This document shows positions 1 through 64,000 of a stretch of 64,000 nt of DNA, one piece after another; the stretch's first letter is position 1, and the number at the start of each line of letters is the position of its first letter. The translations under genes were made by a program, and so were the position numbers. The stretch comes from an uncultured Eubacteriales bacterium. GTDB lineage: Bacteria; Bacillota; Clostridia; Christensenellales; Aristaeellaceae. The DNA is taken from NCBI GenBank assembly GCA_902764875.1, contig CACWXP010000009.1, positions 59,762-123,761 on the forward strand, in the 5' to 3' direction. Under the pieces are notes generated by a model. It was given only the letters and a program-made list of their open reading frames with translations. It was not told where the DNA came from and ran no database searches.

Positions 1-933
1 GATATGGGCAATGTAATTCAGCAACGCGTTCAGCGCTGTGTTACCCGTGTAGGTGGTGATTTCCTTCACCGGCAGCTCCGCCACATATTGTTTCAGATAC
101 TGACCCAGCGTATGATAGTCCCCCGCTTCGTACAGTTCATACAGGGTGCGGATGCTGTGGCGGAAATCGTGGCGCGTCCGTTCCGACGTTTTGATATACC
201 GCTGCTGGGAGTCAAACTGGTTCATCTGCATTTCCAGCAGACGGCTTTGCTCCCGGGCTTCCATCGCGATCTTCGTATCCCAGATTGTGACATAAAACGC
301 CGCCGTCTGGAGTCCCCAGATCACCAGCATCGTGCCATACGCAGCTGTCTGCAGCATCATCTGCCCCCGGTCGTAATAAATGTCGTCATGGACCGGCCGC
401 AGCAACAGATTGCAGACAAAAAGGGCCAGGGAGAGGGCCGTGATGATCACCCAGCTGCGCCGCGGCATCGGCTGATCCACCACCCGGCTGCCATACCTGA
501 GAAATGCGTTCGCCAGAAGCAGGACAAAAACGCACCCGAGGCAGAGAAAGATCGCGGAGGATTGAAGCATATCCGTTTTTTCACTGAAGGACAGACCCAG
601 CAGAGCATCAATACACTGGGACAAATTGGACAGAACGGACAGCAGGCCCAAAGCAACGGAAAAGACGCCCAGCACCTTGAACAGAGGTGCCTTGACACTC
701 CACCGGTAACCCGAGAAGCAGATCGCGAGCAGCGGGAAAAGCAGATCATTTTCACCCAATGGGAATACCGTGTTCAGCCAGGCCGCGCCCGCGGCCAGCA
801 GCAGGAGCCCCGGAATTTCCACCAGCAATGTCCGGTGCAGCCCGAAACGAAGCTGATTCCGCATAGGCATCAGGCACAGCATCGCGGTCGGGACGATAAT
901 CAGATACGACAGAAAATACTGCAGGTACAGCAT
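1..933 (-). CDS. GHKL-type sensor histidine kinase, C-terminus outside window
   Basis: Reading the minus strand from an ATG at 933 gives 311 residues with no stop before the left edge, so the gene is incomplete. The first ~200 residues are a series of hydrophobic helices, a multi-pass membrane sensor. Around residue 254 lies RHDFRHSIR, the phospho-acceptor region typical of AgrC/GHKL kinases, and then a helix and NTALNALLNYIA, the start of the N-box of the ATPase domain. GGAGG sits 8 nt before the ATG. Such kinases usually sense peptides or small ligands and phosphorylate a LytTR regulator; that partner would lie left of the window. The family call is firm, the signal unknown. Confidence 0.85.
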   Translation of the reverse strand, partial: MLYLQYFLSYLIIVPTAMLCLMPMRNQLRFGLHRTLLVEIPGLLLLAAGAAWLNTVFPLGENDLLFPLLAICFSGYRWSVKAPLFKVLGVFSVALGLLSVLSNLSQCIDALLGLSFSEKTDMLQSSAIFLCLGCVFVLLLANAFLRYGSRVVDQPMPRRSWVIITALSLALFVCNLLLRPVHDDIYYDRGQMMLQTAAYGTMLVIWGLQTAAFYVTIWDTKIAMEAREQSRLLEMQMNQFDSQQRYIKTSERTRHDFRHSIRTLYELYEAGDYHTLGQYLKQYVAELPVKEITTYTGNTALNALLNYIAHI

Positions 934-994
934 GTCGGGTTTCCTCCAGGATGATTGCGGCAGTTGGTTGATAAACCTGCAAAAAACTCAAACC

Positions 995-1023
995 ATTATA
1001 TTTTCAATTCCCTTTCAAGTCAA
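995..1023 (-). promoter_or_regulatory. sigma-A-type promoter of the GHKL kinase gene
   Basis: On the minus strand TTGACT (1023-1018) is followed after exactly 17 nt by TATAAT (1000-995). It lies about 60 nt upstream of the kinase start and points at it. Confidence 0.75.
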
Positions 1024-1114
1024 TCGTTGATCCGCCGCAAAATATGCGAAACAGCCCATTTCCTCAGGCCAGATGGAAGGGAGGCAAGGCCGGGCTCCAT
1101 GTCCCGGTGCAGCA

Positions 1115-1384
1115 ATGATTGGAAGAGAAAAGGAAAAAAAGATCCTTCAGGATTGTCTCAACAGCAAACGCCCCGAATTTCTCGCTGTATACGGGCGACG
1201 GAGAGTCGGAAAAACCTATCTGATCAGGAATTTCTTTCGGGAGCATTTTTCGTTCTATACAACCGGTGTGGCTAAACTGAACACCAGGCAGCAGCTTCGT
1301 GTCTTTCATGAAGCCCTGCAAAAATACGGAGATGAAAGCCGGGCGATGCCGGCAGATTGGCTGGAAGCCTTTTTTTTCATATGA
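1115..1384 (+). pseudogene. Truncated archaeal-type AAA ATPase (N-terminal fragment)
   Basis: About 89 residues from the ATG at 1115 match the start of the large ATP-binding proteins that pair an AAA domain with a DUF234-like C-terminus (usually 400-480 residues). The fragment begins MIGREKEKKIL and has a Walker A GRRRVGKTYL near residue 26. It ends in a stop right after WLEAF, at a run of eight T bases (about 1371-1378), so a slippage frameshift or deletion removed the rest. No good ribosome site precedes the ATG. What follows is a new promoter and an unrelated gene, so the remainder is gone rather than shifted. Probably non-functional. Confidence 0.7.
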
Positions 1385-1429
1385 GTATCGCATGATTTAT
1401 CAAGAACGAAAGATGAGCCGGGTTCTTTC

Positions 1430-1457
1430 TTGACATTTTTATATAATTTCATAGAAT
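1430..1457 (+). promoter_or_regulatory. Promoter of the HTH regulator gene
   Basis: TTGACA at 1430-1435, a 16-nt spacer, then TAGAAT at 1452-1457; AT-rich flanks, 33 nt before the ATG at 1490. Confidence 0.65.
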
Positions 1458-1489
1458 ATTGGTATAAATGCAAAAAGGGGGCATTTACA

Positions 1490-2278
1490 ATGGTTTATGA
1501 TAAAAATCGCTTCATCAATAATGTCTATGAACTGGCGAAGCAGCAAAAGCTGAAAATCGGTGAACTTGAAACCGCCTGCGGTGTCAGTGTTGGTTATTTT
1601 GCCCGCCTTCGCCAAGGAGACAAGAATGCCGCCCCGGGGGTGGATTTATTGATAAAACTGGCAAATCGCCTGTCTGTCTCGGTGGACTCTCTTTTGTTTT
1701 TCGATTTCACCCAGGCCACCGGTTCTGATCAAAAGCTTCAGAGTTATATGGATAAACTCATTCGGGAAACGGAAACCCACCAGCTTGTCTGGCAAAGGGA
1801 TTTGTCCGGGAACGGCTATCCCCTGCCGATGAACCCGAACGGCACTTCAGCCCATCCGCTTTTTGCTTCAAAAGAAATATCGCTTTCCGATGATGAAGAG
1901 AAAGCTGAAAATGATCTTCCTGATCATGCGCGTTTATCGCTGGTTGTTTATCATTCCGTGTTCCGCCCGGATCAGGATGATCTTTCCGCCCTGGAGATCT
2001 ACCGCTGTTCTTTCCCCCATAAAAGAACGCTTTATCTGTCCGTAGTGGTCAAACCCGATCCGGTTGTATCCGCTCCCGCCCGGTGGACGGAACTGGAGCT
2101 GCTGATGACCGAAGAAGGACTCGCTTCTCCGGTACCATTTGCGCATACGGATCACGAGCAACCCGGTTGCCTTGATAAGACGTTGATTCGCTTGTTGGAT
2201 ACAGTGAAAGGCGCATTAACGGCCCCAAAGCTGTCCCCGAAAGCCTGTGCGATGATTGATGACTATCTGGTTGATTGA
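1490..2278 (+). CDS. Xre-family helix-turn-helix protein with uncharacterised C-terminal domain
   Basis: A 262-residue protein. Residues ~5-65 form a cI/Xre-type HTH (segments LKIGELETACGVS and VDLLIKLANRLSVSVDSLL). The following ~195 residues contain no motif I recognise; they look like a soluble alpha/beta sensory or effector domain. The start at 1490 is preferred over an upstream in-frame ATG because AAGGGGG lies ~8 nt before it and the HTH begins directly after it. Monocistronic with its own promoter; the next gene converges from the right. Likely a DNA-binding regulator; target unknown. Confidence 0.75.
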   Translation: MVYDKNRFINNVYELAKQQKLKIGELETACGVSVGYFARLRQGDKNAAPGVDLLIKLANRLSVSVDSLLFFDFTQATGSDQKLQSYMDKLIRETETHQLVWQRDLSGNGYPLPMNPNGTSAHPLFASKEISLSDDEEKAENDLPDHARLSLVVYHSVFRPDQDDLSALEIYRCSFPHKRTLYLSVVVKPDPVVSAPARWTELELLMTEEGLASPVPFAHTDHEQPGCLDKTLIRLLDTVKGALTAPKLSPKACAMIDDYLVD

Positions 2279-2335
2279 ATGCCATGAGGATATCCGATTG
2301 AAACAATTCCTGCTTTCCGCCCATTGCCCGGATCG

Positions 2336-3382
2336 TTATGCCTTTGCGAGCACTGTACAGGTACTGACGCCCCACTTCTTCATCATCCGGACATCGCTGA
2401 AACCCGCATGACGCAGGATGTCCATCTCATGTTCCGCCAGCAGTGGCGTATCATAGTGATAGAACTCGTCATCGGAAAGCCCCTGCTCCTTTTTCAGCTG
2501 AGCAAGATTCCTGAAGTATTCTTTCTCCATTTCCTCTGATTCCGCAAAATAATCCGTCAGGACGAAAACACCGCCTTCCTTCAGCGCATCATGCAGTTTT
2601 CTGTATAACTGCGCCTTCTTTTCCGCGGAAAAATGATGCAGTGATTCCACCGATACCGCGGCATCATACTTTCCCTCGTCCAGTGGGACATCAAAGTACG
2701 ATGCCTGGATCAGCTTCAGGTTTTTCTCCGGAAACTTGGATTTAAGGGCATTGAGCATCGCATCGGACAGATCAATGCCCGTAACTTGTGCTGACGGGTT
2801 CAGGGAAAAGTATTCTTCCAGTTCAAGACCGGTGCCGCATCCCAGATCCAGCACCTGTGCATCTGCAGCCGCAGGCAGAAGGGATGCCGTATACGCATAG
2901 AATCGGGATGATCCCTCGATGTTCCTTCGCATGTGATCGTCGTAACCATTCACCCGGGATGCAAAGAAGTCATTCATTCTTTCAAGCCTGACATGATTTT
3001 CTGATGCCTGCTCCTGAAAGAATTCTATCTCTTCTCCCAACGGTCCGATGCAAAATGCCATCCGCGCCAGGAATTCAGGATCGGAGTGGATCACAATATC
3101 TTTCGGTTCAATAAAAACCTCGTATCCGGCAGCCCTGACTTTTGCAATGATGCCGTCAACATCATCCGTTGAAAAAGCAACATGACGGATCGCGCCTTTG
3201 GTCCTGACCCCTTCTCCGTTGCAGAAGATTTCGAGTAATCCGTTGCCGGAATCCATCATGATGCCTTCCGGCCATTCTCTGACAGCAGAAAATCCAAGCA
3301 CATTCAGGTAAAAATCCCTGGCCCGTTCGAATTCTTCTTTGGTTCCGCACTTCATGGAGATGTGGTGAATTCCCTTGATCAT
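2336..3382 (-). CDS. VOC (glyoxalase-fold) domain fused to a class I SAM methyltransferase
   Basis: One 348-residue frame holds two domains. Residues 1-~125 are a vicinal-oxygen-chelate/glyoxalase domain starting MIKGIHHISMKC, with a second beta module RHVAFSTDDVDGII and a closing EEIEFFQ; the H and E positions fit a metal-binding VOC fold. Residues ~130-348 are a class I methyltransferase with motif I VLDLGCGTGLELEEYF, the acidic VTGIDLS strand and ESLHHFSAEKK. GGCGGAG precedes the ATG. There is no stop or break between the domains, so this looks like a true fusion. Substrate unknown; small-molecule detoxification or antibiotic modification would fit but is inference. Confidence 0.8.
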   Translation of the reverse strand: MIKGIHHISMKCGTKEEFERARDFYLNVLGFSAVREWPEGIMMDSGNGLLEIFCNGEGVRTKGAIRHVAFSTDDVDGIIAKVRAAGYEVFIEPKDIVIHSDPEFLARMAFCIGPLGEEIEFFQEQASENHVRLERMNDFFASRVNGYDDHMRRNIEGSSRFYAYTASLLPAAADAQVLDLGCGTGLELEEYFSLNPSAQVTGIDLSDAMLNALKSKFPEKNLKLIQASYFDVPLDEGKYDAAVSVESLHHFSAEKKAQLYRKLHDALKEGGVFVLTDYFAESEEMEKEYFRNLAQLKKEQGLSDDEFYHYDTPLLAEHEMDILRHAGFSDVRMMKKWGVSTCTVLAKA

Positions 3383-3383
3383 T

Positions 3384-3666
3384 TTGCTCCGCCTTTCCCG
3401 CTGATTCCGGATCCAGGCTGAAACACATGCTCAGTTCATTCCGATCGTCTTCACGCCGGTAATGAAAAGAAGAAGCAGTCTGCCGGATGATGTTCAGCCC
3501 CCATCCCGCCTCTGTCAAGCATGTCAAACTCCTTCTCCTCCGCCGCGGCTGCGGTGGGGTCAAAGGGAATGCCGTCATCTGCAAGGACAACCCACAATTC
3601 CCCGTTTTGTTTTTCGCAGGAAAAATCAAGGTTCTTTGCCCCCGAATAATGCACGATGATTGCTTT
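3384..3666 (-). pseudogene. Remnant of an RsbW/SpoIIAB-type anti-sigma serine kinase
   Basis: Between the ABC-F stop and the VOC-methyltransferase start, minus-strand translation gives AIIVHYSGAKNLDF, then LADDGIPFDP, then DRGGMG, the N-box, G1 and G2 regions of a HATPase_c_2 domain. The frame breaks at a run of five G (plus-strand C run 3498-3502); dropping one G restores GLNIIRQTASSFHYRR and NELSMCFSLD, the expected family ending. The N-terminal ~60 residues are missing because the remnant begins directly after the ABC-F stop codon. 5'-truncated and frameshifted; the single-base break could be a sequencing error, the truncation cannot. The 3' limit is uncertain. Confidence 0.65.
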
Positions 3667-3667
3667 A

Positions 3668-5584
3668 TCATAAGCCGCTGTCCTGAGCTTCGCTCAGTGT
3701 TTCCCACGTCGCATACAGCTGCTCAATTTCTTCCTTCAGCCGGTTATAGGCCTTTGTCTTCTCCTGGGCCGCCTCCGGATCCGCCCAGGTTTCCGGATCC
3801 GCAAGCTCCTTCTCCATTTCTTCGGCCTCTTTCTCCGCCTTTGAAATGGCTTCCTCCGCCTTCTTCAGCTTCTCCTGTGCTGCCTTCAGGCGCTGCTGTT
3901 CCTCCCGGCTCCGCTTCTTTTCCTTGTCGATGGCCGTCCGGGTCATGCCTGCGGTCTCCCCGTCCGGCTCCGCGTCCCGGCTTACCTTGGCCAGATAGCT
4001 GTCGTAGTTTCCCAGATACTCCCTGATTCCGTCCTCTTCCAGCACGAACACTTTCTCCGCGAACCGGTTGATGAAATACCGGTCGTGGCTCACCGCCAGA
4101 ATCGTCCCCGGATAGTCCGCCAGCGCGTCCTCCAGCACCTCCCGGCTGTCCATGTCCAGGTGGTTCGTCGGCTCGTCCAGCAGCAGCACGTTGTCCTTCC
4201 GCAGCATCAGTTCCGTCAGGGCCACCCGGCCCTTCTCCCCGCCGCTCAGGGTGTCAATCAGCGCAAAAACATCGTCCCCCGTAAACAGGAACATGCCAAG
4301 CGCCCCGCGCACCTCATATTGCTCCATCCGCGGAAACCGGTCCCAAACCTCGTCCAGCACCGTTTTCTGCGGGTGCAGCCCGGCCTGATGCTGGTCGTAG
4401 TATCCGATATCCACGCCCGTGCCCCAGCGGATGCTGCCGTGATCCGGCTTCTCCTCCCCCGTCAGACACCGCAGCAGCGTGGTCTTCCCCGTACCGTTGT
4501 CGCCGATCAGGGCAATGCGTTCTCCCGCCCGGATGTGCATCCGAACGTTCCCGAAAAGCTTCCGTTCTCCGAAACTCTTTTCCAGGCCTTCCGTCTGAAG
4601 AACGTCCTCGCCTGTCCGCCGCCGCGTGTCAAACCGGAAGGACACCGTGCCCTCCTCCTGGGGTTTTTCAAGGCGTTCGATTTTCTCCAGGCGTTTTTCC
4701 CGGCTCCGGGCCAGGCGGATGCTTTTCTCCCGGTTGAACCGTTTGTACATCGCGATCACGGCTTCCTGCCGGGCAATCTCCTTCTGCTGCAGCTCCCAGG
4801 CCTTCATCCGGGTTTCGTAAACCTCCGCCCGCTTCTCCGTGTATTGCGTATAGTTCCCCGTGTAGGTCTCCACCGTCCCAAGGATCAGTTCCGCCATCCG
4901 GTTGCAGACGTGGTCCAGGAAGTATCGGTCGTGGCTGATCACCAGCACGGCCCCGCGATAGCTGTTCAGGTATTCCTCCAGCCAGGTGATGCTCTTCAGA
5001 TCCAGGTGGTTCGTCGGCTCGTCCAGCAGCAGCAGGTCCGGTTCGCTCAGCAGCATCCGCCCAAGGCAGAGCCGCGTCCGCTCCCCGCCGCTCAGGCGTC
5101 CGGTCTCCATCTCCCGCATTTCCCAGAGCTTCAGTCCCTTCAAAACCCCCGTCACCTGGGACCGCCAGCCGTATCCGTTCTGCCGTTCAAAAGCCCTCGT
5201 CAGCGCGTCGTATCGCCCGCCCAGCCGCCGAAGCGTTTCCGGATCCCCGCCGTGCTCGACCATCTCCAGCTCCAGCGCCCGCATCTCTTCTTCCATCCGA
5301 ACAACCGGATCGAAAACCTTTTCCAGCACTTCCTGAACCGTTTCCTTTCCGCTCAGTTCGCCCTGCTGCGCAAGGTACCCGATCCGCAGTCCCTTCTGAA
5401 TGTTGACAGAGCCGCCGTCGGCTGTTTCCTCGCCGGCAATGATCTTCATCAGCGTGCTCTTGCCGCACCCGTTGACCCCGACCAGACCCATCCGGTCCGC
5501 CTCCTGCAGGGTAAACGAAACATTCTTCAGCACCTCGTGGGTGCCGAAGCTTTTCTTCACTTCCTGCAGTGCGAGAATAATCAT
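3668..5584 (-). CDS. ABC-F family ATPase (YdiF/Uup-like, ribosome-associated)
   Basis: 638 residues with two ABC cassettes and no membrane segments. The first cassette has Walker A GVNGCGKST and signature LSGGERTRL; the second has GDNGTGKTT and LSGGEKGRV; both have DEPTNHLD Walker B blocks. Between them lies a basic helical linker (residues ~235-320) of the P-site tRNA-interaction type. The last ~80 residues are a charged coiled coil. Length and architecture match the YdiF/Uup subgroup of translation factors that act on stalled ribosomes; some ABC-F proteins give antibiotic protection, and sequence inspection alone cannot decide that. The ORF ends directly against a degraded anti-sigma kinase remnant. 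Confidence 0.9.
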   Translation of the reverse strand: MIILALQEVKKSFGTHEVLKNVSFTLQEADRMGLVGVNGCGKSTLMKIIAGEETADGGSVNIQKGLRIGYLAQQGELSGKETVQEVLEKVFDPVVRMEEEMRALELEMVEHGGDPETLRRLGGRYDALTRAFERQNGYGWRSQVTGVLKGLKLWEMREMETGRLSGGERTRLCLGRMLLSEPDLLLLDEPTNHLDLKSITWLEEYLNSYRGAVLVISHDRYFLDHVCNRMAELILGTVETYTGNYTQYTEKRAEVYETRMKAWELQQKEIARQEAVIAMYKRFNREKSIRLARSREKRLEKIERLEKPQEEGTVSFRFDTRRRTGEDVLQTEGLEKSFGERKLFGNVRMHIRAGERIALIGDNGTGKTTLLRCLTGEEKPDHGSIRWGTGVDIGYYDQHQAGLHPQKTVLDEVWDRFPRMEQYEVRGALGMFLFTGDDVFALIDTLSGGEKGRVALTELMLRKDNVLLLDEPTNHLDMDSREVLEDALADYPGTILAVSHDRYFINRFAEKVFVLEEDGIREYLGNYDSYLAKVSRDAEPDGETAGMTRTAIDKEKKRSREEQQRLKAAQEKLKKAEEAISKAEKEAEEMEKELADPETWADPEAAQEKTKAYNRLKEEIEQLYATWETLSEAQDSGL

Positions 5585-5715
5585 CGTCCCGTTCCGTCCT
5601 GTTCTACTCTATCTTTTCAGCCTTTTATCTTCTCCGTCCTGGCCGGCTGAATCTGTCTCTGTGGTTTTGCCTTCTCCACCCTGGCCGGCAGAATCTGCTT
5701 TTTGCTTCTTCACTG

Positions 5716-6525
5716 TCAATCTGCTTCCCCAAGCCGGAAAAGATTCCCGATCTCGTCCCGCAGTGCCACCTGCAGCGAAACGTCCGCCCCAACCCGGATT
5801 CCTTCCCGCGTCATGGCATTCTCGGAAACCCGCCGGGCCAGCGCCGGCGTGTTGTTTTCCCCGCTCAGATGCCCGAGAATCAGGTGTTTCGTTCCCCCGG
5901 CGATCAGCTGCAGCAGCGCTGCCGCGCAGGCTTCGTTGCTCAGGTGTCCTTTATTTCCCAGGATCCGCGCTTTCAGCAGCTGGTTGTATCTCGGATTCGT
6001 CCGCAGCATATCCGGGTCGTGGTTGCTTTCCAGCAGCACCAGCGTACTCCCCGCGATCCTCTCAAAGACCTTTTCCGTAAAAACCCCCAGGTCCGTCGCC
6101 GTGGAAACGCTCAGGTTCCCGCCCCAAAGCCGGTAACCCACGGGATCAGCCGCGTCGTGGGGAATCGAAAAGGGTTCCACGCCGATGTCGCCCAGCCAGA
6201 ATCCCTTTCCGCTCTGCACCGTCCGGATCAGTTCCCCCGGAACTTTTCCGATCTTCCCGTCCATCGCCCGCCAGGTTTCCCCCGTTGCAAAGATCGGCAG
6301 GTGGTACTTCCGCGCCATCACTCCCGCGCCGAGGATATGGTCCGAGTGTTCGTGGGTAATCAGCACACCGCTCAGCGTTTCCGGCGCCACTCCGATCTTC
6401 TCCAGCGCCGCCGAAATGCAGCTCCCCGTTTTTCCCGCGTCGATCAGAAGCCGCGTCTTCCCCGCCTGCAGGAACAGAGCGTTCCCGCTGGAACCCGAAT
6501 AAAGGGGGCAGAAATACATCTCCAT
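5716..6525 (-). CDS. WalJ/YycJ-like MBL-fold metallo-hydrolase
   Basis: 269 residues. The opening MEMYFCPLYSGSSGNALFL and the LITHEHSDHILG metal motif near residue 65 are typical of the WalJ (YycJ) group, a Firmicute MBL hydrolase linked to the WalKR cell-wall regulon and to 5'-exonuclease-like activity. Further metal ligands are seen in SIPHDAADP and LGHLSGEN. The ATG at 6525 is chosen because AAAGGGGG lies 9 nt upstream; a TTG seven codons earlier would swallow that ribosome site. It follows the licD-like gene by 24 nt and may be co-transcribed with it. There is no walRK nearby, so the usual context is missing. Confidence 0.85.
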   Translation of the reverse strand: MEMYFCPLYSGSSGNALFLQAGKTRLLIDAGKTGSCISAALEKIGVAPETLSGVLITHEHSDHILGAGVMARKYHLPIFATGETWRAMDGKIGKVPGELIRTVQSGKGFWLGDIGVEPFSIPHDAADPVGYRLWGGNLSVSTATDLGVFTEKVFERIAGSTLVLLESNHDPDMLRTNPRYNQLLKARILGNKGHLSNEACAAALLQLIAGGTKHLILGHLSGENNTPALARRVSENAMTREGIRVGADVSLQVALRDEIGNLFRLGEAD

Positions 6526-6549
6526 GTAAACTCTGCCCCCTTTCAAATA

Positions 6550-7293
6550 TTATAAATCCAAATGCTTGGCAACCCGCTCCTCCACCGGCAGCGGCGTCAT
6601 ATAATCCGGCCCGAACAAAACCGTCAGCACCTCGTCGTACTTCTTCGGCACCAGGCACTCCACGTCCTCAAAGGGCTTCCGGATCTTTTCCGCAAACTGC
6701 TCCGGATGCCAGACATGCGTCATCAGCTCAAACGCCCCGTTGGACATGTGAAGGTCGTTTCCTTCCCTGATCCGGGTTGAAACCCGCTCATACCGCCGCG
6801 CTTTCCACGCATAGCTGAACGGCAGTCCCATGAGGTGCGTGGCCCGCAGCAGAATCCGGTTCTTCAGCCCGAACCGGCTGTAATCAACCTTTTTCTTCAT
6901 CATTCCCTGCAGCAGGTGCAAATGAAGCAGATGCATTTTACGCCGGATCCCTTCCGGCGGAAGCGGGTCCAGAATAAAGAAATCTGTGAACGCCGCGGCC
7001 TTTTCCGGATCCCGGTTCATCACCCGCGGAGTCCACGTGTCCAGATACGTCAGTTCAAACCGCCGGTCGCCTTCAATCGGATAAATCGCCCGGAATTTTG
7101 TGAACTGATCCCGGGTCATCAGCAGGTCCACGTCGTCGTCCCATGGGATGAATCCCTTGTGCCGGATACAGCCCAGAAGCGTTCCGCACATCAGGTTGTA
7201 TTCAATCCCGTTCCGATCGCAAACCGCCGTAATATCCCGAAGCTGCGCCAGCAGTTCCTCGTGGATTTCCTCAAGCGTCAGTTCTTTTTTCAT
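6550..7293 (-). CDS. LicD-family phosphotransferase
   Basis: 247 residues. The core EYNLMCGTLLGCIRHKG followed by FIPWDDDVDLLM near residue 50 is the nucleotidyltransferase-fold signature of LicD proteins, which move phosphocholine or similar phospho-alditol groups onto cell-surface polysaccharides. The start overlaps the end of the transketolase C-subunit gene by 23 nt and has GCGGAGG upstream, so translation is coupled. With the split transketolase and sugar transferase behind it this forms a four-gene unit for decorating a surface glycan. Whether the donor is CDP-choline or a CDP-polyol is not visible. Confidence 0.85.
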   Translation of the reverse strand: MKKELTLEEIHEELLAQLRDITAVCDRNGIEYNLMCGTLLGCIRHKGFIPWDDDVDLLMTRDQFTKFRAIYPIEGDRRFELTYLDTWTPRVMNRDPEKAAAFTDFFILDPLPPEGIRRKMHLLHLHLLQGMMKKKVDYSRFGLKNRILLRATHLMGLPFSYAWKARRYERVSTRIREGNDLHMSNGAFELMTHVWHPEQFAEKIRKPFEDVECLVPKKYDEVLTVLFGPDYMTPLPVEERVAKHLDL

Positions 7294-8209
7294 GGATCAT
7301 GGCCTCCGCCCGGTCCGCGATGGATTTCGCGTCCATTCCGTATGTTTCCCGAAGATACTGCTGGTCTCCGACCACCGTCGTAAAGCAGTCCTCCAGGCCG
7401 ATCCGCCGGATCCGGCATCCGTTCCCGAGTCCTGCGGCAATTTCACACACCGCGCTGCCGAATCCTCCGGTAATGTTATGTTCCTCCACCGTGATCACTG
7501 CCGCAAACCGCTCTGTCAGACGCGCAACCGCTGCTGTGTCCATGGGCTTAATGCAGGGAAAACTCACCACTTCCGCCCGGATGCCGCGTTTTTCGAGAAT
7601 CTCCGCCGCCTCCGTCGTCTGGGTCAGAATTCCCCCGGCGCTCAGCAGCGCGATATCTTCACCCTTCCGGAGGGTCAGTGCCTCCGGAGCCTTCCATCCG
7701 GAAATCTCCTCCTCATGAACCTTCGGTTCGTTCCCGCGTCCGAGACGAAGATAGCACGTGCCCTCGGTTGCAATCGCGGCCCGCGTTACCGTCGCAGCCT
7801 CCGCCGGATCCCCCGGCGTGAAGCACGTAATCCCGGGAATCGCCCGCATCACGGCCATGTCCTCCGTCGCGTGGTGGCTCATGCCGAGGCTGCCGTAAAC
7901 AAACCCGCCGCCGACGCAGACGATCTTCACGTTCGCCCCGGCGTAGGCGCAGTCGTTCCGGATCTGTTCCAGCGGCCGGATTGTCGGGAAATTCCCGATG
8001 GAGTAGACAAAAACAATCCGTCCCGTAGCTGCCAGCCCCGCTGCCATGCCGATCATGCCCTGTTCGGCAATGCCCGCATTCAGGATTCTGTCCGGAAACC
8101 GTTCCCGAACGGGCCGGAGCACACCAAAGCCCAGATCGCCTGTGATCAGAACGATCCGGTCGTTCGCCGCCATTTCCTCCAGAAGGACCCGCACAAACGC
8201 ATCTCTCAC
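7271..8209 (-). CDS. Transketolase C-terminal subunit (pyrimidine-binding/dimer half)
   Basis: 312 residues covering the pyrimidine-binding and C-terminal domains of transketolase/DXPS enzymes. NAGIAEQGMIGMAAGLA carries the catalytic Glu that activates TPP, followed by EEHNITGGFGSAVCE in the last domain. The start is a GTG at 8209 whose bases overlap the TGA stop of the N-terminal half (GTGA); GGAGG lies 9 nt ahead. The two halves together make one heterodimeric transketolase. Placement between LicD and a sugar transferase suggests it supplies an unusual sugar phosphate for a polysaccharide rather than serving general pentose metabolism, but that is inference. Confidence 0.87.
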   Translation of the reverse strand: MRDAFVRVLLEEMAANDRIVLITGDLGFGVLRPVRERFPDRILNAGIAEQGMIGMAAGLAATGRIVFVYSIGNFPTIRPLEQIRNDCAYAGANVKIVCVGGGFVYGSLGMSHHATEDMAVMRAIPGITCFTPGDPAEAATVTRAAIATEGTCYLRLGRGNEPKVHEEEISGWKAPEALTLRKGEDIALLSAGGILTQTTEAAEILEKRGIRAEVVSFPCIKPMDTAAVARLTERFAAVITVEEHNITGGFGSAVCEIAAGLGNGCRIRRIGLEDCFTTVVGDQQYLRETYGMDAKSIADRAEAMIHEKRTDA

Positions 8210-9078
8210 GGTCTCTGTGCCTCCAGTTCCTGCCGGGCCGCCTCGTATTCCTCTCCCTGGGGCGTCCTGTAGTGCCAAAGAATGTTGTTCTCCATAAAGG
8301 ACACACCCTTGCCCTTCACGGTGTGGGCCAGTACGACGCTGGGCTTTCCGCTCCCCGCGTTTGCCTGCGCCCGTTCAAAGGCCGCCCGCAGGGCCCTGGT
8401 ATCGTGTCCGTCAACGCTCTCCGCGTTCCAGCCGAAGTCCTTCCATTTCTGCTCAAAAGGCTCCAGCCGCAGCGTCTTTTCAACCGTGTCCAGGCTCTGC
8501 ATATGGTTGTAGTCAATCACCGCGCACAGCCGGTCCAGGCCGTATTGCGCCGCCTGCAGCGCCGCCTCCCATACCGACCCTTCGTCGCATTCACCGTCGC
8601 CCATCACAACCCATGTCCGCCAGTCTTCCCCGTTCATCCGGGCGCCCAGCGCCATTCCCGTGCCGATCGCGAGCCCGTGGCCCAGTGATCCCGTGGAAAT
8701 CTCAACCCCAGGCACGCCTTTGTGGCTCACATGCCCGCTCAGCACGCTGCCGTTCCCGTAATGGTTCTTCAGCATCTCCACCGGGAAAAAGCCTTTCTCT
8801 GCCAGTGCCGCGTAAACCGCGCTGCCGGCGTGTCCTTTGCTCAGGATCAGCCGATCCCGCTCCGGCATCTGCGGGTTCTTCGGATCCACCCGCAGAATCC
8901 CCGTGTAAAGTACGGCGATGATTTCCGCCACGCTGAACACGCTGCCGATGTGACTTCCCCGGCTGATCCGGCTCATCTCCAGGCCGTTCCGGCGAATCAG
9001 CCACGCCAGCACCTCCGCCCGGTTCGTGTCCGGCTTTCCTGAAAACCCGCTGTGCACTAAAGCCTCATAGTTCTCCAT
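8206..9078 (-). CDS. Transketolase N-terminal subunit (TPP pyrophosphate-binding half)
   Basis: 290 residues. Features are SRISRGSHIGSVFSVAEII near the start, LSKGHAGSAVYAAL, and the TPP/Mg motif GDGECDEGSVWEA around residue 163 ending in the conserved YNHMQS. The ATG at 9078 is preferred because AGGAGAT lies just upstream and family proteins begin near there; a GTG at 9159 overlapping the previous stop would add 27 unconserved residues. It overlaps the C-terminal subunit by 4 nt. Split transketolases of this size are common in polysaccharide loci of Firmicutes. Confidence 0.87.
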   Translation of the reverse strand: MENYEALVHSGFSGKPDTNRAEVLAWLIRRNGLEMSRISRGSHIGSVFSVAEIIAVLYTGILRVDPKNPQMPERDRLILSKGHAGSAVYAALAEKGFFPVEMLKNHYGNGSVLSGHVSHKGVPGVEISTGSLGHGLAIGTGMALGARMNGEDWRTWVVMGDGECDEGSVWEAALQAAQYGLDRLCAVIDYNHMQSLDTVEKTLRLEPFEQKWKDFGWNAESVDGHDTRALRAAFERAQANAGSGKPSVVLAHTVKGKGVSFMENNILWHYRTPQGEEYEAARQELEAQRP

Positions 9079-9155
9079 GAACATCTCCTCAGCGTTCCAT
9101 AAACCCCAAATCCAAAATCCCATATGGTCCGGAGGGACGGTTTCCCGGTCCGTTT

Positions 9156-9848
9156 TCACTCCCCGGTCCGCTTTTCCCTTGCCATATCCTCCGCTTTCCC
9201 GAAAACGCCCTTGATCGTCTCGAAAATCAGCTGACAGTCCAGGGGGAAGCTCTGGCTTTTCGCGTATTCAACCCGCAGCCGGTTTTTCTCCGGAAGGATC
9301 AGCCGCTCAAAGTTCTCAACCGGGTCCTCCTCGCCGACGATCTCATCCTGCGCAATGTAAACGATGCTGCTCCGGTCCGTAACCCCCGGCCGCACCCACA
9401 TGATGCACTGCTGCTCTTCCGTGTACTGCTCCGTGTAAAGCAGCAGTTCCGGCCGGGGCCCGACGAAGCTCATGTCCCCTTTCAGAATGTTGAACAGCTG
9501 CGGCAGTTCGTCCAGTTTCAGCCGCCGCATAATCCGCCCGGCCCGGGTTACCCGGCTGTCGTTTTTCGCGGTGCATCCGCCGGTCTTATCCGCGTCCACA
9601 ACCATGCTCCTGAATTTAAAAATCAGAAACGGCTGGTTGTGATACCCGCCCCGCACGGCCTTGTAAAGCACAGGCCCTTCCGAGTCCAGCTTCACCCAGA
9701 CGGCCAGCGGAATCATCATCACCAGCCCGGGAATCAAAAGAATCAAAGCCAGCAGAAAATCCAGTATCCGCTTCACCACCTTGCTGTAGAAGGGATGCGA
9801 AAGCGGCCCGTCCCAATAAGGCTCCTTCGGCAGTTCCGTCCGTCCCAT
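9156..9848 (-). CDS. Bacterial sugar transferase (undecaprenyl-phosphate initiating type)
   Basis: 230 residues. One hydrophobic helix (residues ~28-50, LDFLLALILLIPGLVMMIPL) is followed by the catalytic domain with FKFRSMVVDADK, RRLKLDELPQLFNILKGDM and FVGPRPEL, the hallmark blocks of WcaJ/CpsE/PglC-like transferases that place the first sugar phosphate on undecaprenyl phosphate at the inner membrane. It is short, of the monotopic PglC-like kind with no five-helix N-terminal domain. AAAGGGG lies upstream of the ATG. First gene of the LicD/transketolase unit. Confidence 0.88.
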   Translation of the reverse strand: MGRTELPKEPYWDGPLSHPFYSKVVKRILDFLLALILLIPGLVMMIPLAVWVKLDSEGPVLYKAVRGGYHNQPFLIFKFRSMVVDADKTGGCTAKNDSRVTRAGRIMRRLKLDELPQLFNILKGDMSFVGPRPELLLYTEQYTEEQQCIMWVRPGVTDRSSIVYIAQDEIVGEEDPVENFERLILPEKNRLRVEYAKSQSFPLDCQLIFETIKGVFGKAEDMAREKRTGE

Positions 9849-9879
9849 AAAAAACCCCTTTAACCTGAAACCCGGCCTC

Positions 9880-10737
9880 TTACCCCTGAATCATATCCAG
9901 TACGTCGTTCAGCCGCTCCAGTTCTTCCCGTGTCGAATACTGCAGCACGATCTTGCCCTTGTTGATGTTTCCCGTCAGTGTGCTCTTCAGTCCGGTCTTC
10001 AGCCGGATCTTGTCCTGCAGTTCCCCAAGCTCCGCCGGCATTTCCGGTGCTTTCCGCTTCCGGGCCGGCCTGTCGGGTTTCAGCGATGCGGCCAGCTGTT
10101 CCAGCTGGCGAACGTTCATGCCTTCGTCCGCTGCCCTGTGGGCCAGGCGGATCTGGTCTTCCCGGCTGTTCAGCCCGGCCAGCACCCGTGCGTGCCCTGC
10201 CGTCAGCAGTCCGTCCCGAACCATCTCGGTCACTTCGTCCGGCAGTGTCAGCAGCCGCAGCATGTTCGCCACCGCCGGCCGGCTCATGCCCAGCCGCGCG
10301 GCGATCTTCTCCTGGGTATAGCCGCACTGGGTTTTCAGCGCGTCGATGCCCCTTGCCGCTTCCATGGGGTTCAGGTCCTCCCGCTGAAGATTTTCAATCA
10401 GCGCGATTTCCATCTGCTGGGTCACGTCCAGGTCCCGAACGATACAGGGAATCGTGTCCACTCCGGCCTTCCTGCCCGCCCGGTACCGCCGCTCACCCGC
10501 AACGATCCGGTATCTTCCCCCCGGCGTCGGAACAACCAGCAAAGGCTGCAGAAAGCCCTGATCCTGAATGCTTGCCGCCAGCTGCGCAATGGTCGTCTCG
10601 TCAAAGGTCTGCCGGGGCTGATCCGGGTTCGGATCCAGCTCACCGATCGGAATCTGCATGATTCCGATGCCGCTGTCCCCGGAATCGGGCAGAAGGGATT
10701 CCAGCCCCCGCCCGAGACCGAATGTTTTCTTTGCCAT
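9880..10737 (-). CDS. parB: Chromosome partitioning protein ParB (Spo0J)
   Basis: 285 residues. The N-terminal tag MAKKTFGLGRGLESLLPD is typical of Spo0J; residues ~30-120 form the ParB CTPase domain with the GERRYRAG box and ENLQREDLNPMEAARG; an HTH follows (YTQEKIAARLGMSRPAVANML) and the C-terminal ~60 residues are the dimerisation region. The ATG at 10737 is preferred over a TTG five codons upstream because GGAG lies 9 nt before it. It follows parA by 24 nt in one operon. ParB loads on parS sites and spreads as a CTP clamp; I saw no parS consensus in the window. Confidence 0.93.
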   Translation of the reverse strand: MAKKTFGLGRGLESLLPDSGDSGIGIMQIPIGELDPNPDQPRQTFDETTIAQLAASIQDQGFLQPLLVVPTPGGRYRIVAGERRYRAGRKAGVDTIPCIVRDLDVTQQMEIALIENLQREDLNPMEAARGIDALKTQCGYTQEKIAARLGMSRPAVANMLRLLTLPDEVTEMVRDGLLTAGHARVLAGLNSREDQIRLAHRAADEGMNVRQLEQLAASLKPDRPARKRKAPEMPAELGELQDKIRLKTGLKSTLTGNINKGKIVLQYSTREELERLNDVLDMIQG

Positions 10738-10761
10738 ATTCCGTTTCTCCAATCTCCGCGC

Positions 10762-11526
10762 TTACTTTCTGTTCCGGGCCAGAACCTCTTTGGCCAGCAT
10801 CTGATAAGCCATCGCCCCGGTGCTCTTCGGGTCATAGATGCAGATGGGTTCCCCGTGGCTCGGGGCTTCGCCCAGGCGTACGTTCCGCGGAATCGTTGTT
10901 GCGAAAACCGTCTTTTTGAAGTGCTTTTTCACCTGGTCAACCACCTGCAGCCCCAGGTTCGTCCGTCCGTCCAGCATTGTCAGCAGGATGCCCTCAATCT
11001 CAAGGTGCGGGTTCAGTGTCCGTTTCACCCGCTGAATCGTGTTCATCAGGGCAGTCACGCCTTCCAGCGCGTAGTATTCGCACTGAATCGGAACCAGTAC
11101 CGTGTCAGCTGCCGCCAGCGCGTTCAGCGTCAGCAGGCTCAGGCTTGGCGGACAGTCAATAAAGACAAAGTCGAATTCGTCGCGCTTCGGGGCAAGCAGC
11201 TTTTTCAGGAAGAACTCCCGTTCCTCCGCGCTCACCAGTTCAACCTCCGCCCCGGCCAGTCGGATGTCGGATCCCGCCAGGCGAAGCTTCTTGATCTCCG
11301 TCTTCTGTATGCAGTCCGCCAGGGACGTCCGTCCCATCATCGCGTCATAAACGGAGTTCCGTTCGTTCACCTTGCCGCCCAGGCCGCTCGTGGTGTTTCC
11401 CTGCGGATCCAGGTCGACCATCAGCACTTTTTTCCCGGCTTCCGCCAGTGCGGCGGAAAGGTTCACGGCAGTCGTCGTCTTCCCGACGCCGCCCTTCTGG
11501 TTCGCAATTGCAATAATCTTGCCCAT
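10762..11526 (-). CDS. parA: Chromosome partitioning ATPase ParA (Soj)
   Basis: 254 residues. [13 protein letters not shown] opens the protein and [13 protein letters not shown] is the deviant Walker A of the MinD/ParA group; VDLDPQGN and [18 protein letters not shown] are the other switch regions. The length fits chromosomal Soj-type ParA. AAGGAGT lies upstream of the ATG at 11526, and a clean promoter is found at 11573-11601. First gene of the parAB operon. ParA binds DNA in its ATP form and is stimulated by ParB to hydrolyse ATP. Confidence 0.95.
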
Positions 11527-11572
11527 GGATACTCCTTGCCGTCCTCCCGTGAGGGCATAAAAATACTTATAC

Positions 11573-11601
11573 AGTATATCCGTTTCCTCCGGGAATGTCA
11601 A
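11573..11601 (-). promoter_or_regulatory. Promoter of the parAB operon
   Basis: Minus strand: TTGACA (11601-11596), 17-nt spacer, TATACT (11578-11573), 47 nt before the parA ATG. Confidence 0.8.
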
Positions 11602-11630
11602 AGGAAAACGCCGCCGGCAGTCCCGGCAGC
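11600..11630 (-). terminator. Intrinsic terminator after the secreted MBL-fold gene
   Basis: Minus-strand stem GCTGCCGG / CCGGCGGC (11630-11610) with a short loop, followed by TTTTCCTTT. It ends against the -35 box of the parA promoter. Confidence 0.65.
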
Positions 11631-11658
11631 GTCCGATCCGCATTCGGTATAAAAGTTC

Positions 11659-12585
11659 CTATTTCCCGTATGTATATTCTTCTGCGATCTTCTCGTATTC
11701 CGGCAGCAGCTCCTGCCGAACCAGCCATTTGCTGCCGTCCGTCTCCATGATGATCGTTCCCCACGTGGCAAACATCATCCTGTCGTATCCGTATTGAATC
11801 ATATGCTTCTGGGCAGCGTGGGTGTTCCCCGCGCTGTGGGTAAAGAAGAAGAATTCCGGATCCACGTCCTCCATGAATTCCAGCGTCAGCAGGCTCTCTC
11901 CGTGGTGCGGATATTTCAGGATGTCCGCCTTCAGATCGTGAATCTCCGCCAGCAGCTTCTGGTCGTTTGGCTCAATATCCGCCGTCAGAAGCACCGAACA
12001 CTCCCCGTACCGGATCATCAGCATCGCAGAGAGATCGTTGCAGGTCCGTTCCCTTCCTTCGATATAGCTGTCCGGAATCCGGATCACCTGCACCTCCGCA
12101 TCCCCGAAGGGAATCGTGTCCCCGTTCGAAAGATCAACCACGGGAATGCCCGCATCCTCCAGCGCCCGGATCGTCGTCGCCTGGTATCCGTAATCCCCCG
12201 GTTTTTCAAGATAGTCGTGGGGAAAAAGTGTGAAAAACGTCCCGATCCCAAGTCCTGCTTCCATCAGCGGAACAATCCCGCCGATGTGGTCCGGATGCGG
12301 ATGGCTGTTGAAGGCGTATTCAACGGAATCCAGCCCCGCCTCCTGCAAAACCCCAAGGATCGTTTTCGCATGGGTGTTCCGCCCCGCGTCGATCAGCATG
12401 CTGTGCTCCCCGAGGGTCAGAAGCATGCAGTCTGCGCCCAGGATCGGGCAAACCCGCAGTGTCATCAGTTCCGCGTCCTCCTGAAAGGCGATGGCTTCGC
12501 TCTCGAAGAAAACCCGCTGCATGTCACTCACCGGAGCCATCCCCAGCGTCAGCCCCAGCAACGCACAAATCAGATGCTTCAGCAT
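11659..12585 (-). CDS. Exported MBL-fold metallo-hydrolase (ComEC C-terminal-like)
   Basis: 308 residues. An N-terminal hydrophobic stretch (MLKHLICALLGLTLGMAP) looks like a signal peptide or anchor. The catalytic domain has SHPHPDHIGG near residue 97 (HxHxDH metal motif), a later LTADIEP and KYPHHG, the pattern of the ComEC/Rec2 C-terminal hydrolase domain that occurs as stand-alone proteins in Firmicutes. There is no competence membrane domain, so a DNA-uptake role is not implied; a secreted nuclease or phosphodiesterase is possible. Own promoter at 12686-12714 and terminator at 11600-11630, so monocistronic. Confidence 0.8.
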   Translation of the reverse strand: MLKHLICALLGLTLGMAPVSDMQRVFFESEAIAFQEDAELMTLRVCPILGADCMLLTLGEHSMLIDAGRNTHAKTILGVLQEAGLDSVEYAFNSHPHPDHIGGIVPLMEAGLGIGTFFTLFPHDYLEKPGDYGYQATTIRALEDAGIPVVDLSNGDTIPFGDAEVQVIRIPDSYIEGRERTCNDLSAMLMIRYGECSVLLTADIEPNDQKLLAEIHDLKADILKYPHHGESLLTLEFMEDVDPEFFFFTHSAGNTHAAQKHMIQYGYDRMMFATWGTIIMETDGSKWLVRQELLPEYEKIAEEYTYGK

Positions 12586-12685
12586 TTTATTCCGTCCACA
12601 ATCCCGTTTTATTTTTCTGTGCCGGCTTCCAGTGCCTTGTTGGTCTCTTCATAACATCCGTTCCTCTTCGTCGATCTTTTTTTCT

Positions 12686-12714
12686 ATTATACAGTGTCAG
12701 TTCACCTCTTGCAA
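12686..12714 (-). promoter_or_regulatory. Promoter of the exported MBL-fold gene
   Basis: Minus strand TTGCAA (12714-12709), 17-nt spacer, TATAAT (12691-12686); about 100 nt of leader before the start at 12585. The rest of the 268-base gap between the two divergent genes shows no further structure. Confidence 0.72.
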
Positions 12715-12853
12715 TTCCGGACTTTCTTCATGGAATAAAGATCACCTTTGACTTTTCGTTTTTTTTCTTTCATGTTCTGTGGTATGATTTGACAGCGGTA
12801 ACGGTAAGCATCATCAAGAACTTTGTGATTTTGACAGCGAAGGAGGAGCCGCC

Positions 12854-13366
12854 ATGATCAGGCTGGAAAGAATCAGCGGAAAGAACGTCTGGGAGATTCT
12901 GAAGCTGCGGGTCAGCGACGCCCAGAAAAGCTTTGTCGCTCCGATTGATGTCAGCATCATTGAGGCCTATATCGCCGTCTCCCATCACGGTCATGCGTTT
13001 CCTTTCGGAATCTATGATGACGAAACGCCGGTGGGCTTCTGCATGATCGGGTTCGGCACGGATGACGACTGGGAGGATGCTCCGGCCATCGCAAAAGGCA
13101 GCTACAATCTGTGGCGGTTCATGATTGACGAAAGATATCAGCGGAAAGGGTATGGCAGGGCTGCCATGCATCTGATTCTGGATTTCATCGCCGGTGAACC
13201 CTGCGGGCCGGCGGAATACTGCTGGCTGTCCTACGAGCCGGAAAACACGGCGGCAAAAGCACTGTATGCGTCATTTGGCTTCACCGAAACCGGAGAATGG
13301 GATGGCGGCGAAGTCATTGCCGCGCTGAAACTAAACTGGCCAAAGACTATGCCGCTTATATGTTAG
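12854..13366 (+). CDS. GNAT-family N-acetyltransferase (SpeG/BltD-like)
   Basis: 170 residues. The acetyl-CoA pyrophosphate loop is YQRKGYGRAAM (residues ~98-108), preceded by the beta strand LWRFMIDE, and followed by LSYEPENTAAKALYASFGF, the usual last helix and strand. Length and N-terminus (MIRLERISGKNVWEILKL) resemble spermidine/diamine acetyltransferases, but the substrate cannot be told. AAGGAGGAG lies ahead of the ATG. Alone on the plus strand, convergent with the next gene. The last ~10 residues after VIAALKL are longer than usual. Confidence 0.85.
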   Translation: MIRLERISGKNVWEILKLRVSDAQKSFVAPIDVSIIEAYIAVSHHGHAFPFGIYDDETPVGFCMIGFGTDDDWEDAPAIAKGSYNLWRFMIDERYQRKGYGRAAMHLILDFIAGEPCGPAEYCWLSYEPENTAAKALYASFGFTETGEWDGGEVIAALKLNWPKTMPLIC

Positions 13367-13386
13367 GGCAGATCATGGCTGAAATG

Positions 13387-13416
13387 AAAAAGGAGCCGTT
13401 CGTCTGAAACAGCTCC
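13387..13416 (-). terminator. Terminator of the secreted beta-rich protein gene
   Basis: Minus strand: GGAGC (13416-13412), loop with an internal TTC/GAA pairing, GCTCC (13396-13392), then TTTTTC. It lies 20 nt past the stop at 13438 and between convergent genes. Confidence 0.6.
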
Positions 13417-13437
13417 CTGCAATGCTGTTGCCTGTCT

Positions 13438-14874
13438 TTATTTGATGATAATCGTCTTCCCGGATACGGCGGAATGCTGTTCGCCGCCGGAGGTGGTGCT
13501 CCGCGCACCGTAAATCTCAAACTTCAGCCTGATCCCGTTTTCCGGATCCGTCGGCTCGTCGTAGGTGTAGATATATTCCATATCCCCTTCCGCTGCTTCC
13601 ACGTCAAATTCGGCGTATTTGCCGAAGTCAAGATTCACAAACCGAAGCAGGGAAGCATTGTCACCCCTGTAAACCGTGATATGATATTTTTCGATATTCC
13701 CCGGTGCCTTCCAGGTCAGCCGGACCTGATTGCCGTTCAGCTGTTCGCAGGAAAGCGTCGGCGCCAGCACCCATTCGTTTTTGATTTCAATATTGGCGTC
13801 CGCAGAGTAGGATCCTTTTTCTCCTTTCAGCGTCGGCACAATGTTGATGCAGTACCCGCCGTTATTCAGATCCCTTACGACGAACTCATGTCCCTTTGTG
13901 CTGCCCAGCCGTTCTTCGCCCATCGCAATACCGAGCACCTTGTTGATTTTCATCACCGCGTATTCAACGCCCGTGCCGTAATCTTCGTGATCCCAGGTCA
14001 CTGTCAGCTGGCCGTCAGCAGTCTGCGAAGCAAACGTGATCACCGGCGCCGTTTTCCACAGCGGCGCAAGCCGGTAAACCAGCTCGGCGCTGACCTTCGA
14101 ATCGCTGACGACGCTTCCTTCCTTCTCTCCGGTCGTAAAGTCGGTGGCGTATTTCCTGAACTGCACCGTAAACCGGTATTCCCCGTCAATCTCCGGAACA
14201 AAGCATTCATGGCTGCGCAGAAATTCCGGATCCAGAATCAATGAAACCATGGACCCGTTCTCACTGATCAGTTCCTTCTCCGCTTCTCCTTTTGTGTTGA
14301 AAGTCACATAGCTCATATTGCTTCCGCGCTTAATGGTCAGCAGATATTCATCCGCCACGTAAGGATCCTCAAAGGAAAGAACCACCCGGTTCTGTGAATC
14401 GGTCACGGCGGAAAGTCTCTCCGGCCTGGCATTCATGATCTGATTCGGTTTGTAGTCAATCTCCAGCGTCCTGGATGGATTTCCGGGCGTAAATTCCTTC
14501 GGATCCAATCCCAGCGTCGCAAGATCCAGCGTGATATTCCCGCCGCCGAGCCCGAAAGCATCCAGATTAATGTTGAATTTTGTGTCTGAATCAATGTCAG
14601 TCACATAAACCGGATACACAATGATGGAATGGGTACCTTTCCCCGCGTTGAGAATCTGGTGGTTGAAAGGCGTGTCTGTAACTTTATTCCCGTCCACGAA
14701 AACCTGATAAAGCGGAGCATTTCCTTCCCACTCAATATAGATTTTTCCGACCGACTGTTCGTAAGCCTTCGTAATCACCGGTGCTTTCGCCCAGTCTTCC
14801 TCCTCGGCCGCCCCGGCGCAAAAAACCGCCGGCACAAGCAGCAATACGGCTAAAATACACAGGATTTTCTTCAC
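13438..14874 (-). CDS. Secreted repeat protein with fibronectin-III-like beta modules
   Basis: 478 residues. A signal peptide (MKKILCILAVLLLVPAVFCA) is followed by acidic EEEDW. The mature chain has three or four ~90-residue modules, each with the same phrase: APVITKAYEQSVGKIYIEWE, APVITFASQTADGQLTVTWD, APTLSCEQLNGNQVRLTWK. These are the B/C strands of Fn3-like folds and end in YHITVYRG-type strands. There is no catalytic motif, sortase signal or lipobox. The start is GTG, 30 nt behind the NusG-like gene with GAGGA upstream, so probably co-transcribed with it. Function unknown; surface adhesion or binding is inference. Confidence 0.7.
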   Translation of the reverse strand: MKKILCILAVLLLVPAVFCAGAAEEEDWAKAPVITKAYEQSVGKIYIEWEGNAPLYQVFVDGNKVTDTPFNHQILNAGKGTHSIIVYPVYVTDIDSDTKFNINLDAFGLGGGNITLDLATLGLDPKEFTPGNPSRTLEIDYKPNQIMNARPERLSAVTDSQNRVVLSFEDPYVADEYLLTIKRGSNMSYVTFNTKGEAEKELISENGSMVSLILDPEFLRSHECFVPEIDGEYRFTVQFRKYATDFTTGEKEGSVVSDSKVSAELVYRLAPLWKTAPVITFASQTADGQLTVTWDHEDYGTGVEYAVMKINKVLGIAMGEERLGSTKGHEFVVRDLNNGGYCINIVPTLKGEKGSYSADANIEIKNEWVLAPTLSCEQLNGNQVRLTWKAPGNIEKYHITVYRGDNASLLRFVNLDFGKYAEFDVEAAEGDMEYIYTYDEPTDPENGIRLKFEIYGARSTTSGGEQHSAVSGKTIIIK

Positions 14875-14904
14875 GTGCCTGTCCTCCTCATATCGCGATG
14901 GAAC

Positions 14905-15714
14905 TCAGCCCAGCGCCTCCAGCGCTCTCTTCAGCTGCTCGGCCCGGGCCTCCAGCTCCGCGGCTCTCTCCCGCAGTACGGCGTTCTGAATCCGCAGTCC
15001 TTCCTCGTCCTCCGGTGCTTCCGGCAGTATTTGGAAAACCGTCTGCTGTGCTGCCGTTTGCCCTGCTGCGGCTCCGGCGATTCTCTTTGCTTTCCGGTCG
15101 CGTCTTTTGTACTGTGCGATCGTCTGCCAGGGAACGTTGTATTCCTTCGCGGCTTTCTGGATGCCGACCCTCGCTTCCAGCTCCAGCATTTCCCTGATCT
15201 GCGCTTCCGTGAATGTATATTTGGGTCCTTTTTGTGCCGTCCCGTTCTCTCCGGTTTTTTTGCCGGGTTCGGTTCCCGCAGCGTCTTCGTCTTCCTCGGA
15301 TACCGCAGGGATCGGTTTTCTGTACGTTTCAGCCGTTTCCGGATCCAGCGGTTCAACTGCCAGCCAGTACATTCTGTTTTCCCCGAGAAGCTTTACGCAA
15401 ACGTTGATTCGCTCCGCTTCGATTTCCGTAATATCGCCTTCAACGGCCTTCAGCGGTCCTTCCGAAAAGCTCCTGTTGGCGTGATCTAGAACAGAAGGCT
15501 GAGGATTCGAAAGTGCCTCGATCATCTTCCATTCATCCTCCGGTACCCGCACTGTCCCCGGAACATACTGCGTCGTAAACACATATCCCGGAACAACAGG
15601 TTGCTTCCCGTCACGGCCGTATTCATCCACGGAATGATACATCGGCAAAAAACCGTTGGCAATTTTCCGAGCCTGTTTTTTCTCCGTTCCCGGACCCACT
15701 CGTAAACAATACAT
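14905..15714 (-). CDS. NusG paralog (LoaP/UpxY-like) with C-terminal HTH and coiled coil
   Basis: 269 residues. Residues 1-~80 resemble the NGN domain of NusG (MYCLRVGPGTEKKQARKI, then VVPGYVFTT). Residues ~85-120 carry a KOW-like segment, SEGPLKAVEGDITEIEAERI, as in LoaP antiterminators. After an acidic linker comes an HTH-like stretch (FTEAQIREMLELEARVG, then KEYNVPWQTIAQYKRRDRK) and a final coiled coil. Housekeeping NusG and LoaP stop at ~170-180 residues, so the tail is extra. Own promoter at 15835-15863; followed by the secreted protein gene. Specialised processive antitermination is inferred from the family only. Confidence 0.7.
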   Translation of the reverse strand: MYCLRVGPGTEKKQARKIANGFLPMYHSVDEYGRDGKQPVVPGYVFTTQYVPGTVRVPEDEWKMIEALSNPQPSVLDHANRSFSEGPLKAVEGDITEIEAERINVCVKLLGENRMYWLAVEPLDPETAETYRKPIPAVSEEDEDAAGTEPGKKTGENGTAQKGPKYTFTEAQIREMLELEARVGIQKAAKEYNVPWQTIAQYKRRDRKAKRIAGAAAGQTAAQQTVFQILPEAPEDEEGLRIQNAVLRERAAELEARAEQLKRALEALG

Positions 15715-15834
15715 TCTGTCTGCACCTCGTCATCATCATCTGTCAGGATTTGCAAAGCAACAGCATAAACATACCTGTTATCTCGTATGGAAATCATTGA
15801 TCTCAATCTCACAGATTCTCTGATCAATGAATGT

Positions 15835-15863
15835 ATAATACATGAATTATATGACTGCGTCAA
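15835..15863 (-). promoter_or_regulatory. Promoter of the NusG-paralog operon
   Basis: Minus strand TTGACG (15863-15858), 17-nt spacer, TATTAT (15840-15835). It leaves a ~115-nt leader before the ATG at 15714, in which I could not identify a defined structure. Confidence 0.75.
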
Positions 15864-16033
15864 TGATGTGAACAGCCGAACCGACAGTTTCTTGGCATTT
15901 GTCTTTGCATTTACCTGCTTTATAAATCATTCCGGATATGATACAATGAACCCGGATGACGGAATCAGCATCTGTACGTCCCCGACATCGGGCTCTGATT
16001 TCCATACATAAAAAAACGGAGGCGGTTTCCTTG

Positions 16034-16585
16034 GTGAAAGAAATCTGCGGCGCGAAAACCGTTGTCAGCGAAACGGCGGTGCGTCAAAAATACGAAAGGC
16101 TGACGCTCGCGCTGATTGCACGGAATCTTTCCGTCACAACCATGGAAAGCTGCACCGCTGGCCAGATCGCGTCTCTGATCACCGATACGGAGGGTGCCTC
16201 CGCCATTCTGAAGGGTGCCTTTGTCACTTATTCAAACGAAGCCAAAATCCGCCAGGGCGTACCGGCGGAAGTCATCGAAAAATACGGCGTATATTCCGCT
16301 GAAACCGCTGCGGCAATGGCGGAAACCTGCCGCAGAGCCTTCCGTGCCGATCTCGGCATCGGCGTCACCGGCAGTTTTGGAAACACAGACCCTGCCAATG
16401 CCGACAGCATTCCGGGAGAAGTCTTTTTCGCCGTTGCCGCCGATCACGGTACCGAATGTTTCCGCTGTGCCGTGCCTCCGCAGGCCTCCCGCCTGGCCTA
16501 CAAGCTGTATATAGCGGATGTCATTGCGGATTATGTGCTGCCCCGTTATGCTGCATCATCCGATTCTTCTTCTGTCGTCAGATAA
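16034..16585 (+). CDS. CinA C-terminal domain protein / nicotinamide-nucleotide amidase
   Basis: 183 residues of the PncC/CinA-C family: SVTTMESCTAGQIASLITDTEGAS (nucleophile region), FVTYSNEAKIRQGVP, and GIGVTGSFGNTDP. The family deamidates NMN to NaMN in pyridine-nucleotide salvage. The N-terminal CinA domain is absent, as in stand-alone PncC. GGAGGCGG at 16018-16025 precedes TTG (16031) and GTG (16034); either may be the start. The last 40 nt overlap the end of the convergent binding-protein gene, so both C-termini are encoded by the same duplex. Confidence 0.85.
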   Translation: MKEICGAKTVVSETAVRQKYERLTLALIARNLSVTTMESCTAGQIASLITDTEGASAILKGAFVTYSNEAKIRQGVPAEVIEKYGVYSAETAAAMAETCRRAFRADLGIGVTGSFGNTDPANADSIPGEVFFAVAADHGTECFRCAVPPQASRLAYKLYIADVIADYVLPRYAASSDSSSVVR

Positions 16586-17352
16586 ATATACTTCTCCGCC
16601 AGCTCGTCCATCCGGCCGGATTCCTTTTCCGCTGCCAGGAATTCATTCACGTACGCAAGCAGTTCCTCGTTTCCCTTCGGCATCAGCACGCCGAGTTCTC
16701 CCTGCGTGAACGGGTCATGAATCAGCGGTGCTGCCAGGCGCGGATCTTTCCCGGTGTAGTATCCTGCCTCCATGACTTCCGTGATCATCACGTCCGCTCC
16801 CCCGGCCGCCACGAGCCCCGGAATCTCCTGGTTCACATCGTGAATGATCAGCGTTGCCTCCGGCAGGTTTTCCCGCGCAAACTTTTCGTTCAGTCCGCCT
16901 GGATTTTCCATCACCCGCACTTCCGGCCGGTTAATCGCCTCCAGGCTGATGTATTTCCCGGCGTCTTCCGCCCGGCAAAGCACCGTCTTTCCGTTCTCAA
17001 GATACCCGTCGGACATCAGTGCCGCTTCCTTTCTGGCGTCCGTAACGGTAATTCCGCAGATGGCCAGATCGAATTTTCCCGCCATTGTATCTTCCGTCAG
17101 CGTCGGCCAGGACGTCGGAACATATTCGATGTCCACCCCCAGGGCCGCTGCCAGATCCTCCGCCAGCTCGGCGTCAAACCCCACATACTTTCCCGTCTCC
17201 GGGTCCAGATATGACATCGGCTGATAATCCCCCGCCGTACCGACGCGAAGCACACCCCGCTCCCGGATCCCGTCGGGCGTTTCCGCCAAAGCCGCCCCGA
17301 CGAAGACCGCAGCCAGAACCAGACCCGATATAACCGAAACAAACCGTTTCAT
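16546..17352 (-). CDS. Amino-acid ABC transporter substrate-binding protein (family 3)
   Basis: 268 residues. Signal peptide MKRFVSVISGLVLAAVFVGA, cleaved near ALAE. The mature part has the family-3 signatures GVLRVGTAGDYQPMSYLD, GFDAELAEDLAAALG, and FDLAICGITVTDARK. No lipobox cysteine is seen, odd for a Gram-positive binding protein, so it may be released or anchored otherwise. AAGGGAGA precedes the ATG. No permease or ATPase gene is adjacent; an intrinsic terminator sits only 24 nt upstream of the start, so expression depends on read-through from the DUF6465-like gene or an unseen promoter. Overlaps the CinA-like gene tail-to-tail by 40 nt. Confidence 0.85.
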   Translation of the reverse strand: MKRFVSVISGLVLAAVFVGAALAETPDGIRERGVLRVGTAGDYQPMSYLDPETGKYVGFDAELAEDLAAALGVDIEYVPTSWPTLTEDTMAGKFDLAICGITVTDARKEAALMSDGYLENGKTVLCRAEDAGKYISLEAINRPEVRVMENPGGLNEKFARENLPEATLIIHDVNQEIPGLVAAGGADVMITEVMEAGYYTGKDPRLAAPLIHDPFTQGELGVLMPKGNEELLAYVNEFLAAEKESGRMDELAEKYIYLTTEEESDDAA

Positions 17353-17375
17353 GCGACATTTCTCCCTTCCCGACA

Positions 17376-17406
17376 ATAAAGAGGGGCTGTGAAAACCACA
17401 GTCCCT
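17376..17406 (-). terminator. Intrinsic terminator between the DUF6465-like gene and the binding protein
   Basis: Minus strand AGGGACTGTG (17406-17397), loop GTTTT, CACAGCCCCT (17391-17382), then CTTTATTG. A separate GC palindrome GCCGGGC/GCCCGGC lies just ahead at 17412-17427. Confidence 0.75.
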
Positions 17407-17443
17407 TTGATGCCGGGCCCGCCCGGCAATGCATTGTTCCGAA

Positions 17444-17803
17444 TTACCAGATATCGACGGAACCGGATTCTTCGCCCCTGGTCCACCAGATTTTGTTCTG
17501 ATCCACGCGCACGTAGATATATTCGACATCCTTCGGAACCTTTTTCATGATTTCGTCGGTTGTGATTTCGCCGCCCATGGGAGACTGGATCACAAATTCA
17601 GTCTTTTTGGCCTTCGCTTTGCCGGCCGCGGCTTTCTTTTCTTCAATCTTGGTTGCCGTCTTCTTCACCGCGGCCCTGGTGTCCTCGGCGGTCTTCTTTG
17701 CGGCAACCTTGGTCTTGGCAGCAGCAGCCTTAACGGCGTTTTTAGCCTTCAGCTCGGTAGCTTCGATCTCTTTTTTCACTTCGTTGGTCTTCTTGGCAGC
17801 CAT
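17444..17803 (-). CDS. Small lysine/alanine-rich protein, DUF6465-like, histone-H1-like N-terminus
   Basis: 119 residues. The first ~68 residues are almost only A, K, E, T and V (for example VKAAAAKTKVAAKKTAED), like histone H1 tails or PHA granule phasins. The last ~50 residues form a conserved-looking domain, FVIQSPMGGEITTDEIMKKV, ending in KIWWTRGEESGSVDIW. I recall this C-terminal block as DUF6465, found across Clostridia, function unknown. GAGGAGC precedes the ATG; a good promoter lies at 17864-17891 and a terminator follows. A nucleoid-binding role is suggested only by composition. Confidence 0.75.
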   Translation of the reverse strand: MAAKKTNEVKKEIEATELKAKNAVKAAAAKTKVAAKKTAEDTRAAVKKTATKIEEKKAAAGKAKAKKTEFVIQSPMGGEITTDEIMKKVPKDVEYIYVRVDQNKIWWTRGEESGSVDIW

Positions 17804-17863
17804 GGTTCATGCTCCTCTGTCTGATGTATTGTTTCAAAGCCTCAAGGCCTTGAACCGAAAGGG

Positions 17864-17891
17864 ATTATAACACAAAATCCTTATTTTGCAA
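17864..17891 (-). promoter_or_regulatory. Promoter of the DUF6465-like gene
   Basis: Minus strand TTGCAA (17891-17886), 16-nt spacer, TATAAT (17869-17864); about 60 nt before the ATG. Confidence 0.72.
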
Positions 17892-18050
17892 GCCTTTCGC
17901 TGCCGGTCTTTCCGATTTCGCCGCTGTTCCCCTTTCCAATTCCGCCGAAAAATGTTAGAATAGGCGCCGTACTGTTTCCGCTCACCCCTGATCTTCATGC
18001 GGAGCGGACGCAGTTTTTTATGAGAATGATTCTGAAAGGAAATGAACAGA

Positions 18051-19202
18051 ATGAACCAGAGAGACACTGCGGAACTGAAAAGAAGACTGAACCCCGAAAA
18101 GCGGAATCCTTCCGTCATTTGCGGATGCTATACAGATCATATCGGAAATCCGATCTCTTTCTTTGAAATGCCCATCTATATGCTCCGGGAGCAGGAAAAT
18201 GAAAAGTATATGGAGATTTTCCGGAAGGTGCTTTCCGGCCAGATCGGCCAGAATCTTTCGCCGGTCGCCTTTCCGCCGGAAAGCGATGACCTTCTGCTGC
18301 GCGTGCGGAATTCGGCTCTGAAGGATGAAACCGTTCTTCGGGAGTTCTTTGACCGGCTGATCGCCGGCATCCGCGCCGAACATCCGGATATGCAGTCTGT
18401 GGAGGACGCGCAGAATGCAGATAACTGGCTGATCCTTGTTTTGTATGACGATATGGATGTCCGGCAGCGTGATCCGAATGAAGAGGTGGATCATGAGAAT
18501 TCCGACCGGGCGTTCAGCTATTTCCTCTGCGCCGTCTGCCCCGTGAAGCAGGAGAAGCCTGCCCTGCGGTATGTGCCTTCCGAGAGTCTTTTCCGCGACC
18601 GGGTGCCGGAATGGCTGGCCGGCGCGCCGGCTCTCGGTTTCCTCTTCCCGCTGTATGAGGGCGGCGCCGCGGATGTGAATGCCATGCTGTTTTTCACAAA
18701 GGAGAAAAAGGACGCCCATGAAGCGTTCCTGAAGGCGGCCTTCAACGTGGAAGCAGTGATGCCTGCCGCGGAACAGACGGATAATTTCCAGGCGCTTTTG
18801 GCCCAGGCCCTCGGAACGGAATGTTCCCTGAATGTGGTCCAGGAAATGCATGAAGCGGTTTCCGAACTGATCGAGGAGCAGCAGAAGGACAAGGATGCGG
18901 AGCCCCTGATGCTCTCCAAGCAGGACGTTGCCCGGGTGCTCACGGAGGCCGGTGTTTCAGAGGAGCGGACGGAAGCCTTCCGTCAGGGATTCGACGCAAC
19001 CTTCGGCGCAAATGCCGCCCTTCCGGCGGTAAACATCGTCGCGCCGAAGCAGTTTAAGGTGGATCTGCCCAGCGTATCCATCAAAGTGGATCCGAAACAG
19101 GCAGATCTTCTGGAAACCCGGGTGATTGACGGCCGGAGTTATCTGCTGATTCCGATCGAAGGGGATATTGCCGTCAACGGTCAGCCCGTCTTTGCCCTTT
19201 AA
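18051..19202 (+). CDS. DUF4317 family protein
   Basis: 383 residues, soluble, no signal peptide. The opening MNQRDTAELKRRLNPEKRNP with ICGCYTDHIGNPISFFE is the characteristic start of DUF4317 proteins, a Clostridia family without a known role. The body is acidic with no catalytic motif I can name; the C-terminus repeats short amphipathic strands (FKVDLPSVSIKVDPKQ). The ATG at 18051 is preferred to one three codons earlier because AAAGGA lies 10 nt before it. It converges with the M29 peptidase with a 2-nt gap, leaving no room for a terminator between them. Confidence 0.75.
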   Translation: MNQRDTAELKRRLNPEKRNPSVICGCYTDHIGNPISFFEMPIYMLREQENEKYMEIFRKVLSGQIGQNLSPVAFPPESDDLLLRVRNSALKDETVLREFFDRLIAGIRAEHPDMQSVEDAQNADNWLILVLYDDMDVRQRDPNEEVDHENSDRAFSYFLCAVCPVKQEKPALRYVPSESLFRDRVPEWLAGAPALGFLFPLYEGGAADVNAMLFFTKEKKDAHEAFLKAAFNVEAVMPAAEQTDNFQALLAQALGTECSLNVVQEMHEAVSELIEEQQKDKDAEPLMLSKQDVARVLTEAGVSEERTEAFRQGFDATFGANAALPAVNIVAPKQFKVDLPSVSIKVDPKQADLLETRVIDGRSYLLIPIEGDIAVNGQPVFAL

Positions 19203-19204
19203 CT

Positions 19205-20428
19205 TCAGGCCCAGGTACCGTTTCTGAAAACAGGAACCGCTGTGCCGTCCGTTCGGATGCCGTCGATGGAAAGATCCTCCGCGCCGATCATAAAGTCCAC
19301 ATGAATGATGGAATCGTTGATTCCCCTCTTTCCGGCTTCTTCCATGGTCATGTCGTCCCCGCCGGGAAGCACTTCCTTGAATCCCATGCCCAGCGCGCAG
19401 TGACAACAAGCGTTTTCGTCAAACAGCGTTTCATAGAACAGGAACCCGCATTGGTTCACCGGGCTTTCCTTCGGAACCAGGGCCACCTCGCCCAGCATGG
19501 CTGCGCCTTCGTCCATCCGGATCATCTGCTCCAGCAGTTCCTGCCCCTTTCCCGCCTTGCAGGAAACGGCTTTCCCATTTTCAAATGTAATCGAAAAATC
19601 TTCGATCAGCTGGCTGTTCCAGGAAAGCGGCTTCACCGCCACCAGCGTTCCTTCGCATTTCCCCGCCATCGGGGATGTGAAAATCTCCTCCGTCGGCATA
19701 TTGGGGATGTAGAATACGTCGTTCTCGCTGTTCACAGCTCCGGCGCCTTCCCATTTCGCTCCGGGAATCAGATTCACCGTAAAGTCCGTTCCGTTTTTGC
19801 TGGAATAGTGCAGGGAGGCAAATCCCTGATCGTTCAGCCATTGCGCCTTTTTCTCCATGAATTCCGTATGCTTTTTCCAGGCTTCCACCGGATCCTTGCC
19901 TTCCTGCACATGTACGGTCTTCAGGATCGCGTCCCAAAGCCTGTCCGCTGCGTCCTCCGCCTCCGGAAAGCACTTTCTTGCCCATTTTTCGGAGGGATAC
20001 GCCGCGATCACCCACTGGTGTTTTCCCTCAATCGCGTTGCGGTAAGGTTTCCACACCTTCGCCCGTGCCTGCATAACAGCGGATAACTTCTCGGGATCCA
20101 CGCCGGCCATCGCGTCCGGATCTTCGGATTCGATATAAATCAGGCAGGGCAGGTCCTCCACCACCTGCTTCATTTTTGCTTCTTCCCACGGCAGCACGGT
20201 GGCCAGCGTTTCCCGTTCCGCATACATCATGTTCAGCCTTTGCTGAACGTCGCTGGTCCATTCCACATTCACTTTCTTCGCGCCTGCCCTGTAGCATTCC
20301 TCAATCACCAGCGCGGCGAATTCATGCTGTTCAACCGCGGCCGTCAGCTGAACAATCTGCCCTTTCTGAACATTCGCCCCCGTGCGCACAATCAGCCTTG
20401 CGTATTCTGCTCTTTTTTCTTTTTCCAT
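19205..20428 (-). CDS. M29-family aminopeptidase (AmpS/PepS type)
   Basis: 407 residues. The N-terminal MEKEKRAEYARLIVRTGANVQKG is typical of the thermophilic aminopeptidase family, which removes N-terminal residues using two metal ions in the cytoplasm. The C-terminal catalytic region shows GEVALVPKESPV (Glu), CCHCALGMGF (His) and IIHVDFMIGAEDLSIDG (His-x-Asp), the expected metal ligands. Length matches the family (~410). Promoter at 20496-20524. Downstream of sbcC on the same strand but with its own promoter. Confidence 0.9.
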   Translation of the reverse strand: MEKEKRAEYARLIVRTGANVQKGQIVQLTAAVEQHEFAALVIEECYRAGAKKVNVEWTSDVQQRLNMMYAERETLATVLPWEEAKMKQVVEDLPCLIYIESEDPDAMAGVDPEKLSAVMQARAKVWKPYRNAIEGKHQWVIAAYPSEKWARKCFPEAEDAADRLWDAILKTVHVQEGKDPVEAWKKHTEFMEKKAQWLNDQGFASLHYSSKNGTDFTVNLIPGAKWEGAGAVNSENDVFYIPNMPTEEIFTSPMAGKCEGTLVAVKPLSWNSQLIEDFSITFENGKAVSCKAGKGQELLEQMIRMDEGAAMLGEVALVPKESPVNQCGFLFYETLFDENACCHCALGMGFKEVLPGGDDMTMEEAGKRGINDSIIHVDFMIGAEDLSIDGIRTDGTAVPVFRNGTWA

Positions 20429-20495
20429 CGTTTGTTCATCCTTCCCAATTCATAGGCCCCGGGCGGATCAGCGCCCGTCCTTTCTGATACGGTTC

Positions 20496-20524
20496 AGTAT
20501 ATAAAACATCAACACAATATTCAA
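20496..20524 (-). promoter_or_regulatory. Promoter of the M29 aminopeptidase gene
   Basis: Minus strand TTGAAT (20524-20519), 17-nt spacer, TATACT (20501-20496). Confidence 0.65.
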
Positions 20525-20558
20525 TCCGGAAGATCAGGTCAAAGCAGCTCCGCTCCCG

Positions 20559-23500
20559 TCAGCTGAAAACCGGAACGGCATGGCTGCCCTGATCATCCTT
20601 GAACACCCGGATCTTCTGCGGAATACTCTCGTCCAGCTTGTCCACATGGGAAATAATCCCAACCAGGCGGTTCCCTTCCGTCAGCTGGTTCAGCACTTCC
20701 AGCGCCTTGTCCAGCACGTCGGGGCTCAGCGTGCCGAATCCTTCGTCAATGAAAAGGGCGTCCAGATTCATGCCGCCTGCACGGTTCTGCACCACGTCCG
20801 AAAGGCCCAGGGCCAGAGCCAGGGAGGCATAGAATCCCTCCCCGCCGGAAAGCATCGGGGAAGGCCTGGTCTTGCCGATGGTCGTGTCAAGCACTTCCGT
20901 CTCCAGGCCTGCCTTCGCGCTTCTGTGCGAAGCCTCCACCTTGTGCATCAGCTCGTATCTCCCTCCGCTCATAATATCCAGCCGGCGGTTGGCCATTTCG
21001 AGGATTTCCCGGTAAACCGTCCCCATCACATACCGGTCAAAGCTCAGTTTGCCGCCCGCATCGGTGGTGCCGACCGCCAGAGAAGCCAGTTTGCTCAGCC
21101 GCTTCCATGCAACGTTGGAGGAATCCAATGCCTTTATATATCCTTCGGCCTTTTCCAGAATGCCGGCGTGATGATCCTTCCTGTTGTTCACGGTAATCAT
21201 TTCCCGGTTGATCCCGTTTTGTTCCTCGGTTTTCGCGCCGATCTTTCCTTCCAGTTCCGCCAGATCCGTATAGGTTTTGTCCGCGGTTTTCTGCTTCAGT
21301 TCCCGAATACGTCCCTCCGTGTTTTCGACGTCATTGGCATACTGGGCGAGCATCCCCTTTTGTTCTTCAAGCCATTCCTCTCCGTTTCGTCCGCCCATCG
21401 GATCCAGACAGGCCAAAGCCTTCTCCGGATCGTCAAAGCCGTTTTCCCGCAGTGTTTCCCGCATTTTGTTTTCCGCTTCGCAAAGCGCTTCTTCCAGCTT
21501 CGGATACGCTCTCTTTTTTTCCTCCAGGCTGCCTGTCTTCCTCGAGTATGCCTCGCCGGCCTCTCTTTCGTCCTCCGCATGTTTCCGGATGGTTTTCTGC
21601 AGGTTTTCCCTTCGGGCTGTCCATTCACGCATCTGTCTCGCTGCGTCTTCGGCGGATTCAAACATCAGCGTCTTTTTCAGCATCGCCATCGCGCCGTCGG
21701 CTTCGGTGAACGCGGCGTGCTGTTCGCTTTCCATCTTTTGCAGTTCCGCAATCCGTCCTTCGGCGCTTTCGATCGTCTGCCGGTTTCCCTCCTGTTTTCG
21801 CTGCAATCCGTTTCTCGTTTGCTGCCGTTCTTCGGCCGCTTTCAGTTCTTCCCCGCTCTTGTGTACCCGGTCCCGCAGTTCCTCTCCGGCCGCGTCCAGA
21901 AAAGCATCTTCCGAAATTTCTTCCCAGCTCCTGCCGGGGAACAGCGGATGCGCCTGCACAAGAATGTTCCGGATCCCGTCTTTCAGGGCGTCCCTGCTCT
22001 TCTGTACGCTGTCGTCCTTCTCTTTTCGCCGCTTTTCCGCAAGCGCCGCCTCCTGCTTTGCCGCATCCACGTCCGCTTCCGAAGGCGTGTCTTCTTCCCG
22101 AACGGCAAAATGGGCTTCGTCACCCTTCCGGTGCACAGCGCCGCAAACCGGGCACGCAGCGCTGCCGCCGCTTTCAATTTCAGCGCGCAGGTCGTCCGCC
22201 AGCAATCCGGCCCGCCCCGCAATGAAGCGCCGGTACAGGTCGTTGTGCCGGTCTGCCTTTCGCGCGGCTGCTTCGGTCAGCGTTTTCAGTTTTTCTTCTT
22301 CCCTGTGAAGATCCTCCGTGTCCTCCCGGATCGCCCGGATCCGGTCCCGGATGCCGTCCGCGCCGGTCAGCAGATGCAGATTGCTGTTGACGGCATCCCT
22401 GGCCTCGGTCAGGGTCGCAACGGCTGTGTCCACGTCCTGCAGTTCCGCAAGGTTCGCTTCGATCTTCTTTTGTTCCTCCTGCAGGAGTCTCCGGTTCCTT
22501 TCAGCTTCCGCCCTTTCGCCGGCCGCTTTCTTCTCCGCTTTTTCCGCCGCTGCGCGTGCTTCCGCCTGCTTTTTCAGTGTTTGATAGGATCCTTCCTGAT
22601 CCTTCAGGCTTTGGATGCTGTTCCCCAGTTTTTCCGCTTCCTCGGCGGCTTCCCTGTCTCCCTCGGCCGCGGCCTTCGCCGCGGTCCAGGCCCGGTTCAG
22701 TTCGTCGCAGATCTGCTGCTGTTTTTCAATGTCTTTTCCCGCGCTTTCCAGATTGGTTTTCGCGTTCCTCCATCCGTCAACGGCCGGTTTCACGCTGTGA
22801 AGAACCCTGCCTGTAGTGGCAACGTTTTCCTGCAGCTGCCGGATCTCCGCCGCCCTGTCCTGCAGCTCCCGAAGGTGCATTTCATTCTTTTTCAGTTCGT
22901 CCAGGTCCGCGTTTTCTCTTTCTGCTGCCCCGTGTTTTTTGTGCAGCATGCCCAGCTCGTCCTGTATTCTGTTCTGTTCTTTTTCCAGTTCCGCCAGCTG
23001 CTCCTTGTCTGCGGAAACCAGGCCTTCCAAGTTTTTAAGCAGTTCGGGATGTTCCGGATGAAACAGCATCTGTTGTCCGTCAGTCATCTCTCCGTCTGCA
23101 AACCCGTCCTTCAGCAGTGCTTCCAGCTGTCTGCGGTTTTCGTCCCTTTCCTTTTCCAGCAGCTCTTTTGCGCCGCTCAGCATTTCCTGATACCGTTTGA
23201 AAGCGCTGTTGTCAAACAGTCTGCCGAGAATTTCATTCTTCTCTTCGCTGTCTGCCTTCAGAAATTCCCGAAATTCTCCCTGGGCCAGCATCACGATCTT
23301 GCGGAACTGCTCCGCATTGATGTGCAGCAGATCCTTGATTCTTTCCGAGGTATCTTTCGCTCCCCGGATGGTGGTTCCGTCCGGTTCCGTCAGCACGGCG
23401 TCCATGCTGCTCTTCAGCTCGCCCGTATCGCGCTTCTTCCAGAAGTGGATCGATCTCTCAACGGTATACTGTTTCCCGTTCTGTTCAAAAACAAGGGTCA

Positions 23501-23735
23501 CGCACGTGTCTTCCGAAAGCTCGCTCCGGTCGCAGTGAAGGTCGCGCAGGTGGTCGGCCCGGTCGTTGCCGCTGGTGGTTCCGAACAGGGCAAAGGAAAT
23601 GGCGTCAAAGATCATGGTCTTGCCGGCGCCGGTCTCCCCGGTGATCAGAAAGAGCCCGTGACTGAAATCGGCAAAATGGATTTCTTCCTTCACGTAGGAG
23701 CCGAACGCTTTCATTCTCAGCTCAACCGGTTTCAT
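20559..23735 (-). CDS. sbcC: Exonuclease SbcCD ATPase subunit SbcC
   Basis: 1058 residues, the usual size. N-terminal half-cassette with Walker A TGETGAGKTMIFDAISFALFG near residue 33; two long coiled-coil arms; a zinc hook AACPVCGAVH near residue 528; and a C-terminal half with signature LSGGEGFYASLALALG and Walker B LDALFIDEGFGTL. The start ATG overlaps the sbcD stop (ATGA), so the two are translationally coupled. SbcCD opens hairpins and cuts DNA at blocked ends during repair. A reading frame of similar size on the opposite strand is a composition artefact. Confidence 0.95.
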   Translation of the reverse strand: MKPVELRMKAFGSYVKEEIHFADFSHGLFLITGETGAGKTMIFDAISFALFGTTSGNDRADHLRDLHCDRSELSEDTCVTLVFEQNGKQYTVERSIHFWKKRDTGELKSSMDAVLTEPDGTTIRGAKDTSERIKDLLHINAEQFRKIVMLAQGEFREFLKADSEEKNEILGRLFDNSAFKRYQEMLSGAKELLEKERDENRRQLEALLKDGFADGEMTDGQQMLFHPEHPELLKNLEGLVSADKEQLAELEKEQNRIQDELGMLHKKHGAAERENADLDELKKNEMHLRELQDRAAEIRQLQENVATTGRVLHSVKPAVDGWRNAKTNLESAGKDIEKQQQICDELNRAWTAAKAAAEGDREAAEEAEKLGNSIQSLKDQEGSYQTLKKQAEARAAAEKAEKKAAGERAEAERNRRLLQEEQKKIEANLAELQDVDTAVATLTEARDAVNSNLHLLTGADGIRDRIRAIREDTEDLHREEEKLKTLTEAAARKADRHNDLYRRFIAGRAGLLADDLRAEIESGGSAACPVCGAVHRKGDEAHFAVREEDTPSEADVDAAKQEAALAEKRRKEKDDSVQKSRDALKDGIRNILVQAHPLFPGRSWEEISEDAFLDAAGEELRDRVHKSGEELKAAEERQQTRNGLQRKQEGNRQTIESAEGRIAELQKMESEQHAAFTEADGAMAMLKKTLMFESAEDAARQMREWTARRENLQKTIRKHAEDEREAGEAYSRKTGSLEEKKRAYPKLEEALCEAENKMRETLRENGFDDPEKALACLDPMGGRNGEEWLEEQKGMLAQYANDVENTEGRIRELKQKTADKTYTDLAELEGKIGAKTEEQNGINREMITVNNRKDHHAGILEKAEGYIKALDSSNVAWKRLSKLASLAVGTTDAGGKLSFDRYVMGTVYREILEMANRRLDIMSGGRYELMHKVEASHRSAKAGLETEVLDTTIGKTRPSPMLSGGEGFYASLALALGLSDVVQNRAGGMNLDALFIDEGFGTLSPDVLDKALEVLNQLTEGNRLVGIISHVDKLDESIPQKIRVFKDDQGSHAVPVFS

Positions 23736-25003
23736 TGCTGCGCCGCCTCCTGTTTCAGAATGTAGTCCAGAATTTTCCGCGCGTTTTGGTCTTTCTCTTC
23801 CCGCTTTGCCTTTTCGGCAGCATCCGCCCCCAGTTCCGATGCCCTCGTCAGCTCCCCGGCAAAGGAAAGCAGTTCCAGATCCTCCGCCGTCGGATCAATA
23901 CCGCCGTTCCGCTCCTTATAGAAGTCCGCAAACAGCTCCTCCACCGGTTTATCCCGCATCTCCTTCGCGCCCTTGGCAGAAGCGTCGCCGGTAAACATTC
24001 TGTAGTCCGATGTCAGCTCCATCACGTTGCTTTCGTGGGCCCGCGCGATTCCGTGCAAAAAATCTGAAATTTCCGGCGTAATCCGCGTATCGGTCAGCAC
24101 GATCTTGAGATATTCTTTTTCCCAGGGTTTCGCCAACGCTTCCGTCCGGATTTCTTCGTATGTTCCGCGAATCTCCCGCATCCGATGCAGGGGCGGAATC
24201 TCCTGCCGCTCCATCCGGATTTCCCCGCCCTTTTCCCCAAGGGTCACCAGCAGCGGTCCCTTGGCCGGCTGGCGGATTTCGTTGAAGTGATACACCAGCG
24301 GAGATCCCGCATAGCGCACCGTTTCCCGTCCCACCGGATAGGAGGAATGGATATGTCCCAACGCCACATAGTCAAATCCGTCAAACACGGAATAATCCAC
24401 CTGCCCGATGCCCCCGACCATGGATTCGGAGCCGCCCCGTTCCGCTTCCTGCCCGTTGGCTGTCACGTTCTGGTGCGCAACCAGCACGTTCCGCTGCGAA
24501 AAATTGATATTCTGCGCCGTAAGAATCCGCCGGATGGCGGTCTGGTAGTCCCGGATCCCGTCGTCTCCCAGCGCCTGGCAAATCATCGCCGGATAAACAT
24601 ACGGCAAAAGCCAGAAGGTCACCGGCCCGTGTTCGTCCTCCAGCGTAACGTGAACCATCTCCGTGGTGTTCTCAAGGGGCGCGGAAATATACACCCTGCT
24701 TTCCGCCAGCAAGGGGCTCAGGAAGGACAGATGATGAACGGAATCATGGTTCCCGGCGGTCATCATGACGGCGATCCCGTTTTTCGCCAGTTCGGTCACC
24801 ATCCGGCTCAGCAGGCGCGTCGCTTTCCCCGGCGGCTGTCCCCGGTCGTAAACATCCCCGGCCATCACCACCGCGTCCGGTTTCAGCGCCAGCGCCATTT
24901 CCACAAAGCGCTCCGCCCACTCCTTCTGGTCCCCGCTGTCAATCAGCGATGTCCCGTATATGGATTTCCCGAGATGCAGATCCGCCACATGCAGAAACCT
25001 CAT
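23732..25003 (-). CDS. sbcD: Exonuclease SbcCD nuclease subunit SbcD
   Basis: 423 residues. Calcineurin-like phosphoesterase motifs in order: ADLHLGK (residues 7-13), MAGDVYDRG, TAGNHDS, VAHQNV and GHIHSSYPV, which supply the two-metal active site. The C-terminal ~130 residues form the SbcC-binding capping region. GAGTGAGGATG precedes the ATG. It is the middle gene of GIY-YIG, sbcD, sbcC, with only 7 nt after the GIY-YIG stop. Confidence 0.95.
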   Translation of the reverse strand: MRFLHVADLHLGKSIYGTSLIDSGDQKEWAERFVEMALALKPDAVVMAGDVYDRGQPPGKATRLLSRMVTELAKNGIAVMMTAGNHDSVHHLSFLSPLLAESRVYISAPLENTTEMVHVTLEDEHGPVTFWLLPYVYPAMICQALGDDGIRDYQTAIRRILTAQNINFSQRNVLVAHQNVTANGQEAERGGSESMVGGIGQVDYSVFDGFDYVALGHIHSSYPVGRETVRYAGSPLVYHFNEIRQPAKGPLLVTLGEKGGEIRMERQEIPPLHRMREIRGTYEEIRTEALAKPWEKEYLKIVLTDTRITPEISDFLHGIARAHESNVMELTSDYRMFTGDASAKGAKEMRDKPVEELFADFYKERNGGIDPTAEDLELLSFAGELTRASELGADAAEKAKREEKDQNARKILDYILKQEAAQQ

Positions 25004-25010
25004 ATCATCC

Positions 25011-25256
25011 TCACTCCCCGATCAGCCGCAGCTTTTCCCTGCGGCTCATTTTCTTGATGGCCGCTTCCCGCTTCATGGCTTCCTGTTTTGTCTCAAATGT
25101 TTCCAGATGCACAAGCTCCACCGGCCGCCGCGAAGCCGTATACTTCGAGGCAGTTCCGGCGTTGTGGGCGGCAAGCCGCCTTTCCGGATCGTTGGTCCAC
25201 CCGCAGTACAGGCTTCCGTCCCTGCAGCGCAAAAGATAAGTGTAGTTCATATGCAT
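25011..25256 (-). CDS. GIY-YIG domain protein (UPF0213/YazA-like)
   Basis: 81 residues consisting of a single GIY-YIG module: NYTYLLRCRDGSLYCGWTND carries the YxL...YxG core and the conserved RxxxH follows (RRLAAHNAG), ending in KREAAIKKMSRREKLRLI. Stand-alone proteins of this size are common in Firmicutes and have unproved nuclease or DNA-repair roles. Position 7 nt ahead of sbcD suggests co-transcription with the SbcCD nuclease. No clear Shine-Dalgarno is visible, so the exact ATG (25256 or 25250) is uncertain. Confidence 0.85.
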   Translation of the reverse strand: MHMNYTYLLRCRDGSLYCGWTNDPERRLAAHNAGTASKYTASRRPVELVHLETFETKQEAMKREAAIKKMSRREKLRLIGE

Positions 25257-25316
25257 GAAGTTTACCGCGTTCCCCTCCGCCCTGTCAACATACTGCTTAC
25301 GGTTTTTGAAGCACTG

Positions 25317-25325
25317 TGCTATAAT
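25317..25325 (+). promoter_or_regulatory. Extended -10 promoter of the PAP2 gene
   Basis: TGCTATAAT at 25317-25325, a perfect extended -10; the -35 region (TTACGG at 25297) is poor. 50 nt before the ATG at 25376. Confidence 0.55.
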
Positions 25326-25375
25326 ATCCCGGTGTCTGATCCAGACTGATTCTTGTAAACGGAGATGAAGAAGGT

Positions 25376-26287
25376 ATGGAATGGGAAGTCGGGCTGATTG
25401 AGTGGATTCAGCAAAACCTCAGTTTCCTGAATGGCCCGGTCGGAAAAGTCATGAGCTTTATCGGCGGTGAAATGGGCCTGTTGATTGCGCTGCTGATCAT
25501 TCTTTTCTGCTGGAAAAAGGAAACCGGAAAGCGCATCACGCTGACCGTCCTGGCGGTCAACACCTGGCTGCCGATGCTGAAGTGCGCCGTCCTGCGCCCC
25601 CGTCCCTATATGGAGCATCCGGAGCGGATCAGGGGAATCGCGGATGTCGGCGGCTCCGCCGATCTGGACGATATCGCCGCCCAGGGGTATTCCTTCCCCA
25701 GCATGCACAGCGCTTCCGCCGCCGCGCTGTTTGTTTCCCTCGCGTCCGAGCTTAAAAAAAGATGGGCGTGGATCCTGGCCGTTGTGTTCACCTTTCTCGT
25801 GGGCTTCAGCCGCCTCGTCACCGGCATGCATTATCCCACCGACGTCCTGGCCGGCTGGGCCCTGGGTCTCGTCTGTGCCGGCATCTGCTGGCTCCTGGAA
25901 AAGAAAGTCTCCAACGAATGGATCCACCATCTGATCCTCCTGGCCGTCTCTCTGCCCGGCCTGTTCTTTGTCAGGACACAGGATTACTACACCTCCCTCG
26001 GCCTTTTGGTCGGCATCATCGCCGCCATTCATTTCGAGGAAAAGTTCGTGAATTATCAGGACACCCGGAACGTCTGGGCCATGATCCTCCGCCTCGTCGG
26101 CGCCTTAGCCATCTATTTCGCGCTGAACACCCTCCTGAAGCTGCCCTTCAGCAAGGAGTTCCTGGACTCTGTCACCATGAAGGCCTTCCTCGTCCGTTCC
26201 GCGCGCTATGCCGTCATCATCTTTGTGGTCATCGGTCTCTACCCGAAGCTCTTCCCGTTCTTTGAAAAGATCGGAAAGAAAAAGTAA
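25376..26287 (+). CDS. Membrane PAP2-family phosphatase
   Basis: 303 residues with about seven hydrophobic segments. All three acid-phosphatase motifs are present: KCAVLRPRPY (~residue 65), SFPSMHSASAAA (~105) and SRLVTGMHYPTDVLAGW (~145), giving the catalytic His pair. It acts on a lipid phosphate or pyrophosphate at the outer face of the membrane; undecaprenyl-pyrophosphate recycling is a plausible but unproven role. The C-terminal four helices extend beyond the usual ~220-residue core. AGAAGG precedes the ATG. Confidence 0.85.
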   Translation: MEWEVGLIEWIQQNLSFLNGPVGKVMSFIGGEMGLLIALLIILFCWKKETGKRITLTVLAVNTWLPMLKCAVLRPRPYMEHPERIRGIADVGGSADLDDIAAQGYSFPSMHSASAAALFVSLASELKKRWAWILAVVFTFLVGFSRLVTGMHYPTDVLAGWALGLVCAGICWLLEKKVSNEWIHHLILLAVSLPGLFFVRTQDYYTSLGLLVGIIAAIHFEEKFVNYQDTRNVWAMILRLVGALAIYFALNTLLKLPFSKEFLDSVTMKAFLVRSARYAVIIFVVIGLYPKLFPFFEKIGKKK

Positions 26288-26324
26288 GAGCCCCGGCAAT
26301 ACAGCAGAAATACAATCCGCCCTC

Positions 26325-26353
26325 TTGACATTTTGAAACGGGGAGAGTATCCT
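26325..26353 (+). promoter_or_regulatory. Promoter of the trpXYZ T-box leader
   Basis: TTGACA (26325-26330), 17-nt spacer, TATCCT (26348-26353); the T-box RNA begins about 7 nt later. Confidence 0.75.
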
Positions 26354-26359
26354 CCCCAT

Positions 26360-26640
26360 AAACCGATGAGGGAGAAGAGTAGCTTCCCCGCGGCACGTCA
26401 CAGGGAGTCGCCGAGAGTGGAACGGCGATACGTGCGGAGGATGTGAATGGGCTCCTGAGGGCGCTCCGAAAAGCAATGAGTAGGAAGCGACGGGGGACGC
26501 ACCCGTGATCAGGGCGGCACGTATCAGGGGTACGTGAAGAAGAGATGACTTTCCCTCCGGGGGAGTCAAGCTGAGTGGCACCGCGACAGAAAATCGCCTC
26601 AGCGCGCTTTAGGATCCGAGCGCGCTGAGGTTTTTCTTTT
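26360..26640 (+). ncRNA. T-box riboswitch, tryptophan specifier (UGG)
   Basis: Stem I opens with GATGAGGGAGAAGAGTAG and closes with GAATGGGCTCC; between the paired GGAG and CTCC bases the specifier loop exposes UGG (26448-26450) followed by a purine, the Trp codon. The T-box sequence AGTGGCACCGCG lies at 26574-26585 and a terminator follows. Uncharged tRNA-Trp should pair with both sites and block termination, so the downstream importer is made when tryptophan is short. The Trp reading agrees with the TrpXYZ-like genes behind it. Confidence 0.92.
26597..26640 (+). terminator. T-box-controlled terminator ahead of trpX
   Basis: CCTCAGCGCGCT (26597-26608) pairs with AGCGCGCTGAGG (26619-26630), followed by TTTTTCTTTT. 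It overlaps the region that would form the antiterminator with the T-box bases. Confidence 0.92.
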
Positions 26641-26695
26641 CCCGCGGTAAAAACTCCCCTGGAATCAATCGATAAACGAAAGGATGGACACCACA

Positions 26696-27721
26696 ATGAA
26701 AAAACTGACTGCGATTCTCCTCTCCCTGGCCATGATGATTTCCCTCTTCTCCTTCGCCGCCGCGGAAGGCGCCGGCGACCCTCAGACCTTTGAAATCGGC
26801 ATCTGCAACTTTGTCGACGACGCCAGCCTGAATCAGATTATCAAAAACATCCGCGAACGCCTGGATGAAATAGGTAACGAGCGGGGCGTGTCCTTTGGGA
26901 TTTCCGAGGATAACTGCAACCTCGACGGAAGCGTCATGCAGCAGATCATCACCAACTTCATCGCCGACGACGTCGATCTCATGGTGGGCGTGGCCACGCC
27001 CGTAGCCATGACCATGCAGGGCATGACGGAAGACAATCAGATCCCCGTGGTCTTCGCCGCCGTTTCCGATCCCCTGGGCGCGGGCCTGGTCCAGAGCCTG
27101 GAAGCCCCCGGCGCCAATATCACCGGCACCTCCGATTATCTGGATACCGCTGCGGTGCTGAACCTGATCTTCGCCGCCAATCCCGATGCGAAGAAGGTCG
27201 CCCTGCTCTACAACCCCTCTGAGGACGCTTCCGCCGCCCCCATTGCCGCGGCGAAGGAAATCCTGTCCGCCAAAGGCGTGGAAGTCAAGGAATACACCGG
27301 TGCCAACCCCTCCGAAGTCATGATGGCCGCCGAAGCCATCGTCAATGATGAAATGGACGCCGTTTTCACCCCCACCGACAACACCATCATGAGCGCCGAG
27401 CTTTCCATCTACGAGAAACTGGCCGAAGCGAAAATCCCCCACTACACCGGCGCGGACTCCTTCGCCCTCAACGGCGCCTTCCTGGGCTACGGCGTGGATT
27501 ATGCCAACCTCGGCCGTGAAACCGCAGACATGATCGCCGCGATCCTCCTGGACGGCGCCTCCCCCGCGGAAACCCCGGTGAAAACCTTTGACAACGGCAC
27601 CGCCACCGTCAACACCGAAACCTGCGCCGCGATCGGCTTCGACCTGGAGACGATCAAAACGGCCTTTGCCCCCTTCTGCACGCAGGTGAACGAAATCACC
27701 ACCGCGGAATCCTTTGAATAA
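26696..27721 (+). CDS. trpX: Tryptophan ABC importer, substrate-binding protein (TrpX-like)
   Basis: 341 residues. Signal peptide MKKLTAILLSLAMMISLFSFA, cleaved near AAAEG; no lipobox cysteine. The mature domain is of the ABC_sub_bind (PF04392-like) type: VDLMVGVATPVAMTMQG, PVVFAAVSDPLGAGLV and YNPSEDASAAP are its regular landmarks. The ATG at 26696 is chosen because AAAGGA lies 11 nt ahead and the signal peptide starts there. Such proteins with a BPD_transp_2 permease and an ATPase form TrpXYZ in Firmicutes; the Trp T-box upstream supports tryptophan as ligand. Confidence 0.88.
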   Translation: MKKLTAILLSLAMMISLFSFAAAEGAGDPQTFEIGICNFVDDASLNQIIKNIRERLDEIGNERGVSFGISEDNCNLDGSVMQQIITNFIADDVDLMVGVATPVAMTMQGMTEDNQIPVVFAAVSDPLGAGLVQSLEAPGANITGTSDYLDTAAVLNLIFAANPDAKKVALLYNPSEDASAAPIAAAKEILSAKGVEVKEYTGANPSEVMMAAEAIVNDEMDAVFTPTDNTIMSAELSIYEKLAEAKIPHYTGADSFALNGAFLGYGVDYANLGRETADMIAAILLDGASPAETPVKTFDNGTATVNTETCAAIGFDLETIKTAFAPFCTQVNEITTAESFE

Positions 27722-27791
27722 GCCAAACCCCGGAAATCAACATCCGACAGTGAGTTTTAATCCATCTCCGTGATGATTCGGAAAGGGAACC

Positions 27792-28733
27792 ATGAGTATC
27801 GATAAAATTCTCTCTCTGGCCCAGACCGCCGCCGAGCTCGGCATGGTCAACGGTCTGACGGTTCTGAGTCTTTTCCTCAGCTATTCCATGCTGAACGTCT
27901 GCGACCTGTCCACCGACGGCTGCTTCACCCTGGGCGCGGCGGTTGGCGCGCTGGTAGCGATTGCCGGGCTTCCCTGGCTTTCGCTGCCGGCCGCCATGCT
28001 GGCCGGCATGATCTCGGGGTTTGTCACCGCAACGCTGCAAACCCGTATGGGCGTCCAGAGCCTCCTGGCCGGTATCGTCGTGAACACCGGGCTTTATTCG
28101 GTCAACATGGCCCTTACGGGCAACCGGGCCACCCTTGCCATGAACAAAACACCCACCGTCTTCACCATGGCGAAGGATCTGCTGAAAAACACGCCCCTGG
28201 CGGGCCAGAGCACCCTGCTCGTCATGTTTGTCATCACGCTGCTGGTCATCTGCTTCCTCTGCTTCTTCCTGAAGACGAAGCTGGGCCTGGCCATCCGGGC
28301 CACCGGCAGCAATGCCGACATGGTGCGCTCCTCCTCCATCAATCCCACGTTCACAACGACCGTGGGTCTTTGCGTTTCCAATGCCCTCACCGGCCTCAGC
28401 GGCTGTCTCATGGCCCAGCAGCAGAAGAATTTCGAAATCAACATGGGTTCCGGCATGGTCACCGTGGCCCTGGCCAGTCTGCTGATCGGCGGCGTCTTCG
28501 TGGCGAAGTACCGGCCGATTCCGCTGCGGGCCGTCGGTGCGGTCCTGGGCGCGGTGGTCTTCCGCCTGGTCTATGCCCTGGCCCTGCGGTTCAACATGCC
28601 GGCTTTCATGCTGAAGGCCGTTTCCGCCGTCATCGTCATTCTGGCCATCTCCGGCCCCTATCTGCGCAAACAGTTTCCGCTCATGCTGCGCCGTTTCCGG
28701 GCCGCCCGGGAAGGAGGAGCGCCGGATGCTTGA
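27792..28733 (+). CDS. trpY: Tryptophan ABC importer permease (TrpY-like)
   Basis: 313 residues, about eight to nine hydrophobic helices. SYSMLNVCDLSTDGCFTLGA and GIVVNTGLYSVNMAL are typical of the BPD_transp_2 permeases paired with ABC_sub_bind proteins. GGAAAGGGA precedes the ATG, 70 nt after trpX. Its 3' end overlaps the ATPase gene by 8 nt, so the two are coupled. Translocation subunit in the cytoplasmic membrane. Confidence 0.88.
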   Translation: MSIDKILSLAQTAAELGMVNGLTVLSLFLSYSMLNVCDLSTDGCFTLGAAVGALVAIAGLPWLSLPAAMLAGMISGFVTATLQTRMGVQSLLAGIVVNTGLYSVNMALTGNRATLAMNKTPTVFTMAKDLLKNTPLAGQSTLLVMFVITLLVICFLCFFLKTKLGLAIRATGSNADMVRSSSINPTFTTTVGLCVSNALTGLSGCLMAQQQKNFEINMGSGMVTVALASLLIGGVFVAKYRPIPLRAVGAVLGAVVFRLVYALALRFNMPAFMLKAVSAVIVILAISGPYLRKQFPLMLRRFRAAREGGAPDA

Positions 28734-29520
28734 ACTCAAAAACGTCTGTAAAACCTTCAGTCCCGGCACGCCGGACGAAAAGAGGGCGCTCATTGATATT
28801 TCCCTCACCGTCCCCGACGGCGATTTTGTCAGCATCATCGGCGCCAACGGCGCCGGAAAGTCCACCCTCTTCAACGCGATCTGCGGAAGCTTTGTTATTG
28901 ATTCCGGCAGTGTTTATCTCGACGGCCGGAATGTCACCATGACCCCGGAGCATGTCCGGGCCAGGCAGATCGGCCGTCTCTTCCAGGATCCCATGCGCGG
29001 CAGCGCGCCGGACATGAGCATCGAGGAAAACCTGGCCCTCGCGGCCGGTGAAGGCGGCTGGTTGTCCCGGGTTTCCGCGGCGGATCGCCAGGCTTTCCGC
29101 GACCGGCTCAGCCTTCTCGGCATGGGTCTGGAGGACCGGATGCGTCAGCCCGTGGGCCTGCTTTCCGGCGGTCAGCGCCAGGCGCTCACCCTCCTGATGG
29201 CCACCTACCACCCGCCGAAGGTGCTGCTTCTCGACGAGCATACCGCCGCCCTGGATCCCGGCACGGCGGAAAAAGTTCTGGCTCTGACCCGGAACATTGT
29301 GGAGGAAAATAAAATCTCCTGTCTCATGATCACCCACAACATGCAGTCCGCCCTCGATCTGGGCAACCGCACCCTGATGATGGACATGGGCAGAATCATC
29401 TATGACGTAACCGGACAGGAACGCGCCGGGCTGACCGTCGCCGATCTCACCGACCGGTTCCGCACCCTCAGCGGCCGTGCCCTCGACAACGACCGGATGC
29501 TCCTGGGCGTTGCCGAATAA
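28726..29520 (+). CDS. trpZ: Tryptophan ABC importer ATPase (TrpZ-like)
   Basis: 264 residues. Walker A GANGAGKSTL near residue 41, Q-loop GRLFQDPMRG, signature LLSGGQRQALTLL, Walker B KVLLLDEHTAALDP and switch MITHNMQSA. In Walker B an H replaces the usual P (DEHTAALD), as common in this subfamily. Last gene of the importer operon; a strong terminator follows. Confidence 0.9.
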   Translation: MLELKNVCKTFSPGTPDEKRALIDISLTVPDGDFVSIIGANGAGKSTLFNAICGSFVIDSGSVYLDGRNVTMTPEHVRARQIGRLFQDPMRGSAPDMSIEENLALAAGEGGWLSRVSAADRQAFRDRLSLLGMGLEDRMRQPVGLLSGGQRQALTLLMATYHPPKVLLLDEHTAALDPGTAEKVLALTRNIVEENKISCLMITHNMQSALDLGNRTLMMDMGRIIYDVTGQERAGLTVADLTDRFRTLSGRALDNDRMLLGVAE

Positions 29521-29535
29521 GCTTATCATTTCAAA

Positions 29536-29571
29536 CCCCCGGCAGTTCAATCTTCTGCCGGGGGTTTTCTT
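29536..29571 (+). terminator. Intrinsic terminator of the trpXYZ operon
   Basis: CCCCCGGCAG (29536-29545), 9-nt loop, CTGCCGGGGG (29555-29564), then TTTTCTT. Confidence 0.9.
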
Positions 29572-29635
29572 ATGGTCTGTCGCTTCCTCCTGCTCGCCTT
29601 GCGCAGTGCGTTATCCGGGTTCATCTTCCTGCTGC

Positions 29636-32095
29636 TTACCGCAGCATCTCCACCAGGCGGCTCCTGCGGTCGATGTTCAGTTTCTGGAAGGCGGATTTCA
29701 GGTGGCGTTTCACCGTGTTCTCCGAAATGTAGAGCATCCCGGCAATCTCGCTGTTGTGCAGTCCCTTGGCCGCCAGTTCCGCCACGTCCCGCTCCCGTTC
29801 CGTCAGCTTTTCCGAATCGTTCAGGCTTTCCTCCGGCACTGCGAAGATGTGCGTCTCGTCCGCCCGGGAATACCGGATGCCCAGCGCCTTGATCTCCCGA
29901 ATGGTTTCCCCGTGCTTCGCCGCAATTTGCGGCATCAGGAACAGCACCTGGAAATACTTCCGGAAGCAGGCCAGGAACGTATAGTTTTTGTCCTTCCCCG
30001 CCATCTCCAGCGATTTGTCCAGATACTGCGCCGCCTTCAGCAGCCGCCCCACCGCCATGTACGCCAGCGCCAGTCCGCAGTACATGAAGTTCCGCGTCGG
30101 TGTGGAAATCAGCCGCGGATCCATTTCCAGCGACATTTCCACCGAGGCAATGGCCCGCTTGTATTCCTTTTTCAGCAGCAGATCCGTAATCCGACAGGTC
30201 TTGATCATGAAATTCGTGAAGGTAAGATCCGCCAGCGAATCCGCCTCCCCCTGGGTCCAAAGGGCCGACCGTCCCGTTTCCATCATCAGCCCAAGCAGAT
30301 ATCCGCGAACGGTCTCCACCATGTAGTTCCCAAGGCTCGTGCCCTGAAGGAAGGGATACCGCTGCGCCTTGTTCTCCAGGTAGTCGATGGCCTTCTGCAG
30401 CCCCGTCAGGTCCGATCTGTAAATCGCGTTGATGCCCAGCAGCAGCGCCACGCCGTACACAGCCGTCACGTTCCCCGCCTGCTCCGCCAGGAAGGCCGCC
30501 TGATACGCCTGAATGTCGGATTCCTCAAACCTCCCCTGCACCGAGTAGGCTTCACCCCGATAGATTTCCGCCGCCCCGGCGCCGTGGTCGTTCGTAATCC
30601 GGTTGTACACCTTCATCGTGTCGGCAAAAACGTCCGCCGTTTCCGTCATGGTGCCGGGTTTTGAATAGAACAGATACCACATCGAGGAGCAGCCGAACAT
30701 AAAAGGCTCCTCCGGAATGAAAACCGCCGAAGGTTGTTTCATCAGTTTTTCCGCCTGCAGGTATTTTCCCTTCATGTCCGCAAGATCCGGAAAGTCCGAC
30801 AGAGCGTCCACCAGGTACCATTCTCCCAGAACCTGCGGATCCTTCAGGCGCTCAAGCAGCGGGAAAAACCGCTGCATCTGTTCGTCAAACTCTTCAAACT
30901 CGCACCCGGCATACAGCGCGTAGCACAGCCGCAGCAGCGACACCGGATACCGCAGAAGAATCTCCTCCGGGCATTTCATCAGCGTGTTCCGCGCCACTTC
31001 GGTGTAGGAAACGCCGTCAAACTTTTCCGTCAGCAAACACACCAGCCGACAGTTCAGAATCCCCTCCCAGTCCCGGGCTTTGTAAAAGCAGTCCACCGCC
31101 GCCCGCACGCTGCCGTTTTTCATGTGTATCCGGCCGCTGCTGCTGTAAACCTCCCGCTGAAAGTCCGCATCCGTTTTTTTCAGCTGTTCCTGCAGGAATC
31201 GTTGCAGAATTTCGTGCGGATAGATCTCGTGGCGTCCCGGCTGCCAGGATACCATCGGGGTTTTCTGAATCATTTCCATCAGTTCCGCCGGTTGCTCCGC
31301 CAGGCCTGGCAGCAGAGTATCCGCGTCCCGTATGGACAGCCGGTCAAACATGCAGATCCGAAGCAGCGATTCCTGAATGGAGCCAGGTAGCCGGCTCCAG
31401 AAGATTTCATACAGCAGTTCGTTCACGCTCCGGCTTCCGCCGCTTGCCCCCGTGGCCCGCAGATCCTCCAGCATCAAAGCCACCACCGTGGCCCATCCGT
31501 CCGTCTGCTGATAGATTTCTCGCGCCTTCTGTTCCGAAATCTCAAGCCCGCCCTGCTTCGCGAAGGCGCGGATATCTTCGTCCGAAAGCAGAAAATCCTG
31601 CCTTCTCAGATAGCAGACCTCCGAGCCCTGGGCCTGCAGCACGTCCGACAGCCACCCGAAATACTGGGAAACCAGGATCACCCGGAATCCGTCCGGCGGC
31701 CGTTTTGCCAGGGCGTCGATCACCTGCGGCTGCCAGTTGGAAACCGCGAACTGAAAATTGTCAAAAACAAGGATCAGCGGCTGATCCGTCCGGAAGTCCA
31801 GCAGGATTTCCGCGGCGGCCGCCGCGTTGGACCGGTTCAGGAAGCCCAGGTCCATCAGCTTCCGGGATGTTTCTTCGTCCGCCCGGGCAATCTGCCTCGC
31901 CATCCACCGGAAGGAGCTGTCCGGCACGCTCTCCACCGACGTGTGCCAGAAAACGTTCCCTTCTTCCCCTTCCAGCGCCTTGTGCACCGCCGTGGTTTTG
32001 CCGTAGCCCGCAGGCGCCTCCAGGGCGGAAAGGGAGCATGCGCGAATGTGCTCCATCTGTCGAAGCAGATGCCGGGAAAAAAACAGGTTGTCCAT
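29636..32095 (-). CDS. MalT-like LuxR-family regulator with STAND ATPase and TPR-like repeats
   Basis: 819 residues. N-terminal P-loop ALEAPAGYGKTTAVH (~residue 27) and Walker B LILVFDNFQF (~105) form a STAND NTPase; a long all-helical middle (~330-730) resembles the TPR-like sensor of MalT; the C-terminal ~60 residues are a LuxR HTH: LTERERDVAELAAKG, then SENTVKRHLKSAFQKLNI. MalT-type proteins switch on targets after binding an inducer and ATP. It diverges from a two-gene ABC transporter operon, the obvious candidate target. Start ATG with GGAGG 7 nt upstream. Confidence 0.88.
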   Translation of the reverse strand: MDNLFFSRHLLRQMEHIRACSLSALEAPAGYGKTTAVHKALEGEEGNVFWHTSVESVPDSSFRWMARQIARADEETSRKLMDLGFLNRSNAAAAAEILLDFRTDQPLILVFDNFQFAVSNWQPQVIDALAKRPPDGFRVILVSQYFGWLSDVLQAQGSEVCYLRRQDFLLSDEDIRAFAKQGGLEISEQKAREIYQQTDGWATVVALMLEDLRATGASGGSRSVNELLYEIFWSRLPGSIQESLLRICMFDRLSIRDADTLLPGLAEQPAELMEMIQKTPMVSWQPGRHEIYPHEILQRFLQEQLKKTDADFQREVYSSSGRIHMKNGSVRAAVDCFYKARDWEGILNCRLVCLLTEKFDGVSYTEVARNTLMKCPEEILLRYPVSLLRLCYALYAGCEFEEFDEQMQRFFPLLERLKDPQVLGEWYLVDALSDFPDLADMKGKYLQAEKLMKQPSAVFIPEEPFMFGCSSMWYLFYSKPGTMTETADVFADTMKVYNRITNDHGAGAAEIYRGEAYSVQGRFEESDIQAYQAAFLAEQAGNVTAVYGVALLLGINAIYRSDLTGLQKAIDYLENKAQRYPFLQGTSLGNYMVETVRGYLLGLMMETGRSALWTQGEADSLADLTFTNFMIKTCRITDLLLKKEYKRAIASVEMSLEMDPRLISTPTRNFMYCGLALAYMAVGRLLKAAQYLDKSLEMAGKDKNYTFLACFRKYFQVLFLMPQIAAKHGETIREIKALGIRYSRADETHIFAVPEESLNDSEKLTERERDVAELAAKGLHNSEIAGMLYISENTVKRHLKSAFQKLNIDRRSRLVEMLR

Positions 32096-32151
32096 CGTCG
32101 GTCCTCCGCCGGTTGATGCCGGCTTCTGATCATCTTTTTTACAGCTCGTTC

Positions 32152-32160
32152 AGTATACCA
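32152..32160 (-). promoter_or_regulatory. Extended -10 promoter of the MalT-like regulator gene
   Basis: Minus strand TGGTATACT (32160-32152), a TGn-extended -10, 57 nt before the ATG; the -35 is weak. Confidence 0.5.
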
Positions 32161-32199
32161 TATTTTCACCCGCAATGCCATTGGAAATCGTGAAAACCC

Positions 32200-32228
32200 T
32201 TGTGCAATTAGGCTGAAAGGTATACTAT
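32200..32228 (+). promoter_or_regulatory. Promoter of the ABC-2 transporter operon
   Basis: TTGTGC (32200-32205), 17-nt spacer, TACTAT (32223-32228). Imperfect -35, as expected for an activator-dependent promoter; the divergent MalT-like gene starts 105 nt to the left. Confidence 0.55.
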
Positions 32229-32312
32229 ATACGGTAAGTGCCAGCCCGCGCAAATCGTGCGTATCAATGGTTGGTACGGTTTCATCGGAAAGAACTTTGG
32301 AAGGAGAGGCAC

Positions 32313-33233
32313 ATGGAATACATTCTGGAAACCATGGGACTGACCAAGATCTACGGCCAGAAAGCCGCCGTCAACGATGTCAGCCTCCACATCCCGGAAG
32401 GCGTGATCTACGGCCTGATCGGGCGCAACGGCGCCGGAAAGACAACCATCATGCGGATGATCAGCGGCCTTGCCACCCCTACGAAGGGAAGTTATTCCCT
32501 CTTCGGAAAAACGGGCTACGCCATGGGCAAAGAGCTGAAAAACGTCGGCGTGCTCATCGAGAGCCCCGGCCTCTATCCCCGTTTCTCGGCCTACGACAAC
32601 CTGAAGATCAAATGTCTGGGCATGGGCATCAATCCGAAGGGATATGTCGAACAGCTTCTGGAAACCGTCGGCCTTGAAAATGTGGATCGAAAAAAGGGCG
32701 CGGGTTCCTTCTCCCTCGGTATGCGCCAGCGTCTGGGCATCGGTCTGGCCCTGGTGGGCGATCCGAAAATGCTCGTGCTCGACGAACCCATCAACGGTCT
32801 GGATCCCCAGGGTATTGTCGAAGTGCGTCAGACGCTGGTCCGGCTCCGGGATGAAAGAAAGATCTCCATCATGATCTCCAGTCACATTCTCGACGAGCTC
32901 AGCCGCGTGGCCGATTGCTACGGCATCATCAACGACGGAACCCTCCTGGATGAATTCTCCGCCGATGAACTGCACAAACGCTCCGGCCAGTTCATCCTCA
33001 TCCGCACCGATGACAACGAAGCCGCCGTCCGGGCCCTTTCCGCCCTCAAGGTTGAAAAGATCACAAAGGAAGCCGACGGCACCCTCCGCGTTGATGAGCA
33101 GCTGGACAACACCCCCGCCATGGCAAAGGCCATCGTGGATGCCGGCGTCGCCCTGCGGGAACTCAGCCTGAACACCATTTCCCTCGAGGACTACTATCTC
33201 GGTGTCACGAAAGGAGGCGAACACAATGGGTAA
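32313..33233 (+). CDS. ABC transporter ATP-binding protein (bacitracin/lantibiotic-exporter type)
   Basis: 306 residues. Walker A GRNGAGKTTIM near residue 38, signature FSLGMRQRLGIGLAL, Walker B MLVLDEPINGLDPQG and switch ISSHILDELS. The signature is SLGMRQR rather than LSGGQ, the pattern seen in BcrA/NatA/lantibiotic-immunity ATPases. The ATG at 32313 has GGAAGGAGAGG upstream. The stop overlaps the permease start by 8 nt. Substrate unknown; peptide-antibiotic export or lipid extraction is the family's usual theme. Confidence 0.88.
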   Translation: MEYILETMGLTKIYGQKAAVNDVSLHIPEGVIYGLIGRNGAGKTTIMRMISGLATPTKGSYSLFGKTGYAMGKELKNVGVLIESPGLYPRFSAYDNLKIKCLGMGINPKGYVEQLLETVGLENVDRKKGAGSFSLGMRQRLGIGLALVGDPKMLVLDEPINGLDPQGIVEVRQTLVRLRDERKISIMISSHILDELSRVADCYGIINDGTLLDEFSADELHKRSGQFILIRTDDNEAAVRALSALKVEKITKEADGTLRVDEQLDNTPAMAKAIVDAGVALRELSLNTISLEDYYLGVTKGGEHNG

Positions 33234-33996
33234 TCTCGTTCGGATGGATCTGTACCGGATGAATAAGGCGAAGAGCTTCCGCGTCTGCCTGATCCTCGCT
33301 TTCGTGTTCGCCCTCACCGCCACGCCCTTTGAGTACCTTATGGTTCAGGTGGGCAAAATGTTCTCCACGTCGGGCACCCTCACCTTCCCGACGGAAATCA
33401 ATCTTTCAACCCTCATCAACCGCTGTGCCACCCCGCTCACGGTGCTGCTGGCGCTGCTGAGCATCGTAAATTTCTACTATGCGGACATGGAAGCCGGCTA
33501 CATCAAGAACATCGCCGGCCAGATGCCCAAAAAGGGATTCACCATGGTCTCCCGCTTCATCGCCTCTGTTCCGCATAACGCGGTCTTCCTGCTGGTCTCC
33601 GTGATCGGAAGCATCATCGGAACCGTCATCTTCCAGAAGATCATCTTTGACGGAGCGATCCTCGAAAGTATCGTAACCTTCCTGCTGAAGATTCTGCTCC
33701 TGACGAGCGTCTGCTCGATTCTTCTGCTGGTCACCGCCGCCTTCCGCAACAAGTCCTTCGGAATGATCCTGGCCGTGCTGATCGGCCTGACCCTGACCAG
33801 CCTGCTCTACACCCTGGTCGTCAATCCCGGCCTGAACAAGATTTTCACCAAAGTCGACATCACGCCCTATATGCCGGACGCGGTGCTCGCGGAGGAAAAG
33901 CCCGGTGTTCTCCGCGCCATCCTGGTTTCCGCGGTCACCATCGGCATCTTCCTGCCCCTCTCCGCTCGTGTGTTTGACAGGAAAGATGTGAAGTAA
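33226..33996 (+). CDS. ABC-2 type membrane permease
   Basis: 256 residues with six predicted membrane helices; the N-terminus MGNLVRMDLYRMNKAKSF followed by a hydrophobic helix is typical of BcrB-like permeases. It shares 8 nt with the ATPase gene; AAAGGAGG precedes the ATG. Works with the preceding ATPase as a half-transporter dimer. Upstream of a small membrane protein gene in the same operon. Confidence 0.85.
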   Translation: MGNLVRMDLYRMNKAKSFRVCLILAFVFALTATPFEYLMVQVGKMFSTSGTLTFPTEINLSTLINRCATPLTVLLALLSIVNFYYADMEAGYIKNIAGQMPKKGFTMVSRFIASVPHNAVFLLVSVIGSIIGTVIFQKIIFDGAILESIVTFLLKILLLTSVCSILLLVTAAFRNKSFGMILAVLIGLTLTSLLYTLVVNPGLNKIFTKVDITPYMPDAVLAEEKPGVLRAILVSAVTIGIFLPLSARVFDRKDVK

Positions 33997-34043
33997 TTGC
34001 AATAAAATTCATGGATGAAATCATCACAAGGAGGAATAAAAAA

Positions 34044-34505
34044 ATGGGTATTGCTGGAATTATTATCGGAATTATCGGTCTGGCCGTCGCGCTCCTCGCG
34101 GTACTGGTTACCGGCTGGATCGGCGGCGTCGTAGCCATCGTGCTGGGTATCGCTGCCATCGTCCTGGGCATCCTCGCCCGCAAAAAGAACGGTAAAGGCG
34201 GCGTCGGCGCTATCGTTCTCGGCGCCATCGCCGCTCTGATCGCCGCTGTCATGATCCCCACCACCGCGACCATGATGAAAACCGTCAAGGACAACGCCCT
34301 GAAAAAAACGGCCAATTTCCCGATCGTCTCGAAGTATGCTGAACAGGCGGATACAAATACCGGTTTGTACGGTTTCATCGCCAGCATGGCCGCCAAGGTC
34401 ACCGAAGAGGACAAAGCCTCCTTCGAAGCAGAAGCCCAGAAACTGGCGGACCTGCTGAAGGAAGAAGAGGCCGCCAAGGCCACCGAAGCTCCCAAGGCCG
34501 ACTGA
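34044..34505 (+). CDS. Small membrane protein with two helices and a charged tail (DUF4190-like)
   Basis: 153 residues. Two long hydrophobic helices (residues ~3-48, rich in I, V, G, A: GIAGIIIGIIGLAVALL and GGVVAIVLGIAAIVLGILA) are joined by a basic KKNGKGG turn to a third hydrophobic stretch, then a soluble ~70-residue acidic helical C-terminus ending EEEAAKATEAPKAD. This resembles DUF4190/DUF6142-like proteins of unknown role. AAGGAGG sits 7 nt before the ATG. Likely last gene of the ABC-2 operon, 47 nt after the permease; a partner or stress-sensing role is guesswork. Confidence 0.7.
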   Translation: MGIAGIIIGIIGLAVALLAVLVTGWIGGVVAIVLGIAAIVLGILARKKNGKGGVGAIVLGAIAALIAAVMIPTTATMMKTVKDNALKKTANFPIVSKYAEQADTNTGLYGFIASMAAKVTEEDKASFEAEAQKLADLLKEEEAAKATEAPKAD

Positions 34506-34574
34506 GGCTTTTAGCGAACCGCCCACACGCCCGCCAAACAGTCTCCAATCTGTTCGCGAAGCACACCAGCAACA

Positions 34575-34604
34575 ACGCCCCCTGCCGATCCCGGCAGGGG
34601 GCGT
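34575..34604. terminator. Strong GC-rich hairpin between convergent operons
   Basis: ACGCCCCCTGCCG (34575-34587), 4-nt loop, CGGCAGGGGGCGT (34592-34604). The T-tract is poor on the plus strand (TTATGATCGTGTTTT), so it may work on either side between convergent genes. Confidence 0.65.
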
Positions 34605-34670
34605 TATGATCGTGTTTTACGTTTCAGAACCGTGCCCGCCTTTTGGGGTCTCAGTCCCGGAACATACAGA

Positions 34671-36041
34671 TTACAGTTTCGGCAGCCGGGCGCGGAACTG
34701 CTTCAGTTCCTCGTCCGTGGGAATGTAGTCGTCCATCTGCCCGTCGTGGAATTTCTGATAGGCCACCAGGTCGAAGTAGCCCGTGCCGGTCAGCCCGAAC
34801 AGGATCGTCTTCTCCTCGCCGGTCTCCTTGCACTTCATGGCCTCGTCGATGGCCGCGCAGATCGCGTGGCTGCTCTCCGGTGCCGGCAGAATGCCTTCGG
34901 TCCGGGCGAAGGTCTCCGCCGCTTCAAACACCCGCGTCTGCTGAATGGAAACCGCCTTCATATAGCCGTCGTCGTACAGCTGGCTCAGAATCGGGCTCAT
35001 CCCGTGATACCGCAGGCCGCCGGCGTGGTTTGGCGCGGGAATAAAGTCGGATCCCAGCGTATACATCTTGGACAGCGGGCACACCATACCCGTGTCGCAG
35101 AAGTCGTAGGCATAAACACCCCTTGTCAGGCTCGGACAGGAGGCCGGTTCCACCGCGATGAACTCGTAATCCTTTTCACCCCGAAGTTTCTCGCCCATGA
35201 ACGGAGCAATCAGGCCGCCCAGGTTGCTGCCGCCGCCGGCGCAGCCGATAATCACGTCCGGTGTAATGTCGTATTTATCCATGGCAATCTTCGCTTCCAT
35301 GCCAATCACCGACTGGTGCAGCAGCACCTGGTTCAGCACGCTGCCCAGCACATAGCGGTATCCGGGCGAACCGACCGCCACTTCAACGGCTTCGGAAATC
35401 GCGCAGCCCAGGGAGCCCGTCGTTCCGGGATGCTCCGCCAGAATCTTCTGCCCAACCTGCGTCGTCATGGACGGCGAAGGCGTCACGTCCGCGCCGTACA
35501 CACGCATCACTTCGCGCCGGAAGGGCTTCTGTTCATAGGAAACCTTCACCATGAACACCTTGCAGTCCAGTTCGAAGTATGCGCAGGCCATGCTCAGCGC
35601 CGTGCCCCACTGGCCGGCACCCGTCTCGGTGGTCACGCCCTTCAGTCCCTGTTTCTTGGCATAGTACGCCTGGGCAATGGCGGAGTTCAGCTTGTGGCTG
35701 CCGCTGGTGTTGTTGCCCTCAAACTTGTAATAAATCTTTGCCGGAGTCTTCAGCTTCTTTTCCAGGCAATAGGCCCGCACCAGCGGCGATGGCCGGTACA
35801 TCTTGTAGAAATCCAGGATCTCCTGCGGAACGGGATATTCCCGCGTGTCGTTATCCAGTTCCTGTTTCACCAGATCTTCGCAGAACACGCCGCCCAGTTC
35901 CTCCGCGGTCATGGGCTTGCCGGTTCCCGGGTTCAGCAGCGGTGCGGGCTTGTTCTTCATGTCTGCCCGCAGGTTATACCAATACTGCGGCATCTCGTTC
36001 TCGTTCAGGTAGATTTTGTAGGGAATTTCTTTGTTTGCCAT
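34671..36041 (-). CDS. TrpB-like PLP enzyme (tryptophan synthase beta, TrpB2 type)
   Basis: 456 residues, longer than TrpB1 (~400). PLP lysine in EGNNTSGSHKLNSA, then TETGAGQWGTALSMAC, the phosphate cradle GCAGGGSNLGG, and the late SHAICAA. An extended N-terminal region and the YRPSPLVRA phrase mark the TrpB2 subfamily, which can join serine and indole without TrpA. No trpA is nearby, agreeing with an indole-scavenging role. ATG at 36041 with AAAGGAG upstream. A Trp T-box controls it. I leave the symbol blank because trpB and trpB2 are both used. Confidence 0.88.
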   Translation of the reverse strand: MANKEIPYKIYLNENEMPQYWYNLRADMKNKPAPLLNPGTGKPMTAEELGGVFCEDLVKQELDNDTREYPVPQEILDFYKMYRPSPLVRAYCLEKKLKTPAKIYYKFEGNNTSGSHKLNSAIAQAYYAKKQGLKGVTTETGAGQWGTALSMACAYFELDCKVFMVKVSYEQKPFRREVMRVYGADVTPSPSMTTQVGQKILAEHPGTTGSLGCAISEAVEVAVGSPGYRYVLGSVLNQVLLHQSVIGMEAKIAMDKYDITPDVIIGCAGGGSNLGGLIAPFMGEKLRGEKDYEFIAVEPASCPSLTRGVYAYDFCDTGMVCPLSKMYTLGSDFIPAPNHAGGLRYHGMSPILSQLYDDGYMKAVSIQQTRVFEAAETFARTEGILPAPESSHAICAAIDEAMKCKETGEEKTILFGLTGTGYFDLVAYQKFHDGQMDDYIPTDEELKQFRARLPKL

Positions 36042-36073
36042 TTTTGTCTCGGCTCCTTTCTTTTGTCGGGACA

Positions 36074-36111
36074 GAAAAAACCTGTCCCAGTTCTTTTTTT
36101 GCTGGGACAGG
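36074..36111 (-). terminator. T-box-controlled terminator ahead of the TrpB-like gene
   Basis: Minus strand CCTGTCCCAG (36111-36102), A-rich loop, CTGGGACAGG (36090-36081), then TTTTTT (36080-36075). Confidence 0.92.
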
Positions 36112-36350
36112 TCTGAATGCAAACCTGCGGTGCCACCCGGCTTGACGCTCTCGCGCCCACTCTCTGCGTACTGATCAATACGCGGACCTTTGATCACGGA
36201 GAGTCTTCTCCGTCTCGCATACTTGCCTCCGAAAAGGCTTTCTGCTCGCCCTCAGAAGTCCATTCCCTCTTCGCTCCCTGCCGCCTTTCCACCGCCGGCG
36301 GCTCTCTGTGAAGGATTCCCGAAAAGGTACTCACTCTTCTTCAACGGTTT
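36074..36350 (-). ncRNA. T-box riboswitch, tryptophan specifier (UGG)
   Basis: Minus strand: stem I begins TTGAAGAAGAGTGAGTA and closes GAATGGACTTCTGAGG; AGAAG pairs with CTTCT and the loop presents UGG (36262-36260) followed by A. The T-box GGGTGGCACCGC lies at 36138-36127. This is the second tryptophan T-box in the window, here ahead of the TrpB-like synthase. Confidence 0.92.
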
Positions 36351-36355
36351 ACCGG

Positions 36356-36384
36356 ATCATAACATAGGTATTTTTGAATTGCAA
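36356..36384 (-). promoter_or_regulatory. Promoter of the TrpB-like T-box leader
   Basis: Minus strand TTGCAA (36384-36379), 17-nt spacer, TATGAT (36361-36356), just before the leader start. Confidence 0.75.
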
Positions 36385-36450
36385 TACTTTTGCCGCAAAA
36401 CGATTGTTTTTCCGGTGTTTTCCCAATCGTTTCCAGTCGTATGCCGTAAC

Positions 36451-36478
36451 ACCCGCCTGTGGGATCTCACGGGCGGGT
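36451..36478 (-). terminator. Hairpin after purB
   Basis: Minus strand ACCCGCC (36478-36472) pairs with GGCGGGT (36457-36451) across a ~14-nt loop; no clear U-tract, so its terminator role is uncertain. Confidence 0.4.
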
Positions 36479-36504
36479 CTCCTCTGTGCCGTTCCCGCGG
36501 CGTC

Positions 36505-37923
36505 TCACAGGTTGATCTCCGCCGTTTCGTCCGGCGCGTCCGCCAGCAGCGGCCGCACTTTCTCCACAAATCTCGTAACCTGTTCCGGGCACCGGCCGAT
36601 GTAACGCTTCGGATCCAGCACCTCTTCCATCTCTTCCCGCGTAAGGCCGAACTGCTCTTCCGCCGCCAGCCGTGCCAACAGGTCGCAGGGCCGTCCTTCC
36701 TTCATCTCCGCCGTTGCTTCCATGGAGCAGCGCCGGATGATCTCGTGCAGTTCCTGCCGGTTGCCGCCCCGCTTCACCGCTTCCATCAGCAGGTTTTCCG
36801 TGGCCAGGAAGGGCAGGTAGTCCCGGATCGTCCGATCCACGATCTTTTCGTTCACGTGCAGCCCGTCCGTCACATTCTGCGTCAGCCGCAGAATCGCGTC
36901 CGCGCAAAGGAAGCCTTCCGGAATAGAAATTCTCCGGTTCGCCGAATCGTCCAGCGTCCGCTCCAGCCATTGCACCGAGGCCGTCATCGGCGCGTTCAGC
37001 GCGTCCGCCATCAGGTAGCGGCTCAGCGAGCAGATCCGTTCGCACCGCATGGGATTCCGCTTGTAGGCCATCGCTGAGGAACCGATCTGGTTCTTTTCAA
37101 AGGGCTCCTCCACCTGCCGGTCGTGCTGCAGCAGGCGAATGTCGTTGGCCATCCGGCAGGCGCTTTGGGCAATGCTGCTCAGCGCGTTCAGAATCCGACT
37201 GTCCGTCTTCCGGGGATAGGTCTGCCCGCACACGTCGAAGCATTCCTCAAAGCCGAAAGTGGCCGCCAGCGCCCGGTTCATTTCGTCAATTTTCCGGCCG
37301 TCGCCTTCAAAAAGATCCATGAAACTGGCTTCTGTGCCCGTGGTGCCCCGGCAGCCCAGGAAGCGGATGTTCTCAATCGCAAAGTCAATTTCACGCAGGT
37401 CTGTCAGAAAGTCCTGCATCCACAGCGTGGCCCGCTTGCCGATCGTCACGGGCTGTGCCGGCTGATAGTGGGTGTAGCCCAGCGTCGGCGTGTCCTTGGT
37501 TTTCTCCGCAAAGTCCGCCAGGTGCTTCAGCACGCTCAGCAGTTCGCCCCGCAGGTATCTCAGCGCGTCCCGATAGATAATCAGGTCCGCGTTGTCCGTC
37601 ACATAGCAGCTCGTCGCGCCCAGATGAATGATGCCCGCCGCGCCGGGCGCCGCCTTGCCGAAGGCGTGAACGTGGGCCATCACGTCGTGGCGCACTTCCT
37701 TCTCCCGCTGCCGAACGCATTCATAGTCAATGTCCGTAATGTGCGCTTCCAGTTCTGCCACCTGTGCTTCCGTAATCGGCAGCCCCAGCCGGCTTTCCTC
37801 CCGCGCCAGCGCAACCCACAGCTTCCGCCACGTTGAATACCGGGTGTCGGAAGAAAACAGGTGCAGCATGTATTCCGAAGCATAGCGGGAAGCCAAAGGC
37901 GATTCATAGCGGTCCGTAGCCAT
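36505..37923 (-). CDS. purB: Adenylosuccinate lyase
   Basis: 472 residues. The fumarase/ASL superfamily signature is SSAMAYKRNPMRCERICSLS near residue 280; TSCYVTDNADLI and HYQPAQPVTIGKR are the other conserved blocks. It splits SAICAR (step 8 of IMP synthesis) and adenylosuccinate (last step to AMP). ATG at 37923 with GGAGG upstream, 13 nt after the purA stop. Last gene of a purC-purA-purB run, which combines one IMP-branch enzyme with the AMP branch. Confidence 0.95.
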   Translation of the reverse strand: MATDRYESPLASRYASEYMLHLFSSDTRYSTWRKLWVALAREESRLGLPITEAQVAELEAHITDIDYECVRQREKEVRHDVMAHVHAFGKAAPGAAGIIHLGATSCYVTDNADLIIYRDALRYLRGELLSVLKHLADFAEKTKDTPTLGYTHYQPAQPVTIGKRATLWMQDFLTDLREIDFAIENIRFLGCRGTTGTEASFMDLFEGDGRKIDEMNRALAATFGFEECFDVCGQTYPRKTDSRILNALSSIAQSACRMANDIRLLQHDRQVEEPFEKNQIGSSAMAYKRNPMRCERICSLSRYLMADALNAPMTASVQWLERTLDDSANRRISIPEGFLCADAILRLTQNVTDGLHVNEKIVDRTIRDYLPFLATENLLMEAVKRGGNRQELHEIIRRCSMEATAEMKEGRPCDLLARLAAEEQFGLTREEMEEVLDPKRYIGRCPEQVTRFVEKVRPLLADAPDETAEINL

Positions 37924-37936
37924 ATTTTCCTCCAGT

Positions 37937-39211
37937 TTATCTGTAAATGATGCTTTCTCTTTCGGGTCCGACAGAAACATACGCAATCGAACAGCCGATG
38001 GCCTTTTCGATCATCAGCACATAGTCCTGCGCGGCCTTCGGCAGATCTTCCCACTTCCGCACGCCGGAAATGTCCGTCTGCCATCCCGGAACTTTTTCAA
38101 TCACCGCTTCCGCCCGGTCCAGATCCGTCGGGAAGGGGAATTCATCCGTCTCCTCCCCGTCCAGCCGGTACCGCACGCAAACCGGAATCTCCGCCATGTC
38201 ACTCAGCACGTCCATCTTCGTCAGGGCGATCTTCGTGGCGCCCTGCACCTCCACGCCGTAGCGGGTGGCCACCAGGTCCACCGGCCCGACCCGCCGGGGC
38301 CGTCCGGTCTTCGCGCCGTATTCCTTCCCGGCTTCCCGGAGTTTTTCCGCTTCCTCGCCGAACATTTCGCAAACGAAGGGCCCTTCGCCTACGCACGTGG
38401 AATAGGCCTTCACCACGCCGATCACGTCCGTCGTCTTCAGCGAAGGCAGTCCGCACCCGATCGGCGCGTAAGCCGCCAGCGTATTCGAGGAAGTTGTATA
38501 GGGCACAATGCCGTAGTCCAGATCCCGCAGAGAGCCCAGCTGTGCTTCCAGCAGCATGCTCTTTCCGGCCTTCTGCGCGTCTTTCAGAATCTTGCCTGTG
38601 TCACAAACAAAAGGCAGAATCTGCAGGCAGTAATCCGCAATCCACTGCTCCAGCTTTTCCATCGTATAGGGCTCGCTGTGATAAACGCCCGTCAGTGTCA
38701 GGTTCTTCCATTCCAGCAGCGATGCCAGATGTGCGCGGAACTGGTTCAGGTTCCGCAGTTCGCCGGCCAGCACCGTCTTCTTCTGATATTTGTCGGAATA
38801 GAAAGGCGCGATGCCCTGCTTCGTGGATCCGTACTGCCGGTCTGCCAGGCGCTGTTCCTCCAAAGCGTCCAGGTCCCTGTGCCAGGGCAGCAGCAGCGAT
38901 GCGCGGTCGGAAATCTTCAGGTTTTCCGGCGTCAGGGAAATGCCCTTGGCCCGAACCTCCTGAATTTCCTTCCAAAGATTTTCAGGGTCCAGCGCCACGC
39001 CATTGCCCAGGATGTTCACAACGCCGTCGTGAAAAATGCCGGAAGGCAGCAGGTGCAGTGCGAAGCTCCCCCGGTCATTGATCACCGTGTGGCCGGCGTT
39101 TCCGCCGCCCTGGAAACGGATCACATAGTTGAACTGCTCCGTCAGCAGGTCCACAATCCGGCCTTTTCCTTCGTCGCCCCAGTTGATTCCCACAATCGCG
39201 CAGGTATTCAT
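37937..39211 (-). CDS. purA: Adenylosuccinate synthetase
   Basis: 424 residues. The GTP-binding start is GINWGDEGKGRIVDLL; QGGGNAGHTVI and RPRRVGPVDLVATRYG follow. It joins IMP and aspartate to adenylosuccinate using GTP. GGAGG lies upstream of the ATG. Between purC (21 nt upstream) and purB. Confidence 0.95.
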   Translation of the reverse strand: MNTCAIVGINWGDEGKGRIVDLLTEQFNYVIRFQGGGNAGHTVINDRGSFALHLLPSGIFHDGVVNILGNGVALDPENLWKEIQEVRAKGISLTPENLKISDRASLLLPWHRDLDALEEQRLADRQYGSTKQGIAPFYSDKYQKKTVLAGELRNLNQFRAHLASLLEWKNLTLTGVYHSEPYTMEKLEQWIADYCLQILPFVCDTGKILKDAQKAGKSMLLEAQLGSLRDLDYGIVPYTTSSNTLAAYAPIGCGLPSLKTTDVIGVVKAYSTCVGEGPFVCEMFGEEAEKLREAGKEYGAKTGRPRRVGPVDLVATRYGVEVQGATKIALTKMDVLSDMAEIPVCVRYRLDGEETDEFPFPTDLDRAEAVIEKVPGWQTDISGVRKWEDLPKAAQDYVLMIEKAIGCSIAYVSVGPERESIIYR

Positions 39212-39232
39212 GTCATTCCCTCCAAAATTTTC

Positions 39233-39952
39233 TCATCCGCCGATGTGTTTCTCAAGGCGGCCCATAATCTCCTGATAGGCGTCTTCAACTCCGCCCAGAT
39301 CCCGGCGGAAACGGTCCTTGTCCAGCTTCTCCCCGGTCTTGCTGTCCCACAGGCGGCAGGTGTCCGGGCTGATCTCGTCCGCCAGCACGATCGTACCGTC
39401 CGAAAGGCGGCCGAACTCCAGCTTGAAGTCCACCAGCGTAACGCCGCAGGAAAGCCAGAATTCCTTCAGTACCTCGTTCACCATGAACGAATACTTCTTG
39501 ATGGTCTCAATTTCTTCCTTCGTGGCCAGTTTCAGTGCCAGCGCATGATATTCGTTCAGCAGCGGATCGCCCAGTGCGTCGTTCTTGTAGGAGAATTCAA
39601 TCGTCGGCGCGTCGAAAACAATGCCTTCTTCCACGCCGTAATGCTTGGCAAAGGAACCCGCGGAAATATTGCGGATAATCACTTCCAGCGGAACGATGCT
39701 GACCTTCTTGACCAGCGTCTCCCGCTCGCTCAGTTCTTCAATAAAATGTGTGGGAACGCCCTTGCTCTCCAGCATCCGCATCAGCGCGTTGCTCATCCGG
39801 TTGTTGATCACGCCCTTGCCCCGGATCGTGCCTTTTTTCAGGCCGTTGAATGCCGTCGCGTCGTCCTTGTAGTCAACGATCAGCTTTTCCGGATCATCCG
39901 TTGCGAATACTTTCTTGGCTTTTCCCTCGTACAGCTGTTCACCCTTGGTCAT
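39233..39952 (-). CDS. purC: SAICAR synthetase
   Basis: 239 residues, the normal short bacterial form. [13 protein letters not shown] at the N-terminus and [10 protein letters not shown] plus [14 protein letters not shown] in the C-terminal half are the PurC signatures. It ligates CAIR with aspartate in IMP synthesis. The ATG at 39952 has GGAGGAG before it. First gene of purCAB. I found no clear PurR box or purine riboswitch in the ~125 nt ahead of it. Confidence 0.95.
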
Positions 39953-40078
39953 GGATAACTCCTCCCCCCTGTTTCTGGCTTCCGAACCATATCTATTCGA
40001 CGTCCCGGGAGAATTTCCTTGTCTCATGTTTGTTTTTTCGGTCCGACCCCGTTCCCGTGTTGATTCCCGGGTGCCGCG

Positions 40079-40107
40079 AAAAAAAGCAGGCCCCGAAAGA
40101 GGCCTGC
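40079..40107 (-). terminator. Intrinsic terminator after pyrG
   Basis: Minus strand GCAGGCC (40107-40101), 8-nt loop, GGCCTGC (40092-40086), then seven T. It separates pyrG from purCAB. Confidence 0.9.
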
Positions 40108-40127
40108 GTCAAACTCCGTTCCGATAT

Positions 40128-41726
40128 TTACTTTCGCAGCGCTGCCCCAATGAACCCAAGGAACAGCGGATGCGGCCGGTTCGGCCGGCTCTTGAATTCC
40201 GGATGGAACTGAACCCCGACAAAGAAGTCCTCTCCCGGAATCTCAACCGTCTCAATCAGCCGCCCGTCCGGCGACTGTCCGGAAAGGCACAGCCCGGCCT
40301 TCTCCAGCGGCTCCCGGTATTCATTCGCAAATTCGTACCGGTGCCGGTGCCGCTCGCTGATCTCGCTCTTCCCGTAGCACCGGGCAATCACCGTGCCCTC
40401 CCGCAGCACGCACGGATATTTCCCAAGCCGCAGCGTCCCGCCCTTGTCAATCTCGTCGTTCTGCCCCGGCATGAAGTGAATCACCTGATGCGGGCTGTCT
40501 TCGTCAAACTCGTGGCTGTTGGCCCCGGCCAGTCCCGCCGCGTTCCGCGCAAACTCGATCACCGCGATCTGCATCCCAAGGCAGATGCCGAAGTAGGGCA
40601 CGTGGTGCTCCCGCGCGTATTTCGCCGCCAGCACCATGCCCTCAATTCCGCGCCCACCGAAGCCGCCGGGCACGATGATCCCCTGCATCGCGGAAAGCAC
40701 GCGCTCCGCGTTCTCCTCCGTCAGCGTTTCGCTGTCAATCCACGTGATCTCAACCTTCGCGTCCTGAGCATAACCGGCGTGCCACAGCGCCTCCGCCACG
40801 GATAGGTAAGCGTCGTGCAGCTGCACGTATTTCCCAACCAGCCCGATCTTCACCGTGTGGTTCTGGTGCTTCATCCGTTCCACCATTTCGCGCCATTCGG
40901 CAAGGTCCGGTTCCGGCGTCTGCAGCCCCAGCTCCCGGCAGATAATGGACGAAAGCTTTGCCTCCTCCAGCATCAGCGGTGCCTCGTAAAGAATCGGCAG
41001 CGTCAGATTTTCAATCACGCAGTCATCCTTCACGTTGCAGAAGTGCGCGATCTTCGAGAAGATTGATTCGTCCGTAATCTTCTCGTCCACCCGAAGCACA
41101 ATGATGTTCGGCGTAATGCCCATGCCCTGCATTTCTTTCACGCTGTGCTGTGTCGGCTTCGATTTGTGCTCCCCGCTGGCCTTTAAATAAGGCACCAGGC
41201 AAACGTGCACGTAAAGCGCGTTTTCCTTCCCGACTTCCAGCCCCACCTGCCGGATCGCCTCAATGAAGGGCTGGCTCTCGATGTCGCCGATGGTGCCGCC
41301 GATCTCGGTGATCACCACGTCCGCGTCCGTCTTCTCGCCAACCCGGTAGATGAAGCGCTTGATCTCGTCCGTCACGTGCGGAATGATCTGCACCGTGGAT
41401 CCCAGGTATCCCCCCTGCCGTTCCCGCTGCAACACGTTGGAAAACACTTTTCCCGTCGTCAGGTTGGAGTATTTGTTCAGGTCCTCGTCGATGAACCGCT
41501 CATAGTGCCCAAGGTCCAGGTCCGTCTCCGCCCCGTCCTCGGTCACGTAAACCTCCCCGTGCTGGTAGGGGCTCATCGTCCCGGGATCCACGTTGATGTA
41601 GGGATCCAGCTTCTGCGCCGCAACCTTCAGCCCACGGGCCTTCAGCAGCCGGCCCACGGATGCGGCGGTGATCCCTTTCCCAAGGCCGGAAACGACGCCC
41701 CCGGTCACAAAGATGAATTTCGGCAT
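40128..41726 (-). CDS. pyrG: CTP synthase
   Basis: 532 residues. N-terminal synthetase domain with [20 protein letters not shown] and ATP loop; C-terminal class I glutaminase domain with nucleophile [17 protein letters not shown] and [12 protein letters not shown]. It aminates UTP to CTP using glutamine amide nitrogen. It follows dapL by 25 nt. In Bacillus pyrG has its own attenuator; none is visible here, so it probably depends on the glmS/dapL transcript or an unseen promoter. Confidence 0.97.
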
Positions 41727-41751
41727 GTTCTCTTCCTCCTCAGCTCAATGG

Positions 41752-42942
41752 TCAAATTCCCAGTACCAGCGAACGAATCCGGTCCGCCGCGATTTTCGTG
41801 TCCTCTGCGCTGCCGAAGCTCGACAGCCGGAAGAATCCTTCCCCGCTCGCGCCGAAGCCCTCGCCCGGCGTCCCCACGACCTGCACCTCGTTCAGCAGCA
41901 GGTCGAAGAAATCCCAGCTCTTCATGCCCTTCGGGCACGCCATCCAGACATACGGCGCGTTCTTTCCGCCCCAGTAGCGAACGCCAGCCCCGTCCAGCGC
42001 CTCCATGATCACCCGGGCGTTCTGCTTGTAGAACTGAATGTTCTCCTGAATCTGCCGCAGTCCCTCGTCGGTGAAAACGGCGATCCCGCCCTTTTGCAGA
42101 ATGTAGGAAATCCCGTTCGTTTTCGTCGTCCGGTTCCGCACCCACATGGCGTTCAGGTTCATTCCTTCCCGCTCCAGCGCCTTCGGAATCACCGTGTAGC
42201 CAAGCCGGGTGCCGGTGAATCCCGCCGTCTTGCTGAAGGAGCAGATCTCAATGGCGCAGCTCTCCGCGCCCTTTGTCTCAAAGATGCTGTGGGGCAGTTC
42301 CCCCTCCACAAAGGCTTCATACGCCGCGTCGAACAGGATCACCGCGCCCCGTTCGTTCGCCCAGTCCACCCATGTCTGCAGTTGCTCCAGGCTGTATACC
42401 GCGCCCGTGGGGTTGTTCGGCGAGCACAGATAGATCAGTTCCGCCGCTGTGTCCGCGCCCGGCAGGGGCAGGAAATCGTTCTCCGGCCCGGCGTTCAGGA
42501 AATTTACTTTCCGTCCGGCGATGATGCTGGCGTCCACATAGGCCGGATAGGCCGGCTGCGTCACCAGCGCAGCGGAGCTCGCGTCAAAAAGGTCCAGGAT
42601 GTCCCCCAGTTCGTCGCTGGCCCCGCTGGAAACAAAGATCTCCTCTGCGTCCAGCCGGATCCCCCGCCGCGCGTAATATCCGGCGACCGCCTGCCGGAAT
42701 TCCGGCAGCCCGCATTCCGGCGTATAGCCGTGGAAGGTCCCGGCCTTCGCCTGATCCTCCACCGCCTCGTGCATCGCCCGGATTGCGCAGTCGCAAAGCG
42801 GCCGTGAAACATCCCCGATGCCAAGCCGGTAAATCGGCTTGTCCGGATGCGCTGCCCGGTAAGCCTCCACCTTTTTTGAAATCCCGAAGAAAAGATAGGA
42901 ATCCTTAAGATTTCCATAATTCAAATTCGGCATCAAGCTCAT
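41752..42942 (-). CDS. dapL: LL-diaminopimelate aminotransferase (DapL type)
   Basis: 396 residues, class I/II PLP aminotransferase. The Lys region is SFSKTAGFTGTRLGYTVIP, preceded by SPNNPTGAVYSLEQL and FDAAYEAF; the N-terminus NYGNLKDSYLFFGISKKVEAY is typical of DapL. It converts tetrahydrodipicolinate directly to LL-DAP for lysine and peptidoglycan, with glutamate as amino donor. ATG at 42942 with GGAGG ahead. It lies between glmS and pyrG, both feeding wall or nucleotide precursors from glutamate/glutamine nitrogen. Confidence 0.88.
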   Translation of the reverse strand: MSLMPNLNYGNLKDSYLFFGISKKVEAYRAAHPDKPIYRLGIGDVSRPLCDCAIRAMHEAVEDQAKAGTFHGYTPECGLPEFRQAVAGYYARRGIRLDAEEIFVSSGASDELGDILDLFDASSAALVTQPAYPAYVDASIIAGRKVNFLNAGPENDFLPLPGADTAAELIYLCSPNNPTGAVYSLEQLQTWVDWANERGAVILFDAAYEAFVEGELPHSIFETKGAESCAIEICSFSKTAGFTGTRLGYTVIPKALEREGMNLNAMWVRNRTTKTNGISYILQKGGIAVFTDEGLRQIQENIQFYKQNARVIMEALDGAGVRYWGGKNAPYVWMACPKGMKSWDFFDLLLNEVQVVGTPGEGFGASGEGFFRLSSFGSAEDTKIAADRIRSLVLGI

Positions 42943-42996
42943 AGTAACTCCTCCGCTCCCCATCTCTAAACCCCTAAATCCTATATCCTAACCCCT

Positions 42997-43028
42997 ACTA
43001 TCCACTACTCACTATCCACTATCCACTA
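42997..43028. repeat. Heptamer array, unit ATCCACT / AGTGGAT
   Basis: An imperfect tandem run of ACTATCCACTACTCACT-like units immediately downstream of the glmS stop codon, flanked by related CCTAAATCCTATATCCTAACC sequence. The same unit recurs at 46974-46993 right after the gltD stop. Non-coding; it carries TAG stops on the minus strand. Confidence 0.7.
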
Positions 43029-43035
43029 AAAACCC

Positions 43036-44904
43036 TTATTCCACCGTCACGCTCTTCGCCAGGTTCCGCGGCTTGTCCACGTCCAGGCCCCGGTTCACGC
43101 TCGTGTAATATCCCAGCAGCTGCAGCGGCACCACCGCCAGCGAAGCCATGAAGTGTTCGTCGCTCTTGGGAATATAAACCGTGAAATTCACCGAGTCCTC
43201 CACCGAGAAGTTCCCGTTCGTGGTAATCCCCAGCAGGTACGCCCCACGGCTCTTGCATTCCATCATGTTGGAAACCGTTTTCTCATAAAGAGCCTTCTGC
43301 GTCAGCACGCCGATCACCAGCGTGTTGTTCTCAATCAGGCTGATGGTCCCGTGCTTCAGCTCGCCCGCAGCATAGGCTTCCGAATGGATATAGCTGATTT
43401 CCTTCATTTTCAGGCTGCCCTCCAGGCTGATGGCATAGTCCAGCCCCCGGCCGATGAAGAAAATGTCGTGCGTGTTGGCCATCTTCGAGCTGAACCACTG
43501 CAGCCGTTCCTTCTCCTCCAGGATCCGCGTAATTTTATCGGGAATCAGCGCCAGCTCCGCCAGCAGTCTTTCCGCTTCCTCCCCGCTGATCACTTCCCGC
43601 ACCAGTGCCAGGTAAATCGCCAGAACGTCCGCGGCGATCAGCTGTGCGCTGTAGGCCTTCGTGGTCGCCACGGCGATCTCCGGCCCCGCCAGTGTGTAGA
43701 GCACGTGGTCCGCTTCCCGGGCGATCGTGGATCCGATCACGTTCACAATCGCCAGCGTCACAGCCCCCCGCTCCTTTGCAACCCGCAAAGCCGCCAGGCT
43801 GTCCGCCGTCTCCCCGGACTGTGAGATCACGAGCACCAGGGTTTTGTCGTTCACCGGGATACTCCGGTACCGGAATTCCGAGGCCAGCTCCACCCGCACC
43901 GGGATCCCGGCCAGGTCCTCAATCACGTACTGGGCAGCCATCCCCACGTGCCACGCCGAACCGCAGGCAACAATGTCAATCTGCCCGATGTCTTTGATAA
44001 ATTCCTCCGTCAGTCCCGTGGCCGAAAGGTCGATCTTCCCGTCCTTCACGATGCTGTTCAGCGTGTCCCGGACGGCGGCAGGCTGCTCGTGGATTTCCTT
44101 GAGCATGAAGTGCTCAAACCCGCCCTTTTCCGCCGCCTCCGCGTCCCAGGTGATCTCCGTCTTCTCCATGGCAACCTCGTCGCCGTTCAGGTCATAGAAG
44201 ACCACCTTCCCCGGCGAAACCCTTGCCACCTGCAGGTTGTCGATGTAATACACCTGCCGCGTGTATTTCAGGATCGCCGGCACGTCCGAGGCCAGGTACG
44301 ATTCGCCGTCCGCTTCCCCGATAATCAGCGGCGAATCCTTCCGTGCGGCAAAGATCTCGTCCGGAAAGTCCTTGAACATCAGCGCCAGTGCATAACTGCC
44401 GCGGATCCGCACCATCGTTCTCGTAATGGCGTCCACCGGGCCGATCTTGTATTTCTTGTAGTAGTAATCCACCAGCTTCACGGCCACCTCCGTGTCCGTA
44501 TCGCTGTAGAAAACATACCCGTGCCGCAGCAGCTTTTCCTTCAGCTCCGTATAGTTCTCAATGATCCCGTTGTGCACGCCCACCACGTCGCTTTCCACCG
44601 CGCCGCTGCCGCTGCCGCTGCAGTTGCCGCTCACGTGCGGGTGCGCGTTCACGACGCTGGGATCCCCGTGGGTCGCCCACCGGGTGTGCCCGATGCCGCA
44701 ACAGCCCTCAAGCGCCCGGCCCTGGTCCGTCTTGTCCGCCAGGTGGTACAGTTTCCCCGTGGCCTTCACCACTTCGGCCAGGGCCGTTCCGTTCCGAACC
44801 GCGAGCCCCGCGGAGTCATAACCCCGGTATTCCAGGCGTGAAAGGCTGTCCAGCAGGATCGGCGCCGCCTGGCGCCGGCCGATGTATCCGACAATTCCGC
44901 ACAT
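43036..44904 (-). CDS. glmS: Glutamine-fructose-6-phosphate aminotransferase (isomerizing)
   Basis: 622 residues. Catalytic Cys2 in MCGIVGYIG; glutaminase blocks LSRLEYRGYDSAGLAV and CCGIGHTRWATHG; two SIS domains with LVISQSGETADSLAALR and the C-terminal DKPRNLAKSVTVE. It makes glucosamine-6-phosphate for wall synthesis. GGAGG lies ahead of the ATG. Unlike many Firmicutes it lacks the glmS ribozyme: the leader is only ~70 nt and holds a terminator-like hairpin instead. Confidence 0.97.
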   Translation of the reverse strand: MCGIVGYIGRRQAAPILLDSLSRLEYRGYDSAGLAVRNGTALAEVVKATGKLYHLADKTDQGRALEGCCGIGHTRWATHGDPSVVNAHPHVSGNCSGSGSGAVESDVVGVHNGIIENYTELKEKLLRHGYVFYSDTDTEVAVKLVDYYYKKYKIGPVDAITRTMVRIRGSYALALMFKDFPDEIFAARKDSPLIIGEADGESYLASDVPAILKYTRQVYYIDNLQVARVSPGKVVFYDLNGDEVAMEKTEITWDAEAAEKGGFEHFMLKEIHEQPAAVRDTLNSIVKDGKIDLSATGLTEEFIKDIGQIDIVACGSAWHVGMAAQYVIEDLAGIPVRVELASEFRYRSIPVNDKTLVLVISQSGETADSLAALRVAKERGAVTLAIVNVIGSTIAREADHVLYTLAGPEIAVATTKAYSAQLIAADVLAIYLALVREVISGEEAERLLAELALIPDKITRILEEKERLQWFSSKMANTHDIFFIGRGLDYAISLEGSLKMKEISYIHSEAYAAGELKHGTISLIENNTLVIGVLTQKALYEKTVSNMMECKSRGAYLLGITTNGNFSVEDSVNFTVYIPKSDEHFMASLAVVPLQLLGYYTSVNRGLDVDKPRNLAKSVTVE

Positions 44905-44921
44905 TTTTCAAGTCCTCCGTC

Positions 44922-44970
44922 TCAAATAAAAGCAGGGAAATGATCCGTACAGCCGGATTTCATCTCCCTG
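44922..44970 (-). terminator. Leader hairpin/attenuator candidate of glmS
   Basis: Minus strand CAGGGAGATGAAATCCG (44970-44954) pairs with CGGATCATTTCCCTG (44946-44932) over ~15 bp with a small bulge and 6-nt loop, followed by CTTTTATTT. It starts ~9 nt after the -10 box and ends ~18 nt before the ATG, so every glmS transcript from this promoter must pass it. Confidence 0.75.
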
Positions 44971-44979
44971 TACTTGTGG

Positions 44980-45008
44980 ATTTTATCACTCACGCTCCTT
45001 TTTGTCAA
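44980..45008 (-). promoter_or_regulatory. Promoter of glmS
   Basis: Minus strand TTGACA (45008-45003), 17-nt spacer, TAAAAT (44985-44980). Confidence 0.8.
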
Positions 45009-45044
45009 TACATTATAATACATTAATACAACTTGGGAACAGAC

Positions 45045-45075
45045 GGAACCGGACGTCGCGAAGGACGCCCGGTCC
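45045..45075 (-). terminator. GC-rich hairpin after amt-PII
   Basis: GGAACCGGACGTC (45045-45057) pairs with GACGCCCGGTCC (45064-45075) around GCGAAG; no U-tract on the minus strand, so it may be a weak terminator or a 3'-end stabiliser. Confidence 0.45.
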
Positions 45076-45094
45076 GAAGATCCTTGCCGATTGC

Positions 45095-46810
45095 TTATTC
45101 GTCCGACTGCAGCGCGTCGTAGCCTTCCTCGCCGGTCCGGACGCGGACAACGTTCTCCACGTCCGTCACGAAGATCTTGCCGTCGCCGATATGACCCGTA
45201 TGCAGCACGCTCCGCGCCGTGTCGATCACCTCGCGCACAGGCACCTTGCTCACAACGATGTCCACCTGCACCTTCGGCAGCAGCGTAGTCTCCACCGGTG
45301 TGCCGCGGTAGTATTCTGGCTTGCCCTTCTGCGCGCCGTAGCCCATCACGTTGGTCACCGTCATACCCGTAATGCCGATCTTGTTCATCGCCGTCTTCAG
45401 GCTTTCCAGGCTGGCCGGACGGCAGATAATCTGAACCCTGGTGTAAACCGGTTCGTCAGGCGCCTTTTCCTTCGGCTTCCTGGCCGGAGCCTCTCCAACA
45501 GCCGCTGCAGCCGGAACGGGAGCCGTCTGCGGCAACGCTTCTCCGCCGACGCTCTCTTCGGGCAGCATCGCGATCCCCGCGTATGCGGTGGGCAGGCCGT
45601 GCTCGCTGCGGTCGAGGCCCATGATTTCGTCTTCCGCGTCCGCCCGCAGGCCGATGGTCTTCTTAATAAGGAAGAATACCACTGTGATGATCACCGCCGT
45701 CCACGCGATGGTGGCCAGCACGCCGATGCATTGTACGCCGAAGAATTTGAATCCTCCGCCGTAGAACACACCCTTCATCGTGGTCTGTCCTGTGGCGAAC
45801 AGGCCGGTCAGAATCGTGCCCAGTGCGCCGCACACGCCATGAACGGAAATCGCGCCCACCGGGTCGTCAATCTTCACAACCTTGTCGAAGAAGCCGACCG
45901 ACAGCACCACAGCAACGCCGCACACCAGGCCGATCACCGCCGCTCCGAAGGGGTTCACCGCGTCGCAGCCCGCCGTAATGCCGACCAGGCCAGCCAGCGC
46001 CGCGTTGAATGTCATGGACACATCCGGTTTGCCGTAGCGTATCCAGGTGTAGATCATGCAAACCAGCGTTGCCAGCGCCGCCGCCAGGTTCGTGTTGAAG
46101 AACACCAGGCTGGCCGAACCGATCAGTTCGTCGCTGTCCATGCCCACGGTGGAAGCGCCGTTGAAGCCGAACCAGCAGAACCAGAGGATGAATACGCCCA
46201 GCGCGGCGATGGAAAGGTTGTGGCCCAGGATCGCCCGGGGCTTGCCGTCCTTGCCGTACTTGCCGATGCGCGGCCCCAGCATCTTTGCGCCGATCAGCGC
46301 GCAAACGCCGCCGACCATGTGCACCGCTGTGGATCCGGCAAAGTCGTGGAATCCCATTTCCGCCAGCCAGCCGCCGCCCCAGATCCAGTGACCGCTCACC
46401 GGATAGATGAACAGCGAAATCGCCGCGGAGTAGATGCAGTAGGCGGAGAACTTGGTCCGCTCTGCCATCGCGCCGGAAACGATCGTTGCCGATGTCGCGC
46501 AGAAAACCGTCTGGAAAATCGCAAAGGCCCACAGCGGCACGCCCGCGGGAAGAACGCTGCTGTAGTCCTTTATGATGAAAGGGTCGATCCATCCGAACAG
46601 CGCCGTGCCGGTCCCGAACATAATCCCGTAGCCCAGCAGCCAGTACAGCGGCGTGCCGATGCAGAAGTCCATCAGGTTCTTCATCAGAATATTGCCGGTA
46701 TTCTTGGCCCGGGTAAAGCCGGCTTCACACATGGCAAAGCCTGCCTGCATGAAGAAAACCAGTGCCGCGCCCAGCAGCACCCAGATCGTGTTCGCAGGAG
46801 AGTACGTCAT
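45095..46810 (-). CDS. Ammonium transporter fused to a PII (GlnB/GlnK) domain
   Basis: 571 residues. Residues 1-~410 are an Amt channel with eleven helices (FMQAGFAMCEAGFTRAKNTG, GHWIWGGGWLA, WFGFNGAS, AVSVHGVCG-type blocks). After a ~40-residue proline/alanine linker the last ~115 residues are a PII protein: YTRVQIICRPASLESL, the T-loop with PEYYRGTPVE, and HTGHIGDGKIFV (PII B-loop). Normally PII is separate and plugs Amt; here the sensor is tethered. Promoter and leader hairpin lie at 46832-46926. Between glmS and gltD. Confidence 0.93.
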   Translation of the reverse strand: MTYSPANTIWVLLGAALVFFMQAGFAMCEAGFTRAKNTGNILMKNLMDFCIGTPLYWLLGYGIMFGTGTALFGWIDPFIIKDYSSVLPAGVPLWAFAIFQTVFCATSATIVSGAMAERTKFSAYCIYSAAISLFIYPVSGHWIWGGGWLAEMGFHDFAGSTAVHMVGGVCALIGAKMLGPRIGKYGKDGKPRAILGHNLSIAALGVFILWFCWFGFNGASTVGMDSDELIGSASLVFFNTNLAAALATLVCMIYTWIRYGKPDVSMTFNAALAGLVGITAGCDAVNPFGAAVIGLVCGVAVVLSVGFFDKVVKIDDPVGAISVHGVCGALGTILTGLFATGQTTMKGVFYGGGFKFFGVQCIGVLATIAWTAVIITVVFFLIKKTIGLRADAEDEIMGLDRSEHGLPTAYAGIAMLPEESVGGEALPQTAPVPAAAAVGEAPARKPKEKAPDEPVYTRVQIICRPASLESLKTAMNKIGITGMTVTNVMGYGAQKGKPEYYRGTPVETTLLPKVQVDIVVSKVPVREVIDTARSVLHTGHIGDGKIFVTDVENVVRVRTGEEGYDALQSDE

Positions 46811-46831
46811 TCAGATCGCCTTCCGTTTCCT

Positions 46832-46892
46832 GAAAAAATAAAATCAAAAGAGGCGCCGGGTGCCTCAGCACACCCTTGCGCCTCTTTGATTG
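46832..46892 (-). terminator. Leader hairpin/attenuator candidate of amt-PII
   Basis: Minus strand ATCAAAGAGGCGC (46890-46878) pairs with GCGCCTCTTTTGAT (46856-46843), with an inner GGGTG/CACCC stem, followed by a T-rich run. The 5' arm begins at about the first transcribed base and contains GCAAGGG (46879-46873). The T-run ends ~22 nt before the ATG. It could also end read-through from gltD, but the amt promoter lies upstream of it. Confidence 0.8.
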
Positions 46893-46897
46893 CCGAG

Positions 46898-46926
46898 ATT
46901 GTATACAATGTTCAATCCGTTGTCAA
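46898..46926 (-). promoter_or_regulatory. Promoter of amt-PII
   Basis: Minus strand TTGACA (46926-46921), 17-nt spacer, TACAAT (46903-46898). Confidence 0.82.
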
Positions 46927-46973
46927 GGGGGAAAACATTCGAAAAACAATTTGAGTTTCCCACACCCTTGAAC

Positions 46974-46993
46974 GAACTATTCACTATCCACTA
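46974..46993. repeat. Second copy of the AGTGGAT heptamer repeat
   Basis: ACTATTCACTATCCACTA overlaps the gltD stop codon (46991-46993); the same unit is arrayed after glmS at 42997-43028. Confidence 0.65.
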
Positions 46994-48394
46994 AGCCCTG
47001 CGCAGCAAAGCGTCCGCCTCAAGCGCGGCCGCCCGGCCGTCCGCCAGCGCCCGCACCACCAGGCTCTGCCCCGTGCGCATGTCGCCTGCGCTGAACAGTT
47101 TCCCGCCCAGGTAATGCGAAGAGTCCTCCGGCATCAGCCGTCCCCGTCCGTCCGCGATCAGCGAAAGGGTTTCCAGTGTTTTCCCGTCGCAGCCGACAAA
47201 TCCGGCGGCAATCAGCATCAATTCGCACGCCAGTGTCTGCTCCGATCCGGCAATCGGCTCCATTTTCCCTTCCGCCGTCCGGCGCAGTTTCACGGTCTCC
47301 GCCCCGGTAATATGGTTCTGCTCGTCCGTCAATATCCGCTTCACCGTCGTTTCATAGATCCGCGGATCGCTCCCCTGCACGCAGATGGCTTCCAGCTGGC
47401 CGTAATCCGTGCGCAGCGTCCGCGGCCACTCCGGCCAGGGGTTCCCCGCCGTCCGGAATTCCGGGGGCGCGGGCATCATTTCCAGTTGGGTCACGGAAGC
47501 GCACCCCTGACGCAGCACGGTCCCGACGCAGTCGTTGCCCGTGTCGCCGCCTCCGATCACAAGCACGTGCAGCCCTTTCGCCAGGTTGCAGTCTTCCCCG
47601 GCCAGCAGTTTCCCTGTGGTCTCGGAAAGGAAGTCCACCGCGAAGCGCACGCCCTCCGCGTCCATGTGCTCCACGTTCAGCGACCGGGGTTTCCTCGCCC
47701 CGCCGCACAGCACGACGGCGTCAAACTTTTCCAGCGCTTCCGCGTCCGCCTCCGTGTTCAGGCGGAAGGTCACGCCTTCCTCCTCCATCAGCCGGATCCG
47801 CCGCGCGACGATGTCCTTCGGCAGTTTCATGTTCGGAATGCCGTACATCAGCAGCCCGCCGGCCCGGTCCGCCCGCTCAAAAACGGTCACCGAGTGTCCC
47901 AGGCGGTTCAGCAGGTCCGCCGTGGCCAGGCCCGAAGGCCCGCTGCCGACCACCGCCGCCCGTTTCCCGGTCCGCTCCCGCGGAAGCCGCGGACGCACCC
48001 AGCTCTCGGCAAATCCTTTTTCGATCAGGTACAGTTCATTGTCCCGGTTGGTCACGCCGTCGTCTGCCAGGTTGCAGGCTTTTTCGCACAGCGCCGGGCA
48101 AACCCGCCCCGTAAATTCCGGGAAAGGCGCCGTTTCCATCAGCCGCTCCAGCGCCTCCCGCTCCTCTCCCCGCCAAAGCAGGTCGTTCCATTCCGGAATC
48201 AGGTTGTGCAAAGGGCATCCGAAGGACGACTGGCAAAAGGGCACTCCGCAGTTCATGCAGCGGCCTGCCTGGCAGTGCCGCTCTTCCGTTCCCTGCGCCG
48301 TGTGCAGGTCCGCGTAGTCGTGCAGGCGCTCCCCAGCGTCCCGGAAAGGGTTTTCTTTTCGGCTGTATTCAAGAAATCCGGTTGCTTTGCCCAT
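46991..48394 (-). CDS. gltD: Glutamate synthase small subunit
   Basis: 467 residues. N-terminal 4Fe-4S ferredoxin-like part with CMNCGVPFCQ and CPALCEKACNL; FAD site VVGSGPSGLATADLLNRLG; NAD(P)H site VIGGGDTGNDCVG. It feeds electrons to GltB for converting 2-oxoglutarate plus glutamine to two glutamates. It starts 4 nt after the gltB stop with GAAGGGGG ahead of the ATG. Confidence 0.95.
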   Translation of the reverse strand: MGKATGFLEYSRKENPFRDAGERLHDYADLHTAQGTEERHCQAGRCMNCGVPFCQSSFGCPLHNLIPEWNDLLWRGEEREALERLMETAPFPEFTGRVCPALCEKACNLADDGVTNRDNELYLIEKGFAESWVRPRLPRERTGKRAAVVGSGPSGLATADLLNRLGHSVTVFERADRAGGLLMYGIPNMKLPKDIVARRIRLMEEEGVTFRLNTEADAEALEKFDAVVLCGGARKPRSLNVEHMDAEGVRFAVDFLSETTGKLLAGEDCNLAKGLHVLVIGGGDTGNDCVGTVLRQGCASVTQLEMMPAPPEFRTAGNPWPEWPRTLRTDYGQLEAICVQGSDPRIYETTVKRILTDEQNHITGAETVKLRRTAEGKMEPIAGSEQTLACELMLIAAGFVGCDGKTLETLSLIADGRGRLMPEDSSHYLGGKLFSAGDMRTGQSLVVRALADGRAAALEADALLRRA

Positions 48395-48398
48395 ATCT

Positions 48399-51300
48399 TC
48401 ACGCCCCCTTCCGCAGATACGCCAGGTATTCGTCCGAAATCACGGCCCTGAATTTTGGCAGCCATGTTCCGAAAGCGTCCAGGATCTCCCGGGCCTTCTT
48501 CGATCCGGTGGCTTTTTCGTGCAGAATCAGCAGCCGTTCCAGCTCGCCGGCTTCGTCCGGGGCCACCGGATACATCCGTACGTGTCCTGTGTTCAGGTGG
48601 TCCTTCAGCGTGTCGTTTTCGTCCAGCACCCAGGCGATGCCGCCGCTCATGCCGGCAGCAAAGTTGTCGCCCACCGGCCCCAGCACGGCCACCCGGCCGC
48701 CTGTCATGTATTCGCATCCGTGGTCGCCCACGCCTTCCGCCACAGCCCACGCGCCGGAGTTCCGCACGGCAAAGCGTTCCCCCGCCATGCCCGCCACAAA
48801 GGCGTAGCCTCCCGTCGCGCCGTAAAGGGCAACGTTGCCGATCAGCGTGTCCTCTTCCCGCCAGATGCTGTCCGCCGGCGGGCAAACCGCCAGCGTCCCG
48901 CCGCTCAGTCCTTTGCCCAGGTAGTCGTTCGCAACGCCGAACAGCGTAATCGTCTGCCCCGCCGACAGGAAAGCCCCGAACGACTGCCCGCCACAGCCCA
49001 GCGCCTGGATGTTCCGGTCGCCCTTCAACATAGTGCCGAAGGCCCGGTCCGTCGTCATCAGGTGCACGTGGTTCTGGAACAGTCGCGCGTCCGTCCGTTC
49101 CGACAGGTGGAAGTCGAATTTCTTTTCAGGCTGGAAATGCGTGTTCCGCGCAAACCCGATCAGGTCGCTCAGGTCCGTCGCGCAGTCCGCCTTCATCTTC
49201 AGCAGGTCGCTCCGCCCCACCAGTTCGCCGATGGTCCGTGCGCCCAGTCTGGCCATGATCTCGCGCAGCTGTTCCGCAATAAACAGCATGAACCGCTCCA
49301 CATATTCCGGTTTCCCGGTAAATTTTTTCCGCAGTTCCGGGTTCTGAGTCGCAATGCCGAAGGGGCACGTGCCCAAATGGCAAACCCGCATCATCCGGCA
49401 TCCCATCGTCACCAGCGGCGCCGTGGCAAAGCCGAATTCTTCCGCGCCAAGCAGCAGCGCCACCGCCACGTCGTGCCCGGTCATCAGTTTACCGTCCGTC
49501 TCCAGCGTAACCTGCTGGCGCAGCCGGTTGCGGCAGAGCACCTGGTGCGCTTCCGCCAGCCCGATCTCCCAGGGCAGCCCCGTGTGATGCACGCTGGAAA
49601 GCGGCACGGCGCCGGTTCCGCCTTCTCCGCCGCTGATCAGGATCCCGCCGGCGCCGGCTTTTGCCACGCCGCTGGCAATGGTTCCGACCCCGGTCGAAGA
49701 AACCAGTTTCACCGTAATTTTCGCGTTTTCATTGGCGCACTGCAGGTCGTAAATCAGTTCCGCAAGGTCTTCAATGGAATAGATGTCGTGGTGCGGCGGC
49801 GGGGAAATCAGCGAGATCCCCGGCGTGGAACAGCGGGTCTTCGCCACGCTCTCCGTCACCTTCGCCCCGGGCAGGTGTCCGCCCTCGCCAGGCTTGGCGC
49901 CCTGGGCCATCTTGATCTGGATCTCCTTCGCGCTCAGCAGGTATTCCCGCGTCACGCCGAAGCGTCCCGAAGCAACCTGTTTGATCGCCGAGTTCAGCTC
50001 CGTCCCGAAGCGTTCGGCCAGTTCGCCGCCTTCGCCGCTGTTCGATTTTCCGCCCAGATGGTTCATGGCCTTCGCCATGCATTCGTGGGCTTCCTGAGAA
50101 ATGGAACCGTAGCTCATGGCCCCCGTTCGGAAGCGCTTCACGATGGATGCCGCGCTTTCGACTTCTTCGATCGGCACGGCCCGGCAGGCCTCAAACCGGA
50201 AGTCCAGCATAGCCCGGATGGTCCGCGGCCCGTCCTGCTCAATGGACGCCGCGTACCGGTCAAACAGCGCCCGGTCGTCGGTCCAAACCGCCTGCTGAAG
50301 CAGATGGATGGTTTCCGGAGAATACAGGTGTTCCTCTGTCCCTCCGCCGGTGCGCAGCCGGTGCACGCCCACGGCCGGCAGGCCTTTTTCGTCGGTCTCC
50401 CCGAAGGCTTCCGCGTGGTGGAAGCGGCTGTCGCTTTCCACCCGGTTCAGGTCCGTTCCGCCCAGCACACACGGCGTGTTCGTAAAGTATTTCTCCACAA
50501 AAGGCCGGTCCAGCCCGACGGTCTCAAACAGCTGCGCGCTCTGATAAGCCTGCAGGGTCGAAACGCCCATCTTCGAGGCGATCTTCAGTACGCCCGCGCA
50601 CAACGCTTTGTCGTAGCTCGCCAGCGCTTCCTCCGCCGTCTTGCCAATCGCGCCCTTGTCGCAAAGGTTCCGTATGCAGTCGTGGGCCAGGTAGGGGTTC
50701 ACCGCCCGCGCGCCGAAGGCCACCAGCAGCGCCAGGTGATGCACGTCCCGCGGCTCCCCGCTCTCCAGCACGACGGAGACCGCCGTCCGCTTCTTGATGC
50801 GGATCAGGTGCTGTTCAAGCGCCGAAACCGCCAGCAGTGAGGGAATGGCCAGCGTCTGCTCGTCCAGTCCCCGGTCGCTCAGGATCAGCACGTTAATCCG
50901 GTCCCGGCACGCCGCGTCGCAGGCCGCGAACAGCGCGTCCAGCGCGTCCCGCAGGCTTCCGTCGACAGGGTACAGCAGCGATGCCGTCCGCACGGAAAAC
51001 GCCGGACGCCGGATCTCCCGGATCCGCCGGAATTCCTCCTCCGTCAGCACCGGCGAGGGCAGCTCCAGCACCGTGCAGTTCTTCGGATCGCCGGACAGCA
51101 GGTTGCCGTCGTCCCCGATGTAAACGCTGCAGTCTGTCTTGATTTCTTCCCGCAGCGCGTCGATCGGCGGATTCGTCACCTGGGCAAACCGCTGTTTGAA
51201 GTAGTCAAACAGCGAAGGATGCGTCTTCGAAAGCACCGCCAGCGGTTCGTCCGCGCCCATGGAAACGATGGGCTCCGTCCCGTTCTCCGCCATCGGCCGC

Positions 51301-52721
51301 AATATGTCCTGAACGTCCTCCCATGTATAGTGGAAGGCTTTCTCCAGTTTTTTCAGTTCTTCCTCTCCGGGGGCCGCCTGCCCCTCCGGGCTCTCCGGCA
51401 AATCCTGCAGCCGGATCAGATTCCGCATCCATTCGGTATACGGATGCTGCTTCGCGTAGCGCGTCTTGATCTCGCTGCTCTCCGAAAGCTTTCCGATCCC
51501 AAGGTCCGCCTCCAGCACGTCCCCGGCCTTCAGCTTCCATCTCCGAACGATGTGCGCGTTCTCTTCAAAAAGCACCCCAGCCTCCGAGGAAAGGATCAGC
51601 CGGTGGTCGTCCGTCAGCGCGCAGCGCAGCGGCCGCAGGCCGTTCCGGTCCAACGATGCGCATACCTTTTCCCCGTCAGAATAGAGCACCGCCGCCGGCC
51701 CGTCCCAGGGCTCCATCATCGTGGCATAGTAGCGGTAAAGGTCCCGCCACGGCGTTTCCCGCTCCACTCCCTGCCAGGGTTCCGGCATCAGGATCATCCC
51801 GGCCAAAGCCATGGGAATCCCGTTCATCGCCAGGAATTCCAGCGTGTTGTCCAGCATCTGGCTGTCGCTGCCGCCTTCCGCTACGACGGGCAGCACCCGC
51901 TGCATCTCCTCCCCCATCACCGGCGAGCGCATGGTCTCCTCCCGGGCCTTCATCCGGTCGTGGTTGCCGCGGATGGTGTTGATTTCCCCGTTGTGCAGCA
52001 GCATCCGCTGGGGATGCGCCTTGCTCCAGGAGGGGAAGGTGTTGGTCGAGAAGCGCGAATGCACCATCGCCATCCGGCTGGCATACCGGGCGTCCTGCAG
52101 GTCGTCGTAAAATGACCGCAATTGGCTCACCAGCATCATGCCCTTGTAGACAATGGTTCTCCCGGACAGCGAGCAGATGTACGTGTCCGTGTCCTGCTTT
52201 TCAAAAACCCGCCGCAGCACATAAAGCCGCCGGTCAAAGTCCAGTCCGCTCTTCACCTCTGCCGGGCGGCGCAGGAAGCACTGGCGAATCCGCGGCATGG
52301 TGCTGCGGGCCCCGGCGCCCAGCTGCGCCGGGTGGCAGGGCACGTTCCGCCAGCCCAGCACCGGAATCTGTTCCGCCACTGCCAGCTGTTCGAAAATCCG
52401 GCAGGCGTTTTCCGCGCCCACCTCGTCCTCCGGCAAAAAAAACATCCCCACGCCGTACTCTCCCGGCTGTCCCAGGAGGATTCCCTCTTCCCGGGCCCAG
52501 GCAGAAAAAAGGCTGTGGGGCAATTCCGTCAGAATCCCGACCCCGTCGCCGGTGGTTCCCAGGGCGTCGCTGCCGGCCCGGTGGGCTAGGCGCTCCACAA
52601 TGGAAAGCGCCTGGTCCACGGTCCGGTGGGTGGCTCGCCCGTTCAGGTCCGCCACCGCGCCGACGCCGCAGTTCTCGTGCTCAAATTCGGACTGGTAAAG
52701 GGGATATTGTCGATCTCGCAT
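48399..52721 (-). CDS. gltB: Glutamate synthase large subunit
   Basis: 1440 residues. The catalytic Cys is residue 18 in EHENCGVGAVADLNG after a 17-residue propeptide, as expected. Central and FMN domains carry SGEGGELAERFG and GGEGGTGAVPLSSVHHTG; the 3Fe-4S cysteines are in MRVCHLGTCPFGIATQN; the C-terminal GXGXG beta-helix contains AGMSGGIAWVLDE. The ATG at 52721 is used because an upstream TTG would erase the GGGGG ribosome site. Only 46 nt from the ANTAR gene, so likely in the glnA transcript. Confidence 0.95.
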   Translation of the reverse strand: MRDRQYPLYQSEFEHENCGVGAVADLNGRATHRTVDQALSIVERLAHRAGSDALGTTGDGVGILTELPHSLFSAWAREEGILLGQPGEYGVGMFFLPEDEVGAENACRIFEQLAVAEQIPVLGWRNVPCHPAQLGAGARSTMPRIRQCFLRRPAEVKSGLDFDRRLYVLRRVFEKQDTDTYICSLSGRTIVYKGMMLVSQLRSFYDDLQDARYASRMAMVHSRFSTNTFPSWSKAHPQRMLLHNGEINTIRGNHDRMKAREETMRSPVMGEEMQRVLPVVAEGGSDSQMLDNTLEFLAMNGIPMALAGMILMPEPWQGVERETPWRDLYRYYATMMEPWDGPAAVLYSDGEKVCASLDRNGLRPLRCALTDDHRLILSSEAGVLFEENAHIVRRWKLKAGDVLEADLGIGKLSESSEIKTRYAKQHPYTEWMRNLIRLQDLPESPEGQAAPGEEELKKLEKAFHYTWEDVQDILRPMAENGTEPIVSMGADEPLAVLSKTHPSLFDYFKQRFAQVTNPPIDALREEIKTDCSVYIGDDGNLLSGDPKNCTVLELPSPVLTEEEFRRIREIRRPAFSVRTASLLYPVDGSLRDALDALFAACDAACRDRINVLILSDRGLDEQTLAIPSLLAVSALEQHLIRIKKRTAVSVVLESGEPRDVHHLALLVAFGARAVNPYLAHDCIRNLCDKGAIGKTAEEALASYDKALCAGVLKIASKMGVSTLQAYQSAQLFETVGLDRPFVEKYFTNTPCVLGGTDLNRVESDSRFHHAEAFGETDEKGLPAVGVHRLRTGGGTEEHLYSPETIHLLQQAVWTDDRALFDRYAASIEQDGPRTIRAMLDFRFEACRAVPIEEVESAASIVKRFRTGAMSYGSISQEAHECMAKAMNHLGGKSNSGEGGELAERFGTELNSAIKQVASGRFGVTREYLLSAKEIQIKMAQGAKPGEGGHLPGAKVTESVAKTRCSTPGISLISPPPHHDIYSIEDLAELIYDLQCANENAKITVKLVSSTGVGTIASGVAKAGAGGILISGGEGGTGAVPLSSVHHTGLPWEIGLAEAHQVLCRNRLRQQVTLETDGKLMTGHDVAVALLLGAEEFGFATAPLVTMGCRMMRVCHLGTCPFGIATQNPELRKKFTGKPEYVERFMLFIAEQLREIMARLGARTIGELVGRSDLLKMKADCATDLSDLIGFARNTHFQPEKKFDFHLSERTDARLFQNHVHLMTTDRAFGTMLKGDRNIQALGCGGQSFGAFLSAGQTITLFGVANDYLGKGLSGGTLAVCPPADSIWREEDTLIGNVALYGATGGYAFVAGMAGERFAVRNSGAWAVAEGVGDHGCEYMTGGRVAVLGPVGDNFAAGMSGGIAWVLDENDTLKDHLNTGHVRMYPVAPDEAGELERLLILHEKATGSKKAREILDAFGTWLPKFRAVISDEYLAYLRKGA

Positions 52722-52767
52722 GTTCCGTTCCCCCAATGAAAGTGTTAATGTCCAAAATCTCTGAATC

Positions 52768-53292
52768 CTATTTTTGATCCTTCACAATTCGAGCCGCGTA
52801 AGCAGTCATTTTCATGCTGTGGTCCATCGCCTGCTTCTGCAGCAGGTGATGCGCCTCCGGTTCAGTAAGATGCAGCTGCTTCATCAGGATTTCCTTCGCC
52901 TGTTCCACCAGTTCCTTGTCCGCCCCCAGCCGCCGGGGCATCTGCCGCCGGTGCAGCTGGTTCAGCATCTCCAGTGCTCCCACCACCGTCTGACCGCTGG
53001 TCGGCAGCGTCAGCCGGAAGATCTCCGGCGTCTCGCAGTTTTCCAGCACGGCCGGCTTCGCGATCCAAAGGATCTGAACCCGGTCGCCGTAGTCCCAAAC
53101 CAGTTCCTCCGGTCGGCAGTCCGGAATCAGGCCGAGATAGATCAGTATGCTGTCCTCGCTTTCACTCAGGGCTCTGCGCAGGCTGCTTCCCGATCCGCAG
53201 CAGCGGTATACGGAATAACCGGAGGAAGCCAGCAACCGGGCTATCTGATCGCGGTTCGTTTCCGATATGCCGGCGATGATCATTCGCGCCAC
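52768..53292 (-). CDS. ANTAR-domain RNA-binding antiterminator with degenerate receiver domain
   Basis: 174 residues. The last ~60 residues are an ANTAR domain: KELVEQAKEILMKQLHL, then TEPEAHHLLQKQAMD and MTAYAARIV, the three-helix RNA-binding fold. Residues 1-~115 have the size of a response-regulator receiver, but the phosphorylation Asp strand reads SILIYLGLIPD and the early acidic pair is missing, so it is a pseudo-receiver. Start is GTG with GGAGG 8 nt upstream. It sits between glnA and gltB, like NitR-type nitrogen antiterminators of clostridia. Targets are not proved. Confidence 0.88.
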   Translation of the reverse strand: MARMIIAGISETNRDQIARLLASSGYSVYRCCGSGSSLRRALSESEDSILIYLGLIPDCRPEELVWDYGDRVQILWIAKPAVLENCETPEIFRLTLPTSGQTVVGALEMLNQLHRRQMPRRLGADKELVEQAKEILMKQLHLTEPEAHHLLQKQAMDHSMKMTAYAARIVKDQK

Positions 53293-53332
53293 TGGCCGTT
53301 CCTCCTCTCGCCAAAGAATACGCTCCCCGCGA

Positions 53333-54664
53333 TTAGTACATCACGATATACCGGTCAATCTCCCACTGGCTCACGTGCGTCCGATAGGCGTCCCATTCCT
53401 TCTCTTTGCCTTCCACGTACTGGCCCATCACGTGCTCGCCCAGCGCGTCGGCAATCACCTTATCCTCTTTCAGGCATTCAACGGCTTCCTTCAGCGTCCC
53501 GGGCAGCGAGCGGATGCCCTTGGCTTCCCGCGTTGTCGCGTCCATGGCAAAGATGTTTTCGGTAATTTCATCCGGCGGGGTCAGGCCCTTCTTAATGCCG
53601 TCCAGTCCGGCCGCCAGGCAGACCGCCATGTTCAGGTAGGGGTTGCAGCTGGGATCCGGGCACCGCAGCTCCACGCGGGTTCCCATGCCCCTCGCCGCCG
53701 GAATGCGGATCAGCGCGCTCCGGTTGCTGGCGCTCCATGCCAGGTAGCACGGCGCTTCATAGCCCGGCACCAGCCGCTTGTAGCTGTTCACCAGCGGGTT
53801 GGTCACCGCCGCCATACCGCGGATGTGCTCCAGAATGCCCGCGATGAAGGCATACGCTTCCTTGCTCAGGCCCCGGCTGTCGCTGGGATCCGCGAAAACG
53901 TTCTTTCCGTCCTTGAAAAGGCTCATGTTCGTATGCATGCCGCTGCCGTTGATGCCGAACACAGGCTTCGGCATGAACGTCGCGTGCAGGCCGTTCTTCT
54001 GCGCCAGCGTCTTCACCGCCAGCTTGAAGGTCATAATGTTGTCCGCCGCCCGCAGCGCGTCGGCATACTTGAAGTCGATTTCGTGCTGGCCCGCGGCCAC
54101 TTCATGATGGCTGGCCTCGATTTCAAAGCCCATCTGTTCCAGCGCCATGCAGATCTCCCGCCGGGTGCTCTCGCCGTGGTCCAGCGGTCCCAGGTCGAAG
54201 TATCCCGCTTCGTCCGAAGTCGTGGTCGTGGGCTTGCCGCTCTCGTCCGTCTGGAAAAGGAAGAATTCCATTTCCGGGCCGACGTTGAAGGAATAGCCCA
54301 TCTCCGCCGCTTTCGCCAGCACCTTCTTCAGCACGCCCCGCGGATCTCCCATGAAGGGCGTTCCGTCCGGGTTGTAAACGTCGCAGATCAGCCGGGCCAC
54401 TTTTCCATGCTGCGGCCGCCAGGGCAGGATCGCGAAGGTATTCAGGTCCGGCCGCAGGTACTGGTCGCTCTCGTTGATGCGCACAAAGCCTTCAATGGAG
54501 CTGCCATCGATCATGATCTCATTGTTGACCGCCTTTTCAATCTGGCTGGCCGTAATGGCCACGTTCTTCAGCTGGCCGAAAATGTCGGTGAACTGCATGC
54601 GGATAAACTCCACATCGTCCTCCTTCACCATCCGGATGATATCTTCCTTCGTGTACTTGCTCAT
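53333..54664 (-). CDS. glnA: Glutamine synthetase, type I-alpha
   Basis: 443 residues, the short GSI-alpha length. Blocks: [68 protein letters not shown] and [18 protein letters not shown]. There is no adenylylation Tyr loop, so control should be by feedback inhibition and gene regulation as in Bacillus. ATG at 54664 with GGGGG ahead. First gene of glnA-ANTAR-gltB-gltD; promoter and leader hairpin at 54702-54788. Confidence 0.96.
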
Positions 54665-54701
54665 AACTGAAACCCCCTTCATAATTCTCTTTCCCTGGCT
54701 G

Positions 54702-54747
54702 AAATGAAAACAGGCAAGTTCAGCCATGGACCATGGCTCCCTTGCCT
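54702..54747 (-). terminator. Leader hairpin/attenuator candidate of glnA
   Basis: Minus strand AGGCAAG (54747-54741) pairs with CTTGCCT (54718-54712); inside is a second perfect stem AGCCATG/CATGGCT with a 3-nt loop; then GTTTTCATTT. GCAAGGG (54745-54739) begins 13 nt after the -10 box. The ATG follows 38 nt after the T-run. Confidence 0.82.
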
Positions 54748-54758
54748 TGTATGCCGGG

Positions 54759-54788
54759 ATCATATCACCCCTCACCGCAGCCTGTCAA
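54759..54788 (-). promoter_or_regulatory. Promoter of glnA operon
   Basis: Minus strand TTGACA (54788-54783), 18-nt spacer, TATGAT (54764-54759). Back-to-back with the asnB promoter; the 53 bases between them are pyrimidine-rich on the plus strand. Confidence 0.8.
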
Positions 54789-54841
54789 GCACCCAGATTG
54801 TTTTCCCTTTGTTTTCGTTTGTTCTTTCCGCTGCCGCCTTC

Positions 54842-54871
54842 TTGACAAAGCAGCCCCTGGAATGATACCAT
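54842..54871 (+). promoter_or_regulatory. Promoter of asnB-guaA
   Basis: TTGACA (54842-54847), 18-nt spacer, TACCAT (54866-54871), the same unusual 18-nt spacing as the divergent glnA promoter. Confidence 0.72.
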
Positions 54872-54882
54872 ACCTGCCAACA

Positions 54883-54930
54883 AGGCAAGGGTGTCCTGTT
54901 TTTCATTTGGACCTTTTGCCTTTTTTGTTT
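54883..54930 (+). terminator. Leader hairpin/attenuator candidate of asnB
   Basis: AGGCAAGGGTGTCC (54883-54896) pairs with GGACCTTTTGCCT (54909-54921) with one bulged U and a 12-nt loop, followed by TTTTTTGTTT. GCAAGGG (54885-54891) begins 13 nt after the -10 box, as in glnA. It ends 27 nt before the asnB ATG. Confidence 0.85.
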
Positions 54931-54957
54931 CTTATTTTCTCTCAGGAGGCGATCCGT

Positions 54958-56538
54958 ATGTGTTCCATCTTCGGTCTCACCAGTGCCAGGGTTCCCCGTG
55001 AATTGATTGAAACCTGCTTCAACCGCACGATCTCCAGGGGCCCGGATATGAGCCGGCTGGAGGAAATCCCCGGCGGCGTCCTCGGCTTCCACCGCCTGGC
55101 AATCATGGGCCTGAATGAACGCGGAATGCAGCCCTTCCATCTGGGAAAGGACGCCGTCGTCTGCAACGGTGAGCTCTACGGCTTCCGTCCCCTGCGCGAG
55201 CGCCTCATGGAGCACTATGAGATTAAGGGAGAATCCGACTGCGAAATTCTTCTCCCTCTCTATCATGAGTACGGCGTGGAAATGTTCAAAACTCTGGATG
55301 CCGAGTTCGCCCTCATCCTCTACGATGGAGAGCAGAACAAGGTCATCGCCGCCCGGGATCCGATCGGTATCCGCCCCCTCTATTACGGCCGCCTCGAAGA
55401 CGGCGAATGGGCCTTCGCCAGCGAGCCGAAGAACCTCATGGGCCTTTGCGAAACGATTCTTCCCTTCCCGCCCGGTCATTACTGGATGGACGGCGAATTC
55501 ATTCAGTACGCAGATCCTGCTTATGTAGGTTATTTCACCATGAAGACGGAAGAGGATGTCTGCGCAAAGCTCCGCCGCCTGCTGATGGACGGCGTGGAGA
55601 AGCGCCTGGATGCCGATGCACCGGTAGGCTTCCTGCTTTCCGGCGGTCTGGATTCCTCCCTCGTCTGCGCCATAGCCCAGAAACTCCTGCCCCATCCGAT
55701 CCGCACCTTCGCCATCGGTATGGATATCGATGCCATCGATCTGAAGTATGCCCGCATGGTAGCGGATTATATCGGTTCGGAGCATACCGAAGTGATTATC
55801 TCCGAAAAAGATGTCCTCGAGGCCCTGCCCAAGGTCGTGGAGCTCCTGGCCACCTGGGATATCACCACCATCCGCGCCTCCATCGGCATGTATCTCATCT
55901 GCAAGTGGATCCATGAAAACACCGATGTCCGGGTGCTCCTGACCGGTGAAATTTCCGATGAACTCTTCGGTTATAAGTATACCGACTTCGCGCCGTCCGC
56001 CGCCGCCTTCCAGGAGGAGGCCGAAAAGCGCATCCGCGAGCTCCATGTCTACGATGTTCTCCGCGCCGACCGCTGCATCTCCGTCAACTCCCTGGAGGCT
56101 CGTGTGCCCTTCGGCGATCTCAAGTTCGTCCGCTATGCCATGAGCATCGATCCCGAGCTGAAGATGAACAACCACAACATGGGCAAATACCTCATCCGCA
56201 AGGCCTTCGCCAAGGATAAAATCCTCCCGGACGAAATTCTCTGGCGCCAGAAAGCCGCCTTCTCCGATGCCGTCGGCCATTCCATGGTCAACGATCTCAA
56301 GGCTCTGGCGGAAAGAACCTACACAGACAAGGAATTCGTCGAAAAGGCGGCGAAATATGATTACTGTCCTCCTTTCACCAAGGAGAGCCTGCTCTACCGG
56401 GAGCTCTTCGAGCAGTTCTATCCCGGCCAGGCCCGCATGATCCCGGACTTCTGGATGCCCAACAAATCCTGGCCCGGCTGCAATGTGGACGATCCCTCCG
56501 CCCGCGTCCTCTCCAACTACGGCGCCAGCGGGGAGTAA
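54958..56538 (+). CDS. asnB: Asparagine synthase (glutamine-hydrolysing), AsnB type
   Basis: 526 residues. MCSIFGLT gives the Cys2 glutaminase nucleophile; [22 protein letters not shown] and [13 protein letters not shown] complete the Ntn domain; [12 protein letters not shown] is the PP-loop of the synthetase domain, followed by [15 protein letters not shown]. It makes asparagine from aspartate and glutamine with ATP. The ATG at 54958 has CAGGAGG upstream and exposes Cys2; in-frame codons further upstream would bury it. Followed by guaA after 68 nt on the same strand. Confidence 0.95.
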
Positions 56539-56586
56539 GCCGAGAGTCAGCCCAGTGGGCTGTCGGCAGAGCCGAAACGAGGCTGC
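56539..56586 (+). other. Two tandem hairpins between asnB and guaA
   Basis: GCCGA/TCGGC enclosing AGCCC/GGGCT (56539-56567), then GCAGAGCC/GGCTGC (56566-56586). Neither has a U-tract, so they look like intercistronic RNA structures, not terminators. Confidence 0.5.
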
Positions 56587-56606
56587 GGGAGAGTAAAGGA
56601 GTTACT

Positions 56607-58151
56607 ATGTCAGATACTCAAAAGGTTCTAATCTTCGACTTCGGCGGCCAGTATACCCAGCTCATCGCCCGCCGTGTCCGCGAATGTCATGTTTATTCTG
56701 AAGTTGTCCCCTGGAATATTTCTCTGGAAGAGGTTCGGAACCAACGGCCCGTCGGGATCATTCTCTCCGGCGGGCCTTCCACCGTTCATGACGAAAAAGC
56801 CCCGATGATCGACCCGGCCCTCTACAGCCTGGGCATCCCGGTCCTCGGTATCTGTTACGGCATGCAGCTCACGGCCCACCTCCTGGGCGGAAAAGTGGAG
56901 CGCGCGAAGGAGCGGGAATACGGCCGCATTGTCGTGCGGATGAAGGAATCCTCCGCTCTCCTGGCGGGCATGAAGTCTGCCTCCTTCTGCTGGATGAGTC
57001 ACACCTGGCAGGTCGCCGCCTGTCCCGAAGGGTTCGAGCCGGCAGCCCGCACCGATAACTGCCCCATCGCTGCCATGGCTGATGAATCCCGCCGCATCTA
57101 CGGCGTTCAGTTTCATCCCGAAGTCACCCATTCCGAGGAAGGCCGCCTCCTCCTGCATAATTTCCTTTTTAATATCTGCCGCTGCACCGGCGACTGGACC
57201 ATGGAAGCTTACGCCGAGCAGGCCGTCCGTCGCATCCGGGAAGCCGTTGGTGAAGACGGCAAAGTCCTCCTGGCCTTGTCCGGCGGCGTGGATTCCTCCG
57301 TTGCCGCCGCCCTGATCTTCCGGGCCATCGGCGATCGGCTCACCTGCGTCTTTGTGGATCACGGCCTCCTCCGCAAGGGCGAAAGCGACCAGGTCGTTCA
57401 TGTTTTCAGCCATCTCTTTCCTGTCCGTTTCATCCGTTCGGATGCCTCTGCCCGCTTCTTCGGCGACCTGAAGGGCGTCATCGATCCGGAAGAAAAGCGT
57501 CATATCATCGGCCGGGATTTCATTGAAGTCTTCCGTGCGGAAGCAAAAGCCCTCGGCAAAATGGACTATTTCGCCCAGGGAACGATCTATCCTGATGTCA
57601 TCGAAAGCGGCCAGGGCACCAATGCCGCCGTCATCAAGAGTCATCATAACGTCGGCGGTCTGCCGAAGGAGCTGGGCTTCACCGAGCTCATCGAGCCCCT
57701 GCGCATGCTCTTCAAGGATGAAGTCCGCGCCCTGGGCGAAACCCTGGGTCTCCCGAAGGAACTGGTCTGGCGCCAGCCCTTCCCCGGCCCCGGCATCGCC
57801 ATCCGCATCATCGGCGAAGTCACCCCCGACAAGGCGCAGATCGTCCGTGAAAGCGATGCCATCCTCCGGGAAGAAATCGCCAAAGCCGGCCTCGACCGGC
57901 AGATCAGCCAGTATTTCACCGTCCTCACCGGCATCCATTCCGTCGGCGTCATGGGGGACGAGCGCACCTATGACTACACCATAGCCATCCGCGCCGTCAC
58001 CACCGACGATTTCATGACCGCTGACTGGGCCCGCATCCCCTGGGATACGGTCGCTACAGTCTCCGCCCGCATCGTCAACGAAGTCCCCCATGTCAACCGC
58101 GTTGTCCTCGACGTAACCACCAAACCCCCGGCCAGCGTTGAGTGGGAATGA
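56607..58151 (+). CDS. guaA: GMP synthase (glutamine-hydrolysing)
   Basis: 514 residues. Class I glutaminase with [16 protein letters not shown] and [13 protein letters not shown]-loop ATP pyrophosphatase [17 protein letters not shown]-terminal dimerisation domain with [18 protein letters not shown]. It converts XMP to GMP. AAAGGAG precedes the ATG. Probably co-transcribed with asnB; the next terminator is at 58334. Confidence 0.96.
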
Positions 58152-58333
58152 GTGCCGGAATGGCGAAACCCCTTATGCCATAACGCTTTCATCCCTCTTC
58201 AAAGTGGCTCTGATAAAGAAATGATAAAGTTTTCCGGAAAAAGGTTACATCGTCCCCATGTCCGGTGGTTGTGGGGTTGAAAAAACCGAAAACGGAAAAT
58301 GAAATCAGAAAAAACTACAGATTTGTATGATTC
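58152..58333. other. Non-coding gap after guaA
   Basis: About 180 bases without a supportable gene. A-rich (GATAAAGAAATGATAAAG, then GAAAACGGAAAATG) with no clear structure before the terminator at 58334. Confidence 0.5.
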
Positions 58334-58379
58334 AGCCCTCCGCTGTGGACCCATCATCCACAGATCGGAGGGCTTTTTG
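58334..58379 (+). terminator. Intrinsic terminator after guaA
   Basis: AGCCCTCCG (58334-58342) pairs with CGGAGGGCT (58366-58374); an inner TGTGGA/TCCACA stem extends it; TTTTT follows. Confidence 0.85.
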
Positions 58380-58429
58380 TGTCAGTCTTAGCGGCTGAAG
58401 GTACCCAGACAGGCTCCGGCCCGAAAGGC

Positions 58430-58513
58430 CTAGCCCTCCTGTCGCAGCAGCTCGGTGAGGGCTTCGTTCATGCGCTTCTCGTCTTCCACCAACAACACTC
58501 TGAGCTTTTGGAA
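58430..58513 (-). pseudogene. N-terminal scrap of an OmpR-type response regulator
   Basis: Minus-strand translation reads KLRVLLVEDEKRMNEALTEL followed by LRQEG and a TAG stop. This is beta-1 with the acidic pair and helix-1 of a receiver domain (VanR/OmpR-like). No start codon or ribosome site fits, and the remaining ~200 residues are absent. A degraded leftover of a two-component gene next to an intact kinase of another class. Confidence 0.7.
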
Positions 58514-58695
58514 ACACCTTGATCCCCTAGGGGGTTGAATCCTTCAGTCTCAGTATAACACAGGCAGATTGAACGTGCATTGAAAAGTGGAAAGGCCTAT
58601 ACATGAGAATAATCCAAGCTTGCTGCATCTGCCTTTAAGTGATACAATGATATGTGGTTTTTTGGTATTCTGTCATCTCTGGAGGAACTGTTGAA
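58514..58695. other. Non-coding leader of the hybrid kinase gene
   Basis: No gene seen. A palindrome-like CCCCTAGGGGG lies at about 58526-58536; TGGAGGAAC forms the ribosome site of the kinase. No strong promoter consensus recognised. Confidence 0.4.
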
Positions 58696-61239
58696 ATGAG
58701 CCGTCTGAAGACATCGTGGATCGTCATGGCGAACATAGCCCTGATGAGTGCCATCCTGGTTTTCGTTGCGCTGTATTCCAACTATGAGAGAAAAGAAAAC
58801 CATCGGTCCCAGGTAGAGCATTTCGTCAATGCGTCGATTGCCATGGAACAGGTGACGGGAAACTACCTGGAAGGGGAACAGCAGATCTGTGACAACTGGG
58901 CACAATACATTAACAGTCGGGATTTGACGTTGGAAGAAGCGGCAGCATATATCCGGGCCACCCATGTCAAGGCTGACACGTCCGCCCACCTCATCGATAC
59001 AGAAACCCTGACAGGCTATTCGACACGGCCGAAGCTGAACAACACCGATCAATATGACGTTTCCTATACGCGGATGGAGCTGTTCGGGGATGGGTCTTGG
59101 ATCGCGGAGCTGGGCGAAGCGATCAACATTACTCGAACCTATACAAATCCCATGAACGGGGAACAGTCTCTGGCCTTCTGCAACCGGATCACCGTGCGGG
59201 ATGCGGTAAGCGGGAAAAAGAAGCAAGCCTATCTGCTTCGCATCGTTCCCGTGTCCAATCTGGAAGAAAAGTGGGTTTTCCCCAAGGAAGAGTATGGGGA
59301 TGAGGATTTTTCCATCATCGACACGGACGGCAACTACGTCATCAGAGGACGTTCCTTTAAAAGCAACAGCTTCTTCGAGTTTTACAAGTCCTACAACCAG
59401 CCCGGAATCACGGCGCAAAAAAAGCTGTTTTCGGACATCCTGTCCGGCACAGGCTCGTTCACCATGCAGGATTCAAGAGGCAGGGAATGCATTGTCGCCC
59501 ATACGCCCATTACTTCCACAAAAGGCTGGGTGCTGCTGAGCTTCGAGCCGGTCATTAATCTGAATGCGGATACAGAAAACTGGATGCTGATTGGGGTCAT
59601 CTCCTTCGGACTGCTGATTCTGCTGGTGATGGACTTCCTGTATATGCATTCCGTCAACAAAAAGCTTCGGCTGATGGCCAGGGAAGCGGAAGCCGCCAAC
59701 AAAGCAAAAACTGACTTTCTATCTACGATGTCCCATGATATACGCACTCCGATGAACGCGATCATCGGGCTGACCACGATCGCCGAAAAAAACCTGGGCG
59801 ACCAGGAAGCTGTAGCGGACAACCTGAGAAAGATCAGCCTGGCCGGCAATCATCTGCTGACGCTGATCAATGATATTTTGGATATTTCCAAGGTGGAGAG
59901 CGGAAAGCTCAATCTGAGTCCCATCACCTTTTCCATTGTGGAAACCGTGGAGAATCTGGTAAACCTGTCGCAGCCCATGATCAAGGAGAAAAATATCATT
60001 TTCAGCTTCCGTACCAATCGGTTTGAGAAGGAGTTCCTTTACGCGGATCAGCTGCGGCTGAACCAGATTTACATCAATATTCTTTCCAATGCCATCAAGT
60101 ATACCATGCCCGGTGGCTCCGTATCCGTGGATCTGCGGGAAGAAAGCAGCGAAAAGGAGGGCTGCGTTAAGCTGATCTATCGTGTTGAGGACACCGGGAT
60201 CGGCATGAGCCCTGAGTTCCTGAAAAAAATGTATCAGCCCTTTTCCCGGCAGACGGACAGCCGGGTGAACAGCATTCAGGGAACCGGGCTCGGGCTTGCG
60301 ATCACCAGGCAGATGGTCGAGCTGATGAACGGGACGATCGAATGCCAGAGCGAACTTGAAAAAGGTACGGCCTTCACCATTACGCTGGATCTTCCGGTTG
60401 CTGAAAAGCAGCTGGAGGAGATGAGTATCGATGGTGTGGACGCTCTAATCGCAGATGACGATCCGATTCTACTGGAAACCGCGGTGGATACGCTTGAGTC
60501 ACTGGGGATTCACGCGGAGCGGGCAAACACCGGCCTGGAAGCGCTGGAAATGATCCGTCACCGGCACGGAGCCGGAAAGGATTACAATGTGGTCATTCTG
60601 GACTGGAAGATGCCGGAACTGGACGGCATCGAGACGATCAAGCGCATCCGGAAGGAAATCGGCGCTCCAATCCCCATTCTGCTGACCTCCGCTTACGACT
60701 GGTCGGATATTGAAGAGGAAGCGAAAGCGGCAGGGGCGAACGGATTCATCAGCAAACCGCTGTTCCGTTCCGGACTGTATGGGAAAATCAATGAGCTGCT
60801 CGGAACGGAAGTAAAGGCCGTGGAACCGACGGAGGACTATTCTGATCTGACCGGACTGAACATCCTGATCGCGGAGGATAACGATATCAACTGGGAGATC
60901 ATCTCCACCATGCTGAGCATGTTTGGCATCACATCCGAGCGGGCGGAAAACGGACGAATCTGCGTGGAAAAAATGGCGGAGGCCACAGAAGGCCGCTATA
61001 ACCTGATCTTTATGGATGTGCAGATGCCGGAAATGAACGGCCTGGACGCAACGCGACAAATTCGCAAGCTGGAAACCCGCTGGGCGGCCTCCATTCCCAT
61101 CATTGCCATGACCGCTGACGCTTTCTCTGAAAATGTGGCGGAATGCCTGCAGGCAGGCATGAACGGGCATATCGCAAAACCGGTTGATCTGAAACTTGTG
61201 ATCAAAGAGATTCGCAGAATCAAGGAGGAAATGAAATGA
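58696..61239 (+). CDS. Hybrid sensor histidine kinase with two receiver domains
   Basis: 847 residues. TM helix 1 (~7-30), an extracellular sensor of ~260 residues resembling a double-Cache domain, TM helix 2 (~295-318), HisKA with FLSTMSHDIRTPMNAIIG (His ~346), HATPase with SNAIKYTMPGG, GIGMS and GTGLGLAI, then REC1 (ALIADDDP, VVILDWKMPELDG) and REC2 (NILIAEDNDIN, LIFMDVQMPEMNG). No Hpt domain or output domain, so the signal must pass to a protein elsewhere. ATG at 58696 with GGAGG ahead. It overlaps the following solute-binding protein gene by ATGA. Confidence 0.9.
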   Translation: MSRLKTSWIVMANIALMSAILVFVALYSNYERKENHRSQVEHFVNASIAMEQVTGNYLEGEQQICDNWAQYINSRDLTLEEAAAYIRATHVKADTSAHLIDTETLTGYSTRPKLNNTDQYDVSYTRMELFGDGSWIAELGEAINITRTYTNPMNGEQSLAFCNRITVRDAVSGKKKQAYLLRIVPVSNLEEKWVFPKEEYGDEDFSIIDTDGNYVIRGRSFKSNSFFEFYKSYNQPGITAQKKLFSDILSGTGSFTMQDSRGRECIVAHTPITSTKGWVLLSFEPVINLNADTENWMLIGVISFGLLILLVMDFLYMHSVNKKLRLMAREAEAANKAKTDFLSTMSHDIRTPMNAIIGLTTIAEKNLGDQEAVADNLRKISLAGNHLLTLINDILDISKVESGKLNLSPITFSIVETVENLVNLSQPMIKEKNIIFSFRTNRFEKEFLYADQLRLNQIYINILSNAIKYTMPGGSVSVDLREESSEKEGCVKLIYRVEDTGIGMSPEFLKKMYQPFSRQTDSRVNSIQGTGLGLAITRQMVELMNGTIECQSELEKGTAFTITLDLPVAEKQLEEMSIDGVDALIADDDPILLETAVDTLESLGIHAERANTGLEALEMIRHRHGAGKDYNVVILDWKMPELDGIETIKRIRKEIGAPIPILLTSAYDWSDIEEEAKAAGANGFISKPLFRSGLYGKINELLGTEVKAVEPTEDYSDLTGLNILIAEDNDINWEIISTMLSMFGITSERAENGRICVEKMAEATEGRYNLIFMDVQMPEMNGLDATRQIRKLETRWAASIPIIAMTADAFSENVAECLQAGMNGHIAKPVDLKLVIKEIRRIKEEMK

Positions 61240-62525
61240 AAAAAAAGCTTTGCGTCATCCTGTCCGCTCTACTTGCTGTCGTTTCGGTGACCTGCGCCTG
61301 TCCGGTGTACGCGGAATCCGCCGGTGTGTTTCAGCCGAAGCTGGATACAAACACCAGCTGCGAAATCACGGTGGTCGGAAGCTATTCCAACTTTGAGGCG
61401 CTGGAAGCTGAATTTGACAGCTTTAATGAGATTTACCCCAATGTGGAGCTGACCTATTGGAAGCCGGATGACTATGAAAACCTGCTGGGCATGGTTCTGG
61501 AAAGCAAAAATCCCCCGAATATTTTCTTCTCCTTTCCGTGGATGTACGGAAATGATAACTATCAGACAGCCTTTGAGCATATGGAGGATCTTTCCGATCC
61601 CCAGCTGGGCCTGGATTTGGAATGCATCCGTCCCAACCTGCTGAGATATGACACTGACGGACAATTGCTGACGGTGCCGGTTTTTGCCAGAAACTATGGG
61701 ATGCTGGTGAACAACGACCTTTTTGAAAAGGAAGGACTGCAGGTCCCGACCACATGGGAAGAGCTGCTGACCGTATGCGAGGTGTTTCTGAGCAAGGGCT
61801 ATGCCAGTCCGATGATGGGCTACAGCACGGGGCCTTCCAGCTGCCTGATGAGCATCCTGGTATATCCGGAGGTTGTGGCTGCCCTGGCCAGCGATCCCGA
61901 AGCGCTTCGAGCCGCGAATGGGATGGATCCTGCCGCCGGCGAATGTATGCGCCGGAGTCTGGAATCGATGATGCGGCTGATCGAAAATGGCTACATTAAC
62001 CTGGACAAATGCAATGAAATCAGCGACAACTATACACAGGTCATTCTTCGCTTCTTTGAGGGGGATGTCCCCATGATGATCTGCACCGGAGATACCGTAT
62101 CCGGAACAGGCAAACGGGAAAGCCAGTCCGAGGCGTTTTCCAAACATCCCTTCACCTATTCCTTTGTTCCAATTCCACTCTCGGAAAACGGAGGCTATTT
62201 TATCGACAGTCCATCCATAGAGTTCTCGGTGAACAAAACCTGCGACAATCTGGACATGACCAACGAGTTTATGCGCTTCCTGATCAGCCGTGAAGAACTG
62301 AACAAAATGGCTTCAGTGAAACGCCTGGTCACGCCGACAAAGGATCTGTCCTTCAGCGCTGTGTATGAGCCCTTCGGCCGGGTGCCTGATGAGCGGATCC
62401 TGTGCCCTGAAACAATCGGGATTACAGACGCCCTTTTCGTGCAGGTGCGGAATGCGGCTTATCAGGTTGGAACCGGGGAGGCTACCATTGATGATGTTGT
62501 AAGTCAATATGGGTCCCTGAAGTAA
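61236..62525 (+). CDS. Extracellular solute-binding protein (family 1), coupled to the kinase
   Basis: 429 residues. Signal peptide MKKKLCVILSALLAVVSVTC, with CAC that could allow lipid anchoring although the lipobox is poor. The mature part has the sugar-binding-protein pattern: ITVVGSYSNFEALEAEFDSF, VPVFARNYGMLVNNDLFEKE and VPTTWEELLTVCE. Its ATG overlaps the kinase stop codon, so the two are made together. No permease or ATPase genes follow; the binding protein may act as ligand receptor for the kinase sensor domain instead of in import. That is inference from gene order. Confidence 0.82.
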   Translation: MKKKLCVILSALLAVVSVTCACPVYAESAGVFQPKLDTNTSCEITVVGSYSNFEALEAEFDSFNEIYPNVELTYWKPDDYENLLGMVLESKNPPNIFFSFPWMYGNDNYQTAFEHMEDLSDPQLGLDLECIRPNLLRYDTDGQLLTVPVFARNYGMLVNNDLFEKEGLQVPTTWEELLTVCEVFLSKGYASPMMGYSTGPSSCLMSILVYPEVVAALASDPEALRAANGMDPAAGECMRRSLESMMRLIENGYINLDKCNEISDNYTQVILRFFEGDVPMMICTGDTVSGTGKRESQSEAFSKHPFTYSFVPIPLSENGGYFIDSPSIEFSVNKTCDNLDMTNEFMRFLISREELNKMASVKRLVTPTKDLSFSAVYEPFGRVPDERILCPETIGITDALFVQVRNAAYQVGTGEATIDDVVSQYGSLK

Positions 62526-62739
62526 TAATGACAAAAGGGCGTATTGCTCGTTTCTTTCATCCTGTTACAATCAGCCGTCATGAGCACTTGCCTGCTGAGT
62601 ATCATTTTTCAAGGAACAAACATATGTGGCCCAGCAGATCGCTCTGTTGATGATCTGGACCAGTCTCACGGCGCAGCAGAACTGTTATCAGAAACATATT
62701 ATCTGGTTGTAAAGTGAAACAGATTCAATAGGTTTTTGA
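62526..62739. other. Gap with no supportable gene
   Basis: About 210 bases between the binding-protein gene and the recombinase remnant. A short open stretch (about 62624-62713) reads VAQQIALLMIWTSL in one plus frame but has no start context or recognised family. Confidence 0.4.
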
Positions 62740-63081
62740 TTCTATATTGGAAATCTCAGCACATATGATCGCGTTTACTTGCTGGAGACACTGCAGAAGG
62801 AGCTCCTGAAGAAAGCCAATGCCAAGCAAGGCTTTGAGGAACTGGCCGACGAGATCGACTCGCTCCGGGAGGAGAAGCAGGACCTGCTGGTCGAAGAAGC
62901 CAACCGCGCAGGTATGAAGCAGCGGCTCGATGAGCTCGAAGCCTTTCTGACTGAGCAGACTACTGAGGTGACGGAGTACGACGAAGGGCTGGTCCGGCAA
63001 TTGATTGAGAAGATCACGGTCTACGATGACCACCTTGCCTTTGAGTTCAAATCTGGCCTTGAGACAGAAGTACAGATGTAA
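62740..63081 (+). pseudogene. C-terminal remnant of a large serine recombinase
   Basis: About 113 residues open after a TGA at 62737. KQGFEELADEIDSLREEKQD begins a coiled coil, and LVRQLIEKITVYDDHLAFEF is the closing block (DUF4368-like) of transposon-type large serine recombinases. The catalytic resolvase and zinc-ribbon domains are missing. It marks a decayed conjugative or mobilisable element; the rest of the element is not in view. Confidence 0.8.
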
Positions 63082-63098
63082 ACGCAGCCATCACGCAG

Positions 63099-63124
63099 GC
63101 GCTCCTCCTGGAGCGTCTTTTTTT
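63099..63124 (+). terminator. Terminator after the recombinase remnant
   Basis: CGCTCC (63100-63105), loop TCCT, GGAGCG (63110-63115), then a run of T from 63118. Confidence 0.75.
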
Positions 63125-63208
63125 GTCTGCATGGTAGAAAGGTTCACAGGAGCGTGCTATACTTATAGATGGATTCGGTATTTTTTATAGAAACAGGAGA
63201 AGATGAAG

Positions 63209-64000
63209 ATGTGTACAGCAGCAACTTATTATGCAAAGGATCATTATTTCGGACGCAATCTGGAGATCGGAACAGCGTTTGTTGTGGAGGGGTATCCGCT
63301 CTTCTATGATGCCGTTAATGAGAAAGGCCTTGGAATTGCTGGATTAAATTTCCCAGGGAACGCTGCTTATAAGGCAGAAGTTCAGGATGCGGACAATGTG
63401 GCACCATTTGAATTCATACCATGGATCCTCAGCCGCTGTGCCGATGTCGATGAGGCAAGGACACTTATTTCCCGGATGAATCCGGTAAATATAAGTTTTA
63501 GCCCGGAGCTTCCGTTGACGCCGTTACATTGGATGATCGCAGATCAAAAAAGAACGATTGTAGTTGAACCTCTAAAGGACGGCATCAGAGTATACGATGA
63601 TCCAGTGGGGGTCATGACCAACAATCCAACCTTTGATCAGCAGATGTTTCATCTCAGCAATTATATGCATTTGTCAAATAAACCTGTGAAAAATACCTTT
63701 GCCAAGGGTCTGGAGATTACGGAATACAGCCGTGGAATGGGCGCGATGGGAATGCCCGGTGATCTTTCCTCTGCATCAAGGTTTGTGAAGGCGGCATTTA
63801 CCCGCATGAATTCAGTTTCCGGCAATTCGGAGGAGGAAAGTGTAAGCCAGTTTTTCCACATTCTAGGGTCCGTAGAACAGCAAAGAGGCTGTGTTTGTCT
63901 TGGCGAAGGAAAATATGAGATAACCGTATATTCTTCCTGCTGTAACATGGATCGGGGAATTTACTATTACAGAACATATGAGAATTCTCAGATTACAGCC
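63209..64000 (+). CDS. Choloylglycine hydrolase family (bile-salt-hydrolase-like), C-terminus cut by window edge
   Basis: 264 residues to the edge with no stop; family length is ~320-340. MCTAATYYAKDHYFGRNLEI gives the N-terminal nucleophile Cys2 and the active-site Arg16; GLGIAGLNFPGNAAY, VGVMTNNPTFDQQ and SASRFVKAAFTRMNSV are further family landmarks. In characterised bile salt hydrolases the motif is GRNMD with an Asp ligand; here it is GRNLE with Glu, so substrate preference may differ (bile salt, penicillin V or N-acyl lactone). AGGAG precedes the ATG. It follows a decayed recombinase in a lower-GC patch. Confidence 0.87.
   Translation, partial: MCTAATYYAKDHYFGRNLEIGTAFVVEGYPLFYDAVNEKGLGIAGLNFPGNAAYKAEVQDADNVAPFEFIPWILSRCADVDEARTLISRMNPVNISFSPELPLTPLHWMIADQKRTIVVEPLKDGIRVYDDPVGVMTNNPTFDQQMFHLSNYMHLSNKPVKNTFAKGLEITEYSRGMGAMGMPGDLSSASRFVKAAFTRMNSVSGNSEEESVSQFFHILGSVEQQRGCVCLGEGKYEITVYSSCCNMDRGIYYYRTYENSQITA

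Follow-up and report, generated by a model that had tools for sequence, protein, structure and literature searches.

Promoter-terminator leaders before glnA, asnB, amt-PII and glmS

In the window, by which we mean the whole 64,000-nucleotide stretch of DNA analyzed, glnA, asnB, amt-PII and glmS are each preceded by a TTGACA promoter with an intrinsic terminator directly after it. All four promoters match the consensus at 10-11 of 12 positions, and in each leader a strong hairpin is followed by a U-rich run (shuffle z of -3.3 for glnA, -3.3 for asnB, -5.4 for amt and -4.0 for glmS), which confirms these leaders where a first-pass annotation of the sequence had placed them. The type I glutamine synthetase gene glnA (53333..54664, minus strand; PF00120, PF03951) has the promoter TTGACA-18-TATGAT at 54788-54759, a match to consensus that is conserved as a block across related glnA leaders, and a terminator stem with U-rich run predicted by folding at 54703..54747, both on the minus strand. 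On the plus strand, asnB (54958..56538; PF00733, PF13537), which encodes a glutamine-hydrolysing asparagine synthase and is followed by guaA, has the promoter TTGACA-18-TACCAT at 54842..54871 and a predicted terminator with its U-rich run at 54882..54930. The remaining two genes lie on the minus strand. amt-PII (45095..46810; PF00909, PF00543), an ammonium transporter fused to a PII domain, has TTGACA-17-TACAAT at 46926-46898 and a folded terminator with U-rich run at 46835..46891, while glmS (43036..44904; SIS and GATase domains) has TTGACA-17-TAAAAT at 45008-44980 and its terminator at 44925..44970. Between glnA and gltB lies a gene with a GTG start (52768..53292, minus strand) for a 174-residue protein composed of a pseudo-receiver and an ANTAR domain (PF03861).

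The annotation had also pointed to a GCAAGGG heptamer, starting 13 nt past the -10 box of both glnA and asnB and 18 nt past that of amt, and we find exactly this spacing. Counted across the window, the heptamer alone shows no enrichment (13 observed versus 13.5 expected from shuffles); its significance rests on position and conservation. It was likewise correct that the stems differ while an element of the 5′ arm recurs, but the annotation had missed that this element forms a small hairpin of its own, of which GCAAGGG is a part. This hairpin reads GGC(AAGGGA)GCC before glnA (54735..54746, minus strand; identified by sequence, pair counts and related glnA leaders), GGC(AAGGGT)GTC before asnB (54884..54895, plus strand) and GCGC(AAGGGT)GTGC before amt (46868..46881, minus strand), the latter two identified by sequence and alignment. 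It bears the signature of an ANTAR target, namely a hexaloop with A at position 1 and G at position 4, a closing C-G pair, a short stem and mutual exclusion with a terminator; in glnA its 5′ half lies inside the terminator 5′ arm. The fourth proposed example, glmS, does have a true promoter-terminator leader, but the hexaloop hairpin seen before glmS in relatives has been lost from it in this genome. No leader in the window or at the 29 loci scanned matched an Rfam family at gathering thresholds, riboswitches and T-boxes included, and the view that there is no room upstream for an aptamer is supported.

Conservation among related genomes

Conservation before orthologues in related genomes was looked for and found. 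In the named set, promoter and hexaloop occur together before glnA in 60/64 loci, dapL in 14/16, amt in 7/10 and asnB in 13/63, and before glmS in 1/11, gltB in 1/69 and gltD in 0/52, so that the asnB, glmS, gltB and gltD leaders of this set are mostly without the element; three genus matches are absent from these counts. Six of nine aligned glmS rows carry the hexaloop; it is absent from the window, from the near relative L032 and from L057, in which no promoter was found. The genome of the window has further attenuator-bearing genes in gdhA and purF. A scan with the motif gave 99 matches in 856,281 bases versus 2, 0 and 1 in three shuffles. Three amt rows and the genome's own PPDK-like leader have G at the first loop position.

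Beyond the genus, loci found at the order level with the model R1 contain a C(A..G..)G hexaloop in six of ten cases and lack it in four. R1 matches at REP-transposase hairpins, and own-genome R1 matches at C4:74039 and C5:108093, were judged to be noise. In 35 diverse leaders, which were picked on hairpin cores so that stem pairing holds by construction, full conservation 3′ of the promoter is seen at C, A1, A2, G4 and the closing G.

We also noticed hairpins at the glmS start codon; a search of the genus with the start-codon pattern returned eight matches, seven of them within R1 attenuator matches.

Two alternative helices covary

Predicted folds and pairing indicate that the hexaloop hairpin and the intrinsic terminator exclude each other through a common 5′ arm. 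The 41 leaders compared were selected by gene and promoter; the glmS rows of the window and L032, which lack the hairpin, are not among them, and 13 amt leaders had an alignment of their own. Here 99.2% of hairpin cells and 93.4% of terminator cells are paired, and in five leaders one stem base covaries with both its hairpin and its terminator partners. The 100% pairing in alignment A4 was set aside as evidence because its rows had been chosen by hairpin core. Among 64 core-bearing matches from the class-wide search described below, 63 pair at both variable positions (maximum of 59 in 2000 shuffles) and 56 pair at a fourth position (maximum of 48 in 2000 shuffles); the base pairs of the model used, R2, are those of the terminator, and hairpin covariation among its matches was thus not imposed. 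In related and class leaders alike, a hairpin stem of at least 3 bp is maintained through compensatory changes.

Class-wide distribution and the ANTAR protein

The promoter-to-terminator model R2, which includes promoter spacing and core sequence and favors a one-hairpin geometry by design, has matches in 51 of 391 sampled class genomes. Outside the window's own genome, 46 of 67 matches precede GSIII, amt, purF, gdhA, pyrG or similar genes, some matches precede genes without a plain nitrogen link, and the hexaloop is present in 63 of the 67. These data support the earlier suggestion of a shared nitrogen attenuator family. An ANTAR protein is encoded in 48/51 matched genomes versus 148/340 of the others, a comparison that ignores kinship; those 148 genomes have an ANTAR protein and no R2 match at the threshold used. 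In 17 of 35 matched genomes for which an ANTAR position is listed, the gene lies within 15 kb of a match.

The ANTAR protein of the window scores 58.8 bits against PF03861 (curated cut-off 27.3) and is the sole ANTAR match in its genome. Its structure model (pLDDT 88.6) has the EutV-RNA complex 6ww6 as top fold match (E 5.4e-11, TM about 0.5), with Rv1626 and AmiR among the other best matches. Of the EutV residues whose roles in RNA contact are described in the available text of PMC8934654, the equivalents of K149, E160 and M172 are invariant among 28 proteins, and Y164, N173 and R175 are altered in the window protein to H, D and S. EutV D54 aligns with a leucine in the profile alignment, leaving the window protein without a phospho-acceptor aspartate, and the domain search matched no receiver-family domain in the protein and no NIT domain in the window. 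We found no attenuator of the one-hexaloop kind directly before the ANTAR gene.

Probable one-hairpin attenuation and its alternatives

Taken together, the sequence comparisons make it very probable that these leaders are one-hairpin, ANTAR-controlled transcription attenuators, in which a pseudo-receiver ANTAR protein would antiterminate through a single hexaloop at the transcript 5′ end. The nearby ANTAR protein had been proposed as the factor, and the results favor that choice. Could a different nitrogen-responsive RNA-binding factor read the hairpin instead? ANTAR was undetected in three of the 51 matched genomes (G377, G644 and G697), and the window protein differs from EutV at some contact residues; set against this, the conserved hairpin positions are those known for ANTAR, and co-occurrence and gene adjacency with ANTAR are strong, so we regard another factor as improbable.

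We consider it slightly less probable still that the leaders are classical two-hairpin targets, with a P1 hexaloop upstream and a transcript started from a promoter further up. In the publications consulted, ANTAR targets are defined by two hexaloops (P1 and P2), and according to the available text of PMC3369931 and PMC8934654, EutV antitermination in vivo needs both, with critical spacing. The glnA and class leaders depart from this definition, and a loose A1/G4 hexaloop lies 9-40 nt upstream in 6/63 class leaders. However, in 61 glnA leaders (out of 66, five not alignable on the loop being left out) the -10 box keeps a constant distance of 14-16 nt to the loop, and in 58/63 class leaders it is 12-16 nt away, a spacing that R2 favors. 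With 11-13 nt between -10 and stem in the glnA leaders, about 5-7 nt of transcript would precede the hairpin. A strict second hexaloop was found at P1 distance in 0/61 glnA leaders and within 60 nt in 0/63 class leaders. The scan lacks validation against a known dual target, and the runs intended as its positive control, at other ANTAR loci, produced only unconvincing matches. The argument against P1 from promoter distance is independent of the tandem-loop scan and stands.

The leaders do have the sequence features of the minimal target given by Walshe 2022 (PMC8934654), where, in the available text, the EutV-RNA structure led to a redefinition of that target as one hexaloop and to a call for bioinformatic and experimental study of single-hexaloop motifs. 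Earlier genome searches, as described in the parts of PMC3369931 and PMC8164766 at hand, demanded two stem-loops, and single-hexaloop leaders would therefore tend to be passed over. Searches of the open-licence literature turned up no description of single-hexaloop attenuators upstream of these genes.

Start-site attenuation of the pyrG type, in which termination depends on the nucleotides chosen to start the transcript and no protein takes part, had been offered as the other explanation and is now less supported; we judge it quite unlikely. In its favor, hardly any transcript precedes the terminator, the class-wide targets include pyrG itself, and glnA leaders conserve the C-A directly 5′ of the stem (C 56/61, A 59/61; 1.5 and 1.8 bits), with the A kept in at least 90% of the 35 diverse leaders; the 5′ end may therefore have some role. 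Yet in glnA leaders the region near the -10, predicted start included, holds about 0.1-1.0 bit versus 1.9-2.0 bits at loop positions 1-5, and such a mechanism requires neither a near-invariant hexaloop nor a covarying stem. Least likely of all, to the point of being barely tenable, is that these are unregulated terminators or 5′ stabilising hairpins alike by shared descent only, for while gene neighborhoods are syntenic within the genus, the element recurs before unrelated genes in many families and shows compensatory changes in two alternative helices.

Proposed mechanism

In the one-hairpin ANTAR mechanism, RNA polymerase would initiate some 7 nt past the -10 and transcribe GGC(AANGNN)GYC almost immediately. 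Without protein, the 5′ half of the hairpin is predicted from folding and covariation to pair into the stronger terminator stem, stopping transcription before the gene. An active ANTAR dimer would grip the hexaloop, with G4 presumably flipped out as in EutV; the small hairpin would thereby be held, the terminator blocked and the gene read. The ANTAR gene follows glnA closely, and no such attenuator was found immediately before it, so the protein probably amplifies its own synthesis. The receiver fold without a phospho-acceptor points to a ligand or partner protein, rather than a kinase, as the probable signal of nitrogen or glutamine status.

More broadly, we lean toward the view that many Clostridia have one global ANTAR regulon for ammonium and glutamine metabolism (GSI, GSIII, gdhA, gltBD, amt, asnA/asnB, dapL, purF, pyrG and glmS), with single hexaloops in the first 20 or so nucleotides and a pseudo-receiver ANTAR protein whose sensing of nitrogen status needs no phosphorylation, the 5′-end position replacing the capture role of P1. 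Such a regulon, if real, would parallel NtrC or GlnR/TnrA at the level of RNA, and in rumen bacteria would bear on ammonium capture, which is of agricultural interest. The leaders offer natural single-hexaloop attenuators, many before central nitrogen genes, that are short and easy to rebuild in vitro, which brings two questions within direct reach of experiment: why some systems require P1, and how many anaerobic gut Firmicutes regulate nitrogen.

Comparison with known systems

In clostridia, NitR/GlnR is an ANTAR-like gene beside glnA for which antitermination has been proposed; to our knowledge no one-hexaloop leader element is known for it. The leaders resemble NasR-nasF and AmiR-amiE in pairing ANTAR antitermination with nitrogen genes, a mode that is here predicted from sequence. 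AmiR also matches the fold of the present ANTAR model, and its receiver-like domain is likewise non-phosphorylated.

The nasF and amiE leaders have two hairpins each, according to the available text of PMC3369931, and that of PMC7496416 describes weaker binding of NasR to a single hairpin (about 12 µM). The Actinobacteria targets overlapping ribosome sites are defined by two stem-loops, few of them before a terminator, in the accessible portion of PMC8164766; their ANTAR hairpins near start codons may be compared with those at the glmS start codon here.

The closest likeness is to EutV of Enterococcus faecalis (Ramesh 2012, PMC3369931; Walshe 2022, PMC8934654), which, as far as the available text of these papers goes, shares the A1/G4 hexaloop on a 3-bp stem. 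In both systems the hairpin also shares sequence with the 5′ arm of an intrinsic terminator, and the ANTAR protein has a receiver-type N-terminus, judged here by profile and fold match. EutV uses two hexaloops, whereas the present leaders have one, placed at the 5′ end and immediately following the promoter; unlike EutV, the present receiver lacks a phospho-acceptor, and the putative regulon is that of ammonium and glutamine metabolism. The family had been called uncharacterised, which fits it in part: the ANTAR hexaloop is a known recognition unit, and what appears to be new is its single use at the transcript 5′ end.

Leaders in the window and their predicted folds

The first-pass annotation placed promoter-plus-terminator leaders in front of glnA, asnB, amt and glmS, and these positions were confirmed: the four promoters match the consensus at 10-11 of 12 positions and the folds of the leader hairpins beat 198-200 of 200 shuffles each. 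The string GCAAGGG is not enriched within the window, so the case rests on its context. As RNA the shared 5' element self-pairs, giving GGC(AAGGGA)GCC in glnA, GGC(AAGGGU)GUC in asnB and GCGC(AAGGGU)GUGC in amt. The predicted energies of this small hairpin alone are -2.8, -0.1 and -3.4 kcal/mol for glnA, asnB and amt, versus -21.8, -18.8 and -31.2 kcal/mol for the corresponding terminator folds. With the small hairpin this weak relative to the terminators, termination would be the expected default state, and the hairpin would require help to form. The glmS leaders of the window (44933-44970) and of a near relative (locus L032, 19362-19421) are without the hexaloop; in both, inspection by eye shows that GTACAG could pair with CTGTAC in place of the terminator fold.

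In glnA leaders, information is highest at three places: the -35, the -10 with its upstream TG, and C-A-A-G-G-G-N-G-Y-C. Between these maxima most positions carry 0.1-1.0 bit, the exception being C-A directly before the stem (1.5 and 1.8 bits; of 61 leaders, 56 have the C and 59 the A). The end of the -10 lies 14 nt from loop position 1 in 30 of the 61 leaders, 15 nt in 26 and 16 nt in 5. If transcripts begin about 7 nt past the -10, as is presumed here, about 5-7 nt would precede the stem, and about 10 nt in the amt leader of the window. A strict second hexaloop occurs in none of the 61 at the distance of P1, the upstream hexaloop of published two-hexaloop (P1 + P2) ANTAR targets, and elsewhere in 300 nt in four.

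Conservation among relatives

Conservation before orthologues, the check proposed in the first-pass annotation, held in that most glnA leaders of relatives keep the element. The first set consisted of stretches no longer than 20 kb, almost all of them from the genus, and was assessed gene by gene. In it, promoter and hairpin precede glnA in 29 of 31 rows, the exceptions being L052 and L060, the latter from another family. The amt loop is AAGGGU in 11 of 14 rows (L040, L050 and L058 carry G at loop position 1), and the element is found at asnB in 10 of 29 rows and at glmS in 6 of 9. Many genomes lacking an asnB leader have the leader divergent from glnA in front of a dapL-like gene instead, named by a family search on one representative with which the others clustered. 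Among 41 leaders, selected for their gene and promoter, 99.2% of hairpin cells are paired, the middle pair being GC in 19, GU in 17 and AU in 5; for the terminator the figure is 93.4%, with 24 two-sided changes. In five leaders stem column 15 has changed from G to A, with matching changes at its hairpin partner and its terminator partner alike, as would be expected of mutually exclusive helices.

A second, overlapping set comprised 80 named loci fetched by ANTAR protein, nearly all of them clostridial, with rumen or gut samples as the source of many. Scanning its 856,281 bases for promoter, hexaloop and terminator gave 99 matches in 64 of the 80 loci (shuffles: 2, 0 and 1). The promoter-hexaloop precedes glnA in 60 of 64 cases; among the misses, L206 and L199 keep AGC(AAGGGN)GCC with one mispair, L233 has an altered loop and L226 has none. 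The element is carried by 13 of 63 asnB, 1 of 11 glmS, 1 of 69 gltB and 0 of 52 gltD genes, and no attenuator of this kind was found immediately upstream of any of 73 ANTAR genes. These low counts argue against a universal role.

Several other arrangements were seen. Of ten glmS genes listed without an attenuator, seven (L181, L182, L174, L208, L220, L221, L222) have GGC(AAGGGR)GCC right in front of the start codon, so placed that it overlaps the ribosome site; there ANTAR control would possibly act on translation instead of termination. At L219, L227 and L230 the amt hexaloop-terminator lies in the asnB-amt gap with no promoter found, and the attenuator may thus function without being promoter-fused. 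At L176, L206, L175 and L180 the leader upstream of asnB contains T-box-like GGTGGCACCACG; Rfam searches of two of these loci, L176 and L206, gave no match. Hairpins with AAGACAAGGGG at L107, L108 and L109 resemble the motif but are without a promoter and were treated as noise; a REP-associated transposase adjoins them in L107 and L108.

Distribution and target genes

R1, the earlier attenuator model, matched at strict thresholds in 16 of 297 order genomes (seven in the own family) and 2 of 391 class genomes. R2, a promoter-to-terminator model that spans the -35 through the U-run and derives from 35 diverse leaders, gave matches at E up to 1e-3 in 51 of 391 class genomes, covering 42 genera. 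The hexaloop hairpin is present in 63 of the 67 matches outside the own genome; within 60 nt upstream, a second hexaloop of the strict form occurs in none of these 63, and one of a loose form in six. Both variable stem positions are paired in 63 of the 64 matches with a C-A-N-N-G-N-N-G core (at most 59 across 2000 shuffles), and in 56 a fourth position is paired as well (at most 48); these pairs are absent from R2, which nonetheless favours such geometry. By BLAST, 46 of the 67 lie upstream of genes like GSIII (23), amt (6, one assigned at 34% identity), purF (5), gdhA (4), pyrG (3), glnA (2), PPDK-like (2) and asnB (1). Genes that family searches identified among the remaining 21 include asnA (two), purC, a class II amidotransferase and cyanate lyase, but also pyruvate formate-lyase, an ATP-grasp protein, an amino-acid binding protein and the ATP synthase A chain (two class genomes, L316 and L342).

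In the own genome (G000), the R2 matches at E < 1e-3 are asnB, glnA, purF (G000:C4:99535-99611), gdhA (G000:C22:29065-29153) and a PPDK-domain protein (G000:C4:88754-88830); the scores of amt and glmS are 0.21 and 0.24. A promoter-spaced pattern gave eight matches, including purF, gdhA, glnA, asnB and amt; the remaining three were judged noise. The PPDK-like gene owes its name to its resemblance to L139, in which PF01326 is present; its leader carries G for A at the first loop position. A protein of ~858 aa in which only the PPDK nucleotide-binding domain is recognised recurs as a motif target (L270, L139, L110, L112, L287, L307). R1 at E up to 0.01 matches in 40 of 45 genus genomes, and its genus-wide matches also lie upstream of gltB, gltD, purF, pyrG and purA.

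The ANTAR protein

The ANTAR gene between glnA and gltB is the sole ANTAR match in this genome (93% complete). Class-wide, 196 of 391 genomes have the domain: 48 of the 51 R2-positive genomes versus 148 of 340 others (Fisher p about 1e-12, uncorrected for phylogeny). Of the 35 positive genomes with a listed ANTAR position, 17 have it within 15 kb of an R2 match, and the gene order in class genome G457 is ANTAR gene, hexaloop attenuator, GSIII.

The protein model (pLDDT 88.6, pTM 0.65) best matches EutV bound to RNA, then Rv1626 and AmiR; the orientation of the domains probably accounts for the large rmsd and for TM-scores near 0.5. At the N-terminus the fold is that of a receiver, but the phospho-acceptor is absent. 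Equivalents of EutV K149, E160 and M172 are invariant in 28 proteins, every one of which has His in place of Y164; the window protein also departs from EutV at N173 and R175. Because no attenuator of this kind was found immediately upstream of the ANTAR gene, whose start in the window lies about 40 nt past glnA, transcription that reads through into glnA would be expected to raise ANTAR protein as well. At 45095-46810 of the window an ammonium transporter and a PII regulator are fused into one protein, a candidate partner for a non-phosphorylated ANTAR regulator.

Comparison with known ANTAR systems

According to PMC3369931, ANTAR antitermination proteins recognise a short-stemmed hexaloop that has A at position 1 and G at position 4 and whose stem overlaps the 5' arm of a terminator, and the element shared by glnA, asnB and amt matches this pattern by sequence. 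For EutV, PMC3369931 and PMC8934654 report that both hexaloops are required in vivo and that their spacing is critical. In its structure a dimer grips one hexaloop, and PMC8934654 accordingly reduces the definition of a minimal target to one hexaloop and asks for further work on such motifs; the comparison also draws on PMC7496416 and PMC8164766. We infer the start site, direction of control, signal and physical contact. Since these leaders fail the published two-hairpin definition but by sequence fit the one-hexaloop definition, we suggest that they work like ANTAR antitermination, as a new variant with one hexaloop.
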